A stretch of 64,000 nt of DNA from contig NZ_CAJGZJ010000002.1 of assembly GCF_904846225.1 (NCBI RefSeq), positions 62,001-126,000 of the forward strand. The letters run 5' to 3'. Positions 1 through 64,000 of this stretch are shown here, one piece after another. Source of the DNA: Psychrobacter immobilis. GTDB taxonomy: Bacteria > Pseudomonadota > Gammaproteobacteria > Pseudomonadales > Moraxellaceae. A program made the translations under genes and the position numbers. The notes beneath the pieces were generated by a model. The model was not told the origin of the DNA and ran no database searches. It worked only from the letters and a program-made list of their open reading frames with translations. The first letter of the stretch is position 1; every line of letters starts with the position of its first letter.

Positions 1-333
1 CAAACGCCATAGTATTTCATTCAAATACAACGCTGAGTATTGCTGTTGACCGGTAATATTTTCGTAAGGCACTGACGCTAAGGCAACGGTAGTAATATCT
101 TCTTTTTCGATATTGGTTTGAGTGAGGTTTTGAGGTGCGATATGAATTTGGCTGAATGTCTTTAAATCACGTTTACCAGTGGCAAAGAGCTGTAAAGGCA
201 TAAATAGCGGTGCGCCTGTTTTCCCAACACCATGTATGACACCATGCTGCTGAGAAAACAAATAATATAAGGCGCGCTTTTCTTGATAGGGGCGCTGATG
301 TAATAAATAACCGATTAACGCTTCATTACGCAT
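1..333 (-). CDS. recO: DNA repair protein RecO, N-terminal part (cut by window edge)
   Basis: The first 111 codons of a minus-strand gene start at the ATG at 333 and run off the left edge of the window. The translation starts MRNEALIGYLLHQRPYQEKR and continues with a GVIHGVGKTG stretch, which matches the OB-fold N-terminal domain of RecO. RecO helps RecR load RecA on SSB-coated single-stranded DNA in RecF-pathway recombination. The gene lies 75 bp downstream of era on the same strand, and era-recO is a common gammaproteobacterial order. The C-terminal zinc-binding part is outside the window, so the assignment rests on the N-terminal fold pattern and on context. Confidence 0.85.
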   Translation of the reverse strand, partial: MRNEALIGYLLHQRPYQEKRALYYLFSQQHGVIHGVGKTGAPLFMPLQLFATGKRDLKTFSQIHIAPQNLTQTNIEKEDITTVALASVPYENITGQQQYSALYLNEILWRL

Positions 334-408
334 TTTTTATTACCTCAGCATGGAGCTTTGTGCTGCAAGTACGAATACAATTGCCAAAAAGCTATCGTTC
401 AATCGCTA

Positions 409-1521
409 TTAATAGCCTAAACTGGTCAACGCACGTTCGTCATCAGACCAGCCGCGCTTAACTTTGACCCACAGTGTCAGCATGATTTTTTTATCGAAAA
501 GCTGCTCCATATCCTTACGGGCATCCATACCAACTTGCTTAATACGTTGGCCTTTGTCACCAATAACAATGGCTTTTTGACCGCTGCGCTCAACGTAAAT
601 AGTAGCGTCAATAAACGTACAGGCCTTACGTGGGCGACCTGTTTTTGGATCAGTATGTGCAGGCTCATCTTTGAACGCATCAATTTGTACGGTCAAATCG
701 TAGGGCACTTCATCGCCCGCACTACGCATAATTTTTTCGCGGATGATTTCACTGGCTAAGAAACGCTCTGAGCGATCGGTAATCTGCTCTGTATCATAGA
801 TAGGCGCAGCGACTGGTAGATGTGAGGCAATGACCTCTTGCAGACGATCTAAATTTTGATTTTTTAGAGCAGACACTGGTACGATATCGGCAAAATCAAA
901 GCTGTCACTGAAAGTTTCAATAAGGGGCAGCACACTACCTTTATCTTTTAAGGTATCAGATTTATTGATGACCAATACGACCGTCAAGTTCGTATTGCCA
1001 AGTTTCTGTAATGTCAGTAAATCATCATCACGCCATTGATCTGAATCCACAACGAACAATACCAAATCAACGTCTACTAAAGCAGAGACCGCTGCTTTAT
1101 TCATACGCTCATTAATAGCACGCACTTCATTACGATGAATACCTGGCGTATCCACAAATACCGCCTGCATCTCATGGTTCGATAAAATACCATGAATACG
1201 ATGACGAGTCGTTTGCGGTTTACGTGAAGTAATAGATAGCTTTTGACCCAATAAGTGATTCATCAAAGTTGATTTACCGACGTTTGGACGTCCAACGATG
1301 GCAACGTAGCCAGCCTTAAAGTCATCAGTAATGCGCGTATGACTACTTGGCGCAAAGAACTCTTCAATGGCCATATCATTTTCTAACGTGACATCTTCTG
1401 AGTGATCAATACTATTGTGAAGGGTATCAGCATTATCTTGGTTTTGATTGAACTCTGTATTTTCGGTCATATCGTTGGCACTATCTTCATTATTTGGCGG
1501 CAAATCAGTACGATTACGCAT
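409..1521 (-). CDS. era: GTPase Era, with a long acidic N-terminal extension
   Basis: Era is an essential GTPase that binds the 3' end of 16S rRNA and acts in 30S subunit maturation. The GTPase motifs are visible: P-loop GRPNVGKST (about residues 77-85), DTPG, NKSD and the SAL motif. A C-terminal KH domain follows, with GDKGQRIKQVG. The protein has 370 residues against about 300 usually; the excess is an acidic, Asn/Gln-rich N-terminal segment of about 70 residues before the G domain. The given start is the first in-frame ATG, and an internal Met at residue 50 would still leave a leader. It follows rnc on the same strand, as in many gammaproteobacteria, with a 217 bp gap. Confidence 0.96.
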   Translation of the reverse strand: MRNRTDLPPNNEDSANDMTENTEFNQNQDNADTLHNSIDHSEDVTLENDMAIEEFFAPSSHTRITDDFKAGYVAIVGRPNVGKSTLMNHLLGQKLSITSRKPQTTRHRIHGILSNHEMQAVFVDTPGIHRNEVRAINERMNKAAVSALVDVDLVLFVVDSDQWRDDDLLTLQKLGNTNLTVVLVINKSDTLKDKGSVLPLIETFSDSFDFADIVPVSALKNQNLDRLQEVIASHLPVAAPIYDTEQITDRSERFLASEIIREKIMRSAGDEVPYDLTVQIDAFKDEPAHTDPKTGRPRKACTFIDATIYVERSGQKAIVIGDKGQRIKQVGMDARKDMEQLFDKKIMLTLWVKVKRGWSDDERALTSLGY

Positions 1522-1738
1522 AGATTAATCCTATAGGGTTTATAACCAGCTAAACGGTGCTTGATGATGTAGTGGTTATATCAGCACTAAAAAAGCGAAA
1601 CCATCATCGACTGGAAAATATTTGGGGGTTTAAAATAAGTAACATTTATGATAAGTAGAACAAGGGCTTATCAAAATAAAAACGTATTAGAAGGCTTCAG
1701 TACAATTGAAGTTATGTTTACCACGAATCTCATATCAA

Positions 1739-2536
1739 CTATGAACGTTTTTTAGCCGAACTTGGCAACTTATGCAACTGATTAATCATAAGTTCTGCGG
1801 CTTTTTGTTCAGCGATACGTCGGCTTTCACCAGATTCCGTAATATCGGCACAATTGCTGATGTTGACATGACAACGTACGACAAAAATCTGATTCGGTGC
1901 GTTGCCACGCGTTTCCATAAGCTCATAATTTGGCAAATCAAATTGCTTAGATTGTAGCCATTCTTGCAACCGGCTCTTCGCATCTTTCAGGGCTTTTTGG
2001 TCATTCACACTATCGATTAAATCCCCATACCATGAGAGAACACAACGACGAGTAATGTCCATATCTTGGCTGTCTAAATAAATCGCACCAATTAAAGATT
2101 CTACGGCATCAGCTAATATAGAGGCGCGATTACGACCACCGCCTTTTCGTTCACCAACACCTAGTATCAGATGATTAGAGAGCTCTAGGTTTTGAGCAAT
2201 AATAACCAATGACTCTTGGCGCACCAAAGTCGCACGCATGCGAGTGAGGCGGCCTTCATTTTGGCTGGGATAACGATGATATAAAGCTTCACCCACGATC
2301 ATCCCTAAAAGCGCATCGCCCAAAAACTCTAAGCGCTCATAATTTTTTTTGCTATCAAATGAGCGATGTGTCAATGCGAGTTTTGGCAGACTCAAATCAT
2401 TAAACACATAGCCTAACTTGCGCGTCAGTATTGCTAAACGCTGAATAAATTCAGAGCTAATAATAAGCGTGTCAACAGACGCGTTATTGTTTGGGGGAGT
2501 AGATACCGCTTGAGAATGTTGCGAAGTTGGTTTCAT
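1739..2536 (-). CDS. rnc: Ribonuclease III
   Basis: RNase III cleaves double-stranded RNA and processes the rRNA precursor and many mRNAs. The catalytic signature ERLEFLGDALLG lies near residues 67-78, and its acidic residues bind Mg2+. A second acidic cluster, DAVESLIGAIYLD, comes later in the same domain. The C-terminal third is a double-stranded-RNA-binding domain ending with the alanine-rich EQKAAELMINQL helix. The 265 residues exceed the usual 225-230 because of a polar N-terminal leader of about 30 residues. Gene order lepB-DUF4845-rnc-era on the minus strand suggests cotranscription. Confidence 0.96.
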   Translation of the reverse strand: MKPTSQHSQAVSTPPNNNASVDTLIISSEFIQRLAILTRKLGYVFNDLSLPKLALTHRSFDSKKNYERLEFLGDALLGMIVGEALYHRYPSQNEGRLTRMRATLVRQESLVIIAQNLELSNHLILGVGERKGGGRNRASILADAVESLIGAIYLDSQDMDITRRCVLSWYGDLIDSVNDQKALKDAKSRLQEWLQSKQFDLPNYELMETRGNAPNQIFVVRCHVNISNCADITESGESRRIAEQKAAELMINQLHKLPSSAKKRS

Positions 2537-2652
2537 GCGAGGCTTATGGTTATCCCTTCTGTTTTACTGATGTAGTTAGTAATAAGATTTATTATTTATA
2601 ATCGCTTTAAGTCTTATGAGGAAAATTCGGGATTTTTTAATACCCTGTTCAA

Positions 2653-3045
2653 CTATTTTGCGGTTGCCATTTCGATATCACCTTCAAAGCGATTCAAAAT
2701 ATCAATATTACCAAAAAAGTTATTGGTGACTGCATATTGCTTATGAATAGCCAACTGACCTGTTTTTTTATCAGTAAAAGTAAATACATCTTCGGCATTG
2801 GTGTCATATTCAGCATTGATAGATAACTGTCTATTGACACGTTCAACGAACTGCTTGGCCGTTTCTTTGTTGTTATTTGATTCTGCAAGCTGTGCGCTCA
2901 AGATCTTGGTCAGTTGATAATCTCCAATTTGAGCGGGAACGATAGCAATGATTAGTTTGGCAGCAATAGCCAGAAATATAATGGTTAAAACAATACCCGT
3001 TACACTAGCACCACGCTGCACGGCCAATCCAGATAATTGCTGCAT
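2653..3045 (-). CDS. DUF4845 single-pass membrane protein
   Basis: A 130-residue protein with one N-terminal transmembrane segment (about residues 15-40, GIVLTIIFLAIAAKLIIA) followed by a small soluble domain, probably periplasmic. Size, topology and position between lepB and rnc match the DUF4845 family, often found in this spot in Pseudomonas and Acinetobacter relatives. Its function is not established. The position beside signal peptidase suggests a role at the inner membrane, but nothing in the sequence shows one. Confidence 0.8.
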   Translation of the reverse strand: MQQLSGLAVQRGASVTGIVLTIIFLAIAAKLIIAIVPAQIGDYQLTKILSAQLAESNNNKETAKQFVERVNRQLSINAEYDTNAEDVFTFTDKKTGQLAIHKQYAVTNNFFGNIDILNRFEGDIEMATAK

Positions 3046-3192
3046 TATAGTACTCCTCTACTGGTAGATAACTATATTTGGTACCTACCTATCTGATAGG
3101 TAATCATTTATTAAATAGCAACAATATTAGCATAAAACTATTATCGATAAATCAACCAATAGAGCGTCTCGTCAACTTAACTGCTCACGCAT

Positions 3193-4095
3193 TTAATCAA
3201 TGGCGCCATTGCGCTGGAATGTTGGTACATTTAGACCTGGTGGTTTGTGCATCCAGATATAAACGGCCTTACCGGCTAAGTTTTCGTCAGGAACAAAACC
3301 CCAAAATCTTCCATCAGCACTTCGATCGCGGTTATCACCCATCACAAAATAATGACCTTCTGGAACTTTAATTCGCCAAGTAGTACCTTCTGAACTCACT
3401 ACTTCTGGCGATTGCTGCTGTAAAAACGGTGCATACTGAGAACTATTCATCCCATTCAAGTAGCGAACAAGATGCTTGTGGTTATCTGGCGACTCTTGGA
3501 AGTAACGCGCCTCAGATTCTTCTTGCTGCCCCAAGCCTGCGGCCCCTTCTTCTGTCAGCATCTGCCCTGGCGCAATTTCTCCGGGTGAGTAAAGCTGTGA
3601 AGTCAATTCAGCATCTGGTAAGAAATCTACAGGCTTAGTATCGATAGGCACATCATTAATAGAAATGGTACCTTGGTCGTAGCTGACAGTATCGCCAGGC
3701 AGACCAATAACACGCTTAATATAGTAAATACTTGGGTTTTCAGGGTAGCGGAATACGGCGACATCACCATGTTCCGGCTCGCCCGTATCCAATACTTTAT
3801 TATAAGTCAGGGGCAGTCGTACCCCATAGGCGTATTTATTGACAGCGATAAAGTCGCCCGTGTATAACGTTGGCACCATAGACGATGACGGGATATTAAA
3901 TGGCTCAATTAAAAATGAGCGTACTATCAATACTATTGCCAATACAGGGAAAAAGTCATAAGCCCAGCGGATCAATAGGCTTTCTTTGCCTCGTCCGCGA
4001 GTCTTGCGCTGCTTGAACGCCAGCTTATCTAACAGCCAGACAATACCTAAGCCTATAGTCAACGGCACTAAAATTAAATTGAAATCAAAATCCAT
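3193..4095 (-). CDS. lepB: Signal peptidase I
   Basis: LepB removes signal peptides from secreted proteins at the periplasmic face of the inner membrane. Two hydrophobic segments (about residues 5-23 and 46-61) anchor it. The catalytic serine sits in IPSSSMVPTL (Ser72), the general-base lysine in YYIKRVIGLPGD (Lys127), and the conserved GHYFVMGDNRDRSADGR box lies near the C-terminus. The 300-residue length fits the family, with an insertion between the lysine box and the GDN box. It lies 101 bp downstream of lepA on the same strand, the usual lepA-lepB pairing. Confidence 0.96.
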   Translation of the reverse strand: MDFDFNLILVPLTIGLGIVWLLDKLAFKQRKTRGRGKESLLIRWAYDFFPVLAIVLIVRSFLIEPFNIPSSSMVPTLYTGDFIAVNKYAYGVRLPLTYNKVLDTGEPEHGDVAVFRYPENPSIYYIKRVIGLPGDTVSYDQGTISINDVPIDTKPVDFLPDAELTSQLYSPGEIAPGQMLTEEGAAGLGQQEESEARYFQESPDNHKHLVRYLNGMNSSQYAPFLQQQSPEVVSSEGTTWRIKVPEGHYFVMGDNRDRSADGRFWGFVPDENLAGKAVYIWMHKPPGLNVPTFQRNGAID

Positions 4096-4196
4096 ACTAG
4101 TTTGCCTATTAACGAGCTGCTGCTTTAACGGTTGCTATTCATCAATTAATTGCACTAATGATTGTCACTTTTACACCAACAATGAATATTCACTAC

Positions 4197-5993
4197 TTAT
4201 TCGACTTGCAGTACAGCCAAGAAGGCTTCTTGTGGAATCTCCACATTACCCACTTGCTTCATGCGTTTTTTGCCCGCTTTTTGCTTAGACAATAGCTTTT
4301 TCTTGCGCGACACATCGCCACCATAGCATTTAGCCAGTACGTCTTTACGCATGGCTTTGACGGTACTACGGCCGATGATTTGACCACCAATAGCCGCTTG
4401 AATTGCTACATCAAACATCTGACGGGGAATCAGCTCTTTCATTTTACCAACAAGCGCATTACCACGATACCGTGATTGAGTTTCATGCACAATCATTGCT
4501 AAGGCATCGACTTTATCACCATTGATTAGCACATCCACTCTGACCAATTTATCGGCTTGATAACGCTCAAAGTTATAATCCAACGACGCAAATCCACGAG
4601 AAACAGACTTCAGGCGATCAAAGAAATCCATGACGACTTCGCCCATTGGAATATCAAATATCAGCTGTACTTGTCGACCCATAAAGCGCATATCAACCTG
4701 AGCACCTCGACGTTCAATACACAAGGTCATCACATTACCCAAATACTCTTGCGGTACTAGAATTTGACAGCGAGCAATCGGCTCACGAAACTCTTCAATA
4801 TTGTTCGACTCAGGTAAATGTGATGGGTTATCGACATAGATAACCTCACCGTTCTTTTTCTCAATCTCATAAATCACAGAAGGTGCTGTCGTGATCAAAT
4901 CCAAATCGTATTCGCGCTCTAGACGCTCTTGGATAATCTCCATATGGAGCATACCTAAGAAGCCACAGCGAAAACCAAAGCCTAATGCATCAGAAGTATC
5001 AGGCTCAAAAAACAGCGAAGCATCATTAATTTGCAGCTTTTGCAAGGCTTCACGGAATTTTTCGAAATCTGTAGACTCTACTGGGAACATACCAGCATAT
5101 ACTTGCGGCGTGATTTGCTTAAAACCAGGAATACGGTCAACATCAGGCGTTTTAGAATGGGTAATCGTATCACCAACTGGCGCGCCAGCAATGTCTTTGA
5201 TACCAGCAATAATAAAACCGACTTCCCCTGCCTCTAAGATACCGGTATCTAATGGCTTCGGTGTAAATACACCAATAGAGCTAACGGGATGTGCTTCTTT
5301 GGTCGATTTGATATAAATCTTATCGCCTTTTTTTACGGTGCCTTGGCGCACACGTACCAAAGAAACCACACCCAAATAACTATCAAACCATGAATCAATG
5401 ATTAACGCTTGTAGTGGCGCTTCACGGTCGCCAGTTGGTGCTGGAATAAATTCGACCAACGCTTCTAACAGCTTGTCGACGCCCAAACCGGACTTGGCAG
5501 ATACTCGTGGTGCATCAACAGCGTCAATCCCAATAATATCTTCAATTTCTTGAATAACGCGTTCAGGCTCAACTTGTGGCAAATCAATTTTATTAAGTAC
5601 CGCCATCACCTCTAAACCCTGATCAACAGCGGTATAGCAGTTGGCTACAGACTGAGCCTCTACCCCTTGCGCAGCATCGACGACCAATAGCGCGCCTTCA
5701 CAAGCGGCCAATGAGCGCGACACTTCATAAGAGAAATCAACGTGTCCTGGGGTATCAATAAAATTAAGCTGGTAACGCTCACCATTAGGATGGTCATAAA
5801 ACAACGTGACCGATTGCGCTTTAATAGTGATACCACGCTCGCGCTCAATATCCATGGAGTCAAGTACTTGCGCCTGCATTTCACGATCTTGCAGGGCGCC
5901 GCACATTTGAATAAAACGATCAGCAAGCGTCGACTTGCCATGATCAATGTGGGCAATGATTGAAAAGTTACGAATATTGGCTAATGCAGTCAC
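4197..5993 (-). CDS. lepA: Elongation factor 4 (LepA), ribosome-associated GTPase
   Basis: LepA/EF4 is a translational GTPase related to EF-G that acts on the ribosome under stress or during initiation. The N-terminal G domain has [13 protein letters not shown], the switch II box [15 protein letters not shown] and NKIDLP. The LepA-specific C-terminal domain, rich in basic residues ([20 protein letters not shown]), is complete. The 598-residue length is normal. The gene appears to head a minus-strand operon lepA-lepB-DUF4845-rnc-era-recO, since the next gene upstream belongs to the capsule locus and is separated by 352 bp. Confidence 0.98.
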
Positions 5994-6345
5994 AAAGCGC
6001 CTACTAAATTAAGGGTGATAGAATAATAAAATAAAAAGAATAAATAATGCTGATAAGCGCAATAGATAAGATCATCGTCTTTAAATAAAGAGGAGATAAT
6101 CAGAATAAGCTTGTTCGTTAATAGTGCTATTTCTAATCACTGCTCAGGACACGAACTCTTATGCGCAGGCATGAAAGAGTATTCTAGCAGTTTTCCACTA
6201 CAAAGTAAGGCGATTTTATTAGCAGAGGCGTGATTTACAGGTGAAGTTACGAGCAGAAAACGCTAAAGACAGAAAGTCAGGTGCTTAGCAAAGCGCTGTT
6301 ACCTTCTAGCAGGTTAATAAACAACCACCATTCAAGGCAAATAAA
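5994..6345. other. Intergenic region between lepA and kpsS
   Basis: This 352 bp gap lies downstream of kpsS and upstream of lepA, both on the minus strand. It must hold the lepA promoter and the end of the capsule transcript. I see no strong hairpin with a T-tract, no open frame resembling a gene and no copy of the repeats found elsewhere in the window. Confidence 0.5.
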
Positions 6346-7590
6346 CTATTGAGGTGTATCTTTTTCGGAGAGATCACTCTTTATAGAATTGCTTCCAACT
6401 GGATACAGATATTTATGCATCCATGGCGACTTACCATAAAAAGCACCATTGATTTGAGTTTGCTCTATCAAATACTCACGGAATCGCAGATAAAACTCAT
6501 TGTCTGGATTTTTAGGTTGCTGCCAAAACTCATCAAGCGGTTTTTGATCGATAAGCTGAGGCGTATTGTAAATAGCACGGCCCATAACCTTGGTCGGTTT
6601 TTTGTGATATACCGACTGCAGACCTGTTGTACTATTAATTGTCACCATGCCGATACTATGCTTCATTAAGGTTGGCAGATGCATGTCACAACCATAAAAA
6701 ACCCGATGTGCCACTTGATAACGCACAGCCAAGCTCGCAACCAACTCACGGTAATCTCGATGACCTCGATCTAACGGATGGTGTTTAAATACTAATAGCT
6801 GTTGCTGATTGGCACAATCTGCAAAACTTGCAATAGACTCATCAATGAACTGCACCACGTCACGGTAATCACTATGATGCGTAATCTGTGAGTCATTGTG
6901 CACTTGTAAGCTAATCAAAAAGTAATTATGACTGTCTTGATTTGTCAGCCTGCTTTGCAATTGCTTATCAGGTAAGTATCCTTTGAGTTTACGCCATGGT
7001 GCTTTGAGCCACGCTATGGCCTCTTGCCATGCAGTCATACCGCGATAATGCGAGTAGTGCGGATAGCGACTTTTATATACCCAAGCGATAATGTAGTAGA
7101 CGATAGCAGCAATACTCAAACGATAAAAACGATTGTGGGTATATATCGGATGGTCATTGGCTTTTTTGAGCGCTTTAATATCAGCCGTATTCAAGCGTGA
7201 GTAGCCATTGATGCCGTACTCTTGCAAGGTAATATAATCAGGACGCAAATACCCTTCTTCAAATACAAAAAAAGAGATACCCAATCGATCACTAGTACAG
7301 GCAGCTTGCGTATGATGCGGACGACAATCACCAAAGCATACAATAGCATCAATACTATTTTTTTCGATAAAATCCTGCAACCAAGAAGAAAAGCGCGCTA
7401 AGGTGTCGGTATATTCATAAGTATTATCATGATGATAAAAAAACGCATCGCCAGCATTAAAATTAACTTTACTAACCTTAATATCTTGAGATTGCAAAAA
7501 TGTCGAAAAACGGTTAAAAAATCCGCCCATCTTCCCTTGTAGCAGCAAGACATGTCCATGAGTAAGCAAGTGAGACATCGAAACTGCCAT
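6346..7590 (-). CDS. kpsS: Capsule polysaccharide Kdo transferase KpsS-like
   Basis: KpsS-family enzymes add the first beta-Kdo to phosphatidylglycerol, starting the poly-Kdo linker on which group 2 capsules are exported. The 414 residues show family landmarks: HVLLLQGKMGGFF at the N-terminus, FFVFEEGYLRPDYITLQEYG, FKHHPLDRGHRDY and NSTTGLQSVYHKKPT. They lie in the expected order for the inverting Kdo glycosyltransferase fold. Length is close to E. coli KpsS. It follows kpsC by 144 bp on the same strand and is the last gene of the capsule export set. Start choice is uncertain: Met1 and Met5 both lack a clear ribosome binding site. Confidence 0.9.
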   Translation of the reverse strand: MAVSMSHLLTHGHVLLLQGKMGGFFNRFSTFLQSQDIKVSKVNFNAGDAFFYHHDNTYEYTDTLARFSSWLQDFIEKNSIDAIVCFGDCRPHHTQAACTSDRLGISFFVFEEGYLRPDYITLQEYGINGYSRLNTADIKALKKANDHPIYTHNRFYRLSIAAIVYYIIAWVYKSRYPHYSHYRGMTAWQEAIAWLKAPWRKLKGYLPDKQLQSRLTNQDSHNYFLISLQVHNDSQITHHSDYRDVVQFIDESIASFADCANQQQLLVFKHHPLDRGHRDYRELVASLAVRYQVAHRVFYGCDMHLPTLMKHSIGMVTINSTTGLQSVYHKKPTKVMGRAIYNTPQLIDQKPLDEFWQQPKNPDNEFYLRFREYLIEQTQINGAFYGKSPWMHKYLYPVGSNSIKSDLSEKDTPQ

Positions 7591-7734
7591 AGTATTGGGC
7601 TACCATTAATTGACGGATAAAAAAGAAGCGCGAAAACGTATATTAAGCTGTGAAAATACACACCATTGATAGGTGATTATATCGAAAAAATCCATGCTTG
7701 TCGCAGTGGTTCTGCGTTACCCATCTACAATGGG

Positions 7735-10287
7735 CTAAAAGGATATGTTGCGTAGGCGCTGTTGCCATTTATGACGTTGTTGCATGAAACGCGTGGCAGC
7801 TCGGCGTTTAAGCTGGGTGGGTTTGAAATTGGCAGAAAAATTTGATAGAGACAGTATTAAGGGATTGACTGAACTATCTACTTCACTAGATATGCCAGCT
7901 TGTGATGATCCGCTTTGGTTATTTGCGAGTGGATATAAATAATCAATGACTTGCTCTACTTGCGCCAGCCCATAACCATTAGGTAGACGATATAGTGGAT
8001 AACTTATGAGTACACAGTATAGCAATTGCTCAAGCGTTAGTGCAGTGTCTCGTTTACGCCGCTTTAAATATTCAGTTTTTGGCGCTAGCGTCGCGTCGAT
8101 ATCGGTCGTTAAGCCCCAACCTGCATAAAAGGGCAAACCATAACAGCTCACTTTCAGGCCACGGAGCAATGCCTCAAATCCTGTCAATGAGCTGATAGTA
8201 TGTATCTCATCGACGCATTCTAAACAATCAGGCATCGCCGTATCATAAGCGACCGCTTGGACTTGACGCAAATAGGTTTCCGCTACCTTGCCTGCTCGCA
8301 GTCCTGCTTCCACATCAGGATGCGGCTTATAAATCAGATAAGCATCAGGATTTTCTTGGCATACACGCTCGATCAAATCGCTATTGGTTTTAATGTCCGA
8401 GCCGCAATACTGCACCGATAAATCATCTTCTACTTGACCGATAATGAGAATACGAGATTTCCCAGAACGCTTGGCATCCTGCATCCAAGCGTTCTGTTGA
8501 TCATCAGCGCTGCCTGCATTCATGCCAACATTGTACTTACTCACGCGCTGAGTCAGCAGTTTGTCTTGAAGTTTTTGTACGCGCACGCTTTGCTTTGGAC
8601 TCAACACCTTGCAGTGACGCAATAACGTTTCTAAATCTGACGGCTGGGTCGCATCATAATAGATGCCCTGCTGATCTATCACCACCGACAATGGTGCTAG
8701 TAACGTAGCGCCCAAACCATTTGAGCGAATAAATCCATCTTCCATACAATAAATAGTAGGCTGATTAATAAGCTTATTTTGTCGTTTTTTTCGTAATTGC
8801 TGGCGTTTGGCTAAACCCCAAACAAGCAAAGGTTGCTGATAATTGACGCGAATATGGTCTGGATGCAGCATATTTTTTAGACGAGGTTTTGGTTTGATAA
8901 ATAACGTCGTACGTGGCAAATCGACAAAAGCTTTAACAAAAGGTAGCTTCCAACGGCTAAACTCATATACCGTCAAGTGACTTTCAAGGCGCGCTTGCCA
9001 GTGACGATTGGTCACCAACCATTCAATCGCTGTATCAATATCGCAAGCTTGTCTCGTCGCTGGATCGACATAGCGACTATACTCAATATAAGCGCTATAG
9101 AATAACGTCTCTAACGTCGTATTCACTTTATTGACAGATGATAGGGGAAATAAGGCTCGGTTTGGTACTGTTCCCTTTGCTCGCAGTGTTTTTGTAAAAG
9201 CGTGACGGCGTTTTTGGACCGTTTTTAGCAAACGTTTTGGTGCCTCGCTGTCATCAGTAAGACCCCAGCCACTATACCAATTGACCCCAAAGCAATGCAC
9301 GGTTTTACCAAGCATCAATGCTTCAAAACCCATATGTGAGCTGACCGTATAAACGTGATCTACTTGCGCGAGTAACTCTATAGGATTGAGTGCTTGATTT
9401 AAGAGTCGGACGTTTTTGGGTAGCTTTAGATTGGTTAAGTAACCTGATTTTGCTGCAGGATGAGCCTTGACCCAAATATGAGCGTTGGGATGGTTGCGAC
9501 AAGCGGCTTTTAGCATCCGTTTAAACTGACGTTTGTCAGCGCCAGCACCTTCAATAGACGCATCACCAGCCACTTGGTCAATTAATAGCACGTGTGACTT
9601 TAGCGGGTTTTTTATTGTGCCAGCCTTCTCTTCATCCACCCATTTATCTAATGATGGACACGCGATTACTGCGTTATACTTGCTGAGTCTTTCATCACAG
9701 ATACGTGCTATCAATTGCTTGGCGTGTTTGTTATCTAGTGCACGTGTTTCAGATTTGGCATCGCTCTTAGCACGCTCAATGATTAATTGCTCAAGGCGTG
9801 AGCTGTGCGTCAAGTCAAAATAAATACCAATGTCATCAACAATCACGCTCAGCCCGTGGCGGCTACTAATACCTGAATCTAATGAACGCAAAAAGCCATC
9901 TTCGATACTCAAAGTCGCAAGATTTTGCTTTGTAGCGACCTTATTAGCTCGTTGATAGCTTTTTTTATGACCCCAACCGATAAAAGCATCGGGACGCGGC
10001 TTCAGTGAATGCGTTATTTGGTGCTGTATAAATGTCGGTAATGGCAATAAAGAAAGTAGCGCTGGTTTATTTTCAGTCAAGCCGTGCTGTAGATTTGACC
10101 ACGGATACCAGCGCTGGATATCCGCCTGCAACACTTGGGATAACAGCACGTTATTACGACGCATGCCTTTTCCAATAACGGCTAAATGCTGCGGTATTTG
10201 GTTGTTGGCTGATGGTAAAAATAGTGCATTATCAGAGGTAGATGCAATGGGTGCTTTGTCTTTGTCTGCGACGCTTTTTGCCATCAT
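7735..10287 (-). CDS. kpsC: Capsule polysaccharide Kdo transferase KpsC-like, two glycosyltransferase modules
   Basis: KpsC extends the poly-Kdo linker of group 2 capsules with two beta-Kdo transferase modules of different linkage specificity. The 850-residue protein repeats itself. Module 1 has SIEDGFLRSLDSG, VKAHPAAKSG and VSSHMGFEALMLGK. Module 2 has YCMEDGFIRSNGLG, YKPHPDVEAG and ISSLTGFEALLRG. Each ends with a YSGWGLTDD/YAGWGLTTD box. It is longer than E. coli KpsC (about 675 residues), mostly from N- and C-terminal extensions. An AAGGT box lies just upstream of the ATG at 10287, supporting this start. It lies 54 bp downstream of kpsD and upstream of kpsS. Confidence 0.92.
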   Translation of the reverse strand: MMAKSVADKDKAPIASTSDNALFLPSANNQIPQHLAVIGKGMRRNNVLLSQVLQADIQRWYPWSNLQHGLTENKPALLSLLPLPTFIQHQITHSLKPRPDAFIGWGHKKSYQRANKVATKQNLATLSIEDGFLRSLDSGISSRHGLSVIVDDIGIYFDLTHSSRLEQLIIERAKSDAKSETRALDNKHAKQLIARICDERLSKYNAVIACPSLDKWVDEEKAGTIKNPLKSHVLLIDQVAGDASIEGAGADKRQFKRMLKAACRNHPNAHIWVKAHPAAKSGYLTNLKLPKNVRLLNQALNPIELLAQVDHVYTVSSHMGFEALMLGKTVHCFGVNWYSGWGLTDDSEAPKRLLKTVQKRRHAFTKTLRAKGTVPNRALFPLSSVNKVNTTLETLFYSAYIEYSRYVDPATRQACDIDTAIEWLVTNRHWQARLESHLTVYEFSRWKLPFVKAFVDLPRTTLFIKPKPRLKNMLHPDHIRVNYQQPLLVWGLAKRQQLRKKRQNKLINQPTIYCMEDGFIRSNGLGATLLAPLSVVIDQQGIYYDATQPSDLETLLRHCKVLSPKQSVRVQKLQDKLLTQRVSKYNVGMNAGSADDQQNAWMQDAKRSGKSRILIIGQVEDDLSVQYCGSDIKTNSDLIERVCQENPDAYLIYKPHPDVEAGLRAGKVAETYLRQVQAVAYDTAMPDCLECVDEIHTISSLTGFEALLRGLKVSCYGLPFYAGWGLTTDIDATLAPKTEYLKRRKRDTALTLEQLLYCVLISYPLYRLPNGYGLAQVEQVIDYLYPLANNQSGSSQAGISSEVDSSVNPLILSLSNFSANFKPTQLKRRAATRFMQQRHKWQQRLRNISF

Positions 10288-10341
10288 GAATACCTTTACT
10301 TACTATTTTTACCATTAATATTACATCAACCCATAGCGCGT

Positions 10342-12114
10342 TTATAAATCTAGGACAACTTTAGCTGCGATAGCCAACTGATAGACAATCTGCGATAGGC
10401 CACGGGTGATTTCTACGCGTTTGGTTTTGACTTTCGGCAGCACCATAACTTCATCACCTTGTTGGATACGATAGGCCGTATTGACCACTTCACTGGCACC
10501 ATTTTGATGAATAATTAAGATCTCTTTAGTGTCAGCATTGTCAGAGAAGCCACCCGAATTGGCAATATAGTCGCCAACGGTGTAATCTGGATTAAAGGTA
10601 AGCGCACCCTGAGCACGCACTTGACCATTTACTGTAACCACTGATGTTTGAGCCGGTATCTCAATGATATCGCCTTGCTGCAGAATAATGTCTTGCCATG
10701 AATTTGGTAACACAACGATTTGACCAGTCGTTTTAACATTACGAGCTTTCGCTACGAACTGTTTGACCAAATTGGCATCATCTTGACGAAGTGCTGCTTC
10801 TTCACGAGTTGTAGACTGACTAGCGAGCGTCAACTCTTCTAGACGATCAAGCGACTCATTAATCATACGTTTTTGCTGCTCGGCAACGGATTCGCGATAT
10901 ATGGTCAATTGCGTCAGTTTTGCCAGTGGGCTCGGTTGCAATTGCGGAACGATATCCTTCAGACGAGCGCCATAGGGTACAACCATCGCACCATTACCAG
11001 TATGCGCCCCTTTAACCTGAACGGCGATTGTGCCCGCATATCGATCCGAGGTCACCACCATTTGATCGCCATTATATACTGGGACGTTTTGTGCTGCAGA
11101 GAGAGAGTAATACTCTGCCGTTTGCGCACGTCCGGCACTACGAGTGATGCTAACATTGGTCGCATTTGCGGCTGGACTGGCAACTTGCAACACATCACCA
11201 ATGGTTAAATCATTCACATCAAACTCAAACGTATATTCGTTCTGGACCTCTCCAGCCACTTCGAACGTTTTTTTCTGCGGCGCGACAGTAATCACATCAC
11301 CATCACGAAACGCGAAGGACTGCAATTTACCAGCTAATAGGAAATCATACAGGTTGACTTGCTGTAGCATCTGACCATTACGTTTGATTTGAATATCAAT
11401 ATAACTACCACGCGTCGGATCAACACCGCCTGCTCTATCTAAGTAAGACAATACCGAGTCTGCCGCAAGCCCGCCGTAATAACCCGGCTGTTTAACAAAG
11501 CCAGTAACGAAAACTTTCACTGGTTGTGCTTGCTCTAAGGACGCATAAACGCCAACGTTCGAGCGGTAAACGCGACTGACGGCACTTTTAACCACATTTT
11601 GCAAACTACCATTCTGTACGCCAGAAATACGTACTGGACCAACATTTGGCAAGAAAATATTACCTTGTGGGTCAACGGTCGTAGTCGCCGCATATTGATA
11701 AGCGCCCCACATCCTTACTTGGACATTGTCGCCAGGGTTAATCACATAACTGTCATTAAAAGTGGAGCCTGATGTAGTCGAAAATGCACCGCGAAATAGC
11801 TGCTCACCAAACATCATATCTTGCGTATTAATATCTTGGTAAGGACGCGTGGTGTTGATGACCGATTGGCTTGGCAAGCTTGCCGCGTTAACCGCCTCTT
11901 GCGTGGTCGCCTGCCCTGGCACGCCGCCCGCAAACGCTTGCGTTGAGACATTAATATTATTACGATTCTGATCCTGACTCATACTGTTGTTGCTGGTACC
12001 AAAGCCAGACCCTGATATTTGATCAGCATAACTGCTCGCTGCCATGGCTGGCATACTAGCTGTTGCCATGGCTAAACTTATCATCGTCACGATAGCACGT
12101 GGTTTCATATTCAT
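10342..12114 (-). CDS. kpsD: Capsule export outer-membrane/periplasmic protein, KpsD/Wza family
   Basis: This protein carries capsule polysaccharide across the periplasm and outer membrane. The 590 residues begin with a Sec signal peptide (cleavage near AMA-AS, residue 25). A polysaccharide-export domain follows (VNPGDNVQVRMWGAY, DPQGNIFLPNVGPV), then several SLBB-type beta-grasp repeats (VFVTGFVKQPGYY, FEVAGEVQNEYTF, VTVNGQVRAQGALTF). There is no lipobox cysteine, which fits KpsD rather than lipidated Wza. An AAGGA box precedes the ATG. It lies between kpsE and kpsC in the same transcription unit. Confidence 0.9.
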   Translation of the reverse strand: MNMKPRAIVTMISLAMATASMPAMAASSYADQISGSGFGTSNNSMSQDQNRNNINVSTQAFAGGVPGQATTQEAVNAASLPSQSVINTTRPYQDINTQDMMFGEQLFRGAFSTTSGSTFNDSYVINPGDNVQVRMWGAYQYAATTTVDPQGNIFLPNVGPVRISGVQNGSLQNVVKSAVSRVYRSNVGVYASLEQAQPVKVFVTGFVKQPGYYGGLAADSVLSYLDRAGGVDPTRGSYIDIQIKRNGQMLQQVNLYDFLLAGKLQSFAFRDGDVITVAPQKKTFEVAGEVQNEYTFEFDVNDLTIGDVLQVASPAANATNVSITRSAGRAQTAEYYSLSAAQNVPVYNGDQMVVTSDRYAGTIAVQVKGAHTGNGAMVVPYGARLKDIVPQLQPSPLAKLTQLTIYRESVAEQQKRMINESLDRLEELTLASQSTTREEAALRQDDANLVKQFVAKARNVKTTGQIVVLPNSWQDIILQQGDIIEIPAQTSVVTVNGQVRAQGALTFNPDYTVGDYIANSGGFSDNADTKEILIIHQNGASEVVNTAYRIQQGDEVMVLPKVKTKRVEITRGLSQIVYQLAIAAKVVLDL

Positions 12115-12169
12115 GCGTTGTATTCCTTTGCTGATCTATCGATCATTACTGATATCTTTTTTGTCAAAA

Positions 12170-13285
12170 CTAGCTACGATGATCACGAACCACTGCCATG
12201 ACTAAGCGCACAAATCCGTAGAATATTAATAGCAATACTAATGATGTCCAGATTATATAAGCACGGCGCGGATATAATGCTTCTTCGGCCTCATAAGGCG
12301 TAGAAATCACGATTAAGTTTTTCATCTTCTTAAAGGCTTCTAAACGGGCTTTTTCGAGTGATGATAACGATAATTTATAAAGCTCAGTGGCAAACTCGAC
12401 ATCAGCTTTGATGGTCTCAAATTGTACGGCTTGACGGTTCAATTTGGTCGTGTTTGGCGATGTCAATTTGGTTTGTTCTTGACCAATTTGTTCTTCAACC
12501 GCCTTAATCTGACTTCTTAATGAAACCACTTGCGGGGCATCTGGGTTCAAGTAGCTGAGCAGTTGCCGTTCCTCAGTACGTAACGAGCTAAGCTGTGCTT
12601 GCAAACTACCAATCAGCTGATTGACAACCTGAGCGTTAGACTCTGGATCATAAATCTCATTTTCGTTTTGATAGTTTAATAGTTTTTCTTTAGTATCATT
12701 TAAGCGATCTTGCGATTCATCAAGTTGCGTCTCTGCAAATACCAGCTGATCGCGAGCCACTTCTTGTGAAATACGGTTTACGAATTTTTCAGACTCATTC
12801 AAAATTGTTTTATTGAGCTCAAAAGCATACTTTGAATCAAACGCTTCTGTCGATACCGATAGCACATAACTTTGCTCATCTAAATCAATGTGTACGCGTT
12901 TTTTGAAGTATTCAAGCAGCTCTTCTTGCGTAGCATCAGGATCAATCTCATTAATCGGATCCGAGCCATCGACATAGTAAGCCTCGCGAAACTTAAACTT
13001 ATTGTCAAGGCGCTTTACCATATCATTTGACAAGATATACTCTGTCAAATAAGTCGCGTCTTCTTTGCTGGTACTATTGACACCCAGTAAAGCTGATAGA
13101 CCACCGCCAGAAGGCACGCTGGTATCGCTCACCTGTTTCACTACCACATCAGCAGTTGAGGTAAAACGCGGATGAGCAAGCGACATGACATAAAATATCA
13201 TGAGCACCCAAGGAAGGATCACCAAGCCGATAAACAGCGAGAAGTTGATTATATTATTTTTTTGCTTTGTGGATATGCTTTTCAT
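12170..13285 (-). CDS. kpsE: Capsule export inner-membrane adaptor, KpsE/CtrB family
   Basis: KpsE links the inner-membrane ABC exporter to the periplasmic KpsD. It has the PCP-like layout: an N-terminal membrane segment (FSLFIGLVILPWVLMIFYVM), a long coiled-coil periplasmic part rich in Glu/Gln/Leu, and a C-terminal membrane segment before the last basic residues. I chose the ATG at 13285, preceded by TTGAGG, over an upstream in-frame TTG at 13315. The protein is then 371 residues, close to E. coli KpsE (382). The chosen start overlaps the end of kpsT by 32 bp, which points to translational coupling. Confidence 0.9.
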   Translation of the reverse strand: MKSISTKQKNNIINFSLFIGLVILPWVLMIFYVMSLAHPRFTSTADVVVKQVSDTSVPSGGGLSALLGVNSTSKEDATYLTEYILSNDMVKRLDNKFKFREAYYVDGSDPINEIDPDATQEELLEYFKKRVHIDLDEQSYVLSVSTEAFDSKYAFELNKTILNESEKFVNRISQEVARDQLVFAETQLDESQDRLNDTKEKLLNYQNENEIYDPESNAQVVNQLIGSLQAQLSSLRTEERQLLSYLNPDAPQVVSLRSQIKAVEEQIGQEQTKLTSPNTTKLNRQAVQFETIKADVEFATELYKLSLSSLEKARLEAFKKMKNLIVISTPYEAEEALYPRRAYIIWTSLVLLLIFYGFVRLVMAVVRDHRS

Positions 13286-13925
13286 AAACCTCAATCGCTT
13301 CTGTTGTATCGTCAAAGACGTGTGCTGTTTGATCCATTAGCACAATACCAATATCACAATTACGCTTAATATCGCCAATATTATGCGACACGATTAAAAA
13401 TCCTGCTTGCGCACGGCGTGCTGCCAGAATTTCCTCACTACGCTTACGAAAAGCGGCATCACCAACCGCACCCGCTTCATCGAGCATATAGTAATCAAAA
13501 TCAAAGGCCAAGCTTAAACCAAAGGTTAAACGGGCACGCATCCCTGAAGAATAGCTTTTCACTGGCATATCAAAATAATTACCAATGTCTGCAAATTCTT
13601 CGACGAAACGAATTTTTTCGTCAATATAAGGGCCGCTTGAGTATAAACGACAAACAAATCGTACATTTTGACGACCCGTTAAGCTACCTTGAAAACCGCC
13701 TGCGACTCCTACTGGCCATGAAATCGTAGAATCGGTAATAATTTCACCGTGGTCCGGCTTATCGAGTCCACATATAATACGTAGTAAAGTGGATTTGCCC
13801 GCTCCATTACGACCAAGCAAACCCACACTTTGTTTATCACCAATGGTCAGGTTTAAATCTTTAAAAAGATAGTGCCGACCCTGTTTGGTCATAAATGACT
13901 TAGAAACATTTTTAATTTCAATCAT
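13254..13925 (-). CDS. kpsT: Capsule export ABC transporter ATP-binding protein
   Basis: KpsT is the ATPase of the KpsMT exporter that moves the lipid-linked capsule chain across the inner membrane. Visible motifs are Walker A GRNGAGKST (about residues 38-46), the signature SYSSGMRARLTFGLSLAF and the Walker B/D-loop YMLDEAGAVGD. The last is the E-for-D variant typical of polysaccharide exporters. The 223-residue length matches KpsT/CtrD. Its 3' end overlaps kpsE, and kpsM lies 40 bp upstream. Confidence 0.95.
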   Translation of the reverse strand: MIEIKNVSKSFMTKQGRHYLFKDLNLTIGDKQSVGLLGRNGAGKSTLLRIICGLDKPDHGEIITDSTISWPVGVAGGFQGSLTGRQNVRFVCRLYSSGPYIDEKIRFVEEFADIGNYFDMPVKSYSSGMRARLTFGLSLAFDFDYYMLDEAGAVGDAAFRKRSEEILAARRAQAGFLIVSHNIGDIKRNCDIGIVLMDQTAHVFDDTTEAIEVYEKHIHKAKK

Positions 13926-13965
13926 TCGTTTGCCCTAATTTAAAGCTGGTATCACGCTTAATGAT

Positions 13966-14778
13966 TTATTTAGAGCGTATTAAATCTCTTTCGGCTGCTT
14001 TATACATGAGAAGACCCAAGAAATTTACTGCGACTGTCCATTTCAAGAAATAACTCATATCAATATGATAGGCAGGATAATTCGGTGCTAACGCGTGTCT
14101 TATCAACTCGATATTATGAATAAAAGGATTATAGAGTAGATAACTAAAATAGGGCTCAGGAACAACATGAATAGGATAGATAATCCCAGACATGAAATAT
14201 AATATAGTGAAAATAATACCAATTACTTTACTAATTTCACCACCATAATAACCGACCACCATCATGATCAAGGCGACACCAAAACTAAACATAAAAAGCG
14301 TTATCCAACAAAATAGGACAATATGTAAATTTTCTAAACTGGCATAATCGTTAAAAAAAGCTAATCCAATCAACAATATAACAAATGTTATAAAATAAAT
14401 AACCAACTCTAAAGCTGATCTAGCAATGATAACATCAATGTGCCGTATCGATCGGTACATCAGAAGTCCCTGATTGGCTTCAACCGCTCCTAGTGCTCTA
14501 GTCGCAATCGTCTGAAACATACGAAAAGGCACCATTCCGGCAACCAAAAATAACGGGAAGCTCATTCCTGGTAATGTCCGTTCAATAATCACGCCAAAAA
14601 TCACTAAAAATATAAGCATTTGGAAAATGATTTCTAACGGCGCCCACAAATAACCCAATCGGTAGCCGCCAAAGCGCGTTTGTAGCTCACGCATCAGCAA
14701 AGCGTGAAATGCCGCACCCATGACTTTGAGGCCACTGCGATGCTTGATAGGACGATAAGGAGGCAATTGTACAGACAT
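13966..14778 (-). CDS. kpsM: Capsule export ABC transporter permease
   Basis: KpsM is the membrane subunit of the ABC-2 type exporter that pairs with KpsT. The 270 residues contain about six hydrophobic helices, including ALELVIYFITFVILLIGLAF and IIFTILYFMSGIIYPIHVVP, and an N-terminal RELQTRFGGYRLGYLWAPLE stretch typical of the family. It is the first gene of the minus-strand set kpsM-T-E-D-C-S, so a promoter should lie in 14779-14975. No synthesis genes for the repeating sugar are adjacent in this window. Confidence 0.95.
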   Translation of the reverse strand: MSVQLPPYRPIKHRSGLKVMGAAFHALLMRELQTRFGGYRLGYLWAPLEIIFQMLIFLVIFGVIIERTLPGMSFPLFLVAGMVPFRMFQTIATRALGAVEANQGLLMYRSIRHIDVIIARSALELVIYFITFVILLIGLAFFNDYASLENLHIVLFCWITLFMFSFGVALIMMVVGYYGGEISKVIGIIFTILYFMSGIIYPIHVVPEPYFSYLLYNPFIHNIELIRHALAPNYPAYHIDMSYFLKWTVAVNFLGLLMYKAAERDLIRSK

Positions 14779-14845
14779 AGCGTTACATGACTTTACCGAA
14801 AACAGTCCCTATGATAAGTAAGCGCGACACAAGTTACAACAATTA

Positions 14846-14863
14846 ATCTGTTTCTAAACAGAT
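14846..14863. promoter_or_regulatory. Inverted repeat upstream of kpsM, possible operator
   Basis: ATCTGTTTCTAAACAGAT is a perfect 8-bp inverted repeat with a 2-bp centre, 68 bp upstream of the kpsM start. The half-site with its centre, ATCTGTTTCT, occurs again at 14941-14950 in the same orientation. No T-tract follows, so it does not look like a terminator. An operator controlling capsule transcription is an inference; the binding protein is unknown. Confidence 0.35.
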
Positions 14864-14978
14864 AAACCTATGATTTAGCAAGAAACTAGTAGGTAAGTAA
14901 TAGCAAATTTAGTTAAATTTGATCAGTATTTAACTATGTTATCTGTTTCTCACTCATTTATTGAACGCAAAAAAAAAA

Positions 14979-15005
14979 CCAATCGCAAAGGATTGGCTTT
15001 TTTAA
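14979..15005 (-). terminator. Terminator after tRNA-Met
   Basis: Read on the minus strand, a CCAATC/GATTGG stem with a 6-base loop is followed by ten T residues. It lies 21 bp past the tRNA 3' end and fits rho-independent termination of the tRNA transcript. The plus-strand side also has a T-run. Confidence 0.8.
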
Positions 15006-15025
15006 TACTGCAGTCTTGCTATAAA

Positions 15026-15102
15026 TGGTGGCGATGAAGAGACTTGAACTCTTGACCTCACGATTATGAGTCATGCGCTCTAACCAGCTGAGCTACATCG
15101 CC
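15026..15102 (-). tRNA. tRNA-Met (CAT), elongator
   Basis: The minus-strand sequence folds as a 77-nt tRNA with acceptor arms GGCGATG and CATCGCC, discriminator A and an encoded CCA. The D-arm is AGCTCAGCTGGTTAGAGC, the anticodon loop is CTCATAA (anticodon CAT), and the T-arm carries GTTCAAGTC. The paired first acceptor base G1-C72 marks an elongator rather than an initiator tRNA. CAT could also belong to a lysidine-modified Ile tRNA, but the D-arm and acceptor look like elongator Met. Confidence 0.93.
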
Positions 15103-15116
15103 ATTTAAGGCTCGGT

Positions 15117-15145
15117 ATAATACCGATAGAAGTGACTAACGTCAA
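15117..15145 (-). promoter_or_regulatory. sigma70 promoter of tRNA-Met
   Basis: On the minus strand TTGACG (15140-15145) and TATTAT (15117-15122) are 17 bp apart. A GC-rich ACCGAGCC stretch follows just before the mature tRNA. This is a close match to a sigma70 promoter with the GC-rich discriminator typical of stable-RNA genes. Confidence 0.8.
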
Positions 15146-15240
15146 CCCCTAATTATCGTTTTTTTGCAAAAAATAGGAATTTTATTCAAATTAATGGCAA
15201 ATATTGATACTACTAACGATAAAAACGAACAATAAAAAGG

Positions 15241-15605
<365 letters not shown>

Positions 15606-15611
15606 CGCGCT

Positions 15612-15620
15612 AGTATAGCA
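15612..15620 (-). promoter_or_regulatory. Extended -10 element of rnpB
   Basis: TGCTATACT on the minus strand is an extended -10 (TGn-TATACT), placed 6-7 bp before the inferred 5' end of the RNase P RNA. No good -35 is visible, consistent with reliance on the extended -10. Confidence 0.65.
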
Positions 15621-15679
15621 AAACTAATGACTGCGTGGGAATGTCTTTTTAGATTATTTATATTCCCGTATTCGATTAT

Positions 15680-16399
15680 TTAAATAAAATCTTTTGGTAA
15701 CGTTAGCTCATTAGCATTCGAGTCGTTTTTATCTTGTTGTGCCAGCTGTAACCAGTGAGTGTCTGGATAATTTTTCTTGAGATAATGTTGTAAAAAATCA
15801 ATCGTGCTATTCGCAATCTCAGCATCGGTATTATCAGCAGCATCGTGAATATGATTATAAATAACGCTATGAACCTTTAAACCACGCGACGTTATGGCTT
15901 CTAAGCTCAGCAACGTATGATTGATACTACCCAAGCGCCCAGAGGTAACCAAAATAATAGGATAATTTTGAGAGGCAATATAATCCAAGGTTAATAATTG
16001 CTCAGTGATGGGCACAAGTAAGCCACCAGCGCCTTCCAATAACACCACATCATAATCTGCTTGCAAGCGGCGTGTCGCATTGGTAATCATTTCAGGGTTG
16101 AGCGTTTGCTTTGAAAGTCGTGCTGATAAATGCGGTGACGCAGGTTTTTCATATCGATACGGACAGGTTGTAAAATCAAGGTCACACGGCTGTAGCGGCA
16201 TACCCATCAATTCGCGATGGGTAACAATATCATCAGCCATGTTCATCTCACCGCTATATCTATCTATTGCGACACCTGTTTGTACCAGCTTTTGGGTTAT
16301 GACATCGATGCCCTGCTGCATAAGTGCTTTGGCAAGCAGACCAGTGGCATAGGTTTTGCCAATATCGGTATCGATACCAGAGATAAATAGCACGCTCAT
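15680..16399 (-). CDS. bioD: Dethiobiotin synthetase
   Basis: BioD closes the ureido ring of dethiobiotin from 7,8-diaminopelargonate, CO2 and ATP, the step before biotin synthase. The P-loop variant GIDTDIGKTYATG is at the N-terminus, and VVLLEGAGGLLVPI is the conserved Mg-ATP/substrate loop. The 239 residues fit the family. It starts two bases after the bioA stop codon, so the two are cotranscribed and probably translationally coupled. bioB, bioF and bioC are not in the window. Confidence 0.95.
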   Translation of the reverse strand: MSVLFISGIDTDIGKTYATGLLAKALMQQGIDVITQKLVQTGVAIDRYSGEMNMADDIVTHRELMGMPLQPCDLDFTTCPYRYEKPASPHLSARLSKQTLNPEMITNATRRLQADYDVVLLEGAGGLLVPITEQLLTLDYIASQNYPIILVTSGRLGSINHTLLSLEAITSRGLKVHSVIYNHIHDAADNTDAEIANSTIDFLQHYLKKNYPDTHWLQLAQQDKNDSNANELTLPKDFI

Positions 16400-16401
16400 A
16401 G

Positions 16402-17721
16402 CTAACCCTTTTTAGTCAAAAAAATCTGCTTCAAATAAGACGTGACGACAGTGAGTAGTGACTGGCATAAAGCCTCTAGCTCCTCATCAGTGATGATATA
16501 AGGCGGCATGATATAGACCAGTTTACCGAACGGTCTGACCCAAATGCCATTATCAATGAGCAATGACTGAAAGATCGGCATATCAACGGCATCATTTAGC
16601 TCGATTACTGCTACGGCTCCCAAACAACGCACTTCGGCGACACCCTCTAAAGTTGCAGCAGAGATGAGTTGCTGCTCCATGATGGCCTGCATATTTTCTG
16701 TGCGCGTTTCAATATCGTAAGACATTATTAGATCAATTGAGGCACAAGCGACGGCGCAAGCCAAAGGATTACCCATAAAGGTTGGGCCATGCATAAGCGC
16801 TGGATAATCACTTTGGCTAATGGTGTCCGCTATTTTTCGTGTACACAAAGTGGCAGCAAAGGTCATATAACCACCTGTCAGCGCCTTTCCAATCGTCATA
16901 ATATCAGGACTGATATCGGCATGCTCACAAGCAAACAGCTTGCCACTACGACCAAAACCTGTCGCAATTTCATCAGCAATCAATAATACGTCATGCTCAT
17001 CGCACAATTGGCGCAATAACTGTAAATACTCAGGGCTGTAAAAGCGCATTCCACCTGCGCCTTGAATGATTGGCTCAATAATAAATCCGGCAAGTTTATC
17101 GCTATTTTCAGCAAAAAATACGGTTAATGCATCACGCTCGCTTTGGGTTAACGCACGCTCAAATCCGAGTGGCGGTGATGGCACAAAATACTGCATCGGT
17201 AATTGTTTGCCATATAAATTGTGCATGCCAGCGACTGGGTCGCAAACACTCATCGCATGCCATGTATCGCCATAATAACCAGAGTGAGTTGAGGCAAACT
17301 GCTGCTTGGCTGGCCGATTGGCAGCAACTTGATATTGCAATGCCATTTTTAACGCCACTTCTACCGCAATGCTGCCACTGTCGGCATAAAATATCGCCTC
17401 AAGCCCAGAAGGGACAATAGACAGCAGTTTTTTACCCAAATCTATGGCGGGTTGGTGCGTCAAGCCGCCAAACATCACATGTGCCATCTTACCCAATTGC
17501 TTGATAATCGCCTCATTAAGCACGGCGTGATTATAGCCATGAACGCTCGCCCACCAAGACGACATCCCATCAATCAGACGCCTGCCATCTTGAGTGACGA
17601 TATAAATGCCTTCTGCATGGTCAATAACGATATTTGGATAAGTCGGCGGCAAACTGGCGTAAGGATGCCAAAGGTGTTGCTGGTCAAAGTCGTCTGTTGA
17701 TTTTGTAGATAATATTTTCAT
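16402..17721 (-). CDS. bioA: Adenosylmethionine-8-amino-7-oxononanoate aminotransferase
   Basis: BioA is a PLP enzyme that makes 7,8-diaminopelargonate using S-adenosylmethionine as amino donor. HLWHPYASL at the N-terminus and SSWWASVHGYNH are BioA-specific. LIADEIATGFGRSGKLFACEH carries the PLP-binding Asp, and the Schiff-base lysine lies in TIGKALTGGYM. The 439-residue length is normal. Only 3 bp separate it from the upstream ferredoxin gene, and bioD follows at once, giving an operon ferredoxin-bioA-bioD. Confidence 0.96.
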   Translation of the reverse strand: MKILSTKSTDDFDQQHLWHPYASLPPTYPNIVIDHAEGIYIVTQDGRRLIDGMSSWWASVHGYNHAVLNEAIIKQLGKMAHVMFGGLTHQPAIDLGKKLLSIVPSGLEAIFYADSGSIAVEVALKMALQYQVAANRPAKQQFASTHSGYYGDTWHAMSVCDPVAGMHNLYGKQLPMQYFVPSPPLGFERALTQSERDALTVFFAENSDKLAGFIIEPIIQGAGGMRFYSPEYLQLLRQLCDEHDVLLIADEIATGFGRSGKLFACEHADISPDIMTIGKALTGGYMTFAATLCTRKIADTISQSDYPALMHGPTFMGNPLACAVACASIDLIMSYDIETRTENMQAIMEQQLISAATLEGVAEVRCLGAVAVIELNDAVDMPIFQSLLIDNGIWVRPFGKLVYIMPPYIITDEELEALCQSLLTVVTSYLKQIFLTKKG

Positions 17722-17724
17722 ATT

Positions 17725-18024
<300 letters not shown>

Positions 18025-18025
18025 C

Positions 18026-18168
18026 TACAGTTGATCCACTATGAAAAACACAGCGCTACTCGGATAAGTTTTGCGCCGCCTCTGTCTGCGTAAGCACAGC
18101 AAGCAAGGAAAATTTATACCAGTAGCGCGTGATAATATTTGAACTTATTTTATTTAAGACTGACTATA
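18026..18168 (+). repeat. Intergenic MITE-like repeat, copy A
   Basis: One copy of the family described in the findings. The left end is TACAGTTGATCCACTATGAAA and the right end is GACTGACTATA. A nested inverted repeat (GCGCTACTCGGATAA against TTATACCAGTAGCGC) encloses the core GCCTCTGTCTGCG...GCACAGCAAGCAAGG. It fills most of the gap between coaD and the ferredoxin gene and encodes nothing recognisable. Confidence 0.8.
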
Positions 18169-18243
18169 CTTTGACTATTTTACTACTTACTATCAGCCCA
18201 TACTTTATCTAATTAATGCCTGTTTTTAACTGCGTATTTAAAC

Positions 18244-18804
<561 letters not shown>

Positions 18805-18868
18805 TCAAACTTAATACTTATCTGCTACATTTGTCCTAACAGCAGACTTACCTTTTCGCCAAAGGCTT

Positions 18869-18877
18869 TGCTACAAT
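18869..18877 (+). promoter_or_regulatory. Extended -10 promoter element for smpB
   Basis: TGCTACAAT matches an extended -10 (TGn-TACAAT) about 150 bp upstream of smpB in the coaD-smpB divergent gap. A TTACCT hexamer 18 bp upstream could be a weak -35. Confidence 0.45.
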
Positions 18878-19028
18878 AGCGGGTTCGACTCATCCGTCTT
18901 ATTTCTTATCATTTAAGTAAAAGACAATTTAAAGGTAAGACAATCCAAATGACCGGGTTAGGATGAGGAATTAGTGGGACTAGTTAGATAAGAACGCCAC
19001 ATTTTTAATGGGTTCTTATGGAGAAATT

Positions 19029-19505
19029 ATGTCAAAAAAATCAAAAAAACCGGACAATCAAATTTGTGCGAATAAAAAGGCTCGTCATGAGTACTTTATC
19101 GAAGAGGCATTTGAGGCAGGTCTGGCACTACAAGGCTGGGAAGTCAAAGCGATTCGTGCAGGTAAAATGACAATTACCGAAGCGTATGTCATCTTCCGTA
19201 ATAATGAAGCCTTCTTATTTGGCGCGCATATTCAGCCATTGCTATCCAGCTCAACGCACGTCAGTCCGGATAGTACTCGTACTCGTAAGCTGCTGCTCAA
19301 TCGCCGCGAGATTGAAAAACTGTTTGGTGCTGTCAATCAAAAAGGCTATGCCTGCGTGCCGCTGTCTTGCTATTGGAAAAATTCGCTAGTGAAATGCCAA
19401 ATCGGCTTGGCACTGGGTAAAAAGCAGCATGACAAACGTAAAACGCTAAAAGACCGTGACTGGGAACGTGATAAGCAGCGCGGCTTTAAACAGCATTTAG
19501 ATTAA
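19029..19505 (+). CDS. smpB: SsrA-binding protein SmpB
   Basis: SmpB binds tmRNA and delivers it to stalled ribosomes for trans-translation. The 158 residues show the OB-fold markers [31 protein letters not shown] and [10 protein letters not shown]. The C-terminal basic tail [15 protein letters not shown] mimics mRNA in the ribosome. I chose the ATG at 19029, preceded by GGAG five bases upstream, over an in-frame ATG 21 bp earlier. The gene is transcribed away from coaD and ends at a strong terminator. Confidence 0.96.
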
Positions 19506-19530
19506 AGATCGATTATTTTAATCTAACACC

Positions 19531-19568
19531 AAAAGGACGATTTGACATTTTGTTAAATCGTCCTTTTT
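19531..19568 (+). terminator. Terminator after smpB
   Basis: AAAAGGACGATTT and AAATCGTCCTTTTT form a 13-bp stem followed by T residues, 25 bp past the smpB stop. The A-run on the left makes it able to act also for the converging transporter gene. Confidence 0.88.
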
Positions 19569-19598
19569 ATTGGATAAATCGGTTTCATTCATGACTCT

Positions 19599-20621
19599 TT
19601 AAACGGCATTGGCCATTTTTTCCATGTGCATTCCTTTACGAGCGCGGCGCAATTGACGTACACCGTGGATGATCAAACAAACAATGCCTAGCCAAATCAG
19701 CCCATAACTATAGATCATCGCTGATTCAAACGGATTGCCCAATACGGTTATTGCCAAAATGAACAACAATGCTGGTTCTAAATAACTCATCATGCCATAA
19801 ACGTTCACGGGCAGCATTTGACTGGCATCAACGTTGGTTTTCATCGCCAAAACACTAAGTACACCCAATCCTGCCAGCATCATAATAAAGAAACCAGAAC
19901 CGCTAACGAGTATCAAACTACTGGGTGCCACAAAAAACAAATAGGCCAAGGCAAATGGCGCGAATATCGTTAAATCAACCAATAATCCAGTCACTGCGCC
20001 AATACCTTGCAGACGGCGCAAGATATAATAAATAGGATAAGTGCCGCAAACCCAAAGTGTTGCCCAAGAGACACTTTGCGTGCGTACAATTTCACTGCCC
20101 ACGCCTAATGCAGCAAATGCCACGGCCAACCATTGCAGGCGGCTGAGTTTTTCGCCAAATAAGACGCAACCAAACACCACCATCATCAATGGGAATAAAA
20201 AATAACCCATCGCCGTTTGTACGCCTTGCCCATTAACTGGTGCCCACATAAAGAGCCAAAACTGACTGAGAAATATCGGCGTGGGTAACAATAGCCATGC
20301 CCATTGCTTGATTCCTGTTATCGCTTTTAATTTACCAACATGCAAACCTAAGCGCCCACTAATAATCAAATAACCTATCAATGCTGCCCACATCGCCAGC
20401 ATACGCCAAATAAATACTTGCGTGCCTGACAATGGCGCTAAAAAGCTGCTATAAGCATAGAGGACGCCAAACAATACGTTTGATAATACTGCCAATACTA
20501 CGCCCAATATCAATGTGCGTTGCTGAGTGCTACCCGCTGTCCAAATCGCAGGCAACGGCAAGCGCGAGACAGTCGTGGCTAGTGTATTTGCGAAGACAGT
20601 AGAAAGCATTGAAGTAAACAT
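19599..20621 (-). CDS. EamA/RarD-type transporter
   Basis: A polytopic inner-membrane protein with about ten hydrophobic helices in two related halves, as in drug/metabolite (EamA) exporters. RarD-like landmarks are VLSNVLFGVLYAYSSFLAPL at the first helix and GYFLFPLMMVVFGCVLFGEKLSRLQWLAV at the end of the first half. The substrate is unknown. The reading frame can be read from a TTG at 20651, but the ATG at 20621 (340 residues) is the more usual start; neither has a strong ribosome binding site. It is divergent from an Lrp/AsnC regulator, an arrangement common for amino-acid exporters. Confidence 0.85.
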   Translation of the reverse strand: MFTSMLSTVFANTLATTVSRLPLPAIWTAGSTQQRTLILGVVLAVLSNVLFGVLYAYSSFLAPLSGTQVFIWRMLAMWAALIGYLIISGRLGLHVGKLKAITGIKQWAWLLLPTPIFLSQFWLFMWAPVNGQGVQTAMGYFLFPLMMVVFGCVLFGEKLSRLQWLAVAFAALGVGSEIVRTQSVSWATLWVCGTYPIYYILRRLQGIGAVTGLLVDLTIFAPFALAYLFFVAPSSLILVSGSGFFIMMLAGLGVLSVLAMKTNVDASQMLPVNVYGMMSYLEPALLFILAITVLGNPFESAMIYSYGLIWLGIVCLIIHGVRQLRRARKGMHMEKMANAV

Positions 20622-20909
20622 AAAAACACCACGAGTTTGAATAGAGATCAAAAAGATCAGTTGTTATTTTTGAAAACCAAATGTCATCTGAGCTGATTAT
20701 TTTTCCAATGAAGCTTGGTTTGTTAGGAGCTATTCTACTAAGGTGCTACGAAAAAATTTCTCTATATTCATTTATTATTGATTGAATTTATCAATTTATG
20801 ACTAATATCTGAATTATTTATCATTTTTTAATTTATAGTGGTTATTCATAGTCATTGTTTATGATAGTGAGAGAGAGATATTTAATAATGAGACTTTTGA
20901 GGAACTATA

Positions 20910-21377
20910 ATGAATCCAAATCTAGATGATATTGATAAAGCCATTTTAAACTTGCTACAAGATGACGCGACACTACCGTTAAAAACGGTGGCGGAACGTG
21001 TTCACATCTCTATCGCAACGGCTCAACGCCGCATCCAATCACTGATAAGCAATGGCATCATTACCAAGCAAGTCGCTATCGTTGACCCCAACAAGGTGGG
21101 CTACGGTCTGACGGCAGTGGTGATGATAGAGATGTCGCGCTCTAATAACTCGATGCAACATCGGTTTGAGCGTTTGATGCATGCACAGCCACAAGTAATG
21201 AGCTGCTATGAGGTATCCGGTGATGCCGATTTTATGTTGATGATAAATGCCAAAAATATGAATGATTATCATCAATTCACTCGTAATTTATTGACTTATG
21301 AAAATAACGTACGCCGTTTTACCAGCCAGTTTGTGATGAATTTAACTAAAAGTGGCACAAAGATTTTGCTGGATTAA
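20910..21377 (+). CDS. Lrp/AsnC family transcriptional regulator
   Basis: A 155-residue protein with an N-terminal winged helix-turn-helix (LDDIDKAILNLLQDDATLPL and VAERVHISIATAQRRIQSL, about residues 5-50) and a C-terminal RAM/AsnC ligand-binding domain (CYEVSGDADFMLMINAKNM). Such proteins sense amino acids and usually control nearby transport or metabolism genes. It is divergent from the EamA-type transporter, with 288 bp between the two start codons, which suggests it controls that gene. The ligand is not predictable from sequence. Confidence 0.93.
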   Translation: MNPNLDDIDKAILNLLQDDATLPLKTVAERVHISIATAQRRIQSLISNGIITKQVAIVDPNKVGYGLTAVVMIEMSRSNNSMQHRFERLMHAQPQVMSCYEVSGDADFMLMINAKNMNDYHQFTRNLLTYENNVRRFTSQFVMNLTKSGTKILLD

Positions 21378-21487
21378 GTGAGGTAAATATAACGATTAAT
21401 TTTAATCCGTCTTTATTGTCAATTATAAGTAGATAATTATCGACCAAACGAGGTACGATGTGAACGGAAGTTTGATAATAAATACTA

Positions 21488-21656
21488 GGGCGTGTCCTCA
21501 ATCTGAAAATGGTGATAAAAATAAGATAAATGGCAGCCAAACAAGGAAAATAGTGCAGATAATATCGAGATATTGACTGGCTATTTGACATAGTTTGGCA
21601 AGATTTAGCTATTTTTAGCCCGTTTAGTCGCTTTTGTTCAGATTGAGGACATGCCC
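21488..21656. mobile_element. Miniature insertion-sequence-derived element (169 bp) with 22-bp terminal inverted repeats
   Basis: The left end GGGCGTGTCCTCAATCTGAA and the right end (read inward) GGGCATGTCCTCAATCTGAA are nearly perfect inverted repeats. The element is flanked by TA on both sides (actaGGGC and GCCCtaac), consistent with a TA target duplication as in some IS5-group and Tc1/mariner-like elements. There is no room for a transposase, and the short open frame across it is not a known protein. It sits between the Lrp gene and a lipoprotein gene. Related solitary ends are at 36761 and 61369. Confidence 0.8.
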
Positions 21657-21715
21657 TAACCAGATATGAACCTTTCATCACCGTAGTCGATTGTTACAGA
21701 CAAGGAAGCCTTACC

Positions 21716-22495
21716 ATGAACCAGCATAAAGATAGCGCTCTCGATAAATTGCAAAAAACGAATAGTAGCAAGCATAAAAATGCTTTACAGAAACGATTGA
21801 ATTTGAAAACTGTGGTTATAGGCGCATCGCTCACAGCATTGCTCGCCAGCTCAGGCTGTGCCACCAGCTCATTGTTAGAAAGTGACAATCACGTCAGTAC
21901 TCAAACGACTAAAACCACATTGTCTGAAGATCAGATCGTCGCCTTTGGTCGTCCTGCTCAGGCTTTACCAAAAATGCCCAACGCGACGATGGTTATCGTC
22001 GGTGAAAAAAACAGCTATGTGTTGACCCAAGGCGGGACAGAAATGGTCAATCTGTTAACTAACCTGACGCCAAAAAACATTCAAGTCGATAATGAGATGA
22101 ATTTTTATGTGCCCAACAATGATGGTTACTTTCAGGGTGAGATGAAACTGTCTTACGCCAAATTAAAAGATGAGTTTAAACGCTCTGACTATCAGTTCTT
22201 TTTGCAGAATAATGGCCGCGATTGCACCTCAGCCAGTGACCAGCGTATCAATGCTCAGCGCTTTTGCTTTAGCGTGCCAGTTAAAGGGGCTATCTATCCA
22301 CAAGTCAGTAACTTGAGCATCATCCAGTCGAATTATCGCGCTTTGACCAAGCCCTATATGGTGAAATTTTATACACAAAGTCAGCAAAACCAAGTCCATC
22401 GTAGTGGCGCAAATACAGTTCAGAAGCTAGTTTTATTACCCTTTGCCTTAGCATTTGATGTCGTTACCTTCCCATTTCAGTTGTTAGAAAATTAG
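21716..22495 (+). CDS. Lipoprotein of unknown function
   Basis: A 259-residue protein with a hydrophilic leader of about 30 residues, then a lipoprotein signal peptide (TVVIGASLTALLASSGC, lipid-bearing Cys48). The ATG at 21716 has AAGGA ten bases upstream, which supports the long leader. The rest shows no motif I recognise. A hydrophobic C-terminal stretch (LVLLPFALAFDVVTFPFQLL) resembles the end of YceK/YidQ-like outer-membrane lipoproteins, but the match is weak. The MITE upstream separates it from the Lrp gene and might contribute its promoter. Confidence 0.7.
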   Translation: MNQHKDSALDKLQKTNSSKHKNALQKRLNLKTVVIGASLTALLASSGCATSSLLESDNHVSTQTTKTTLSEDQIVAFGRPAQALPKMPNATMVIVGEKNSYVLTQGGTEMVNLLTNLTPKNIQVDNEMNFYVPNNDGYFQGEMKLSYAKLKDEFKRSDYQFFLQNNGRDCTSASDQRINAQRFCFSVPVKGAIYPQVSNLSIIQSNYRALTKPYMVKFYTQSQQNQVHRSGANTVQKLVLLPFALAFDVVTFPFQLLEN

Positions 22496-22540
22496 AAAAG
22501 TAAACGTCTAATGCTTTTTTATACTAAACTTTAGTCTAAA

Positions 22541-22577
22541 GTAAGAATGGTTTTGACAGATTGAAAACCATTCTTAC
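22541..22577. terminator. Long hairpin downstream of the lipoprotein gene
   Basis: GTAAGAATGGTTTT pairs with GAAAACCATTCTTAC, a nearly perfect 14-bp stem with an 8-base loop. No T-tract follows, so it may act as a 3'-end stabiliser or a weak terminator rather than a classical one. Confidence 0.5.
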
Positions 22578-22669
22578 TGGTACATTCTCTCACGCTATCA
22601 ATAACTTATCGCTAATCCTTTATCGCATCATGAGTGTAATTCATGTTAAAATGAGCGCCTTTAAATGAG

Positions 22670-22704
22670 CCGTCATTATTCTTGATGAATAACGGTGGTT
22701 TTTT
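22670..22704 (+). promoter_or_regulatory. Hairpin with T-tract in the ygiQ leader
   Basis: CCGTCATTATTC and GAATAACGG pair imperfectly and are followed by TGGTTTTTTAG, ending about 30 bp before the ygiQ start codon. It could be a terminator for upstream reads or an attenuator-like leader element. A possible -10 (TTAAAAT, near 22646) lies upstream. Confidence 0.35.
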
Positions 22705-22734
22705 AGTGCCATTTTCTACTCAACAGGTCTGCCC

Positions 22735-25194
22735 ATGTCTGCCGATACCATTGCTCGCACCGCCTTTAAACAAGGCACCAAACCACTTTACGATTATGAC
22801 AAACATTGGGCGAGCTGCTACGAGCCTGCGCCTTATCTGCCGATGAGCCGCAAAGAAATGGACGATTTGGGCTGGGATGCCTGTGATGTCATCATCATTT
22901 CAGGCGATGCGTATGTCGATCATCCAAGTTTTGGTATGGCGATTATCGGACGCTTGCTAGAGTCGCAGGGGTTTCGCGTTGGCATCATTGCCCAGCCAGA
23001 TTGGAAGAGCAAAGACGCCTTTATGGAACTGGGTAAACCTGTTTATGCATATGGCGTGACAGCGGGCAACATGGACAGCATGATTAACCGTTACACCGCA
23101 GATCGCAAAATCCGTAGTGATGACGCGTACTCGCCCGGTAATGTCGCCAACAAACGTCCTGACCGCGCGGCTATCGTCTATAGCCAGCGCTGCCGTGAAG
23201 CGTATCCTGATGTGCCGATTATCTTGGGCGGTATCGAAGGCAGTTTACGCCGTATCGCTCATTATGATTACTGGTCGGATAAAGTCCGTCGCAGTATTTT
23301 GCTTGATGCCCGTGCCGATGTCTTATTGTATGGTAATGCTGAACGTGCCATTGTCGATGTGGTACATGGTTTATCAAAAGGCTATAGCTTTGAGCAAATG
23401 AGCAAGTTGCGCGGTACGTCGTATCTATTGACCCCAACGCGTCGCCATTGGCAACAAGATATGACCGAGGTCGCCAGTAACGATGTCGATACCGTTGGTC
23501 GTGTTGATCCGATTATCAATCCTTATGTGATGACCGAAGACGTCGATCAATGCTCCATTGAACAAGACAAACCTACCGATTCGCCAGTTGGACAAGCGAT
23601 GATGTCGCAATCATCAATGTCATCTAAGTATCAAGGTTTCGTTTCTGAGCCAGTAAGTAACAAAATTCTCAATGCTCATCAAGTCGACGAAGAAACGCAA
23701 GTCGTACAAATGCGCGGCTTTGACAAGCCAATGACTGCCCGTAAACATAAGCTAAAAATGCCGCCACGTGAGCAAACGGTGATTCGCTTGCCTGATTATG
23801 AGCACGTTAAATCTGATCCGGTGCTTTATGCTCATGCCAGCCGTATCTTGCATCTTGAGACCAATCCGGGTAATGCTCGTGCGCTGGTACAACGTCATAG
23901 CAGCGGTGCTGGTAATTCATATACCTCCATCGATGTTTGGCTCAATCCGCCACCGATTCCGCTCTCAACTGAAGAGATGGATTATGTGTTTGATTTGCCG
24001 TACGCACGTCTGCCGCATCCAAGCTATGGCGATGCGCGTATTCCTGCTTATGACATGATTAAATTTTCTGTCAATATTATGCGTGGCTGTTTTGGTGGTT
24101 GTACTTTTTGCTCAATCACTGAGCACGAAGGACGTATTATTCAAAGCCGCTCAGAAGATTCAATCTTGCGCGAAGTTGAAGCGATTCGTGATACCGCGCC
24201 CAACTTTACTGGCGTGATTTCTGATCTTGGTGGCCCCACGGCAAACATGTACCGTCTCAGCTGCAAAGACGACACCATCGAAAAGAACTGCCGCAAGCCC
24301 TCTTGCGTCTATCCTGATGTCTGTGAAAACCTAATCACCGATCACAGCAATTTAACCAAATTATACCGTAAAGCTCGTGATATCAAAGGCGTGAAAAAAA
24401 TCCTGATCGCGTCAGGATTGCGTTATGATTTGGCGGTCAAAGATCCTGAATATGTCAAAGAGCTGGTCAGCCATCATGTCGGCGGATATCTAAAAATTGC
24501 GCCTGAGCATTCTGAAGAAAATGTCTTGTCGAAGATGATGAAGCCTGGCATGGGCAGCTATGATAAATTCAAAGCTATGTTTGAGCAGTACAGTCAAGAA
24601 GCAGGCAAAGAGCAATATTTGATTCCTTACTTCATCGCCGCCCATCCGGGCACTAAAGATGAAGACATGATGAACCTTGCGCTTTGGCTAAAAAGTCATG
24701 GCTATCGCGCTGACCAAGTACAAGCGTTTTATCCAAGTCCGATGGCGACAGCGACCACCATGTATCATACGCACAAAGACCCACTACATAAGATTAGCCG
24801 TAGTGAAGGTGATATGGATATCGTCAAGTCTGGTAAGCAGCGTAAATTGCACAAAGCGTTCCTCCGTTATCACGATCCAAAAAACTGGGTCATGCTGCGT
24901 AAAGCGCTGCAAGATATGGGACGCAGTGATTTGATTGGCAAAAACCGTGGCTGCTTGATTCCGCCATTCAATGCCAGTTTGGAAGGTCGCGATGCTGCGC
25001 AAGACAGCTATCAGTCAGCGCGCAAAAAGAATAGTCGCCTTGGTAATGACTCGGTGAAGCGTAGCCATAGCTCAGCGGCAAACAGCTCGTCAACCAATAG
25101 CCCTGTTGGCAAAAACTCTACCAGCAAAAAACGCGTGAGTAAAGGCAATTTCCAAACTCAGCACACAGGTCTGCCACCGCGTAAAACGAAATAG
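22735..25194 (+). CDS. ygiQ: YgiQ family radical SAM protein
   Basis: A radical S-adenosylmethionine enzyme of the YgiQ family, whose substrate is still unknown. The 4Fe-4S cluster motif CFGGCTFC is at Cys452, Cys456 and Cys459. An N-terminal YgiQ-specific domain precedes it, with [16 protein letters not shown] and [20 protein letters not shown]. The DUF3362 C-terminal region ends in a basic Ser/Asn-rich tail ([13 protein letters not shown]). At 819 residues it is longer than E. coli YgiQ (about 740), because of an insertion around residues 235-360 and the tail. It is monocistronic, with its own terminator. Confidence 0.95.
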
Positions 25195-25217
25195 TTTAAA
25201 CGTCTTAATTCAGCTCA

Positions 25218-25262
25218 ATAAAAGCGCCTATCGACTAAAAATCGCTAGGTGCTTTTTATTTG
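25218..25262 (+). terminator. Terminator after ygiQ
   Basis: AAAAGCGCCTA and TAGGTGCTTTTTATTT form a stem with a T-tract shortly after the ygiQ stop. A second, partly overlapping copy (GATAGGCGCTTC...GACGCTTTTT) follows to about 25298. The rest of the gap up to 25514 is AT-rich with nothing else recognisable. Confidence 0.75.
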
Positions 25263-25514
25263 ATAGGCGCTTCTTAGTCGGTAGACGCTTTTTATTTGAA
25301 TAGCCTCATTTAATCCTGCAGTGATTTAAACTGAGCAACACTCCAAAGCACTATACATATCACGTTACATTACTCAGTGATTGGGTAACTCAGCAAATAC
25401 GTAACAAACAATTTCCAACATTATCTACGAACTGTTTTGGTTACCATGTGCGCTATATACTTAACGCATTATTAAGAATATATACATAAAAACGAATTTA
25501 ATTTGGAGAAACTT

Positions 25515-25949
25515 ATGAAGACCTTAACTAAAATTGTAACTGCCCTACCTGCCCTTGCATTGCTAAGTGCTTGTGCGACCACTGCCCCTACTACTACGCC
25601 AAATGCCTCAGAAACGCCTGCTGAAGATAACATGCCTGTTAAAGATAGCATGCCTGATGCCGCTTATGACCGTATGGCAGCAGCCCCTTATACTTGTACT
25701 GATGGCAGCAAAATCATGGCAAAACAGTCTATTAATAAAAAACAAGCCATGGTAAATGCGACCTTGCCAAAAGTAAAATGGACAGAGCAAAAGATCGTCT
25801 TGAACGGCGGTGTGCAAGGTGATACGGCAAGCTATGTCAATGACTCAAACCCAGAAGCGGCCTACGCATGGCACATGAAAGGCGACAAAGGTATCTTTGC
25901 AATCAAATGGGCGAACGGTAAAGAATACCAAGTAAACTGCCAAATCTAG
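25515..25949 (+). CDS. MliC-like lysozyme-inhibitor lipoprotein
   Basis: A 144-residue lipoprotein (signal ALPALALLSAC, Cys20). The mature part has the pattern of MliC/PliC inhibitors of C-type lysozyme: PYTCTDGSKIMAK near the start, an AYAWHMKGDKGIFAIKWANG strand and a closing YQVNC that can pair with the first cysteine. These inhibitors protect peptidoglycan against host lysozyme. I chose the ATG at 25515 (GGAG six bases upstream) over a TTG four codons earlier. The Ser residue that inserts into the lysozyme active site is not certain from the sequence alone. Confidence 0.75.
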   Translation: MKTLTKIVTALPALALLSACATTAPTTTPNASETPAEDNMPVKDSMPDAAYDRMAAAPYTCTDGSKIMAKQSINKKQAMVNATLPKVKWTEQKIVLNGGVQGDTASYVNDSNPEAAYAWHMKGDKGIFAIKWANGKEYQVNCQI

Positions 25950-25994
25950 TTAGTAGCTACAAGCAAAATCTATAGCAAATATAAAGTAAATAAA

Positions 25995-26029
25995 CAAAAA
26001 AACAGTCATCTAATGATGGCTGTTTTTTT
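25995..26029 (+). terminator. Terminator after the MliC-like gene
   Basis: AAAAAAACAGTCATC and GATGGCTGTTTTTTT form a stem with one G-T pair and a 7-T tail, 45 bp past the stop codon. Confidence 0.9.
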
Positions 26030-26189
26030 GTGCGCGTTTTTAAAAATACGGCTATTACTTTGATATTTTCATAACAAGCGCATGTTTGCTGCATTTCGCT
26101 AGAGAAGCAGCACGAAAGCTGTCAAAATAGTAATAATGTAAGAAGCACTTATAAAAAAATGCTCGTCCAATCATAAAGAGGATACGTCG

Positions 26190-26732
26190 ATGGTTAAGCG
26201 CGTTATAAGTATGATCATCATCGCAACTGTCAGTATGTGCGTGCTGCCTGCATGCGACAACAGTGCTGAAACTACCAGCCAAGCTTCTGAACCAGCGGTA
26301 ACGACAGCGAAGCCTTCAGTACAAATACCAACGCCAAATACTATCGATTGGTCATTGGTCGCCAGTGGTGAAACACCTGCTAACCTCGCCAATTATCAAT
26401 ATCCGTTTGCGCTCGATAGTCAAAATGTAAAAGATTATGCGACATATTTCGATGTGGATAATGCCACTGCTCAGCATAATCTAACGGTGAGTACAGCAAG
26501 TAATGAGGCGCTATCCAAAGTCTTGGATCAGCTGAGCGACACCTATGTCTCACACGAGATAACCGATGGCAATGATATGAAACTTGTCATTCATACCACG
26601 CCCGATGTCGCTGCCAGCAGCTATGATTATGTGCTGTCTGATGACTTTGCTAAGGGATTGGTATTGCCTATTGAGATCAAACCTGATGGTAAGAAAGGTG
26701 ATGTGAAGACGCATGGAGAAATGGCGGAGTAA
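26190..26732 (+). CDS. Lipoprotein of unknown function
   Basis: A 180-residue lipoprotein (signal IIIATVSMCVLPAC, Cys22) followed by a Ser/Thr/Ala-rich linker and a small domain with no motif I recognise. The last 24 codons and the stop are repeated at 27509-27582, downstream of the next gene, with about 86% identity. That marks this gene as one end of a past duplication. The following unknown gene starts 42 bp after its stop. Confidence 0.75.
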   Translation: MVKRVISMIIIATVSMCVLPACDNSAETTSQASEPAVTTAKPSVQIPTPNTIDWSLVASGETPANLANYQYPFALDSQNVKDYATYFDVDNATAQHNLTVSTASNEALSKVLDQLSDTYVSHEITDGNDMKLVIHTTPDVAASSYDYVLSDDFAKGLVLPIEIKPDGKKGDVKTHGEMAE

Positions 26733-26773
26733 GATGGGATATACTCAACTCTTTTATTAAAATGAGATAAAAA

Positions 26774-27466
26774 ATGATATTTGGAAATCCTGGCATTTAT
26801 TATGAAGATGGTACGTATAGTGAATTTGCTATCGTCATTGAGCATCTAACAGCAGAATTTTATAGTCTTAATTTATGCGTTGATATAGAAATGATTCCAC
26901 CGCATCTGGCTTATAACATGAAAAGTATGTTTTTAACACCGCTCAGTGATAGAGCTGTTTTTGAAATCCAATCTCCATCGTTATTTCATCTGAGTAATAA
27001 AGAGTTGATGATTGCTTTAGCAAAACAATACTGTTCTGAGTGGAAAGTGGAAGAGCGAATAAGATTAGGTCTTCAACCGACATTGTACACACCAGCTAAG
27101 ATCGAAGAATACGAAGAGAGCCTATACGATGATAGCTATTTTGATTTTGAAAATTTTGTAGATTATCTTTGGGATATAGAGCCACATGAATATGGAGACA
27201 AGGGGTGGTATCCGTTTATTATAAATCATAAAGAAGAAACCAAACTGGTCATCATTCACATACATCGTAATCCTAAAAATTTAGACGATTATCCTGAAGA
27301 CTTAAAAGAGTATGAAAGGTTTTTCAACGCCGATAAGTCACCTAAACAACCTAAATATTTTGATGAGCACTATTGGTCAGTAAAAGTAATAAAGATGAAG
27401 ACGGCAGAAGTGCTGTCGGTTGTAGATAAAGCCTATGAGTATTTATTTGGTGATAATGTAGACTGA
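26774..27466 (+). CDS. Acidic protein of unknown function in an accessory islet
   Basis: A 230-residue soluble protein with no signal peptide or membrane segment. It is rich in Asp, Glu, Tyr and Phe, with an acidic stretch EEYEESLYDDSYFDFENF and a second half carrying IIHIHRNPKNL. I do not recognise a family. The gene is more AT-rich than its neighbours and lies between a lipoprotein gene and a duplicated copy of that gene's tail, which suggests insertion. Small acidic orphan proteins beside duplicated gene tails are often immunity proteins, but no toxin gene is visible here. Confidence 0.65.
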   Translation: MIFGNPGIYYEDGTYSEFAIVIEHLTAEFYSLNLCVDIEMIPPHLAYNMKSMFLTPLSDRAVFEIQSPSLFHLSNKELMIALAKQYCSEWKVEERIRLGLQPTLYTPAKIEEYEESLYDDSYFDFENFVDYLWDIEPHEYGDKGWYPFIINHKEETKLVIIHIHRNPKNLDDYPEDLKEYERFFNADKSPKQPKYFDEHYWSVKVIKMKTAEVLSVVDKAYEYLFGDNVD

Positions 27467-27500
27467 TAAAACGTGCTCTAGGGTGACGCACGTTTTTTCT
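27467..27500 (+). terminator. Terminator after the acidic protein gene
   Basis: AAAACGTGC and GCACGTTTTTTC form a stem around an 11-base loop, starting right after the stop codon and ending in six T residues. Confidence 0.85.
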
Positions 27501-27508
27501 TAATGGCT

Positions 27509-27582
27509 GGTATTACCCATTGAAATCAAACCTGATGGTAAGAAAAGTGATGTGAAGGCGCACAGGGAAATAGTGGAGTAGA
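27509..27582 (+). pseudogene. Duplicated 3' tail of the lipoprotein gene at 26190
   Basis: This 74 bp segment repeats 26660-26733, the last codons of the lipoprotein gene including the stop (TAA there, TAG here), with about ten differences. No start or signal sequence accompanies it. It is a remnant of a second gene copy, or of a recombination that brought in the intervening unknown gene. Confidence 0.85.
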
Positions 27583-27634
27583 ATTTAATATCGTGTGTTT
27601 TTGCGCATACGCTACCAAGAAACTCTAAGTTGCA

Positions 27635-27773
27635 GGGCGCGCCCTTCGCACCAACGTCCAAACCTAAAGAAAATTAAAAGTTCTTATCTATACAAATATC
27701 CAAATGTTTAGTTATTCTTTAAAGAATTCTTTCAATTTAAAGATTCAATTCTTAAGTAGTGCGCGGAGCGCAC
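27635..27773. repeat. GC-rich palindromes in an AT-rich gap
   Basis: GGGCGCGCCC (27635-27644, a perfect palindrome) and GTGCGCGGAGCGCAC (27759-27773, 6-bp arms with a 3-bp centre) stand out in otherwise AT-rich DNA. The second ends 30 bp before the HEPN-like gene and continues as CCTACTTTATTC. They look like scattered intergenic repeats, and either could fold as a hairpin in RNA. The rest of the 27467-27803 gap holds the terminator and gene tail listed separately. Confidence 0.45.
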
Positions 27774-27803
27774 CCTACTTTATTCATTACAATAGGAATA
27801 CAC

Positions 27804-28649
27804 ATGAAAAGTAATAATGAAAAAATAGCTCTTATATCTGAATTTAAGGAAGAATCTTTTAGATTATTAGATATTAGGTTCCTACCTCCTAAAGTTTTAG
27901 TTCCTAGCGACTTAGATAACTACAAGTTTATTTCAAGAGATGTAGAAGAAGTAAATATTAAAAATTTAAAAATACAATTTTTAACTCCAAGTATGGTTGC
28001 CCTTCAGATTAATATAGCTAACGAATCAATTAGGAATATTAAAAAACTAAAAGACAGGATAAAAATAATTCCTTCCGAACAGAAAAAAGAAGATAGAGAG
28101 CTTGGTGAGAAAATGATAGGTCATACTTTGGAAGTATATGAATTTATCGAGCAAGCTCAAAAGTCTATTATATTCAGTTTTACTGCTTTAGAGACTTTCG
28201 TAAACTTATCTATACCAAAAGATTTTATTTGGGAAAAAACCACTACAAGAAAAAAAGAGATTTATAACAAAGAGCAAATTGAAAGATATATTCCGTGGAA
28301 AGAAAAAATAAATCTGGTTATTACTGATATATACAAATTGCCAGAAATCAAGCAAACTAAGTTTTGGTCAAGCTTAATGGAGCTACTAGAAATAAGAAAT
28401 AGGTTGATTCATATCAAAAGTTCAGACGACACTGAAGTCTTGAGTGATATTTTAAATAAAGATATAATTAGAATATGCTTTTCTAGTCAAGAATACATAA
28501 ACTATATATCTGAAAATGTTACTGAAAATGAACATATAAAAACTGTAGATATTGAAAAATTTCCTATTATTTCAGATAGTAGAAAGGTTCGTTTAATTCA
28601 AAAGGCAGGCGATATACAGCCTGTCTATATTCCAGAAGAGTTTAGATAG
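27804..28649 (+). CDS. AT-rich orphan protein with HEPN-like RX4H motif
   Basis: A 281-residue soluble protein, Lys/Ile/Glu-rich, of lower GC than its neighbours. The part around residues 110-220 looks helical and contains SIIFSFTALETFVNLSIP and, at residues 198-203, RNRLIH. The second fits the R-N-x3-H (RX4H) active-site motif of HEPN domains, many of which are RNases of toxins or defence systems. The SFTALE.FVN pattern also occurs in Apea-like HEPN proteins. The ATG at 27804 is preceded by AGGA with good spacing; an upstream in-frame ATG at 27759 lies in a palindrome and is unlikely. No partner gene (MNT nucleotidyltransferase or antitoxin) is adjacent. Confidence 0.65.
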   Translation: MKSNNEKIALISEFKEESFRLLDIRFLPPKVLVPSDLDNYKFISRDVEEVNIKNLKIQFLTPSMVALQINIANESIRNIKKLKDRIKIIPSEQKKEDRELGEKMIGHTLEVYEFIEQAQKSIIFSFTALETFVNLSIPKDFIWEKTTTRKKEIYNKEQIERYIPWKEKINLVITDIYKLPEIKQTKFWSSLMELLEIRNRLIHIKSSDDTEVLSDILNKDIIRICFSSQEYINYISENVTENEHIKTVDIEKFPIISDSRKVRLIQKAGDIQPVYIPEEFR

Positions 28650-28655
28650 TAGACT

Positions 28656-28698
28656 TAAAAAAGGTAGTTACAAATATCAAAATCTATAACTACCTCAA
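28656..28698 (-). terminator. Terminator of ligA
   Basis: On the minus strand GGTAGTTA and TAACTACC form an 8-bp stem followed by TTTTTT, about 60 bp past the ligA stop. The plus-strand side lacks a good T-tract but may also help end the HEPN-like gene transcript. Confidence 0.7.
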
Positions 28699-28755
28699 AA
28701 GAAGCGCCTTTAAAACTTATATTTTCACATCATAACCAATATTCTTTCTTTAAAC

Positions 28756-30900
<2,145 letters not shown>

Positions 30901-30959
30901 TCAAGATGCCGATATCATAACAAGTTTGCAGGAAGCTCGGATACCGTTTTATAGAAAAC

Positions 30960-31097
30960 TATAGTCGGTCCCAAATAAAATAAGAATAAAAACGATAATG
31001 CGCTACTGGAATAATTTTTTCTTGCTTGCTGTGCCTGCGCAGACAGAGGCTGCAAAAAATTTATCCCAGTAGCACTGTATCTATTTTATAGTAGATA
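30960..31097 (-). repeat. Intergenic MITE-like repeat, copy B
   Basis: Reverse orientation relative to copy A. The left end is TATAGTCGGTCC and the right end is TTTTATAGTAGAT. The nested repeat is GCGCTACTGGAATAA against TTTATCCCAGTAGC. The core GCTTGCTGTGCCTGCGCAGA reads as the complement of copy A's core. It lies between ligA and zipA and, with the zipA terminator, accounts for most of the 358 bp gap. Confidence 0.8.
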
Positions 31098-31123
31098 ACC
31101 TGCAAAATTTTAGAAAAAGAACA

Positions 31124-31163
31124 ATAAAAAAGGCAAATAACGTCAATCGCTATTTGCCTTTTA
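31124..31163 (-). terminator. Terminator of zipA
   Basis: On the minus strand AAAAGGCAAATA and TATTTGCCTTTTTTATT form a 12-bp stem with a T-tract, about 75 bp past the zipA stop. Confidence 0.85.
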
Positions 31164-31200
31164 GAATACAGTTACTATTAATTAGCTTTTATTAACCAGT

Positions 31201-31242
31201 CTTCAGCTTCTAACCTTCAGCTTTTAACCTTCAGCCTTTAAC
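31201..31242. repeat. Three 14-bp tandem repeats at the zipA stop codon
   Basis: CTTCAGCTTCTAAC, CTTCAGCTTTTAAC and CTTCAGCCTTTAAC follow one another. The last unit contains the zipA stop codon (TAA at 31238-31240 on the minus strand). Slippage here would change only the 3' untranslated part. Confidence 0.7.
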
Positions 31243-32275
31243 TTTCATAGTCGCGAACTTGGTTACGCAGTTGTTGCTTGTATTCTGGGGTGATTGGTTC
31301 ATTTTCTTCATCCAGCATAATGGCGTCCAAATCGCTTGCCATCATATAGGCAATGCTCATCATACTATCGAAACTGCGTACGGCTTGTGGATGCGGCAAC
31401 GATAAAAACACCACCACGCCGTTGTACGTATTGGTCGCCACGCTATGCGGATCAAAAGGCGCGATACCGCTATCGGTAATACCCATCATGCTAAACCACA
31501 ACATACCTGTGCCGTCTTTTTGCTCATAGCGATGGAACATATTCATCGCGCCATAGCGCAGACCGTACTTATCAATCAATGCCAATAAATCACGACCACG
31601 GATAATAGACACGGGACGATCACGATATTGGTGTGGCAAGATGGTGATATTGATATTGTCTTTGGCATTGATTAATGGGCCGTTTTGGGCTTCATCAACA
31701 GGCTCTGATAAATGCTGATCGAGAATCGGACTGTTATTGTCAAAACTTGGCTCTTCGGCGGTGTCAATCGATGGCATCAGACTGTCTGTAGCCGACATCA
31801 AGCTTGAAAACGCATCAGGCTCTTGTTCGGCATGCATCTGCTCAGTAGATTGTACAAACTCAGCATTTTCGCTACGCTGCTGCTCATCCTGCCAGCGCGC
31901 ATAATCTGTATCATCGATTACGCTACTTTCATGCAGATTGCTATCATCGCTTATATCACTGCGTCCAGCCGTCAACTGTGCATCAGCATGTGGCTGGGTC
32001 ATAGTTGATTGCGTCAAAGGCGCTTCTTCAACGACAGCATTTAGATAACTGCGGTCAGGGCCGATGCTGGTCTCGCCAGCAACCGTATCATCAAAGTCTG
32101 GCTGATCGACGATATTGCGCTCATGACGCGGTATGATAGGAATACCATTTTTATCATAATTGACCGCAGCAGCTTCAGCATTTTTGCGGCGCTTAAAGCT
32201 ACGAATGACCATAAACAGCCCTGCAAGCACGATAAATGCGGCAACGGCAATCAATATAAACTGAATAGCGGTCAT
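31238..32275 (-). CDS. zipA: Cell division protein ZipA
   Basis: ZipA anchors FtsZ to the inner membrane in the division ring. The layout fits: an N-terminal membrane anchor (IQFILIAVAAFIVLAGLFMVI), a basic stretch (RSFKRRKN), a long acidic Ser/Asp-rich linker of about 170 residues, and a C-terminal FtsZ-binding domain (NITILPHQYRDRPVSIIRG to the end). The 345 residues are within the family range. It lies between smc and ligA on the same strand, the standard order in Pseudomonas and Acinetobacter relatives. Confidence 0.93.
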   Translation of the reverse strand: MTAIQFILIAVAAFIVLAGLFMVIRSFKRRKNAEAAAVNYDKNGIPIIPRHERNIVDQPDFDDTVAGETSIGPDRSYLNAVVEEAPLTQSTMTQPHADAQLTAGRSDISDDSNLHESSVIDDTDYARWQDEQQRSENAEFVQSTEQMHAEQEPDAFSSLMSATDSLMPSIDTAEEPSFDNNSPILDQHLSEPVDEAQNGPLINAKDNINITILPHQYRDRPVSIIRGRDLLALIDKYGLRYGAMNMFHRYEQKDGTGMLWFSMMGITDSGIAPFDPHSVATNTYNGVVVFLSLPHPQAVRSFDSMMSIAYMMASDLDAIMLDEENEPITPEYKQQLRNQVRDYES

Positions 32276-32497
32276 AAGAAATACATCCTAATATATGACA
32301 AAAGGGAATACATAAGAGAGGGGAAATGGCAATAGTCTAGCATGGCTAATTAACATCGTCACCATATAGTCATCGTTTATCGTCAGCCCGACACACTTGC
32401 GTTACGTTACAAACTCAATCCTAACTATACCACCAGAAACGGCTGCCAGTTATCACTTATTTTTGCTATTCAGCAATGCTTTTAATTAACAATGCTC

Positions 32498-35400
32498 TTA
32501 ACTAGAAATGTAACGTGCAGCCTCATCGAGCGAGACGCTGACCAAAGTAGAAATCCCAGCACTTGGCATCGTCACGCCTTTGAGCTCGCCAGCAATCTGC
32601 ATCGTCAGCTTATTATGACTGATAAAGACAAACTGCAAATCCTCCGCCAATTCATGAATCAAACTGGTAAAACGGGCGACGTTGGCATCATCAAGTGGCG
32701 CATCGACTTCATCCAGTACACAGAATGGCGCGGGATGTTGCTTAAATATGGCAAAAATCAAGCTCAGCGCGGTAAGGGTTTTTTCACCGCCCGACAGCAC
32801 AGCCAATCGGCTATTACGCTTGCCCTTTGGTTGTGCCATCAAAGTCAGCCCTGCGCGCCATTGCTCAGACTTGTACTTATCAGCGGGTATATTGGCTGGC
32901 ATATCGTCCGTGTTTAAAGTCAAACTGGCTTGCCCGCCACCAAAGACTTTGGCAAACAAATTGGCAAGCTCGTTATTGACGGCCTCTAGCGTCTGCATAA
33001 ACAGCGTCTTGGTCGTCTCATCAATCGAAGCAATCGCTTCTGTCAACGTATCCATACTGGCCGCAATGTCTGCTGTCTGTTTTGCCAATGGCTCTAAGCG
33101 TTCATTAACTTCCGCCAATTCTGCCACTGCCGCTAGATTGACCGCACCAATTTTGCCCAATTGCTGCTCAAGGCTTTTATACTCTTTCTCAAGCTCAGCG
33201 ATTTTGTCAGGACGTACACGGCGATCATGGGCGATAAAATCCGCCAACAGGTTTGAGACACTCATGGTTTGCTGCGGGTGCGGCGACAGGTTCGATGCCG
33301 CTTTATATTGATGACTGACACGATAATATGCGTCTAAGGCATCTTGTGTATGACTGCTGGCATCGTCCAACCTTGCAGCGCTTAGTGCCAGCTCAGTGCC
33401 GTGATTAGCCAGCTGATTTTGCTGAATTTGCAGGCTATTTTGTAGCGCCTCTAATTCTGTTTGCTGATGAGCATAATCTTGCTTAAGCGCGTTCAAGGCC
33501 ATCTCGCGCTTCGTTAATACTACTTGCTGTGCATCACGTGCACTTTGAACTGTTTGCAATGCTGCTTGCAACGCTGGCAGTTTATTTTGCTGCTGCTCAT
33601 GGCTGGCTTTTAGATGTTGCTCGTTTTGTAGCGACTTGTCATGCTGCTGGGTCGCACGCGCAAGACTACTGGCGCTATGCTCTAAACGTATCTCGCTTTG
33701 CTGAATACTCAGCTGCAATGCTTGCCAAGCGTCATCGTCTGCTTGACGCGCGCGGTTCAGCTCATTGCGCTCCGCTTGCAATTGCTGGCTCGTCGCTCGT
33801 GCATCCGCTATCTTGGGGGTCAATGCTGCTATTTCACTGTGAATATGCTGCTGCTCATGATTCAGCGTTTGCTGCTCTTGCGCCAATTCTTGCTGCTCTT
33901 GCTCAAGTGCCGCTTTATCAGCATTTAGGCGTTGGCTATCGGCTTGCAAGCGCTCAAAACTTGCACGCTGCGTGGTTAGCTGCTGCTGACATTGATGTTT
34001 GTCACGGGTTAACTGCTCGATTTGCGCACGCGTCTCTTCTACATTAACCGTCAGGGCATCAGCGTCACGCTGGTTATTAGCGATGGCTTTTTCCTGATCT
34101 TGTATGGTGGTTTCAAGTGCTTCAAGCAGTGCTTCTAGCGCTTGTAAACGGGTGCGCTGCTGCAAACGCTGCGTTAAGAATTGACTATTACTATCATTCT
34201 GCGTGCCAGCAAATTTGCTTACGTTAATCGTCCCTTGCCGACTGATAAGCCAACCATCTGTGCTGAGCAAAATGGCGGAAGCTGGCAGAGCTTTTAAGAT
34301 ATCAGTCAGCGCCTCAAGCGTTTGTTGATTGCTTATTTCAGTCGATGCGATATATAAATAGCAGTGCTGCCACAGCGTTAAGTTCGGTGCCGTAATCAGC
34401 TGTGATAATGGCAATACCTTATCAACCAGTTTGTCTGGCAAATTATCAATAAATGGCGCTGCATTCGCGTCGTTTTGCTCGGCAGATAACCACAAGCTAT
34501 GCCCTGTCTCTACGGCTGACTTGTTTTTTATACTGGAATTTTGGTTTTGTAGCGTTTGATAAGTCAGTAAATCGGTTATGCCATGCTCAAGTGCTTGCCA
34601 TAAGCTGGCTGATTTTTGAGAATTGCCATTATCATTATCAATGCTTGGGTAGATGGCTGATTCGGTTTGGTTTGAGTGCTTAGTTTGATTGGCTTGATCG
34701 GTAATCAGCACATGGCTGTCTAACCATAGCGCCAATACACTATCGAGCAACGAGGCGTACTCTTGCCCCTTTGCGCTCAGCTCAATCTGCTCACGCAAGG
34801 TTACAATAGCCAAGTCGTGACTGTTATTGACAGCGTTCGTGTCTGAACCCGTTTGCTCATTACGAGGCTGTTGAGATTTTGGCGTCGGTTTAGGATGCAG
34901 TATCTGATGTAGGGTATCGTACTCGCCTGCCAGTAATGCATGACGCTTTTCATGCTCGCTCAACTCGCGCTGCTGCGTCATCAGGCTTTGTTGTAACTTG
35001 TGAGCTTGCGGCTGTAACTCGGACAGGCGCTCATCGACGCTGTCTTGTTGCCGTTCAATCTGCTGCAACTGTTTGCTTAGCTCAGCAACTTGCGTCTCTA
35101 GCGTTTGGTGTAAGTCTTGAACATTTGGATTTTCTAGTGCATCACTATTGTTAGAAGGCGATATATTAGCAGAGGACATGTTAGATGGCGGCGTGTTAGA
35201 AGGCAACAGTGACCGCTGTAATTGCTGCCATAGATTCTGCCAGTTCTGCTGGCGGCGTTGCCATTTATCATCACTTTGCTGGTAGCGTTTTTGCGACTGA
35301 GTATTCATCGCTTGCTGTTGCTCAAGTGTGCGGGCATTATCTTGCAAGCGTGACAGCTGGTTTTGTGCTTCATGCCATGCACGTTGCAGGGGCTGCTCGC

Positions 35401-36514
35401 TACGTTTATGCGACTCGCGTTTGCTGGTCAATTCACTCAGCTGTGGACGCAATGCTGCTAGTATATTTTGCTGCTCAGCTTGCTCTGCCGTTAACTGGTT
35501 AATCTCACCAGCGGCTTGCTCGCGCTGCTGATCTAGGCTGGCCAGTTGCTGCTCGATAGTGGCCAGCTGTGATTTTGCCTCGCCCAGTTGATGCTCCGCT
35601 TGTTGATGGTTTAGCTGCTGCTGGTAATGTACGCTTTGGGCATCGTCTTTTAGCCATTGCTCTTGATTGATATGATCGGACAGCTTATCTTGCTTGGCTT
35701 TTATATTCTCATAGCTGGCTTGTAGGGTTTTAACCGCAGTAGCGCTACGCTCGTGCGCTATTTTTTGCTGCTGCTGAGTATGTTTGGCGTGATATAACTG
35801 TTGAATGGCGAGCTGCTGCTTAATATCAGCCAGCGTCAATGCCAGCGCTTCGTAACGCTGGGCACTGGCTGCTTGCTTAGACAAGGTCTTATGTTGGCGT
35901 ACCAGCTCGCTTTGCATATCATGCAGACGGGCTAAGTTTTCTTGGGTTTTCTCTAGCTTTTTTTGCGTTTCTTCGCGGCGTGCTTGATAGCGTGAGACGC
36001 CTGCCGCCTCTTCGATAAATTCGCGCAATTGCATGGGGCTGGATTCGACAATACGCCCAATCATGCCTTGTTCAATAACCGCATAACTGCGCGCGCCAAG
36101 TCCCGTACCCAAGAACACATCGACCACATCACGGCGACGACAGCGCGTGCCATTGATAAAATAATCCGAGCGTCCCTCTTTATTTATTTGACGACGGACG
36201 GACAGCTCTTGATAGAGATTGAATTCATGGCGAATACCCGTCTGCTCATCTTGCGTATGCTCAAAGGTCAGCTCGACACTGGCGACACTTTTGGCCGCTT
36301 TGTCTTGCGTACCCGCAAAGATGACATCGCTCATCGCCCCGCCACGCAGCTGCTTGGCAGAGGTTTCACCCAGCACCCAGCGAATAGCGTCAATGACGTT
36401 GGATTTGCCACAGCCATTCGGCCCGACAATGGCGGTGATACCATGACGGAAGGTAAAAGTCGTTGGATTGGCAAAGGATTTGAAGCCTGCCAGTTTTAGG
36501 GATTTTAAACGCAT
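32498..36514 (-). CDS. smc: Chromosome partition protein Smc
   Basis: Smc is the ATPase of the condensin-like complex (with ScpA/ScpB) that organises and segregates the chromosome. Walker A GPNGCGKSN is at residues 31-39. The C-terminal head has signature LSGGEKTLTALSLIFAIF and Walker B VLDEVDAPLDDANV. Between them lie two long coiled coils, very rich in Gln/Leu/Glu, and a hinge. At 1338 residues it is longer than the usual 1150-1200; a low-complexity Ser/Asn/Pro stretch (about residues 440-465) and a long polar segment around the hinge account for the excess. Plus-strand open frames across the Gln-rich coils are shadows. Confidence 0.97.
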   Translation of the reverse strand: MRLKSLKLAGFKSFANPTTFTFRHGITAIVGPNGCGKSNVIDAIRWVLGETSAKQLRGGAMSDVIFAGTQDKAAKSVASVELTFEHTQDEQTGIRHEFNLYQELSVRRQINKEGRSDYFINGTRCRRRDVVDVFLGTGLGARSYAVIEQGMIGRIVESSPMQLREFIEEAAGVSRYQARREETQKKLEKTQENLARLHDMQSELVRQHKTLSKQAASAQRYEALALTLADIKQQLAIQQLYHAKHTQQQQKIAHERSATAVKTLQASYENIKAKQDKLSDHINQEQWLKDDAQSVHYQQQLNHQQAEHQLGEAKSQLATIEQQLASLDQQREQAAGEINQLTAEQAEQQNILAALRPQLSELTSKRESHKRSEQPLQRAWHEAQNQLSRLQDNARTLEQQQAMNTQSQKRYQQSDDKWQRRQQNWQNLWQQLQRSLLPSNTPPSNMSSANISPSNNSDALENPNVQDLHQTLETQVAELSKQLQQIERQQDSVDERLSELQPQAHKLQQSLMTQQRELSEHEKRHALLAGEYDTLHQILHPKPTPKSQQPRNEQTGSDTNAVNNSHDLAIVTLREQIELSAKGQEYASLLDSVLALWLDSHVLITDQANQTKHSNQTESAIYPSIDNDNGNSQKSASLWQALEHGITDLLTYQTLQNQNSSIKNKSAVETGHSLWLSAEQNDANAAPFIDNLPDKLVDKVLPLSQLITAPNLTLWQHCYLYIASTEISNQQTLEALTDILKALPASAILLSTDGWLISRQGTINVSKFAGTQNDSNSQFLTQRLQQRTRLQALEALLEALETTIQDQEKAIANNQRDADALTVNVEETRAQIEQLTRDKHQCQQQLTTQRASFERLQADSQRLNADKAALEQEQQELAQEQQTLNHEQQHIHSEIAALTPKIADARATSQQLQAERNELNRARQADDDAWQALQLSIQQSEIRLEHSASSLARATQQHDKSLQNEQHLKASHEQQQNKLPALQAALQTVQSARDAQQVVLTKREMALNALKQDYAHQQTELEALQNSLQIQQNQLANHGTELALSAARLDDASSHTQDALDAYYRVSHQYKAASNLSPHPQQTMSVSNLLADFIAHDRRVRPDKIAELEKEYKSLEQQLGKIGAVNLAAVAELAEVNERLEPLAKQTADIAASMDTLTEAIASIDETTKTLFMQTLEAVNNELANLFAKVFGGGQASLTLNTDDMPANIPADKYKSEQWRAGLTLMAQPKGKRNSRLAVLSGGEKTLTALSLIFAIFKQHPAPFCVLDEVDAPLDDANVARFTSLIHELAEDLQFVFISHNKLTMQIAGELKGVTMPSAGISTLVSVSLDEAARYISS

Positions 36515-36760
36515 GAAGGATCAATAAACTTAGCAAAAACAGGCGGCTATTCTACCTGAAATTATGATGGATTTTTAGGGTTTGTGAGGTTTCATCGAGT
36601 TTTCAACAATTGCATATTAGAGAGCTTAAATGTTTATTAAAGCTTGTCCCGTCTATATTAAGTAGATTTAACTGAAACAGCTTCTCTCATATTACTTTCA
36701 AGGTAGACATATTTGTTATCATTCGCTTTTCAGCAAAAATCTCTTTAACTGTATATGTTA

Positions 36761-36801
36761 GGTATGTCTTCAATCTAAGCAATAATATCTAAATGGGCTA
36801 A
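36761..36801 (+). mobile_element. Solitary element end (GGTATGTCTTC...) at the GNAT stop codon
   Basis: GGTATGTCTTCAATCTAAGC and ATAATATCTAAATGGGCTAA resemble the right end of the 169-bp element at 21488-21656 (read inward) and the end at 61369-61411. No partner end is seen nearby. It covers the stop codon of the GNAT gene (36798-36800). Confidence 0.6.
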
Positions 36802-37217
36802 TATTTTTCAAATACATGCTGAACTTTAGCGCTATTAAAACCAATGGACTTATAAAAATTATGCGCATCAATGCGAGTCTCGTTACAACGAACTCGAACC
36901 TTTCCTTTATAATTTTCTAAACTGTTTTCAACCAGATGGCGACCAATACCTTGACCTCGAAATTCAGGATGAACCAGCAAACCGCCAATTTCATAAAAAT
37001 CAGCAGATGCTAACCTACGAGCATAGAAAACATGTAACCAACCAACAATTCGACCGTCAATTTCAGAAACATATACCTCGTCTTCATCAGATTTCATAAT
37101 ATTGAGCAGTTTTTCAGTCGCTTGAGTTTGAGAAGTCTCCGCATAACCTAGATACTGCGATAGATCATGAATTGCATCAGCGTCCGCTTCGACTGCCAGC
37201 CTAACAACTATTTGCAT
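36798..37217 (-). CDS. GNAT family acetyltransferase
   Basis: A 139-residue protein with the GNAT fold. An N-terminal strand (VVRLAVEADADAIHDLSQYL) and the acetyl-CoA-binding motif A (VHPEFRGQGIGRHLVENSL, with the QGIG pyrophosphate loop) are clear, followed by VRCNETRIDAHNFYKSIGF. The substrate is unknown. An AAGGA box supports the ATG at 37217. The reading frame ends FEKY at a TAG inside a mobile-element end, so the native C-terminus may have been altered, though the fold looks complete. Confidence 0.9.
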   Translation of the reverse strand: MQIVVRLAVEADADAIHDLSQYLGYAETSQTQATEKLLNIMKSDEDEVYVSEIDGRIVGWLHVFYARRLASADFYEIGGLLVHPEFRGQGIGRHLVENSLENYKGKVRVRCNETRIDAHNFYKSIGFNSAKVQHVFEKY

Positions 37218-37277
37218 TTTACTTTTCCTTTTATTTTTCGACTATTTTATAATCTTATACTGGCACGCTATCCGCCA

Positions 37278-38351
37278 CTAACGCAGTGCTAACATAACCC
37301 TATCTATCGTTTTTTGGTTGGGGTCAGCCACTTCATTACCTTGCTTGTCTAACCAAAGTTTTCTACCTTTATATTTGGCAAATACCACGCCATTATCAAA
37401 CTCTCCAATGATGTCATATATCGGCGGTACGACGATTGTTCCCGATTTATCAATAAAGCCAAAGTTATCTTTTTTCATCACGATAGCTAGGCCATCAATA
37501 AAGCTCTCTGCTCGTTGATAGGTAGGTTGGATAACCATATTGCCTAAGGTATCAATATAGCCATACTTGTTTTTCTTTTCTACAAAAGCCAGCCCTTCTT
37601 TAAACTCTACTGTCCAATCAAACTGATAAGGGATTTTGACAATGCCCATTTTATTAATATAACCCCATTTATTATTGAGCTTAACAGCCGCCAATCCAGC
37701 GTTGAAGCTATAAGCCTGCTCAAATATAGGCGTGATTATCATTTGACCTTGTTTATCGATGAAGCCCCATTTTCCATTTAATTCAACCCCTGCCAAACCT
37801 TCTGAAAAATTCAATGCGTTGGTATACACCAAAGGTGTAACCAGCTGTCCTGCTAAATCAATAAAACCCCATTTACCTGCAATATCTAATTGTACGGCGG
37901 CTAAATCTTCTTCAAAACCATAAGTCTCTTCGTATTTGAAAGGGATAGTAACTTTTCCCAATGGATCAATAAACCCGCATTTCCCGTCCTTTTCTACAAA
38001 GGCTAAGCCGCAATAAAAATCGTCCGCATCATCATAAATAGTAGGAATGACCAATTTACCCGCTTCATCAATAAAGCCATACTTAACATCATCATAGCTT
38101 TCACTATCTTTCATGACACAGACAATACTGCGACCATTCTGTAGGGGCATGACGTCATGATAAGGCAAGGTAGCAACAGTATGACCATTATTATCAATAA
38201 GGCTTCTCTCGCCCAGATAGTCCATAACTTTCACCGTCTCACTAAACTTTGTAAAGTAAGGTCGTGGTTTTTTGGCTGCTTCAATTCGCGCGCGTTCGGG
38301 ATGTGAAAGTAGCCAAGGAAAAACTGAATATAAGGTATTTTTGAGGCTCAT
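37278..38351 (-). CDS. WG-repeat protein
   Basis: A 357-residue protein built of about nine WG (KWGFIDKQG-type) repeats of roughly 23-30 residues, for example GKWGFIDLAGQLVTPLVY, GKWGFIDKQGQMIITPIF and NKWGYINKMGIVKIPYQF. WG repeats form a beta-rich scaffold probably used for protein interaction; the role is unknown. I placed the start at the ATG at 38351 (AAGGA seven bases upstream) rather than the ATG 13 codons earlier, which has no ribosome binding site. There is no clear signal peptide. It could form a unit with the GNAT gene 60 bp downstream. Confidence 0.88.
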   Translation of the reverse strand: MSLKNTLYSVFPWLLSHPERARIEAAKKPRPYFTKFSETVKVMDYLGERSLIDNNGHTVATLPYHDVMPLQNGRSIVCVMKDSESYDDVKYGFIDEAGKLVIPTIYDDADDFYCGLAFVEKDGKCGFIDPLGKVTIPFKYEETYGFEEDLAAVQLDIAGKWGFIDLAGQLVTPLVYTNALNFSEGLAGVELNGKWGFIDKQGQMIITPIFEQAYSFNAGLAAVKLNNKWGYINKMGIVKIPYQFDWTVEFKEGLAFVEKKNKYGYIDTLGNMVIQPTYQRAESFIDGLAIVMKKDNFGFIDKSGTIVVPPIYDIIGEFDNGVVFAKYKGRKLWLDKQGNEVADPNQKTIDRVMLALR

Positions 38352-38670
38352 AACTGCGTCCTTTCTAAGTATCATTAGCTTGTTATGCATTTATGAACAT
38401 TCTATATGACGAGATAATATGAGTATGAGCACTGCTTGTATTGAACGACCATACCCTAATCCTACTTAAGAGCCACTGCCCACCAGAAAACGCTCATGCA
38501 TCTATTAGTATCCTTTATATCACCAATTTAACCGTTTGTACTACTTAGCTTTTATCATAGCAACTATCATATAAGCATGATGAATTGTATTTGCCAAATG
38601 ATAACCCGACCTTTATGCTGTTTAATTTATATGCGTTATCACTCTTAAATCAATCATATCGACCAAACTT
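38352..38670. other. Divergent intergenic region upstream of birA
   Basis: This 319 bp AT-rich gap must hold the promoters of birA (plus) and of the WG-repeat gene (minus). I find no copy of the intergenic repeats, no strong hairpin and no gene-like frame. Confidence 0.4.
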
Positions 38671-39660
38671 ATGCTATCAGCTACCCACTTATCCGATTCT
38701 AAATCATACCAGCTCGACCATTTACCTGAGCTGAATCATCGCCACCTTGCTAGTAGCAGCTCTACCAATAGTGAGCTCATCGCAGCGTTGCAAGATGGCA
38801 CCTTAAATTGCGCCGAGATGCATTTATTGACCGCAGAGACCCAAAGCTCAGGGCGTGGACAACACGGGCGCTCATGGCAATCGCCGCGTGGCAATGTTTA
38901 TCTGTCGCTATATCACCCAGTGCATATGCCAGTCAGTGGTTTATTGTCACTAATTGTTGGCGTTGAGCTGGCAAAAATGCCGATCGTCCACACATTAAAT
39001 GAGCAACTGCGTGCGCAAGGTTTGACACCAATTGGGGTAAAATGGGCAAATGATTTGGGGTTTTATCAAAGTCAGCATCCACTTGATAGTCAACCGACCT
39101 TGGATATACTTGCCTCAGATAAACCTGAATTAGCCCAACGAACGCTACCCTTTCATAAGCTGGCTGGTATTTTGATAGAGCCAGTGACGAAATCCGGCAA
39201 GTTGGTCGGCATCGTCATAGGCGTGGGTCTCAACGTACAAGCCGCACCCAAACTCACCGCGCAAACCTCTGAAGGGATGAGTTATCAAGCGATTAGCTTG
39301 CAGGATATTTGTGAGAGTATAACGCCAAAAGCATTGGCGATTGAGCTGCCAAGCCTGCGCGTGCTTTATCAACAGATGAGCAAGGCTTTGATGGCAGCTA
39401 TGACGCGCTTTGAGCATCTAGGATTAGAGAAACCTACGGGTCATACCTCTTACTTGGACAGCTTCTTCAAACAGTTTGACTCGATGGATGCGCTAGCGGG
39501 TCTGCGCCTACGTGTCACTCAAGATCACAACAGTGAAGACCAGACCGTCACCGGTCATGCTTGCGGTATTGATACACACGGATGTTTGCAATTACGCCAA
39601 GATAGCGGTAAGATTTCTGCGCTTTTTACGGGACGCATCGACGTTATTCATCAGGTTTAA
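38671..39660 (+). CDS. birA: Biotin-protein ligase lacking the DNA-binding domain
   Basis: BirA attaches biotin to the acceptor lysine of carboxylases. The catalytic domain is clear: SSSTNSELI, the biotinyl-AMP loop SSGRGQHGRSWQSPRGNVYL, IGVKWANDLGF and HKLAGILIEPV. The N-terminal winged helix of E. coli BirA is absent: the catalytic domain starts within the first 30 residues, so this is a group I ligase without a repressor function. Length is still 329 because of insertions, including one at about residues 130-165. It is 83 bp upstream of coaX, and the two are probably cotranscribed, as in Pseudomonas. Confidence 0.94.
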   Translation: MLSATHLSDSKSYQLDHLPELNHRHLASSSSTNSELIAALQDGTLNCAEMHLLTAETQSSGRGQHGRSWQSPRGNVYLSLYHPVHMPVSGLLSLIVGVELAKMPIVHTLNEQLRAQGLTPIGVKWANDLGFYQSQHPLDSQPTLDILASDKPELAQRTLPFHKLAGILIEPVTKSGKLVGIVIGVGLNVQAAPKLTAQTSEGMSYQAISLQDICESITPKALAIELPSLRVLYQQMSKALMAAMTRFEHLGLEKPTGHTSYLDSFFKQFDSMDALAGLRLRVTQDHNSEDQTVTGHACGIDTHGCLQLRQDSGKISALFTGRIDVIHQV

Positions 39661-39743
39661 ACCGCTTACTTAACGAGCACTAAACGTGAGCCAAGCATTA
39701 GCTTAGTCTATTGATAATTGGTTGACTGTATATAAGGATATTT

Positions 39744-40472
39744 ATGCTCTGGCTTGATCTTGGGAACACTCGTCTAAAATACTGGCTGACCGATGACATC
39801 GGGCAGATAGTCGCACATGATGCCAAGCAACATTTGCAAGCGCCTGCCGAATTATTGATGGGTCTGACTGATCGTTTTGAGCGTTATGCGCCTGACTTTA
39901 TTGGTATCTCATCAGTGCTGGGCGAGGATCTGAATATAAAAGTTTCAGACACATTAAGTCGTCTGAATACGCCGTTTGAGTTCGTTCATGTCGATGCGAT
40001 GCACCCGCTTATGAAAAGTCATTATAATGACAAACAGCTCGGCTGTGATCGCTGGCTACAAATGCTAGGGGCCGTTGATAAGAAAAAACGTCAATGCATT
40101 ATTGGCTGCGGTACGGCGGTGACGATTGATTTGATCGATCATGCTGAACATTTAGGCGGTTATATATTTCCCAGTATCTATCTGCAACGTGAGTCGTTGT
40201 TTTCTGGCACCAAGCAAATTACTATCTCCAATGGTATCTTTGATAGCGTTGGTCAAGGGATAACCACACAAGATGCGGTCCATCGCGGGATATTATTGTC
40301 GATTGTTGGCGCGATCAATGAGATTAGCCATCGCCACCCAAACTTTGAATTGATTATGACGGGCGGTGACGCAGCCATTATTGCCCAACACATCAATCGC
40401 CCAGTGCGATTGCGAGATGATTTATTATTAAATGGGCTGGCGCGTTATTTTGATTATCGTAAGCAGTCATGA
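39744..40472 (+). CDS. coaX: Type III pantothenate kinase
   Basis: CoaX phosphorylates pantothenate, the first step of coenzyme A synthesis, in organisms that use this unrelated kinase instead of CoaA. Motifs: N-terminal WLDLGNTRLKYWL (phosphate 1), GCDRWLQMLGAV, IIGCGTAVTIDLID and GGYIFPSIYLQRESLF, and the C-terminal MTGGDA. The 242 residues are normal. AAGGA precedes the ATG. It follows birA on the plus strand and ends at a terminator. Confidence 0.96.
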   Translation: MLWLDLGNTRLKYWLTDDIGQIVAHDAKQHLQAPAELLMGLTDRFERYAPDFIGISSVLGEDLNIKVSDTLSRLNTPFEFVHVDAMHPLMKSHYNDKQLGCDRWLQMLGAVDKKKRQCIIGCGTAVTIDLIDHAEHLGGYIFPSIYLQRESLFSGTKQITISNGIFDSVGQGITTQDAVHRGILLSIVGAINEISHRHPNFELIMTGGDAAIIAQHINRPVRLRDDLLLNGLARYFDYRKQS

Positions 40473-40494
40473 TAAGTCGTCAGTCGTTTTAACT

Positions 40495-40530
40495 AAAAAA
40501 AGCAGTACGTGTGAGGCGTAATGCTTTTTA
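40495..40530 (+). terminator. Terminator after coaX
   Basis: AAAAAGCAGTACG and CGTAATGCTTTTTA pair with single mismatches and end in a T-tract, 23 bp past the coaX stop. The A-run also lets it serve the converging TonB-C gene. Confidence 0.7.
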
Positions 40531-40562
40531 TTTGGATTATCAGCTTAATACTAATTATAAAA

Positions 40563-41075
40563 TTATTGCTGATTAAATACGATCGGTATTGTAACTCTGC
40601 CATTTACCAACTGCCCTTTTATAGCAAAAGGTTTGAAACGAGCCTTTTTAAGCGATGTAGAAAAAATAGAATCTATATTCTCCACACCACTGCTTTCAAT
40701 TACTTTGACTTCTCCAATATTACCTTGCTTATCAACGTATAATGAAAAGACCATTTTAAAGGGTTTTCTATCATAAGGTCCAATAATGTTTCCATGTTGA
40801 TTAATAGAGAGAGGAGTTAAATATCGCTCCATAGAACGAGCAACTCGATCAAACCTTGGCGGTCTCAGCCAGCTAGCATCTCGGGTAGAGAGTTGAATAA
40901 CTGGTTCAGGATTAGACAAATCGACCAACTCTGCATGCGCTATGGTCGTATTCGCTATAAAGGTAAAGAATGCAAGCCCGATGGCTAAAAAACCATGCTT
41001 GACTATGGTTTTCAAGTGAGTAGTAATATTAGAAATAGTATTAAAGGCTAATTCGATATGTAATTTATTGATCAT
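40563..41075 (-). CDS. Periplasmic protein with a TonB C-terminal domain
   Basis: A 170-residue protein whose N-terminus has a hydrophobic segment (GFLAIGLAFFTFIANTTIAHA) with a likely cleavage site after residue 48. The rest (RPPRFDRVARSMERYLTPLS...FSLYVDKQGNIGEVKVIESSG...LKKARFKPF) is a TonB C-terminal/TonB-C-like fold. The Pro-rich linker and ExbB/D-interacting anchor of a full TonB are missing, and there are no exbBD genes nearby. It may be an orphan periplasmic TonB-C protein rather than an energy transducer; the function is not known. Confidence 0.75.
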   Translation of the reverse strand: MINKLHIELAFNTISNITTHLKTIVKHGFLAIGLAFFTFIANTTIAHAELVDLSNPEPVIQLSTRDASWLRPPRFDRVARSMERYLTPLSINQHGNIIGPYDRKPFKMVFSLYVDKQGNIGEVKVIESSGVENIDSIFSTSLKKARFKPFAIKGQLVNGRVTIPIVFNQQ

Positions 41076-41199
41076 TATAAAAGTCTTTTATTTAAGTCAT
41101 TAAAAAGTGCCACGCTATTAGCTATATAACGTAGCACATTTTTAGATCTCAGAATAAAATTATTCGATAAAAGTTAACTTTTCAGATAACTAGCACTAT

Positions 41200-42387
41200 T
41201 TACTTGGTCTCATTAAACAGCTCACGACCGATTAGCATACGGCGAATCTCGCTAGTGCCTGCGCCAATCTCATACAGCTTGGCATCGCGCCAGTAACGAC
41301 CAAGCGGATACTCATTGGTATAGCCGTTACCGCCAAATATCTGAATGCCCTCGCCCGCCATCCACGTGGCTTTTTCGGCACACCATAAGATCACACTGGC
41401 ACAGTCTTTACGCACTTCTCGGCTATGACCCGCACCGCGCGCGTCTAGCATGTCGAGGTTTTTACCCACAGTGTACAAGAAGCTGCGACCTGCTTGCAGT
41501 ATGGTGTACATGTCGGCGACTTTGCCTTGGATGAGTTGAAACTCGCCGATGGCTTGACCGAATTGTTTACGATCATGGATATAGGGAACGACATTATCCA
41601 TCACCGCTTGCATGATGCCGATAGGACCTGCGGCCAGTACCGCACGCTCGTAATCTAGTCCACTCATGAGCACCTTAACACCTTCGTTGAGGCTGCCTAA
41701 GATATTTTCGCGTGGTACTTCGACATTGTTAAAGGTCATCTCACCCGTATGGCTACCGCGCATACCCAGCTTGTCGAGCTTTTGCGCCGTACCAAATCCT
41801 TTCATACCTTTTTCGACAATAAATGCGGTCATGCCTTTACCGCCAAGCTCAGGATTGGTCTTTGCATAGACCACCATCACGTCAGCATCAGGGCCATTGG
41901 TGATCCACATTTTGCTGCCGTTTAACACATAATGTCCGTCTTTTTCTTCGGCTTTCAGCTTCATACTGACGACGTCTGAACCAGCGCCCGTCTCACTCAT
42001 TGCGAGCGCACCAATGAACTCACCGCTGATGAGTTTTGGCAAATACTTTTGCTTTTGTGCGTCTGAGCCATTGCGTTTGATTTGATTGATACACAAATTT
42101 GAATGTGCGCCATAGCTCAGCGCGACAGAGGCAGAAGCGCGGCTAATCTCTTCCATCGCAACCATATGCGCGACGTAGCCCATATCTGCACCGCCGTACT
42201 CTTCAGGAACGGTGATGCCATGTAGACCGAGATCACCCATTTTTTGCCACAAATCCATGGGGAATTGATCGCTACTATCAATCTCACTCGCACGTGGGGC
42301 GATTTCTTTTGCCGCAAACTGCTGAACGACGTCACGTAACGCATCGATGTCTTCGCCAAGCTGAAAATTTAATCCAGGTAAACTCAT
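41200..42387 (-). CDS. liuA: Isovaleryl-CoA dehydrogenase
   Basis: LiuA/Ivd oxidises isovaleryl-CoA to 3-methylcrotonyl-CoA in leucine catabolism, passing electrons to ETF. The acyl-CoA dehydrogenase motifs [20 protein letters not shown] and [21 protein letters not shown] are present. The catalytic Glu position of isovaleryl-CoA dehydrogenases fits [14 protein letters not shown], and [20 protein letters not shown] closes the FAD site. I chose the ATG at 42387 (AAGGA six bases upstream); the ATG two codons earlier overlaps that box. The protein is 395 residues. It is the last gene of the liu cluster, separated from liuE by repeat copy C. Confidence 0.95.
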
Positions 42388-42469
42388 AACCATTCCTTGT
42401 CTATAAATGTTTTAATGCTTAAATTTTAATATGTTTTAGAGCAACTTCATTTTTGATGCCATTTTTTAT

Positions 42470-42618
42470 GTCACGGTCAATTCTAAGTAAAGCCGATACG
42501 TTAATAATCTCGCACTACTGGTGCCAATTTTTCTTGCTTGCTGTTCGCAGGCGTGACAGAAGCTGCGAAAAATTTTCTCCAGTAGTACTTGTATCTTTTT
42601 TAAAGTAAATGACTTATA
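42470..42618 (-). repeat. Intergenic MITE-like repeat, copy C (degenerate)
   Basis: The nested repeat CGCACTACTGGTGCC against CTCCAGTAGTAC and the core TTTCTTGCTTGCTGTTCGCA match the family in reverse orientation. The terminal repeats are worn: ACGGTCAATTCTAAGTAAAG on the left and AAAGTAAATGACTTATA on the right. It sits between liuE and liuA, inside what would otherwise be one operon. Confidence 0.65.
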
Positions 42619-42624
42619 TATTGG

Positions 42625-43545
42625 TTAAGACTGACGTTTATTAATCAGTGCTCGTGCCACATTTGAACCGTTAGGACGACCTAAGAATTTGCTAATACGC
42701 TCGCCAGCAACGACCAATTTATCCAAATCAATTCCGGTGCTAATTCCCATACCATGTAGCATATAAACTACGTCTTCAGTTGCAACATTTCCCGTTGCGC
42801 CTTTGGCATAGGGACAACCGCCAAGCCCAGCGACTGAGGTGTCAAATTCACTGACACCCATTTGTAAAGCGGCTAACGTGTTACTTAACGCTTGACCATA
42901 GGTATCATGAAAATGCCCTGATAGTATAGCGATATCCGCATATTCAAGCGCTGCCTGTAACGCTCGTTGTACTTTGAGTGGCGTACCAACACCAATGGTA
43001 TCTGCAATGCCGATTTGCTCAGCACCAATCTCAAGCAAACGTTTGGTCACATAGGCCACTTGGCTGGGATCAATCTCGCCTTCGTAAGGGCAACCGACGG
43101 TACAAGAAATGACCCCACGTACTTTGATGCCTTGCGCTTTTGCAGCAGCAGCAACGGGCGCGAAACGCTCAATGCTCTCATCGATACTACAATTGATATT
43201 TTTTTGGCTAAAGGTTTCGCTGGCTGAGCCAAAAATGACGATTTCGTCGGGACGATGCAAGATCGCATTTTCAAAACCGCGCATATTGGGCACGAGTACC
43301 GAATAACAGACGTCGGCGTGCCTCGTAGACTCGATTGCTTCTAGTAAAGCGCTATTGTCGCCCATTTGCGGCACCCATTTCGGTGACACAAAGCTAGTGG
43401 CCTCAAGCTTTTGGACACCTGCCGCAATCAAGTCGTCGATAAGCGCTTGCTTTACCGCCGTCGGTACCGTCATGGACTCGTTTTGTAAGCCATCACGAGG
43501 ACTGACATCAACGATAGTGACGTGTTTTGGATATGAGATACTCAT
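42625..43545 (-). CDS. liuE: Hydroxymethylglutaryl-CoA lyase
   Basis: LiuE/MvaB splits HMG-CoA into acetoacetate and acetyl-CoA, the last step of leucine breakdown. The metal and substrate motifs are DVSPRDGLQNE near the N-terminus and VAGLGGCPYAKGATGNVATED, with the catalytic cysteine near the C-terminal half. The reading frame extends upstream to 43689, but that part overlaps the end of liuD. The ATG at 43545 has AAGGA nine bases upstream and gives the usual length of about 306 residues. It follows liuD by 25 bp. Confidence 0.95.
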   Translation of the reverse strand: MSISYPKHVTIVDVSPRDGLQNESMTVPTAVKQALIDDLIAAGVQKLEATSFVSPKWVPQMGDNSALLEAIESTRHADVCYSVLVPNMRGFENAILHRPDEIVIFGSASETFSQKNINCSIDESIERFAPVAAAAKAQGIKVRGVISCTVGCPYEGEIDPSQVAYVTKRLLEIGAEQIGIADTIGVGTPLKVQRALQAALEYADIAILSGHFHDTYGQALSNTLAALQMGVSEFDTSVAGLGGCPYAKGATGNVATEDVVYMLHGMGISTGIDLDKLVVAGERISKFLGRPNGSNVARALINKRQS

Positions 43546-43570
43546 ACTAACTGTCCTTTCTCTGTTCTTT

Positions 43571-45676
43571 TTACTGATTCTCTTCACTGTCAATGCGCAG
43601 CAACTCGTCGCCATCAGCGACCAAATCACCCGCCGCAAATAGCAACTCTGCAACCACACCATCGGTCGGCGCGATAATCGTATGCTCAATTTTCATGGCT
43701 TCGATGACCGCAAGTGGCTCACCTTTTTTGACGGTATCACCAACGGCGACTTTGAAAGCAACGACCTGCCCTGGCATTGGCGATTTTAAACTGCCAACGG
43801 CGGCGGTGTCTTCATTCACGTGCGCCATAATATCAATCAATATAATCTCATCACGCCCGCTATCGCTAAAGACATAGACAGTCTCATTATGCATCCAGCT
43901 TTGCGCGCTGACACGTGCACCATCTAGCCATAAGGTATGGTTGTTTGCGTCACTACTGTCGTAACTGACTTGCCCTTCGTAGACAATTTTTGCTTGCTCA
44001 TTTGTCTCTTTACTGTCTATATCGTTGTTAACGGTGTCTTTCTCAAGGATGAGGTCGAAACTACTGAGCGTTTTTGCGCCCTTTTTATTATCTGCGCAGT
44101 TTGCATTATGCCAATGGCTAATACCTGCGCGATAAGACTGCTCATCATAAATCAAGCTAAATGAGCGGGTATAGTCGCTATAAGCACGGAAGCCTGTCGC
44201 CTTGCTAAACGGATCTTTGTCTGTATTGTGCAACGTTGCTTCGCTAGCAAGTTGCTGGACAATAGCGGTCACAACCAGCGTCGATAAATTAAGCGGATGT
44301 TGATTAAACAGCACCTCACGCTCACGCTCAATCAATGCGGTATCGAGATTGGCCCCGCTAAACGAATCGGTATTTAAAATATAGCGCAAAAACGCCACGT
44401 TATTTGGTAAACCGACGATACGCGTTTGTGCCAATGCGCGATTGAGCTTTGCCAATGCTTGTGCGCGAGTGGGCGCATGAACGATCAGCTTGGCAATCAT
44501 AGAATCATAGAACGGACTAATCACATCGCCCTCGCGTACCCCATCATCGATACGCACATCGTTAATAGTAAAGGTGCTGTGCTCAGGTTTTTGATAAGTG
44601 AACAACGTGCCCGTCGCTGGTAAAAACCCATTGTCAGGATTTTCAGCACAGATGCGCGCTTCAATCGCATGACCATTGATAACCAACTCGTCTTGCGTTT
44701 TGGGCAGTGGCAAACCTGCCGCTACCAACAGCTGCCACTCGACCAAATCGACGCCAGTAATGGCTTCGCTGACAGGATGCTCAACTTGCAGACGCGTATT
44801 CATCTCCATGAAATAAAAATTCATAGCATCTTCGCGCTGCTCAACGATAAATTCAACCGTGCCTGCACCAAAATAATTAACCGCACGCGCCGCTTCGATT
44901 GCAGCGGTTCCCATCGCTTCACGCATAACTGCGTCGACCCCCGGTGCGGGCGCTTCTTCTAATACTTTTTGATGGCGACGCTGCACTGAGCAATCACGCT
45001 CAAACAGATGCACATAATTGCCGTGTGTATCACCAAATACTTGGATTTCGATATGACGTGGTTTTAGCGCATATTTTTCGATCAATACTTGATCATTGCC
45101 AAAGCTAGTAATCGCTTCACGTCGGCACGAGTCTAACAAGTCAATAAAGTCGCTACTCTGCTCAACGATACGCATGCCTTTACCGCCGCCGCCAGCACTG
45201 GCTTTGATTAACACGGGATAACCAATAGCATCTGCCTGCTGCTGCAAAAATGCGGCGTCTTGGTTATCGCCATGATAACCGGGTATCAGTGGCACGCCAG
45301 CCGCTTCCATTAAACGCTTGGATTCAGATTTGCCACCCATGGCGCGAATAGCAGCGGCCGATGGTCCAATAAAGACCAAATCTGCATCTTGACAAGCCTG
45401 CGCAAAATCTGCGTTTTCACTTAAAAACCCATAACCGGGATGTATCGCTTGTGCACCAGTCTGAATCGCAATCGCAATGATTGCATCACCTTTAAGATAG
45501 CTGTCTTTTGGCGCAGAACCACCCAAATAAATAGCCTCATCACAGACAGCCACATGCTTGGCTTCGCGGTCAGCATTAGAATAAACAGCGACGGTACTGA
45601 TACCTAGACGCTTGGCAGTCGCGGCCACTCGGCAGGCAATTTCACCACGGTTGGCGATCAAAATTTTAGTGAACAT
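43571..45676 (-). CDS. liuD: Methylcrotonyl-CoA carboxylase, biotin-containing alpha subunit
   Basis: This subunit carboxylates biotin and carries it to the beta subunit, which makes 3-methylglutaconyl-CoA. The N-terminal biotin carboxylase domain has ATP-grasp motifs (VLIKASAGGGGKGMRIV, HLFERDCSVQRRHQKVLEEAPAP, FYFMEMNTRLQVEHPVSEA). The C-terminal biotinyl domain has EAMKIEH, with biotinylated Lys662. The 701 residues are longer than the usual 650-670 because of a polar segment around residues 520-575. The biotin it needs links it to bioA/bioD and birA in this window. Confidence 0.96.
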   Translation of the reverse strand: MFTKILIANRGEIACRVAATAKRLGISTVAVYSNADREAKHVAVCDEAIYLGGSAPKDSYLKGDAIIAIAIQTGAQAIHPGYGFLSENADFAQACQDADLVFIGPSAAAIRAMGGKSESKRLMEAAGVPLIPGYHGDNQDAAFLQQQADAIGYPVLIKASAGGGGKGMRIVEQSSDFIDLLDSCRREAITSFGNDQVLIEKYALKPRHIEIQVFGDTHGNYVHLFERDCSVQRRHQKVLEEAPAPGVDAVMREAMGTAAIEAARAVNYFGAGTVEFIVEQREDAMNFYFMEMNTRLQVEHPVSEAITGVDLVEWQLLVAAGLPLPKTQDELVINGHAIEARICAENPDNGFLPATGTLFTYQKPEHSTFTINDVRIDDGVREGDVISPFYDSMIAKLIVHAPTRAQALAKLNRALAQTRIVGLPNNVAFLRYILNTDSFSGANLDTALIEREREVLFNQHPLNLSTLVVTAIVQQLASEATLHNTDKDPFSKATGFRAYSDYTRSFSLIYDEQSYRAGISHWHNANCADNKKGAKTLSSFDLILEKDTVNNDIDSKETNEQAKIVYEGQVSYDSSDANNHTLWLDGARVSAQSWMHNETVYVFSDSGRDEIILIDIMAHVNEDTAAVGSLKSPMPGQVVAFKVAVGDTVKKGEPLAVIEAMKIEHTIIAPTDGVVAELLFAAGDLVADGDELLRIDSEENQ

Positions 45677-45738
45677 AACTATCCCTGTGTCTTGTCGTTT
45701 TTATTTGATGTCTTGTCTGTTTGCGCATTTATCTGTCG

Positions 45739-46560
45739 TTAGTCTGCTGTCAGCCAATCAGGCTTACGTTTTTGCAAGAATGCTTGCACGCCTTCTTTTC
45801 CTTGCTCTGACGAGCGGATATCGGCGATACTTTTAACAGTGTCAGCAATTAATTCATCGGTAATCGGTGCGCCTGCGACGTCATGTAATAAGCGCTTGCA
45901 GGTCTTGACCGCATCAGGGCTATTTTTGCTCATTTGATCGCACAATGCCGCAACCGTATCATCTAGTGATTCTTCGCTGACGCGCTCATGAATGAAACCA
46001 AGCTGACGCGCCTTTTTGGCATCAAATACTTCCGCACTGAGGAAGTAGCGCTGTGCAGCTCTAGCGCCCATCGCTTTTATGACATAAGGGCTGATAGTAG
46101 CGGGCGCTAACCCCAAACGGACTTCACTCAAGCAAAAATTGGCAATCTTAACGGCAATCGCCACATCACAAACGGCAACCAAACCCACACCGCCTGCATA
46201 AACGTCACCCTGAATCGCGGCAATCGTTGGTTTGGGGCACTCATAAATAGTCTTAAGCATTTGTGCCAATTTATCGGCGTCCGCAAGATTTTCTTCATAG
46301 CTATAATCTGCCATCGCACGCATCCAATTAAGATCAGCGCCTGCACAAAACGCTTTTCCAGCAGCCGCTAAAACAATGACACGTACCTCATTATCAGCGC
46401 CAAGCGTCTTGAATACGTCGGTCAATTCGCCAATCATCTCATCATTAAAAGCATTACGAATTTCAGGACGGTTCAAGGTTACGGTGGCAATATGCTGCTC
46501 AACATTAACCAATAGGCTTTTATAATTTTCAGAGTTTTTATCACTATTTTTTGTCATCAT
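45739..46560 (-). CDS. liuC: Methylglutaconyl-CoA hydratase
   Basis: A crotonase-family enzyme of 273 residues that hydrates 3-methylglutaconyl-CoA to HMG-CoA. The oxyanion-hole segments AAGKAFCAGADLNWMRAM and AIQGDVYAGGVGLVAVCDVAIA are in place, as is the CoA-binding FCLSEVRLGLAPATISPYV. The function follows from its position between the two methylcrotonyl-CoA carboxylase subunit genes; by sequence alone it could be another enoyl-CoA hydratase. It is 62 bp upstream of liuD. Confidence 0.93.
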   Translation of the reverse strand: MMTKNSDKNSENYKSLLVNVEQHIATVTLNRPEIRNAFNDEMIGELTDVFKTLGADNEVRVIVLAAAGKAFCAGADLNWMRAMADYSYEENLADADKLAQMLKTIYECPKPTIAAIQGDVYAGGVGLVAVCDVAIAVKIANFCLSEVRLGLAPATISPYVIKAMGARAAQRYFLSAEVFDAKKARQLGFIHERVSEESLDDTVAALCDQMSKNSPDAVKTCKRLLHDVAGAPITDELIADTVKSIADIRSSEQGKEGVQAFLQKRKPDWLTAD

Positions 46561-46721
46561 CTTCTCTATATTTTTATGTATGCATCTCTTTCTATAGACG
46601 CTTAATCAAACTTTCAGTCAATCCATAATAATACTAGTACAAGGAAACCGAATGCAGATGTACAAATCGTACTTCAAATGAGGCTGACGCAGTAGTTGCT
46701 TATTATGGGAAGATAGAATGC

Positions 46722-48332
46722 TTACATTCTAAAGACCCCAAAAGTCGTCTCTTCAATCGGTGCGTTATGAGCCGCACTAAGCGCCAATGCCAATACGTTA
46801 CGGGTGTCAGCTGGGTCAATCACGCCATCATCCCAAAGACGTGCAGTGGCATAATAAGGATGTCCTTGCTCTTCATACATCTCACGGATAGGCGCTTTAA
46901 AGGCCGCTTCATCTTCGTCGCTCCACGCCTCGCCTTTACGATCAAAGTTATCCCGCTTGACGGTTGCCAATACTGACGCTGCTTGCTCGCCGCCCATGAC
47001 AGAGATACGCGCATTTGGCCACATCCATAAGAAACGCGGGCTATAAGCACGGCCACACATGCCGTAGTTACCGGCACCGAATGAGCCACCGACAATAACG
47101 GTAAATTTTGGCACTTTGGCATTGGCCACCGCCATCACCATTTTGGCACCATGACGAGCGATACCTTCGTTTTCGTATTTACGGCCGACCATAAAGCCTG
47201 TGATGTTTTGTAGGAATATGAGTGGGATTTTGCGCTTACAACACAGCTCAATGAAATGCGTACCTTTTTGCGCGGACTCACTAAAAAGAATCCCATTATT
47301 GGCAATAATACCAACAGGCATCCCTTCAATATGCGCGAAACCACAAACCAACGTCGTGCCAAAACGCGCTTTAAATTCGTCAAAAGCGCTGTCATCGACG
47401 ATACGGGCGATGATTTCTTTGATATCAAAAGGCTTGCGCTTATCGGTTGGAATAACACCGTATAACTCTTTAGCATCATAGCGCGGCGGACGCGGCTTAA
47501 TTTGGTTGGGAATGTTTTTAGTAGGACGATTCAAGTGGCTGACGATATTGCGAGCTATCGATAACGCGTGCGTGTCGTTCTGTGCTAAATGATCGACCAC
47601 GCCTGACAAACGAGTATGTACATCGCCGCCTCCCAAGTCTTCTGCCGTGACTTCTTCGCCTGTTGCCGCTTTAACCAATGGTGGACCGCCCAAAAATATA
47701 GTGCCTTGGTCTTTGACAATAATGGACTCATCGCTCATCGCTGGCACGTAAGCGCCGCCAGCCGTACAGCTGCCCATGACCACGGCAATCTGGGGAATGC
47801 CAGCCGCACTGAGATTGGCTTGATTAAAGAATATACGGCCAAAGTGTTCTTTATCAGGGAATACCTCATCTTGGTTGGGCAAGTTTGCGCCACCAGAATC
47901 AACCAAATAAACACAGGGTAAATGATTTTCTTGAGCAATTTCTTGTGCGCGTAAATGCTTTTTGACGGTTATTGGATAATAAGTGCCGCCCTTTACCGTG
48001 GCGTCATTACAGACAATCATGCACTCGATACCATTGATGCGACCGATACCCGCAATCACGCCAGCCGCTGGAATATCTTCGCCATACATATTGTGCGCCG
48101 CCATTGGCGCCACTTCTAAGAATGACGTGCCGACATCCAGCAAGCGCTCGACACGCTCGCGCGGTAACAGCTTGCCACGTGCTAAATGCTTGGCTCGTGC
48201 TCGCTCTGATCCGCCCTGAACCACTTTACGCAGGTGTACATATAAGTCATCAACCACAGCTTGCATAGCGGCGCTGTTTTGCTGGAATTCAGCTGCGTTT
48301 GGACTCAGTTTACTGGTTATGATAGCGCTCAT
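46722..48332 (-). CDS. liuB: Methylcrotonyl-CoA carboxylase, carboxyltransferase beta subunit
   Basis: The beta subunit moves the carboxyl group from biotin to 3-methylcrotonyl-CoA. It has the acetyl-CoA carboxyltransferase fold with [38 protein letters not shown] and [20 protein letters not shown]. The reading frame can be extended 20 codons upstream, but the ATG at 48332 has AAGGG before it and gives 536 residues, the usual length. It heads the liuB-C-D-E-A set. No LiuR-type regulator is next to it, although many liu clusters have one. Confidence 0.95.
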
Positions 48333-48456
48333 GATATCCCTTTTCTTTAATACATAAATGCGAGTAACTTTTTTATAGTCGTTTTTACTCACCTATTCAT
48401 TATCGTTTTTATTCAGATAAATGCTAGATGAGGTAACATATGCAATAGAGTGGCTG

Positions 48457-50211
48457 TTATAGACCTAACTCTTCTCTCATCTGCTCAATGATTTTATATT
48501 TCTGAATTTTGCCAGTGATGGTCATCGGGTATTCAGTCACGAAGCGATAATAGGTCGGCACTTTATAATGAGCGATGTGTTCACTACAGAATTGACGTAC
48601 TTCTTCTTCGGTCAAACTGTCCGGCTCTTTTGCAATAATCCACGCCGCCAATACTTCGCCATAACGCTTGTCCGGTATACCGACGATTTGTACATCACGA
48701 ATTTTGGGATGACGATACAGGTAGTTTTCGATTTCGACAGGATAAATGTTTTCGCCACCACGAATGACCATGTCTTTACTACGACCAACGATTTTGACAT
48801 AACCGTCCTCATCCATCGTTGCCAAATCACCCGTCAGCATCCAGCCGTCTTGAATGGACGCGCGTGTTTTAAAACGGCTGCCCCAGTAGCCTTTCATCAC
48901 CGAATAACCACGCGTGAGCAGCTCGCCCGTCTCGCCCAATGGCATAATCTCGCCAGTCTCAGTATCGACGACTTTGACCTCAAGCGCTGGCTGCACCAGT
49001 CCTACGGTAGATACTTGCTTTTCAAGCGGCGTATGCTCATTGGTTTGACAAGAGACAGGACTGGTCTCAGTCATGCCATAAGCAATGGTCACTTCCTGCA
49101 TGTGCATTTTATCGATGACACGGCGCATGACTTCAATTGGGCAGCTAGAGCCTGCCATAATACCAGTGCGTAAGGTTGATAAATCAAAGTTCTCAAATTC
49201 AGGGTGATCAAGTTCAGCGATAAACATCGTCGGCACGCCATGCAGACCGGTGCATTTTTCTTCTTCGACCGCTTTTAGCACCGACAATGGCTCAAAACCA
49301 TCGTTCGGATAAACGATACAACCACCGTGCGTAAGGATTGCCAAATTACCAAGCACCATCCCAAAACAATGATAGAGCGGTACGGGAATGCACAGTTTGT
49401 CCTCTTCGGTGAGATTCATGGCCTCACCGATAAAGTAGCCGTTATTTAAGATATTTCGATGGCTTAACGTGGCGCCTTTTGGCGTGCCAGTTGTGCCACT
49501 AGTGAATTGCACATTGATAGCATCGGTATTTTTAAGTTGCGCTTGGCGCTCTGCTACTCGTGGGTCGTTGGCATCGCCCTCGCTCATCCATGCAGAGAAC
49601 TTCTGCATAAAACCAAATTCTTCATCGCTGCTTGGCTCATCAATCCAAATGATACGCTCAATCGTTGGAATCTCGACCAAATCAAGTTGGGTATAATCTT
49701 TATGATAAATCTCAGGGCACAACTCTCGGATCAAACTCGCATAATCACTGGTTTTAAAATGGCGCATTAGAACGAGTGCCGAGCAACCCAGTTTATTTAA
49801 GGCGTATTGCAGCTCAAAGGTACGATAAGCAGGATTGATATTAACTAAGATAACGCCGACTTTTGCGGTCGCTAATTGCATTAATAGCCATTCAGCATTG
49901 TTGTGTGACCAGATACCAATACGATCACCGATCTCAAGTCCCATCTCAATCATGGCACTGGCCAGCTGGTTAACTTGCTGCTGTAGCTGTTGATATGTCC
50001 AGCGGATGTTTTGATGACGAGAAACCAAGGCTTCACGCTCAGGATATTTAAAGACAATGGCATCAAAAAAATCACCAATGGTCGCTTCAATTAGCGGCAC
50101 ATCAGGACCTTTATCATAACTTTGGGTGAGTGGCGCATTGGCTGAGCGCGCGCCCATATTGATACTAGGAATAGTATTTAGAATAATATCGAAATCAGGG
50201 GTCTGAGTCAT
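48457..50211 (-). CDS. AMP-dependent acyl-CoA synthetase, copy 1
   Basis: An acyl-CoA synthetase of 584 residues that activates a carboxylic acid through an acyl-AMP intermediate. The P-loop [18 protein letters not shown], the A5 motif [31 protein letters not shown] and the C-terminal catalytic lysine in [13 protein letters not shown] are all present. It is a close paralogue of the gene at 50660 throughout its length. Beside the liu genes it probably activates a short or branched-chain acid such as isovalerate, but the substrate is not certain from the sequence. It is 124 bp upstream of liuB. Confidence 0.93.
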
Positions 50212-50424
50212 AACGAGTCCTTTCGTTTTACTTTTTATAGTGCTTATTAATCGTGCTTATTGATAGCTTGCAAATAAACCAATCTTCCTTGAACAAGTCT
50301 TACATAGTGTTCGCTACTATACCGCCATAAACGAAAGGCTGTCAATAATATCAATACAATATGTATCATTTAAAAGCGTAATATAAGATTAATGCGCTGT
50401 TGATTACTAAACTAGCATTCTCTT

Positions 50425-50576
50425 ATGTCGTCAGTGTTAAATAAGATAAGGTCAAATATTATCGCGCGCTACTGGGATAAATTTGCCTTATTTATAGTCG
50501 GGTCAATATAAGAAAGACACAACGCAGAACTTATTCCAGTAGCATTTTGATTGTTTGATAGTAGATCGACTCTATG
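50425..50576 (-). repeat. Intergenic MITE-like repeat, copy D (core replaced)
   Basis: The flanks match the family in reverse orientation (TTAAATAAGATAAGGTCAAA then TTATCGCGCGCTACTGG; right end TTTGATAGTAGATCGAC). The nested repeat ATAAATT...AACTTATTCCAGTAGC is kept, but the conserved core is replaced by an unrelated stretch with TTATAGTCGGGTCAATATAA, itself like a terminal repeat. It lies between the two acyl-CoA synthetase genes. Confidence 0.6.
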
Positions 50577-50587
50577 ACTCAAATTGC

Positions 50588-50627
50588 AAAAGCCAGCTTT
50601 ATACCATAATAGTATAAAGCTGGCTTT
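50588..50627 (-). terminator. Hairpin after acyl-CoA synthetase copy 2
   Basis: AAAGCCAGCTTTATAC and TATAAAGCTGGCTTTT form a near-perfect 15-bp stem, about 32 bp past the stop codon of the minus-strand gene at 50660. Only a short T-run follows, so it may be a weak terminator or a 3'-end stabiliser. Confidence 0.6.
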
Positions 50628-50659
50628 CGTGGTTATTAATAGTTATTAATAGTGCAAAC

Positions 50660-52477
50660 TTACTCTAGAACCAATTCTTCTATCATTTGCTCGACGATTT
50701 TATATTTTTGAATTTTGCCAGTGATGGTCATTGGATATTCATCAACGAAGCGAAAGTAGGTTGGTACTTTATAATGAGCAATGTGGTCACGACAAAACTG
50801 CCTAACCTCTTCTTCACTTAAGCTACCCGGCTCCTTTTCGATAATCCATGCCGCCAATACTTCACCGTACTTTTTATCAGGCACACCGACAATTTGTACA
50901 TCACGAATTTTAGGATGACGATAGAGATAGTTTTCGACTTCTACTGGATAAATATTTTCACCACCACGAATAATCATATCTTTGCTGCGTCCAACCACCG
51001 TAATATAGCCATCTTCATCCATCGTTGCCAAATCACCAGTATGCATCCAGCCGTCAGTGATCGCCGCACGGGTTTTAGAGCGACTACCCCAATAGCCTTT
51101 CATGACGGCATAGCCGTGCGTGAGTAGCTCGCCTGTCTCTCCAATCGGGACGACGTCGCCTGTTTCGGTATTAATTATTTTAACCTCCATGGCTGGTAGC
51201 ACCATTCCCACTGTCGATACTCGCTTTTCAAGAGGCGTTTGCGAGCTGGTCTGACAAGATGCTGGGCTGGTTTCGGTCATGCCATAAGCAATGGTCACTT
51301 CCTGCATGTGCATCTTATCCATGACGCGGCGCATGACCTCAATCGGACAACTAGAGCCGCCCATAATACCAGTACGTAAACTGGACAAATCAAAGCTATC
51401 GAACTCTGGATGATCAAGTTCTGCGATGAACATCGTTGGTACACCCAGTAACGCAGTACATTTTTCTTCTTCGATCGTTTGCAATACCGTTAGCGGATCA
51501 AAGCCGTCATTGGGATAAACGGCGCAACCACCGTGGGTCAATATGGCGAGATTACCACCCACCATCCCAAAGCAATGATAGAGCGGCAGTGGAATACACA
51601 GTCTATCTTCTTCCGTTAGCCTCATTCCCTCGCCCATGAAATAACCGTCATTTAATATATTTCGATGGGTTAAGGTTGCCCCTTTTGGTGTGCCAGTTGT
51701 GCCACTGGTAAACTGTACACTAATAGCGTCGGTGTTTTTGAGTAAGGCTTGGCGCTCAGTGACGCGTGGATCATTGGCATCGCCCTCTGCCATCCAAGTA
51801 GAGAATTTTTGCATAAAGCCAAATTCTTCATCGCTGCTTGGCTCATCAATCCAAATAATACGCTCAATCGTTGGAACCTCGACCAAATCAAGTTGGGTAT
51901 AATCTTTATGATAAATCTCAGGACATAGATCGCGAATCATTTGCGCATAATCGCTGTTTTTAAAATGGCGCATTAATACCAATGCCGAGCAGCCCAATTT
52001 ATTCAAAGCATATTGCAGCTCAAAAGTACGATAAGCAGGATTGATATTGACGAGAATTACGCCTACCTTCGCAGTTGCTAATTGCATCAGCAGCCATTCA
52101 GCATTGTTGTGTGACCAAATACCAATACGATCACCGATCTCAAGTCCCATCTCAATCATGGCACTGGCCAACTGATTGACTTTCTCTTGTAGCTCACGAT
52201 ACGTCCAGCGGATGTTTTGATGGCGAGAAACCAAGGCTTCACGCTCAGGATACTTATCGACAATGGCATCAAAAAAATCACCGATGGTCGCTTCAATCAG
52301 CGGCACATCAAGCCCTTTATCATGGCTTTGGCTGAGTGGCGCATTTGCCGAACGCGCGCCAATATTAACTTTTGGAATATTAGTGAGAGTCTTGTTATTA
52401 ATAATATTGCCATTAAGAGTATTGCCATGAAGAGTATTGTCATTAACAATATCGTCGAAATCGGAAAGTTGAGTCAT
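50660..52477 (-). CDS. AMP-dependent acyl-CoA synthetase, copy 2
   Basis: A 605-residue paralogue of the gene at 48457, nearly identical in most of the core, with the same P-loop ([18 protein letters not shown]), [28 protein letters not shown] and [13 protein letters not shown]. The product has an N-terminal insertion of about 20 residues ([15 protein letters not shown] region) that comes from 15-bp tandem DNA repeats at 52391-52450. The two genes are in tandem with a 448 bp gap holding repeat copy D. The substrate is presumably the same as, or close to, that of copy 1. Confidence 0.92.
52391..52450. repeat. 15-bp tandem repeats within acyl-CoA synthetase copy 2
   Basis: Four imperfect 15-bp units: CTTGTTATTAATAAT, ATTGCCATTAAGAGT, ATTGCCATGAAGAGT and ATTGTCATTAACAAT. 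They keep the frame and encode Asn/Thr-rich N-terminal residues absent from the paralogue at 48457. The repeat number could change by slippage without breaking the gene. Confidence 0.75.
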
Positions 52478-52652
52478 AACGAGTCCTTTCGTTTTGCTAT
52501 TTGGGGTTAGTCTTTAGTATTGCTTATAGGCATTTATTGCTTACTTATTTATGCAGTAAAAATGCATTAAGGACAAACATAATATTCTTCCTTGAATATT
52601 TTTCATCACCAATATTTCTAATAGCTGCCGTTAGTAGAAAATCAAACCAATA

Positions 52653-52785
52653 CATAGTCAAAACACCCTAAAGACACTACGATACTGCTGATATCAATTT
52701 TTGGTAGCCTCTGTCTGCGTAGGCACAGCCAAAAAAATTAATAGTAGCAGTGCGTGATGTATCGATATTACTTTTCACTGACTAT
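52653..52785 (+). repeat. Intergenic MITE-like repeat, copy E
   Basis: Terminal repeats CATAGTCAAAACACC and TTTTCACTGACTATA enclose the core GCCTCTGTCTGCGTAGGCAC and a nested inverted repeat (TACTGCTGATATCAATTTTT against AAAAAAATTAATAGTAGCAG). It lies between acyl-CoA synthetase copy 2 and the rubredoxin-reductase-like gene. Confidence 0.75.
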
Positions 52786-52889
52786 AGCGCCTTAAACAAA
52801 ATTCTGTCAATAATATTGATAGATTAAGTATCGCTTATTATCCAATCAGATCAGCAGTAAGTTTACGATCTATCGAAAAATGATGATAA

Positions 52890-52934
52890 AAAATTAGAAA
52901 AGCCAGTGCTGCTTTATGATGGCAACACTGGCTT
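52890..52934 (-). terminator. Terminator of the rubredoxin-reductase-like gene
   Basis: On the minus strand AAGCCAGTG and CACTGGCTT pair around a 17-base loop and are followed by TTTTCTAATTTTTTATC. It is 27 bp past the stop codon of the gene at 52961. Confidence 0.75.
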
Positions 52935-52960
52935 GAATTGAAAAACTTCTGTTTTGACCA

Positions 52961-54208
52961 TTATGCTTTAGGTATGACAGGCGCTTTGATGGTCACGGTG
53001 GCACTCACTTCATTATTATCATCTAGCAAGTCCATAATCAGTTCATCATCGCTTTCGCTGGTGACTTGCCAATTGCCATCCGCTCGCGGTACGCCCGTTG
53101 CCATCACAGAGATGGCTTTATTTTTTAGGCGAATCATAGGCGGCTTGTGATCATAACCGCCATGCTCTATACCCAAAATCTCATCGGCGATAGTCGCAGC
53201 CTGCGCCCGTAATGGTGCGACATAACGACAGGCGACTCCATTGATCGACATACAATCGCCAATGGCATAAACGTTAGCAGCATGGGTACGCAAGGTGGAC
53301 GCGTCAACGACGATGCCCGTACGGCGATCAAACTCAACACCAGCGGCAGTGGGCAGTTTATCATCGACGGTCAGACCAGTACTAGCAATGACATGATCAA
53401 CGATTACTGTCTCAGATTGCACAGCCGTGCTGCTATCTGAAGTTGATGCTATCGGCTCATAGCTGACTTTCAACTTACCCTCGTCACGGCCTTCATTGCT
53501 ACCCTCACTGATACGAGTGACGTCAGATACCTGATAACCGCCCAAAAAGTTAATGCCTTGTGATTTCACGGCTTGGGCAATACGAGCAGTCGCTTTTGAC
53601 GGTAGCATTTGCGAGAGTGGCGCGTCATTTAGGTCAATCAATGTCACTTGATGACCCGCTTTGAGCAAGTCTTCTGCAATCTCAGTCCCAACCATACCAG
53701 CACCAACAATAGCGATATGTTGACTACCTGTTGCTAGCTTTTCTTGAAGCTGGCCAAAGCGTTCGATATGATTGACGTGCCAAACCAAATCTTCTGGCAA
53801 ACTTTTTGGAAAGATAGGATGTGCCCCCATCGCCAGCACCATTTTGTCATAGCCGAGAGTAGATGATGTGTCTACCGAATCAGTCGCGGCAAGCTGCACT
53901 GTCTGACCGACAGGATCAATATCTACCACATGAGTATGAGGCAGCAACGTCACTTGTGCCGCTGCCGCTGCATCAACGCCAGTCGCACGCACCAAGTCCG
54001 ATGCGCGTTTGTTTTGACTGATCGCCATCGTCAGCATTGGCTTATGATAACGGTCGCCGCTATCGGTGGTAATTAAGGTAATCGGAATGTCTTTGTCTTT
54101 CGCACGAATGGCATCAATGACGTGCCAACCTGCCAAGCCAGCGCCAATAATGACCACACCTTTTTTTGGTGCTGTTGCCGATGCTGCAAATAGGTTTTCT
54201 GCGCTCAT
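52961..54208 (-). CDS. NAD(P)/FAD-dependent oxidoreductase, rubredoxin-reductase type
   Basis: A 415-residue flavoprotein with an N-terminal FAD-binding motif (VVIIGAGLAGWHVIDAI), a central NAD(P)-binding motif (HIAIVGAGMVGTEIAEDL) and the C-terminal FAD motif (ANVYAIGDCMSINGVAC). The layout and the RYHKPMLTMAISQNK stretch match rubredoxin-NAD+ reductases of Acinetobacter (RubB) and Pseudomonas AlkT, which feed electrons to rubredoxin. No rubredoxin gene is adjacent, so the acceptor here is not shown. The transporter genes follow upstream in the same direction, with a terminator between. Confidence 0.85.
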   Translation of the reverse strand: MSAENLFAASATAPKKGVVIIGAGLAGWHVIDAIRAKDKDIPITLITTDSGDRYHKPMLTMAISQNKRASDLVRATGVDAAAAAQVTLLPHTHVVDIDPVGQTVQLAATDSVDTSSTLGYDKMVLAMGAHPIFPKSLPEDLVWHVNHIERFGQLQEKLATGSQHIAIVGAGMVGTEIAEDLLKAGHQVTLIDLNDAPLSQMLPSKATARIAQAVKSQGINFLGGYQVSDVTRISEGSNEGRDEGKLKVSYEPIASTSDSSTAVQSETVIVDHVIASTGLTVDDKLPTAAGVEFDRRTGIVVDASTLRTHAANVYAIGDCMSINGVACRYVAPLRAQAATIADEILGIEHGGYDHKPPMIRLKNKAISVMATGVPRADGNWQVTSESDDELIMDLLDDNNEVSATVTIKAPVIPKA

Positions 54209-54326
54209 TTTAGCTCCAGTATAAATAAGAAATTATTTTAATTATCGAGAATAATGGCAGCTATTGTACCAGTAAACAGTACGTTACTCACCTCAACGTC
54301 TTTATTGAGCGGATAAATTAATGGAC

Positions 54327-54355
54327 AAAAAAAGCGCCCGATGGGCGCAGTTTTT
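54327..54355 (-). terminator. Terminator of the glutamate transporter operon
   Basis: GCGCCC and GGGCGC form a tight stem with a 3-base loop. On the minus strand TTTTTTT follows directly, about 20 bp past the gltL stop. The plus-strand side has TTTTT, so it can act both ways. Confidence 0.9.
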
Positions 54356-54370
54356 ATTAAAAGCATAATA

Positions 54371-55177
54371 TTAGTGATTCAAAATCTTTGACAAGAACAT
54401 CTGCGCGCGATCACTTTTTGCCCCTTCAAAGAATTCATCTTTACTACAATTTTCGACGATACTACCTTCATCCATAAAGATAATCCGGTTGGCTACCTGA
54501 CTGGCAAAACCCATTTCATGAGTCACACACATCATCGTCATGCCATCACGAGTCAGCTCCACCATGACATCGAGCACTTCTTGAATCATCTCAGGATCAA
54601 GTGCCGAAGTTGGTTCATCAAACAGCATCGCCACTGGATCCATCGCAAGCGCACGAGCAATGGCTACTCGCTGCTGCTGCCCACCAGATAGCTCTGCTGG
54701 ATATTTGGCGGCTTGTACCGTCAGGCCGACGCGGTCTAAATACGCCATTGCTTTTTGCTTGGCCTCCGATTCTTTGCGTCCCAACACTTTAATTTGCGCC
54801 ACGGTCAAATTATCAATAATGGTCAAATGCGGAAACAACTCAAAGTGCTGAAATACCATGCCAACACGGCTGCGTAATTTGGGTAGATTGGTCTTTGGGT
54901 CACCAACAGAGATGCCATTGACCATAATCTGACCTTTTTGAAAAGGCTCAAGTCCGTTGGCCGTCTTAATTAAAGTCGATTTACCACTACCCGATGGGCC
55001 ACAAACAACGACCACATCGCCTTTATGGACATGGGCGGTACAATCCTTTAGCACCTGAAAATCGCCATACCATTTGCTGACATCACTCATTTGAATGACT
55101 ATCTCGTCGCTCGCATGACCATTATTGGTGACCAGTCCACCAAAATCGTTTATATACGTATCAGCATTGCTCATCAC
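54371..55177 (-). CDS. gltL: Glutamate/aspartate ABC transporter ATP-binding protein
   Basis: The ATPase subunit of a polar amino-acid importer. Walker A GPSGSGKST, signature LSGGQQQRVAIARAL, Walker B AMLFDEPTSALDPE and the H-loop CVTHEM are all in place. The 268 residues are about 25 longer than E. coli GltL because of an N-terminal extension. It ends the gltI-J-K-L set, with 103 bp after gltK, so expression may depend on the upstream promoter. Confidence 0.93.
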   Translation of the reverse strand: MMSNADTYINDFGGLVTNNGHASDEIVIQMSDVSKWYGDFQVLKDCTAHVHKGDVVVVCGPSGSGKSTLIKTANGLEPFQKGQIMVNGISVGDPKTNLPKLRSRVGMVFQHFELFPHLTIIDNLTVAQIKVLGRKESEAKQKAMAYLDRVGLTVQAAKYPAELSGGQQQRVAIARALAMDPVAMLFDEPTSALDPEMIQEVLDVMVELTRDGMTMMCVTHEMGFASQVANRIIFMDEGSIVENCSKDEFFEGAKSDRAQMFLSKILNH

Positions 55178-55280
55178 TGGCTCCTAACCACATTATTTTC
55201 GATAATCGTCATTAATAGTAATCATTAATAATCGTTGTTAAATAAAAGTCTTAAAACTAAAAAACGTGTCTTAAATACGA

Positions 55281-55952
55281 TTAAAACCTTAAGCGTTTTT
55301 GCAGTTGTTGCACACCAATCGATGCACTCAAGCTGATGACAAAATAAACCGCACCAGCACCTAAGATATAAGGTGTCAACAAGCCCATCAGCTCACCACG
55401 GACATAAGCGGCGCGGAAAAAGTCCGTCAGACCGATGGCAAATACCAATGTCGTGTCTTGGAATAAAATAATACATTGCTGCAAAATCAGCGGGAGCATC
55501 TTACGAAACGCTTGTGGCAAAATAACCAGACGCATGGTCTGACCATACGTCATGCCCAAGGCTCTAGCCGCATTGACCTGCCCACTACCAATGGATTGAA
55601 TACCTGCCCGTACGACTTCTGAGAAGTAAGCCGCCTCAAACATCATGAAGGCAACCACACAAGAAGCGAAAGCCGCATTCAGCTGTAGATAACTACCCGC
55701 TATCCAAAAATAAATCATTGGTACGGCAAAATAAAACCATAGTAGTACCAGCAGTAGTGGCACCGAGCGGAAATAATTCACATATAACTTGGCAGGTATT
55801 TCAAGTGCTTTGATGCCAGATAAGCGCATCAATGCCAAGACCGTACCCAAGCTGATACCGCCAATAATGGCTAAAAACAGTACCTTTAAGGTCGTAATCA
55901 TCCCGCCCATCAAACCAGGATAGGCGGTTGCTAACTCAGTCATCATGCTCAT
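55281..55952 (-). CDS. gltK: Glutamate/aspartate ABC transporter permease
   Basis: A 223-residue HisMQ-type permease with about five membrane segments and the cytoplasmic EAA loop (EAAYFSEVVRAGIQSIGSGQVNAARALGM), which binds the ATPase. Its start codon overlaps the stop of gltJ by 4 bp (ATGA), so the two are translationally coupled. The paired permeases form a heterodimer in the inner membrane. Confidence 0.93.
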   Translation of the reverse strand: MSMMTELATAYPGLMGGMITTLKVLFLAIIGGISLGTVLALMRLSGIKALEIPAKLYVNYFRSVPLLLVLLWFYFAVPMIYFWIAGSYLQLNAAFASCVVAFMMFEAAYFSEVVRAGIQSIGSGQVNAARALGMTYGQTMRLVILPQAFRKMLPLILQQCIILFQDTTLVFAIGLTDFFRAAYVRGELMGLLTPYILGAGAVYFVISLSASIGVQQLQKRLRF

Positions 55953-56695
55953 TTCTGACCTCCTGCAATCAGCCCAGGCACACGCAGCTTACGCTCAATC
56001 AAACCCATAATGGCAATCAAGGACAGATTAAAAACCAAATAGATAATCGTCGCATATGTATAAATCTCAATACTATTTTGCGTATATTCACTGATAGTTT
56101 TGGTTTGACTAATCAACTCCATTACCCCAACTAGCGAGGCCACAGAAGCGTTTTTAAAGCAGTTGGTGAGCTCTGAGCTCAGTGGCGGCAAAATAACTCG
56201 AAAGGCTTGCGGTAATAGTACTTCTTTATAAACTTGCGGAATGCTAAAGCCCAGTGCATAAGCGGCATTAATCTGCCCATCAGGTAACGATTCGATACCA
56301 GTACGCACCTGCTCAACGATACGAGCCGCCGTAAATAAGCCAAGACCAATACTCGCTGACAGCATGGCTGACGTATTAGGCGACAACTCCCTATACCACC
56401 AGTCTTGAATCGCGGGCGTGAGCCAGCCGGGCGCAATATAAAACCAAAAAAACAGCTGCACAAGCAATGGGATATTGCGAAAAAATGTCACATAAGCCGT
56501 ACCGACCGCACGAGCTGTCTTATTAGGCAATGTGCGCATGATACCAAAGATCGTACCCACGACCATGGCGATAGCCCATGCAATACTACCAATCAATAAT
56601 AACCAGCCAAGACCAGTTATCATCCAATGGATATAAAGCTCGCTACCGATACCGGTCTGCTCAAAGAGCACACCCCAGTTCCAGCTATAATTCAT
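55949..56695 (-). CDS. gltJ: Glutamate/aspartate ABC transporter permease
   Basis: The partner permease of 248 residues. It has the family EAA loop (ARIVEQVRTGIESLPDGQINAAYALGF) and about five membrane segments, starting with GLGWLLLIGSIAWAIAMVVG. Pairing with gltK in this order, directly after a binding-protein gene, matches the GltIJKL aspartate/glutamate importer. Substrate preference cannot be fixed from the permease alone. Confidence 0.93.
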   Translation of the reverse strand: MNYSWNWGVLFEQTGIGSELYIHWMITGLGWLLLIGSIAWAIAMVVGTIFGIMRTLPNKTARAVGTAYVTFFRNIPLLVQLFFWFYIAPGWLTPAIQDWWYRELSPNTSAMLSASIGLGLFTAARIVEQVRTGIESLPDGQINAAYALGFSIPQVYKEVLLPQAFRVILPPLSSELTNCFKNASVASLVGVMELISQTKTISEYTQNSIEIYTYATIIYLVFNLSLIAIMGLIERKLRVPGLIAGGQK

Positions 56696-56790
56696 GCTTG
56701 TCTCTCCGAGCAGCGATTAAAAAGCCTACGCACCAGATTGATTTTATATGGCAATCTGAACGCGTAAGCTGTGTTGAGGAACAAGGAGCT

Positions 56791-57774
56791 TTATTGTGCC
56801 GTCGCTTCTTTTGGTTCAGCGCTGTCATGCGGATTGGCAATCAGTGCTTTTAAGTTGTCTGACATCTCAAAGTTTAGATTGACGTTTTTCGGTGGCACTG
56901 GGTTCAAGAACCACTTGTCATAGATAGCATTAATTTCGCCTGACTTAAAGACATTATTAAGCGCTTCATTGACCACGGCTTTGAATTCAGGATCGTCTTT
57001 ACGCATCATGCAACCATAAATCTCAAACGATTGTGGCTCGCCCACGATAACCCATTCATCAGGATTTTTTGCTTTGGCTTTTTCGCCAGCTAGCAATACG
57101 TCATCCATCATAAAGGCATCAGCACGGCCGCTTTCTAGCATCAAAAATGCTTCGCCATGATCTTTTGCAGAGATGATGTCCATACCCACTTTGTTATCAT
57201 CGTTGTACTGACGGATGTAACGCTCTGAGGTCGTACCTGCTGTGGTAACCAATCTTTTACCTTTTAGATCGGTAAAATCTTTAATGCCTGAATCTTTTTT
57301 GGTGAGTAGACGCGTACCGATTTCAAAGAAACCATTAGAGAACGCTACTTGTTTTTGACGCTCTTCGTTATTGGTGGTTGAGCCACACTCAAAATCGACC
57401 GTGCCATTCTGTACCAATGGAATACGTGTTTGTGAGGTAATCAAGTTATAACGAATTTTAAGATCTGGCATGTCGAGCTTTTGTTTAACAGCTTCAACCA
57501 CTTTCAGTTCTAAATCGTGGGCATAACCAATAGGCTGATTTGGATCGTCAGAGATATAAGAAAATGGAATAGAGGAATCACGGTGACCGACTACGATGGT
57601 GCCTGAGTCTTTGATTTTTTGTAGCGTACCATTGGTATTTGCTGCAGCGTCTGTCGTCGTTGCATCGTCTGCAGGGGCAGCATCAGTTGCTGTTTGATTG
57701 CTGTTATTACAGCCTACTAAGCCTAAAGCCATAAAAGCGGCCAGAGTTAACGGTTTAGAGAATAAATAGCTCAT
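56791..57774 (-). CDS. gltI: Glutamate/aspartate-binding lipoprotein of the ABC transporter
   Basis: The solute-binding subunit, with a lipoprotein signal (AAFMALGLVGC, Cys22), an Ala/Asp/Thr-rich linker and a bilobal amino-acid-binding domain. GHRDSSIPFSYISDDPNQPIG, TTNNEERQKQVAFSN and GKRLVTTAGTTSERY match the GltI/DEBP group. I chose the ATG at 57774 (AAGGA eight bases upstream); the ATG three codons earlier overlaps that box. E. coli GltI is soluble and periplasmic; a lipid anchor here differs from that but is common in the family at large. It heads the operon. Confidence 0.92.
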   Translation of the reverse strand: MSYLFSKPLTLAAFMALGLVGCNNSNQTATDAAPADDATTTDAAANTNGTLQKIKDSGTIVVGHRDSSIPFSYISDDPNQPIGYAHDLELKVVEAVKQKLDMPDLKIRYNLITSQTRIPLVQNGTVDFECGSTTNNEERQKQVAFSNGFFEIGTRLLTKKDSGIKDFTDLKGKRLVTTAGTTSERYIRQYNDDNKVGMDIISAKDHGEAFLMLESGRADAFMMDDVLLAGEKAKAKNPDEWVIVGEPQSFEIYGCMMRKDDPEFKAVVNEALNNVFKSGEINAIYDKWFLNPVPPKNVNLNFEMSDNLKALIANPHDSAEPKEATAQ

Positions 57775-58006
57775 GAAATACATCCTTTTATTACATTATT
57801 CCAAGATTGAAAGAGTGCTTTGACACAGATTTTAGTCATTGACTCTATTGTCACGCATCCCTATTGTTGTTGCTGTTATTTATCACAATGCAACTTAATG
57901 TTACTGTACAACAAATTAACGGACGTGGGGGAACTTTTTTTCATGAGACTGACATTTTATGGTTTGCTGATTATTTATTTGACTGACTACAAAATAAAAT
58001 GAGTGC

Positions 58007-58176
58007 TATAGTTGATCCACTATAAAACAGACACAGTGCTACTGGTATAAATGTTGCGCTGCCTATGTCTGCGCAGGCACAGCAAGCAAGGAAAATTAAT
58101 ACCAGTAGCGCGTGATAATATTTGTACCAGCGGGCCGATACTTTAAACGTAACTCTTTTATAATAGATTGACTATA
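58007..58176 (+). repeat. Intergenic MITE-like repeat, copy F (best preserved)
   Basis: The left end TATAGTTGATCCACTATAAA and the right end (read inward) TATAGTCAATCTATTATAAA are terminal inverted repeats. The nested repeat GTGCTACTGGTATAA pairs with TTAATACCAGTAGCGC around the core GCCTATGTCTGCGCAGGCAC followed by AGCAAGCAAGG. It fills part of the 531 bp gap between gltI and hslO; the rest of that gap is AT-rich with nothing else recognisable. Confidence 0.85.
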
Positions 58177-58305
58177 TGTCAAATTGAATTTGCCTCTATT
58201 TGGCAGATGAATACCTTAAAACGATTCAGCAATCTATGAGCGGCAATTGATAAATCACGATGAATCCCCATAAAGCTAACAACTTCTTAATACTACAAAT
58301 GACCT

Positions 58306-59286
58306 ATGACACAAGATACTCAAGTCCCAAGCGCAGACAGCCAAAGCATTGACAACCATAGCGACAACGATGTACGCCAACGTTTCTTTATTGAAGATTC
58401 ACCCGTGCGCGGTGATGTGGTGCGCCTATCACGCAGTTATGCGAGCACGATTGCCCAAAAGCCTTACCCTGAAGCGATTAAACGACTATTGGGTGAAATG
58501 CTGACGGCAGCGAGTTTGCTAATCAGTACGGTCAAAATCAACGGTCGCTTATCTATTCAGTTACAGTCATCAGACAGTGATAGTTTGCTCAATTGGGCGA
58601 TGGCAGAGTGCGACCAAGACGGCATCATTCGTGCCCTTGCCAGCTGGAAAGGTGAAACTGACGTGCAAGTGCAGGCTTGGGAAAGCTTGACGCATGCCAA
58701 AGAGGCATTTGCGGAGCTGGGCGCGACGGGGCAAGGCGTATTGTTTATCAATATTCAGCCTGAAGGTGGCGAGCCGTATCAAGGTATCGTTGAGCGCAGT
58801 CATGACAATTTGGCGGATTGCTTAGCGCATTATCAAAAGCAATCGGCGCAGATTCCAACGCTGATTAATTTGGCATGTGATGGCTTGCAGGCGGGTGGTA
58901 TATTGGTACAGATGCTACCTCGTACTGCTGAAGAAGCCTATGAAGTCGAGCAAAACGAAGATGCGGGTATCGATGATGATTTATGGATACGCTTGTCAGT
59001 ATTGACGCGTACCATCAAGGCAGAAGAGCTGACGACGTTAGATGCCAACGAGATTCTTTATCGCTTGTATCATGAAGAAAACATTGTCGCTCCCGACCCT
59101 GCTCCCCTAGCATTTGGTTGCACGTGCTCACGCGAAAAATGTGAGACAGCAATCGAGCAAATTGGCGAAGCGGAAGCGTTGGAAATCATCGAAGACCAAG
59201 GCGGTACGTTTGAGATGGATTGCGGGTTCTGCGGTGAAGTCTATAAATTTAATAAAGACGATGTAGCAGCAATATTTGCTGACTAG
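58306..59286 (+). CDS. hslO: Hsp33 redox-regulated chaperone
   Basis: Hsp33 is a holdase chaperone switched on when oxidants release its zinc. The zinc-binding cysteines are CTC (Cys272, Cys274) and CGFC (Cys306, Cys309), in the usual CxC-x27-32-CxxC arrangement. The N-terminal folding domain has DSPVRGDVVRLSRSY and VKINGRLSIQLQSSDSDS. The 326 residues are about 30 more than in E. coli, from a polar N-terminal leader. It appears monocistronic, with its own terminator. Confidence 0.96.
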   Translation: MTQDTQVPSADSQSIDNHSDNDVRQRFFIEDSPVRGDVVRLSRSYASTIAQKPYPEAIKRLLGEMLTAASLLISTVKINGRLSIQLQSSDSDSLLNWAMAECDQDGIIRALASWKGETDVQVQAWESLTHAKEAFAELGATGQGVLFINIQPEGGEPYQGIVERSHDNLADCLAHYQKQSAQIPTLINLACDGLQAGGILVQMLPRTAEEAYEVEQNEDAGIDDDLWIRLSVLTRTIKAEELTTLDANEILYRLYHEENIVAPDPAPLAFGCTCSREKCETAIEQIGEAEALEIIEDQGGTFEMDCGFCGEVYKFNKDDVAAIFAD

Positions 59287-59314
59287 TTTTTTATCGCTAC
59301 ATATCAGTCTTTTT

Positions 59315-59347
59315 AAAACCCCTAAGTGTGATGCTTGGGGGTTTTTT
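59315..59347 (+). terminator. Terminator after hslO
   Basis: AAAACCCCTAAG and CTTGGGGGTTTTTT form a stem with a 7-base loop and a 6-T tail, 28 bp past the hslO stop. Confidence 0.92.
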
Positions 59348-59361
59348 ATATGGTGAAATAG

Positions 59362-59481
59362 ACAACATTCTTATCATTTAAGCTGGAGTTTATAAGCTCT
59401 ATCTTTGAACAAAAACTAAATCATCATAAATATTTAGAAGAAGGCTTAGAAGATGGATATCGCACCGATGATATAGACTAA
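59362..59481 (+). pseudogene. Possible gene remnant, 39 open codons without a start
   Basis: After an in-frame TAG at 59359, 39 codons stay open to a TAA at 59479-59481 with no ATG. The end of the translation (NHHKYLEEGLEDGYRTDDID) looks like the polar tail of a small protein. It may be the remains of a decayed gene, or chance; I cannot assign a family. Confidence 0.2.
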
Positions 59482-59502
59482 GACCCATGTTAAGACTAAA
59501 TT

Positions 59503-60990
59503 CTACAACGCCAATGCCAGACTTCTAGGATAAGAATATATCCGATCTCTGTCCGCATAATCGCTGTGTCCATTGTCCAGCAACCATTCCACCACTTGTT
59601 CACGGACTCGTCTACTATTAACCAAGTTCATATGACTCACGCCATAAAACACTGCTTTATGACCATCGGGTACGAACAACGCGTGTTCAACATCATCCTC
59701 ACCCAGCGCTGATGCAACGGATACCAAACCATCGCCTAATAGGCTAGTCATCTTAGAATCATAATGAGTCTCAAGCAAAGCACTGGCGGCAAAGTAGGTT
59801 TTGATACCACTTGGTAAATGCGCAGGATGTCGAAAATCTTGTGGCAGCACGCTGCGACCCTCCAACATACTCCAGTCGGCATCCCGAATACTGCCATGAC
59901 GCAAATCAATAATGCCCGCACTACGCATGTCCCCAAGCTTGGCAAGCGACCCTGCAAACGGCAGTTTGGCGATAATATCTTGTACATGGTTGCCAATACG
60001 CTCAAGCACCGCGCCATGATGGGGCGAGCCTAAAGTAATCAGATTGCCCACGCGCATGATCCAATCTAGGTGTTCTTGCTCTCCGTAAAACAATGCACTG
60101 CGAGCGACCAAGCCACCCATACTATGACCGACCAGATCTATCTGGCCGATATTGGGATTATCATCGACCAAGTTTTGTAATAATTGGGAAAACTGACGAC
60201 CGCTACGCGAGATACGGCGGCCAGTATTATAATCAAGATATAAAACCGTCGTCTCTGGCTGACTTTGATTGATGGCATAGCCCATTCCATTGTGCTCTTG
60301 CGATCGCCAGTTTAAGTGGCTCATACATAGACCATGACATAAAATGGCAATACGCCCTGACAACTCTCCGTGTTGTGGATTGCCCTCTTTATCATAAAGC
60401 ATCGTGGGAATCGCCAGCGCATTTTGATGATTCACAAGATGATCGCCCATGACACCATTGAGCACATTCACGAGTTTTTTTAATGAATCAGGCAGTGGTT
60501 GAGCCGTTTTTCGGCCAACGTTGTTTTTGTATAGTCGTAGCACTGACGCTAGATTGTTACCCACCATCAGCATGATTTGACGTACTGTGCCGTAGATACG
60601 CCCAGTGATACCGCTAGGCCACTTGTTCAGATATTTTTCATTAAAATGACCCAAAGGACGCAAAATCACTTCACGGTGGATAGCCTCGACGATATCAGTG
60701 ACTTCAACCACACCCATCGTTGCAAGCTGCGCCAATCCTTCAAAAAAATCAGCAAAAGTGACAGGCGTCGTTGTTGTTCCACTTTTTTCATCCGCGAGCA
60801 GTTTCATCAGCTCATCTACATCGATTGCTTCGAGTTGGTCTATTTGCTCATACAAATCACTATAGAGTGGCTCACTGTTGTCTGAGCCGAAATGTGCCTC
60901 AAGCTCATGCCGATCTTTGGCGTCGCTGCTAGCACTGCCATAGCTAACACTGTCGTGATAAAATAAGTCTGTATTACTCATAGCGTTCAT
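59503..60990 (-). CDS. Alpha/beta hydrolase, lipase/esterase-like
   Basis: A 495-residue protein. The first 200 residues are mostly polar and of unknown fold; the rest is an alpha/beta hydrolase. The nucleophile elbow is GHSMGGLVARSA with Ser290, preceded by the oxyanion strand IAILCHGLCMSHLNW. A C-terminal GVSHMNLVNSRRVREQVVEWL carries the probable catalytic histidine. There is no signal peptide, so it may act in the cytoplasm. The DLVGHSMGG context fits triacylglycerol-lipase/PGAP1-like enzymes, but the substrate is unknown. It is transcribed towards hslO. Confidence 0.85.
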   Translation of the reverse strand: MNAMSNTDLFYHDSVSYGSASSDAKDRHELEAHFGSDNSEPLYSDLYEQIDQLEAIDVDELMKLLADEKSGTTTTPVTFADFFEGLAQLATMGVVEVTDIVEAIHREVILRPLGHFNEKYLNKWPSGITGRIYGTVRQIMLMVGNNLASVLRLYKNNVGRKTAQPLPDSLKKLVNVLNGVMGDHLVNHQNALAIPTMLYDKEGNPQHGELSGRIAILCHGLCMSHLNWRSQEHNGMGYAINQSQPETTVLYLDYNTGRRISRSGRQFSQLLQNLVDDNPNIGQIDLVGHSMGGLVARSALFYGEQEHLDWIMRVGNLITLGSPHHGAVLERIGNHVQDIIAKLPFAGSLAKLGDMRSAGIIDLRHGSIRDADWSMLEGRSVLPQDFRHPAHLPSGIKTYFAASALLETHYDSKMTSLLGDGLVSVASALGEDDVEHALFVPDGHKAVFYGVSHMNLVNSRRVREQVVEWLLDNGHSDYADRDRIYSYPRSLALAL

Positions 60991-61183
60991 TATGTTGGCA
61001 CATTCAGCGAAAAGAATAGTCGCCTATGTTATCCTTTAAATACAGAAAATAAAAGAGAAGGATTTGACTTGTAAGTAGTTTATTATCAAAGGAATTTAGG
61101 GCGTATCATAACAAACCACGCATATAATTCTAACCCAAAAAACACGACTGACAATCAAATCGCTCAGCTTAAAAAAGAGAGGT

Positions 61184-61197
61184 TGCGAGCGCTCGCA
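61184..61197. repeat. Perfect 14-bp palindrome
   Basis: TGCGAGCGCTCGCA is a perfect GC-rich palindrome with no loop, standing in AT-rich DNA between the hydrolase and PhoX-like genes. It is too short and too close-centred for a hairpin; it could be a binding site or chance. A sequence like an element end (GGGCGTATCATAACAAACC) starts at 61099. Confidence 0.35.
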
Positions 61198-61225
61198 TTA
61201 CTTGTGCGCCTAATTTTTTGGTGTG

Positions 61226-61365
61226 TATAGTCGATCCACTATAAAACAAACACCGCGCTACCGGGATAAGTTTTTCGCCGCCTCTGTCTGCGCAGGCACA
61301 GCAAGCAAGGAAAATTTATTCTAGTAGCGCGTGATAATATTTAACCTTATTTAGGACAGACTATA
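61226..61365 (+). repeat. Intergenic MITE-like repeat, copy G
   Basis: The left end TATAGTCGATCCACTATAAA and the right end AGACTATA are recognisable terminal repeats. The nested repeat GCGCTACCGGGATAA against TTATTCTAGTAGCGC encloses the core GCCTCTGTCTGCGCAGGCAC then AGCAAGCAAGG. It abuts another element end at 61369 and is in the gap before the PhoX-like gene. Confidence 0.82.
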
Positions 61366-61368
61366 TTA

Positions 61369-61411
61369 GGGCATGTCCTAAATTCAAACGATAATATCTA
61401 AATGAGCTAAA
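61369..61411 (+). mobile_element. Solitary element end (GGGCATGTCC...) next to repeat copy G
   Basis: GGGCATGTCCTAAATTCAAA followed by CGATAATATCTAAATGAGCT matches the end at 36761 and the right end of the 169-bp element at 21488 (read inward). No opposite end is seen nearby, so it is a remnant or a one-ended fragment. Confidence 0.6.
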
Positions 61412-61413
61412 AA

Positions 61414-61447
61414 TAAAAAATCCCAAGCCGTAACTTGAGATTTTTTA
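61414..61447 (-). terminator. Terminator of the PhoX-like gene
   Basis: On the minus strand AAAATCTCAAG and CTTGGGATTTTTTATTTTT form a stem with a T-tract, about 45 bp past the PhoX-like stop codon. It resembles the terminator at 63905-63935. Confidence 0.85.
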
Positions 61448-61491
61448 TTTATTTGACGAAATACAGTTACGGTTTATGAGCCACTAACTTT

Positions 61492-63717
61492 TTAAGCCAT
61501 ATTTTCTGCTGAATCAAAAGACTCTGCCAAAATGACACCGCCATCTTCTTTGGTAATCATCACCGTCGCTGAGCGCGGTATACTGCCTCCAGCAACAGCG
61601 CCCCATGTATTACCTGGGTGCTGAATATTAATAAAGAGCGTTTTGAAATCTGGTGTCATAGTGATGCCTGTCACCTCACAGCCTTCAGGGCCAACAAAAA
61701 AGCGTTTGATATTGTCGTTACTCGCAGCCATACCGACGCGCGTTGGTTGTCCTGCTGAGGTGGTTATGGTGGTGCCATCGCTGACCTTACCCGGCAGCGC
61801 CGCAAGCAGCATACAGCTAGTGGTATCAGTATAAGCGCCGTCATCGGTCTGAATCCACAACACGCCACGGGGATCGAAGTATAGACCATCAGGAGAAGAC
61901 AGATCATTCGTGTTATTTAATTGCGATAAGTTCTCTGCCGCTAGATCATAAGGGGTGGCAAACAGATAAATATCCCATTCAAAACTCAGTGCCGCATGGT
62001 CGCCGCCTGCTTCTGCCCAACGAATAATATGACCATTGTCATTACCTGCTGGTTTGCCATTGACTTGATAACTGCGCGGGTTAGATGCTGACAGCGGTTG
62101 ATCTTCTTTGACGCCGCGATTACTATTGTTGGTCAAGGTCACATATACCTCGCCTGTCATCGGACTGACTGATACCCATTCAGGTCGATCCATCTTGGTC
62201 GCACCAAGTGTATCAGCCGCTGCACGCGCAAAGACCAATACTTCATCTTGTCCATTGAAAGGCAACACGCTATTTGAGGCGTCCAAGCCATTTTGACCAT
62301 AAATCAGTGCTTTCCATTCGCCACTACCATCTTCATTGAAGACAGCAGCATAGAGCGTGCCATCATTTAGATACTTGTCACCCGCTTTTAGGCCGCCACC
62401 GATATCACTATTCGACCACGTGGCTTTGGAGACAAACTTGTAGATATGTTCACCTTTAGCATCATCACCCATATAAAAAACCACAGGCTTGCCTTGCTCG
62501 ACTGGCGCATAAGCACAGTTTTCATGAGCAAAACGTCCCATTGCAGTACGCTTTTGTGACACAGAGTTTTGATCAAAAGGATCGATTTCTGTGATATAGC
62601 CAAAGGTATTGAAGTTATTGCGGTAGTCATCAGTAGCATTTGCACCAGCAGCGGTCATATCCCAGCGTGAAAACTCGTCGGTGATTATGGCATCTTTTGC
62701 ATCTGGGGTATGCCATAGATATCTAGAGCCTGGGGAGTTTTCTGTCGCGCCGTAACGCACGCGACCATAATTATGACCAGCGCTCAATTGACTGGCATCT
62801 TGACCACGGGCAAACACGCCCAAAAAGTTCTCTTCTGTAGTCAGATAAGTGCCCCAAGGTGACAAGCCCGCGCCGCAGTTATTATTGATGCCGCGAGTCT
62901 GGTTTCCTGTTGGATCAAACTTAGTCTTTACCAAATCAGAGCCTGCCACAGGACCTGTCAATTGCGCAGTCGTACTGCTGGTGACACGGCGATTGTATTT
63001 TGAGTTTGGCACCATCTCATAGCCTTTGCCATCCGCGCGGCGAGTCATCTCAACCACGGCTACTCCGTGACAGTTGACTTCACGGCGCACATCACTGGCA
63101 AGACGACGACTTTGAAATAAAGGAGAGGCATCTTTATCTTGAATAACGTGGTAGCCAAACGGGCTTAATTCGGCACTATTCACGTATTCATGATTCATAA
63201 CCAGCAGACCATTTTCTGAAGCCTTGGCATCGTACCCATTGCCTTTTTTGCCAAAAAACCACATACCATCGTGGTTGTCGCCCATACGCCATTCAAACGA
63301 CTCTGCCGACTGCTCACGATTGTCTTTCCAGTCCTCAATTCCAGACATAAGCGGTGTGCCTAGCGGTAATATGATTTCTGCTTTATAACCTTCTGCCACC
63401 GTCATTGTTTCGGCTGTTGAATGCGCCACTGCCGTGAATTTTAAAGTCTCAGGACGTTTTAAATCGCCTTGTGCAGGGATAGCCGCATTGTTGTCATTAT
63501 TGCCGATAGGATTGCCACTGCTGTCATCGTCGTCAGTACAACCAACCAAGGGTAACGCTCCAAAAAACGCCGCCGCCGTCAATCCTGTGCCGCCTTTTAA
63601 AATACTACGGCGGTTTAGACGACGACTAATAATGGTTTGAAAATCGATATTATTGGTAGGATTTGAATCTTCAACGATTTCGTGGGCATGTTCTAGCTTG
63701 TTATTTAATAATGTCAT
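61492..63717 (-). CDS. PhoX-type (DUF839) phosphatase-like protein with Tat lipoprotein signal
   Basis: A 741-residue protein with a twin-arginine signal (RRSILKGG, residues 36-43) and a lipobox-like LVGC at Cys60. Both point to a folded, Tat-exported protein anchored as a lipoprotein. The rest matches the PhoX/DUF839 beta-propeller family (GLLVMNHEYVNSAELSPFGY, NCGAGLSPWGTYLTTEENF, VYVTLTNNSNRG, LYFDPRGVLWIQTDDG). In characterised members the family includes Ca/Fe-dependent alkaline phosphatases for phosphate scavenging. Activity here is not proven from the sequence. The long N-terminal leader before the twin arginines is unusual. Confidence 0.88.
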   Translation of the reverse strand: MTLLNNKLEHAHEIVEDSNPTNNIDFQTIISRRLNRRSILKGGTGLTAAAFFGALPLVGCTDDDDSSGNPIGNNDNNAAIPAQGDLKRPETLKFTAVAHSTAETMTVAEGYKAEIILPLGTPLMSGIEDWKDNREQSAESFEWRMGDNHDGMWFFGKKGNGYDAKASENGLLVMNHEYVNSAELSPFGYHVIQDKDASPLFQSRRLASDVRREVNCHGVAVVEMTRRADGKGYEMVPNSKYNRRVTSSTTAQLTGPVAGSDLVKTKFDPTGNQTRGINNNCGAGLSPWGTYLTTEENFLGVFARGQDASQLSAGHNYGRVRYGATENSPGSRYLWHTPDAKDAIITDEFSRWDMTAAGANATDDYRNNFNTFGYITEIDPFDQNSVSQKRTAMGRFAHENCAYAPVEQGKPVVFYMGDDAKGEHIYKFVSKATWSNSDIGGGLKAGDKYLNDGTLYAAVFNEDGSGEWKALIYGQNGLDASNSVLPFNGQDEVLVFARAAADTLGATKMDRPEWVSVSPMTGEVYVTLTNNSNRGVKEDQPLSASNPRSYQVNGKPAGNDNGHIIRWAEAGGDHAALSFEWDIYLFATPYDLAAENLSQLNNTNDLSSPDGLYFDPRGVLWIQTDDGAYTDTTSCMLLAALPGKVSDGTTITTSAGQPTRVGMAASNDNIKRFFVGPEGCEVTGITMTPDFKTLFINIQHPGNTWGAVAGGSIPRSATVMITKEDGGVILAESFDSAENMA

Positions 63718-63904
63718 TATCAGTCACCTTGCTGTTAGGCTGGATTGGCATAAAAAACTTGATTACGGCTTAAAGTTACAGCCACCAAAATACGAATTAT
63801 GCCTAAGTCTACTGAGAGTTTATGACAGTACGTTGAAAAGCAGATGACAGTTTAATGACACGCTGTAATGACAAATCTTAATGAAGATCAGATTCTATAA
63901 AACG

Positions 63905-63935
63905 AAAAAATCCCAAGCGATGACTTGGGATTTTT
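63905..63935. terminator. Bidirectional terminator-like hairpin near the right edge
   Basis: AAAAAATCCCAAG and CTTGGGATTTTT form a near-perfect stem with a 6-base loop and T/A tracts on both sides. On the minus strand it lies about 50 bp past the stop of a possible gene that enters from the right. The remainder of the 283 bp between the PhoX-like start and the edge shows nothing else. Confidence 0.8.
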
Positions 63936-63982
63936 GATATGATTTATTTGATAAATAGTAACGTGTGATGACTATAGCTGGC

Positions 63983-64000
63983 TTAGCGAACCTGTACTTG
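63983..64000 (-). CDS. Possible C-terminal end of a gene entering from the right
   Basis: On the minus strand the last 15 bases of the window read as five codons (QVQVR) followed by TAA at 63983-63985, then a terminator about 50 bp later. Too short to identify; the reason for listing it is the terminator placed as expected. Confidence 0.25.
   Translation of the reverse strand, partial: QVQVR

Follow-up and report, generated by a model that had tools for sequence, protein, structure and literature searches.

The window analysed here, 64,000 nucleotides of Psychrobacter immobilis DNA, carries an intact gene for a protein of 281 residues, which starts with an ATG at 27804 and ends with a stop codon at 28647-28649 (Table 1). 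Six bases 5' of this ATG lies AGGA (27794-27797), the ribosome binding site attributed to the gene in a preliminary description of the DNA. The frame is open further upstream, to a GTG at 27759, and close homologues start near the ATG. The low GC content pointed out in the same description was borne out as well, with 0.278 for the gene versus 0.436 for the window and 0.49 for ligA; a value as low was found in one of 632 sliding windows (846 bp, 100-bp step). The gene is single copy in its own genome and is under purifying selection. The dN/dS ratio was 0.116 between the window genome (G000) and a second Psychrobacter genome (G002), at a dS of 0.35, and 0.04-0.12 in the other five pairs from the ligA site, but with dS values above 1. 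A promoter scan returned 6 candidates against 6.1 expected by chance, and Rfam yielded no match at gathering score between positions 25000 and 31500 of the window, nor in six related loci.

Table 1. Features of the locus, in window coordinates
Feature	Position	Strand	Basis
Lipoprotein-like gene, left border of the variable site	26190..26732	+	
97-bp direct repeat, first copy (3' end of the lipoprotein gene)	26646..26742	+	
Imm42-like immunity-protein gene, accessory neighbour	26774..27466	+	PF15593 E 8.5e-6, 26.8 bits vs cut-off 27.2
97-bp direct repeat, second copy, far side of the Imm42-like gene	27495..27591	+	78% identical
GC palindrome GTGCGC-GGA-GCGCAC(C), probable REP-type element belonging to the site	27759..27774	+	
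Solo HEPN-family gene, 281 aa, PHROG 17113	27804..28649	+	ORF, ribosome binding site; PHROG E 2.1e-18; HEPN-like model; dN/dS 0.12 vs G002 (dS 0.35)
SFTALETFVNLSIP, residues 125-138, end of long helix 99-136	28176..28217	+	invariant E130 and N134; invariant E116 earlier in the same helix
R198-N-R-L-I-H203, RX4H motif, end of helix 188-202	28395..28412	+	invariance in 21/21; DSSP of the model
ligA (NAD-dependent DNA ligase), right border, 3' end facing the HEPN gene	28756..30879	-	translation; match in 104/105 genus genomes

A variable gene site at ligA

The gene had been placed between a lipoprotein gene and ligA. These borders are correct, but the next gene upstream is Imm42-like and not the lipoprotein gene. 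Relatives of the Imm42-like gene are present at the site in G002, G008 and G060, and no cognate toxin was noticed nearby.

In four Psychrobacter genomes (G000, G002, G101 and G103) the HEPN gene occupies the gap from the lipoprotein gene to ligA, and the proteins from this site group as a single clade with a long branch (support 100/100). Identity to the window protein was 91, 69 and 66% in G002, G103 and G101, respectively, and the corresponding LigA values were 89, 84 and 84%. Twenty genomes outscored G002 with the window LigA and none of them has a HEPN gene at the ligA site, G093 carrying a divergent copy elsewhere. We surveyed the site in 84 of the 104 ligA-bearing genomes of the genus, 20 being left out by eye for a more distant ligA or for a ligA near a contig end. 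The lipoprotein gene was missing from 7 of the 84 stretches, which left 77 with both borders. Over these 77 genomes, the gap measured from 100 to 5075 bp (1178 bp in the window, counted from the repeated lipoprotein end) and its gene content varied widely. This comparison confirmed the variable islet proposed earlier, and known defence genes were present there in other genomes. Ten gap ORFs, picked by eye, were scanned, 5 of which had no PADLOC match. They included DRT4 (E 4.6e-187), a BanI-type restriction enzyme (PF24447, E 1.3e-108), a C5 methylase (E 3.8e-91) and DarT (E 7.2e-15), the other six being NACHT-like STAND (marginal PADLOC hits), HNH, DUF5677, TPR and two unknown proteins. By clusters, DRT4-like genes were found at the site in 3 genomes, a restriction enzyme with a methylase in 3, DarT-like genes in 2 and STAND-like genes in 2, one member of each cluster having been scanned. 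The gap is a variable-gene site with defence genes, and many of its genes are without a known defence role. The open-access literature searched yielded no publication on a defence hotspot in Psychrobacter. The commonest gap content was a cluster of TPR proteins, present in 31 genomes by single linkage, whose one scanned member, an 825-aa protein of G079, matched DUF2971 weakly.

Two repeated elements accompany the gene. The GC palindrome seen just upstream of it in the preliminary description is indeed there. Palindromes of the form GTGCGC-N2-5-GCGCAC were found in 11 of 11 site stretches (~5.5 kb) with an ORF of the REP-transposase cluster versus 10 of 73 others, the REP-associated transposase of G101 being identified by NF047646. 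Because of this distribution, we regard the palindrome as probably a REP remnant of the site and not a part of the gene. The REP reading is weakened by the rarity of the palindrome in the window's own genome, with 3 exact matches (control, 0) that amount to one head-to-head pair and this site only, and 7 matches with one mismatch versus 4 in the control. An operator or terminator of the HEPN gene was rejected on the distribution at the site, though the palindrome scored terminator-like. As to the 97-bp direct repeat, double copies of the lipoprotein 3' end occurred in 4 of 70 genomes with a match, among them G104, G036 and G101. The repeat is possibly an insertion scar and may be a trace of gene entry into the site.

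An RX4H motif invariant across a family

The preliminary description had taken RNRLIH, at residues 198-203, for the RX4H motif of HEPN domains. In the account of PMC3710099, the HEPN superfamily carries an R-X4-6-H motif whose Arg is usually followed by N, D or H; the motif closes the third helix of a four-helix bundle, in which an insert often separates helices 2 and 3. Taken alone, the RX4H motif of the window protein is weak evidence. Among the 47 window ORFs of at least 100 aa, R....H was present in 11 and R[NDH]...H in 3, RN..IH being confined to this ORF; 10,000 shuffles of the protein gave R....H in 14.3% and R[NDH]...H in 1.6% of cases. The motif rises above chance because it is invariant in the family: R198, I202 and H203 are identical in 21 of 21 full-length members, window protein included, so the homologues do share the residues on which the first assignment was based. 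These members span Pseudomonadota, Bacteroidota, Bacillota and Ignavibacteriota. The residue after the motif Arg was N in 18 of them, H in 2 and D in 1. Further invariant positions were D23, P62, E116, E130, N134, I137, E152, E160, K168, W188, K205 and P254, and R25 and P29 were nearly invariant. Broken or truncated sequences (L009/L035, a single locus, L014, L021, L022 and L040) had been dropped before counting, as had L041 and L042, which are copies of L036; L014, at 188 aa, stops before the motif. Some of the 21 are close relatives of each other, namely L018, L020 and L003, the four ligA-site members, and L032 and L033.

The conserved acidic residues of helix 99-136 are E116 and E130, and E130 and N134 make an E-x3-N pattern as against the Ex3[KR] typical of helix 2 in HEPN. 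The end of this helix had been likened to Apea-type HEPN proteins, a resemblance that we did not recover: none of the members in two alignments, of 9 and 13 sequences, matched PF18739 (HEPN_Apea) at E<=1. The PF18739 search itself found nothing in 145 genomes or in 14 controls. The Apea comparison is therefore one with the Pfam model only, and remote kinship is possible.

Sequence and profile searches

The protein had also been called an orphan. No curated family claims it, as we obtained no Pfam match above cut-off and no NCBIfam match, but PHROG 17113 does match it (E 2.1e-18) and is its only convincing sequence match. All of 13 family members tested matched this PHROG (best E 2.7e-71), which carries no annotated function. 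Pattern scans of genome and viral contigs with the window protein returned no relative, nor did tblastn in phages.

Profile searches against HEPN families gave sequence scores at or just above background, all Pfam HEPN hits falling below cut-off. Around the motif, single members weakly matched HEPN_Cthe2314 (PF18730, E 0.018) and HEPN_Swt1 (PF18731, E 0.072), and a PF18730 protein bearing RNKIIH gave the best hhalign score. All of these matches were under the curated cut-offs. For PF18730, the best score was 15.5 bits against a cut-off of 27.1, remote kinship being possible. In profile comparison, the Cthe_2314-type member reached E 0.012 and a probability of 3.6%, slightly better than the top-scoring one among 100 hotspot-ORF controls (E 0.057, probability 1.0%), and three Swt1-type members stayed at background (E 0.04-0.7). 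In some members non-HEPN Pfam models outscored the HEPN ones, that is, MetallophosN (4.9e-4), TRAP_alpha (6.4e-4) and YopX (0.0043), these matches being below cut-off and on terminal parts outside the helical core. PADLOC models for Csx1/Csm6 (CARF+HEPN) were matched by 2 of 13 members (best E 4.2e-4) and those for RTasHEPN by 2 of 13 (best 0.002), with no match in the window protein. Sequence searches of the PDB gave no HEPN match.

Predicted fold

A monomer model built by AlphaFold2 on 13 sequences had a mean pLDDT of 64 and a pTM of 0.61, whereas prediction from the single sequence reached a pLDDT of 35 only. In the 13-sequence model, 59 residues were at pLDDT >=90 and 89 at 70-90, residues 1-61 and 242-281 being low; ten-residue means were 85-93 for residues 111-200 and 63-91 around helices 1 and 4. 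The model has, in order, helices 64-83 and 99-136, a hairpin with short helices at 142-176, helix 188-202, which ends in the motif, and helix 221-239. This predicted layout matches the HEPN layout of PMC3710099, with the motif closing helix 3 and residues 142-176 as the insert. A HEPN-like core was thus present in the model, in line with the four-helix bundle anticipated for the protein.

The first three Foldseek matches in the PDB were chains of SO_3166/HepT-type toxins of HEPN-MNT systems, with probabilities of 0.94-0.99 and poor E-values of 0.08-0.15. VIA-align ranked HepT-type proteins or HI0074 at 1-9 (Z 7.6-8.5), followed at 10-13 by YutE, AF_0298, a HEPN-MNT complex and 4nqf; Roquin and Csm6 were among the lower rows. 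The first unrelated protein stood at rank 14 (Z 7.1, rmsd 6.1), from where unrelated helical proteins such as a megabody, FAT domains and designed bundles appeared at similar Z. By the tool's own note, a Z of 8.5 is within the range that helical models reach through a common arrangement. A fold search of BFVD gave no match with E<=0.001. The fold comparisons support the HEPN assignment of the model and stop short of proof because the Foldseek and VIA-align scores are modest. No HEPN description of the PHROG 17113 family was found in the open-access literature searched; the assignment is added here, HEPN RNases as a kind being already known.

A rare family that moves as a bare gene

Relatives were found in 7 of 105 genomes of the genus (own genome included, one copy broken) and, these seven included, in 11 of 299 Moraxellaceae genomes. 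A search based on the PHROG retrieved 5 of 390 genomes of the order, and a profile of the 9-member alignment 1 of 369 genomes of the class, the window's own. The GTDB collection gave 14 loci with relatives, three of them in the same Psychrobacter genomes, and relatives were also found in 2 viral contigs and two plasmids. The family is rare and patchy.

Several members sit on or near mobile elements. The Simplicispira member (L039) lies near an integron integrase (TIGR02249, E 4.8e-142) and between two elements, at 7865-7923 before the gene and at about 8780-8853 after it, which we take by consensus to be attC-like (core-like sites GTTAGCC and GTTAGGC). A member in G207 lies among repeated elements of ~75 bp, beside a partial integron integrase (E 4.6e-36). 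Overall, attC-like repeats adjoined the gene in 2 of 9 loci searched (L039 and L047), with none there in the other seven. The Stutzerimonas member is on a contig with a TspB-like protein and, by eye, a Zot-like ORF, as in filamentous phages, and IMG/VR lists a contig of equal length with an equal match. On comparing 17-kb loci of P. aquimaris and Amphritea atlantica, we found that they match over 882 bp only, at 92% identity. This stretch is the gene with 14 bp before it and 9 bp after it, the flanks being unmatched. What is transferred is therefore the gene by itself, and this speaks against an antitoxin that must be supplied in cis.

Other placements were recorded along the way. The mobilizable 8-kb plasmid pA2584 of Acinetobacter pittii (L003) carries a member at 5542-6372 together with blaOXA-72 and a YafO-type toxin gene. 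In four Acinetobacter-like genomes (L018, L020, L021 and L022, in G598, G615, G534 and G595, respectively) the gene is at one fixed place, by eye after a GlcG/HbpS-like gene near hemL, and is broken in two of them. A long PIN-like protein lies near the HEPN gene in L038 (6218-7444) and L002 (3743-5041) and may be a recurring neighbour; the PIN-like label is annotated in a Priestia plasmid and was given by eye in a Sphingobacteriales genome, where NCBIfam had no match.

Comparison with known systems

Tha (gp03 of the S. aureus prophage 80alpha) is described as a solo HEPN protein of 301 aa, a non-specific RNase that a tail protein switches on and whose protective effect is lost with H270A (PMC11087260). 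Like Tha, a single defence gene, the window protein is a product of similar length (281 aa) with an RNxxxH motif (R265NSIMH270 in Tha). The SO_3166 HEPN (5yep) is among the closest solved folds of both proteins, and Tha is phage-carried, as is one member of PHROG 17113. In contrast, there is no usable sequence similarity, with hhalign at E 0.51 and a probability of 0.1% and a best blastp E of 0.016 over 70 aa, in one member. Membership of the window family in Tha was rejected, the score against Tha-1 being at background in that hhalign comparison. The Tha HEPN domain is C-terminal (184-296), whereas the modelled core of the window protein covers about 62-240, contains a hairpin insert and is followed by a C-terminal tail. 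Trigger and RNase activity are established for Tha, the window protein being known from its sequence and model. By analogy, Tha would be its best functional counterpart.

The best structural matches of the model were of the HepT/SO_3166 type from HEPN-MNT systems (5yep, 6m6u, 6m6w, 7ae8 and 7ae9). HepT has an R-X4-H motif, and the structures 7ae2 and 7ae8 name R102 and H107 in their titles. The window protein is nevertheless twice as long, and identity was 7-11% in the VIA-align rows. No MNT nucleotidyltransferase gene lies beside the window gene, the neighbours being the Imm42-like gene, the lipoprotein-like gene and ligA. The integron-cassette HEPN family of PDB 3jrt shares with our family a conserved RX4-6H and, as in L039, a cassette-borne gene (PMC3710099). 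It differs in that sequence searches with the 13-member alignment, L039 or P0001 did not return 3jrt at E<=10; 3jrt was also absent among the best 50 VIA-align rows, which excludes nothing.

HEPN domains are reported in four of 31 newly validated defence systems, and the one-protein CBS-HEPN system DS-11 depends on the catalytic residues of its HEPN domain (PMC13092281). Among 179 integron cassettes of V. cholerae, at least 16 were active against phages, according to the review PMC12409362, so that a defence role is plausible for the cassette-borne members.

Discussion

With moderate confidence, we propose that the gene encodes a HEPN endoribonuclease and is a single-gene defence of the abortive-infection type. 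We infer the RNase chemistry and the defence role, the latter from location and mobility. A first question is whether the protein is of the HEPN kind. The weak Foldseek E-values, the near-background profile comparison and the unrelated helical proteins reaching similar Z from rank 14 of VIA-align would suit membership of some other helical family, with a structural role for RNxxIH. The best-ranked structures (HepT, HI0074, YutE, AF_0298 and 4nqf) are HEPN-type all the same, and both the position of the motif and the residue after its Arg fit HEPN, which leaves this reading distinctly improbable. We consider it equally improbable that a HEPN-fold protein binds nucleic acid or a nucleotide and does not cut it, for example as a regulatory or immunity-related component of a polymorphic-toxin set. 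An Imm42-like immunity gene does adjoin, and some HEPN families are thought to be inactive (PMC3710099). HEPN domains fused to nucleotidyltransferases have lost the motif wholly or partly and are regarded as binding domains in the same source, unlike the present family with its R and H invariant throughout.

A further possibility was that the gene encodes the toxin of a HEPN toxin-antitoxin pair, kept in check by a partner gene or RNA in the manner of HepT-MntA or AbiF, with a role in mobile-DNA stability or stress dormancy. The closest solved folds are those of HepT-type toxins of HEPN-MNT systems, an accessory Imm42-like gene lies upstream, AbiF is reported as RNA-regulated (PMC12373285), and induction of dormancy by integron HEPN genes is a published hypothesis (PMC3710099). 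However, the Imm42-like gene and the HEPN gene assort independently at the site, the latter occurring without the former in G101 and G103 and the reverse in G008 and G060, and on this ground the Imm42-like gene was rejected as antitoxin. No consistent neighbour was seen by eye in 16 other loci (one a duplicate, some on short contigs), the P. aquimaris-Amphritea match leaves room for 14 and 9 bp beside the gene, the upstream stretch 27452-27776 is unaligned in G002, and Rfam gave nothing at gathering score. We therefore hold a toxin-antitoxin pair to be unlikely, though less so than the two readings above.

Under the defence reading that we prefer, two subunits would pair so that Arg198 and His203 form an RNA-cutting cleft. 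In healthy cells, the enzyme would be held off by its own N-terminal segment (about 1-62), which includes the invariant D23 and the nearly invariant R25 and P29, and/or by its C-terminal segment (about 240-281). Such self-restraint is suggested because no partner gene was seen travelling with the HEPN gene. An incoming phage or phage product would then release the enzyme, which might cut the RNA of the host, of the phage or of both, and growth arrest or death of the infected cell would come before phage release. More tentatively, and as a conjecture that we rate as somewhat less likely than not, PHROG 17113 may be a family, as yet undescribed and spread across phyla, of HEPN RNases that act alone, have no antitoxin and contain their own sensor, made of the DxR...P N-terminal segment and the variable C-terminal tail. 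Its genes may pass as one-gene cassettes between integrons, filamentous phages, plasmids and chromosomal hotspots, every version being adapted to a different phage trigger.

These results give a testable HEPN identity to an unannotated family found in integrons, on a filamentous-phage-like contig, on plasmids and in chromosomes. A solo HEPN protein with no visible antitoxin raises the question of how the RNase is kept silent and of what releases it. For Psychrobacter, the gap between the lipoprotein gene and ligA is a place to seek new defence genes, given the DRT4, restriction-modification and DarT genes that other genomes have in it.
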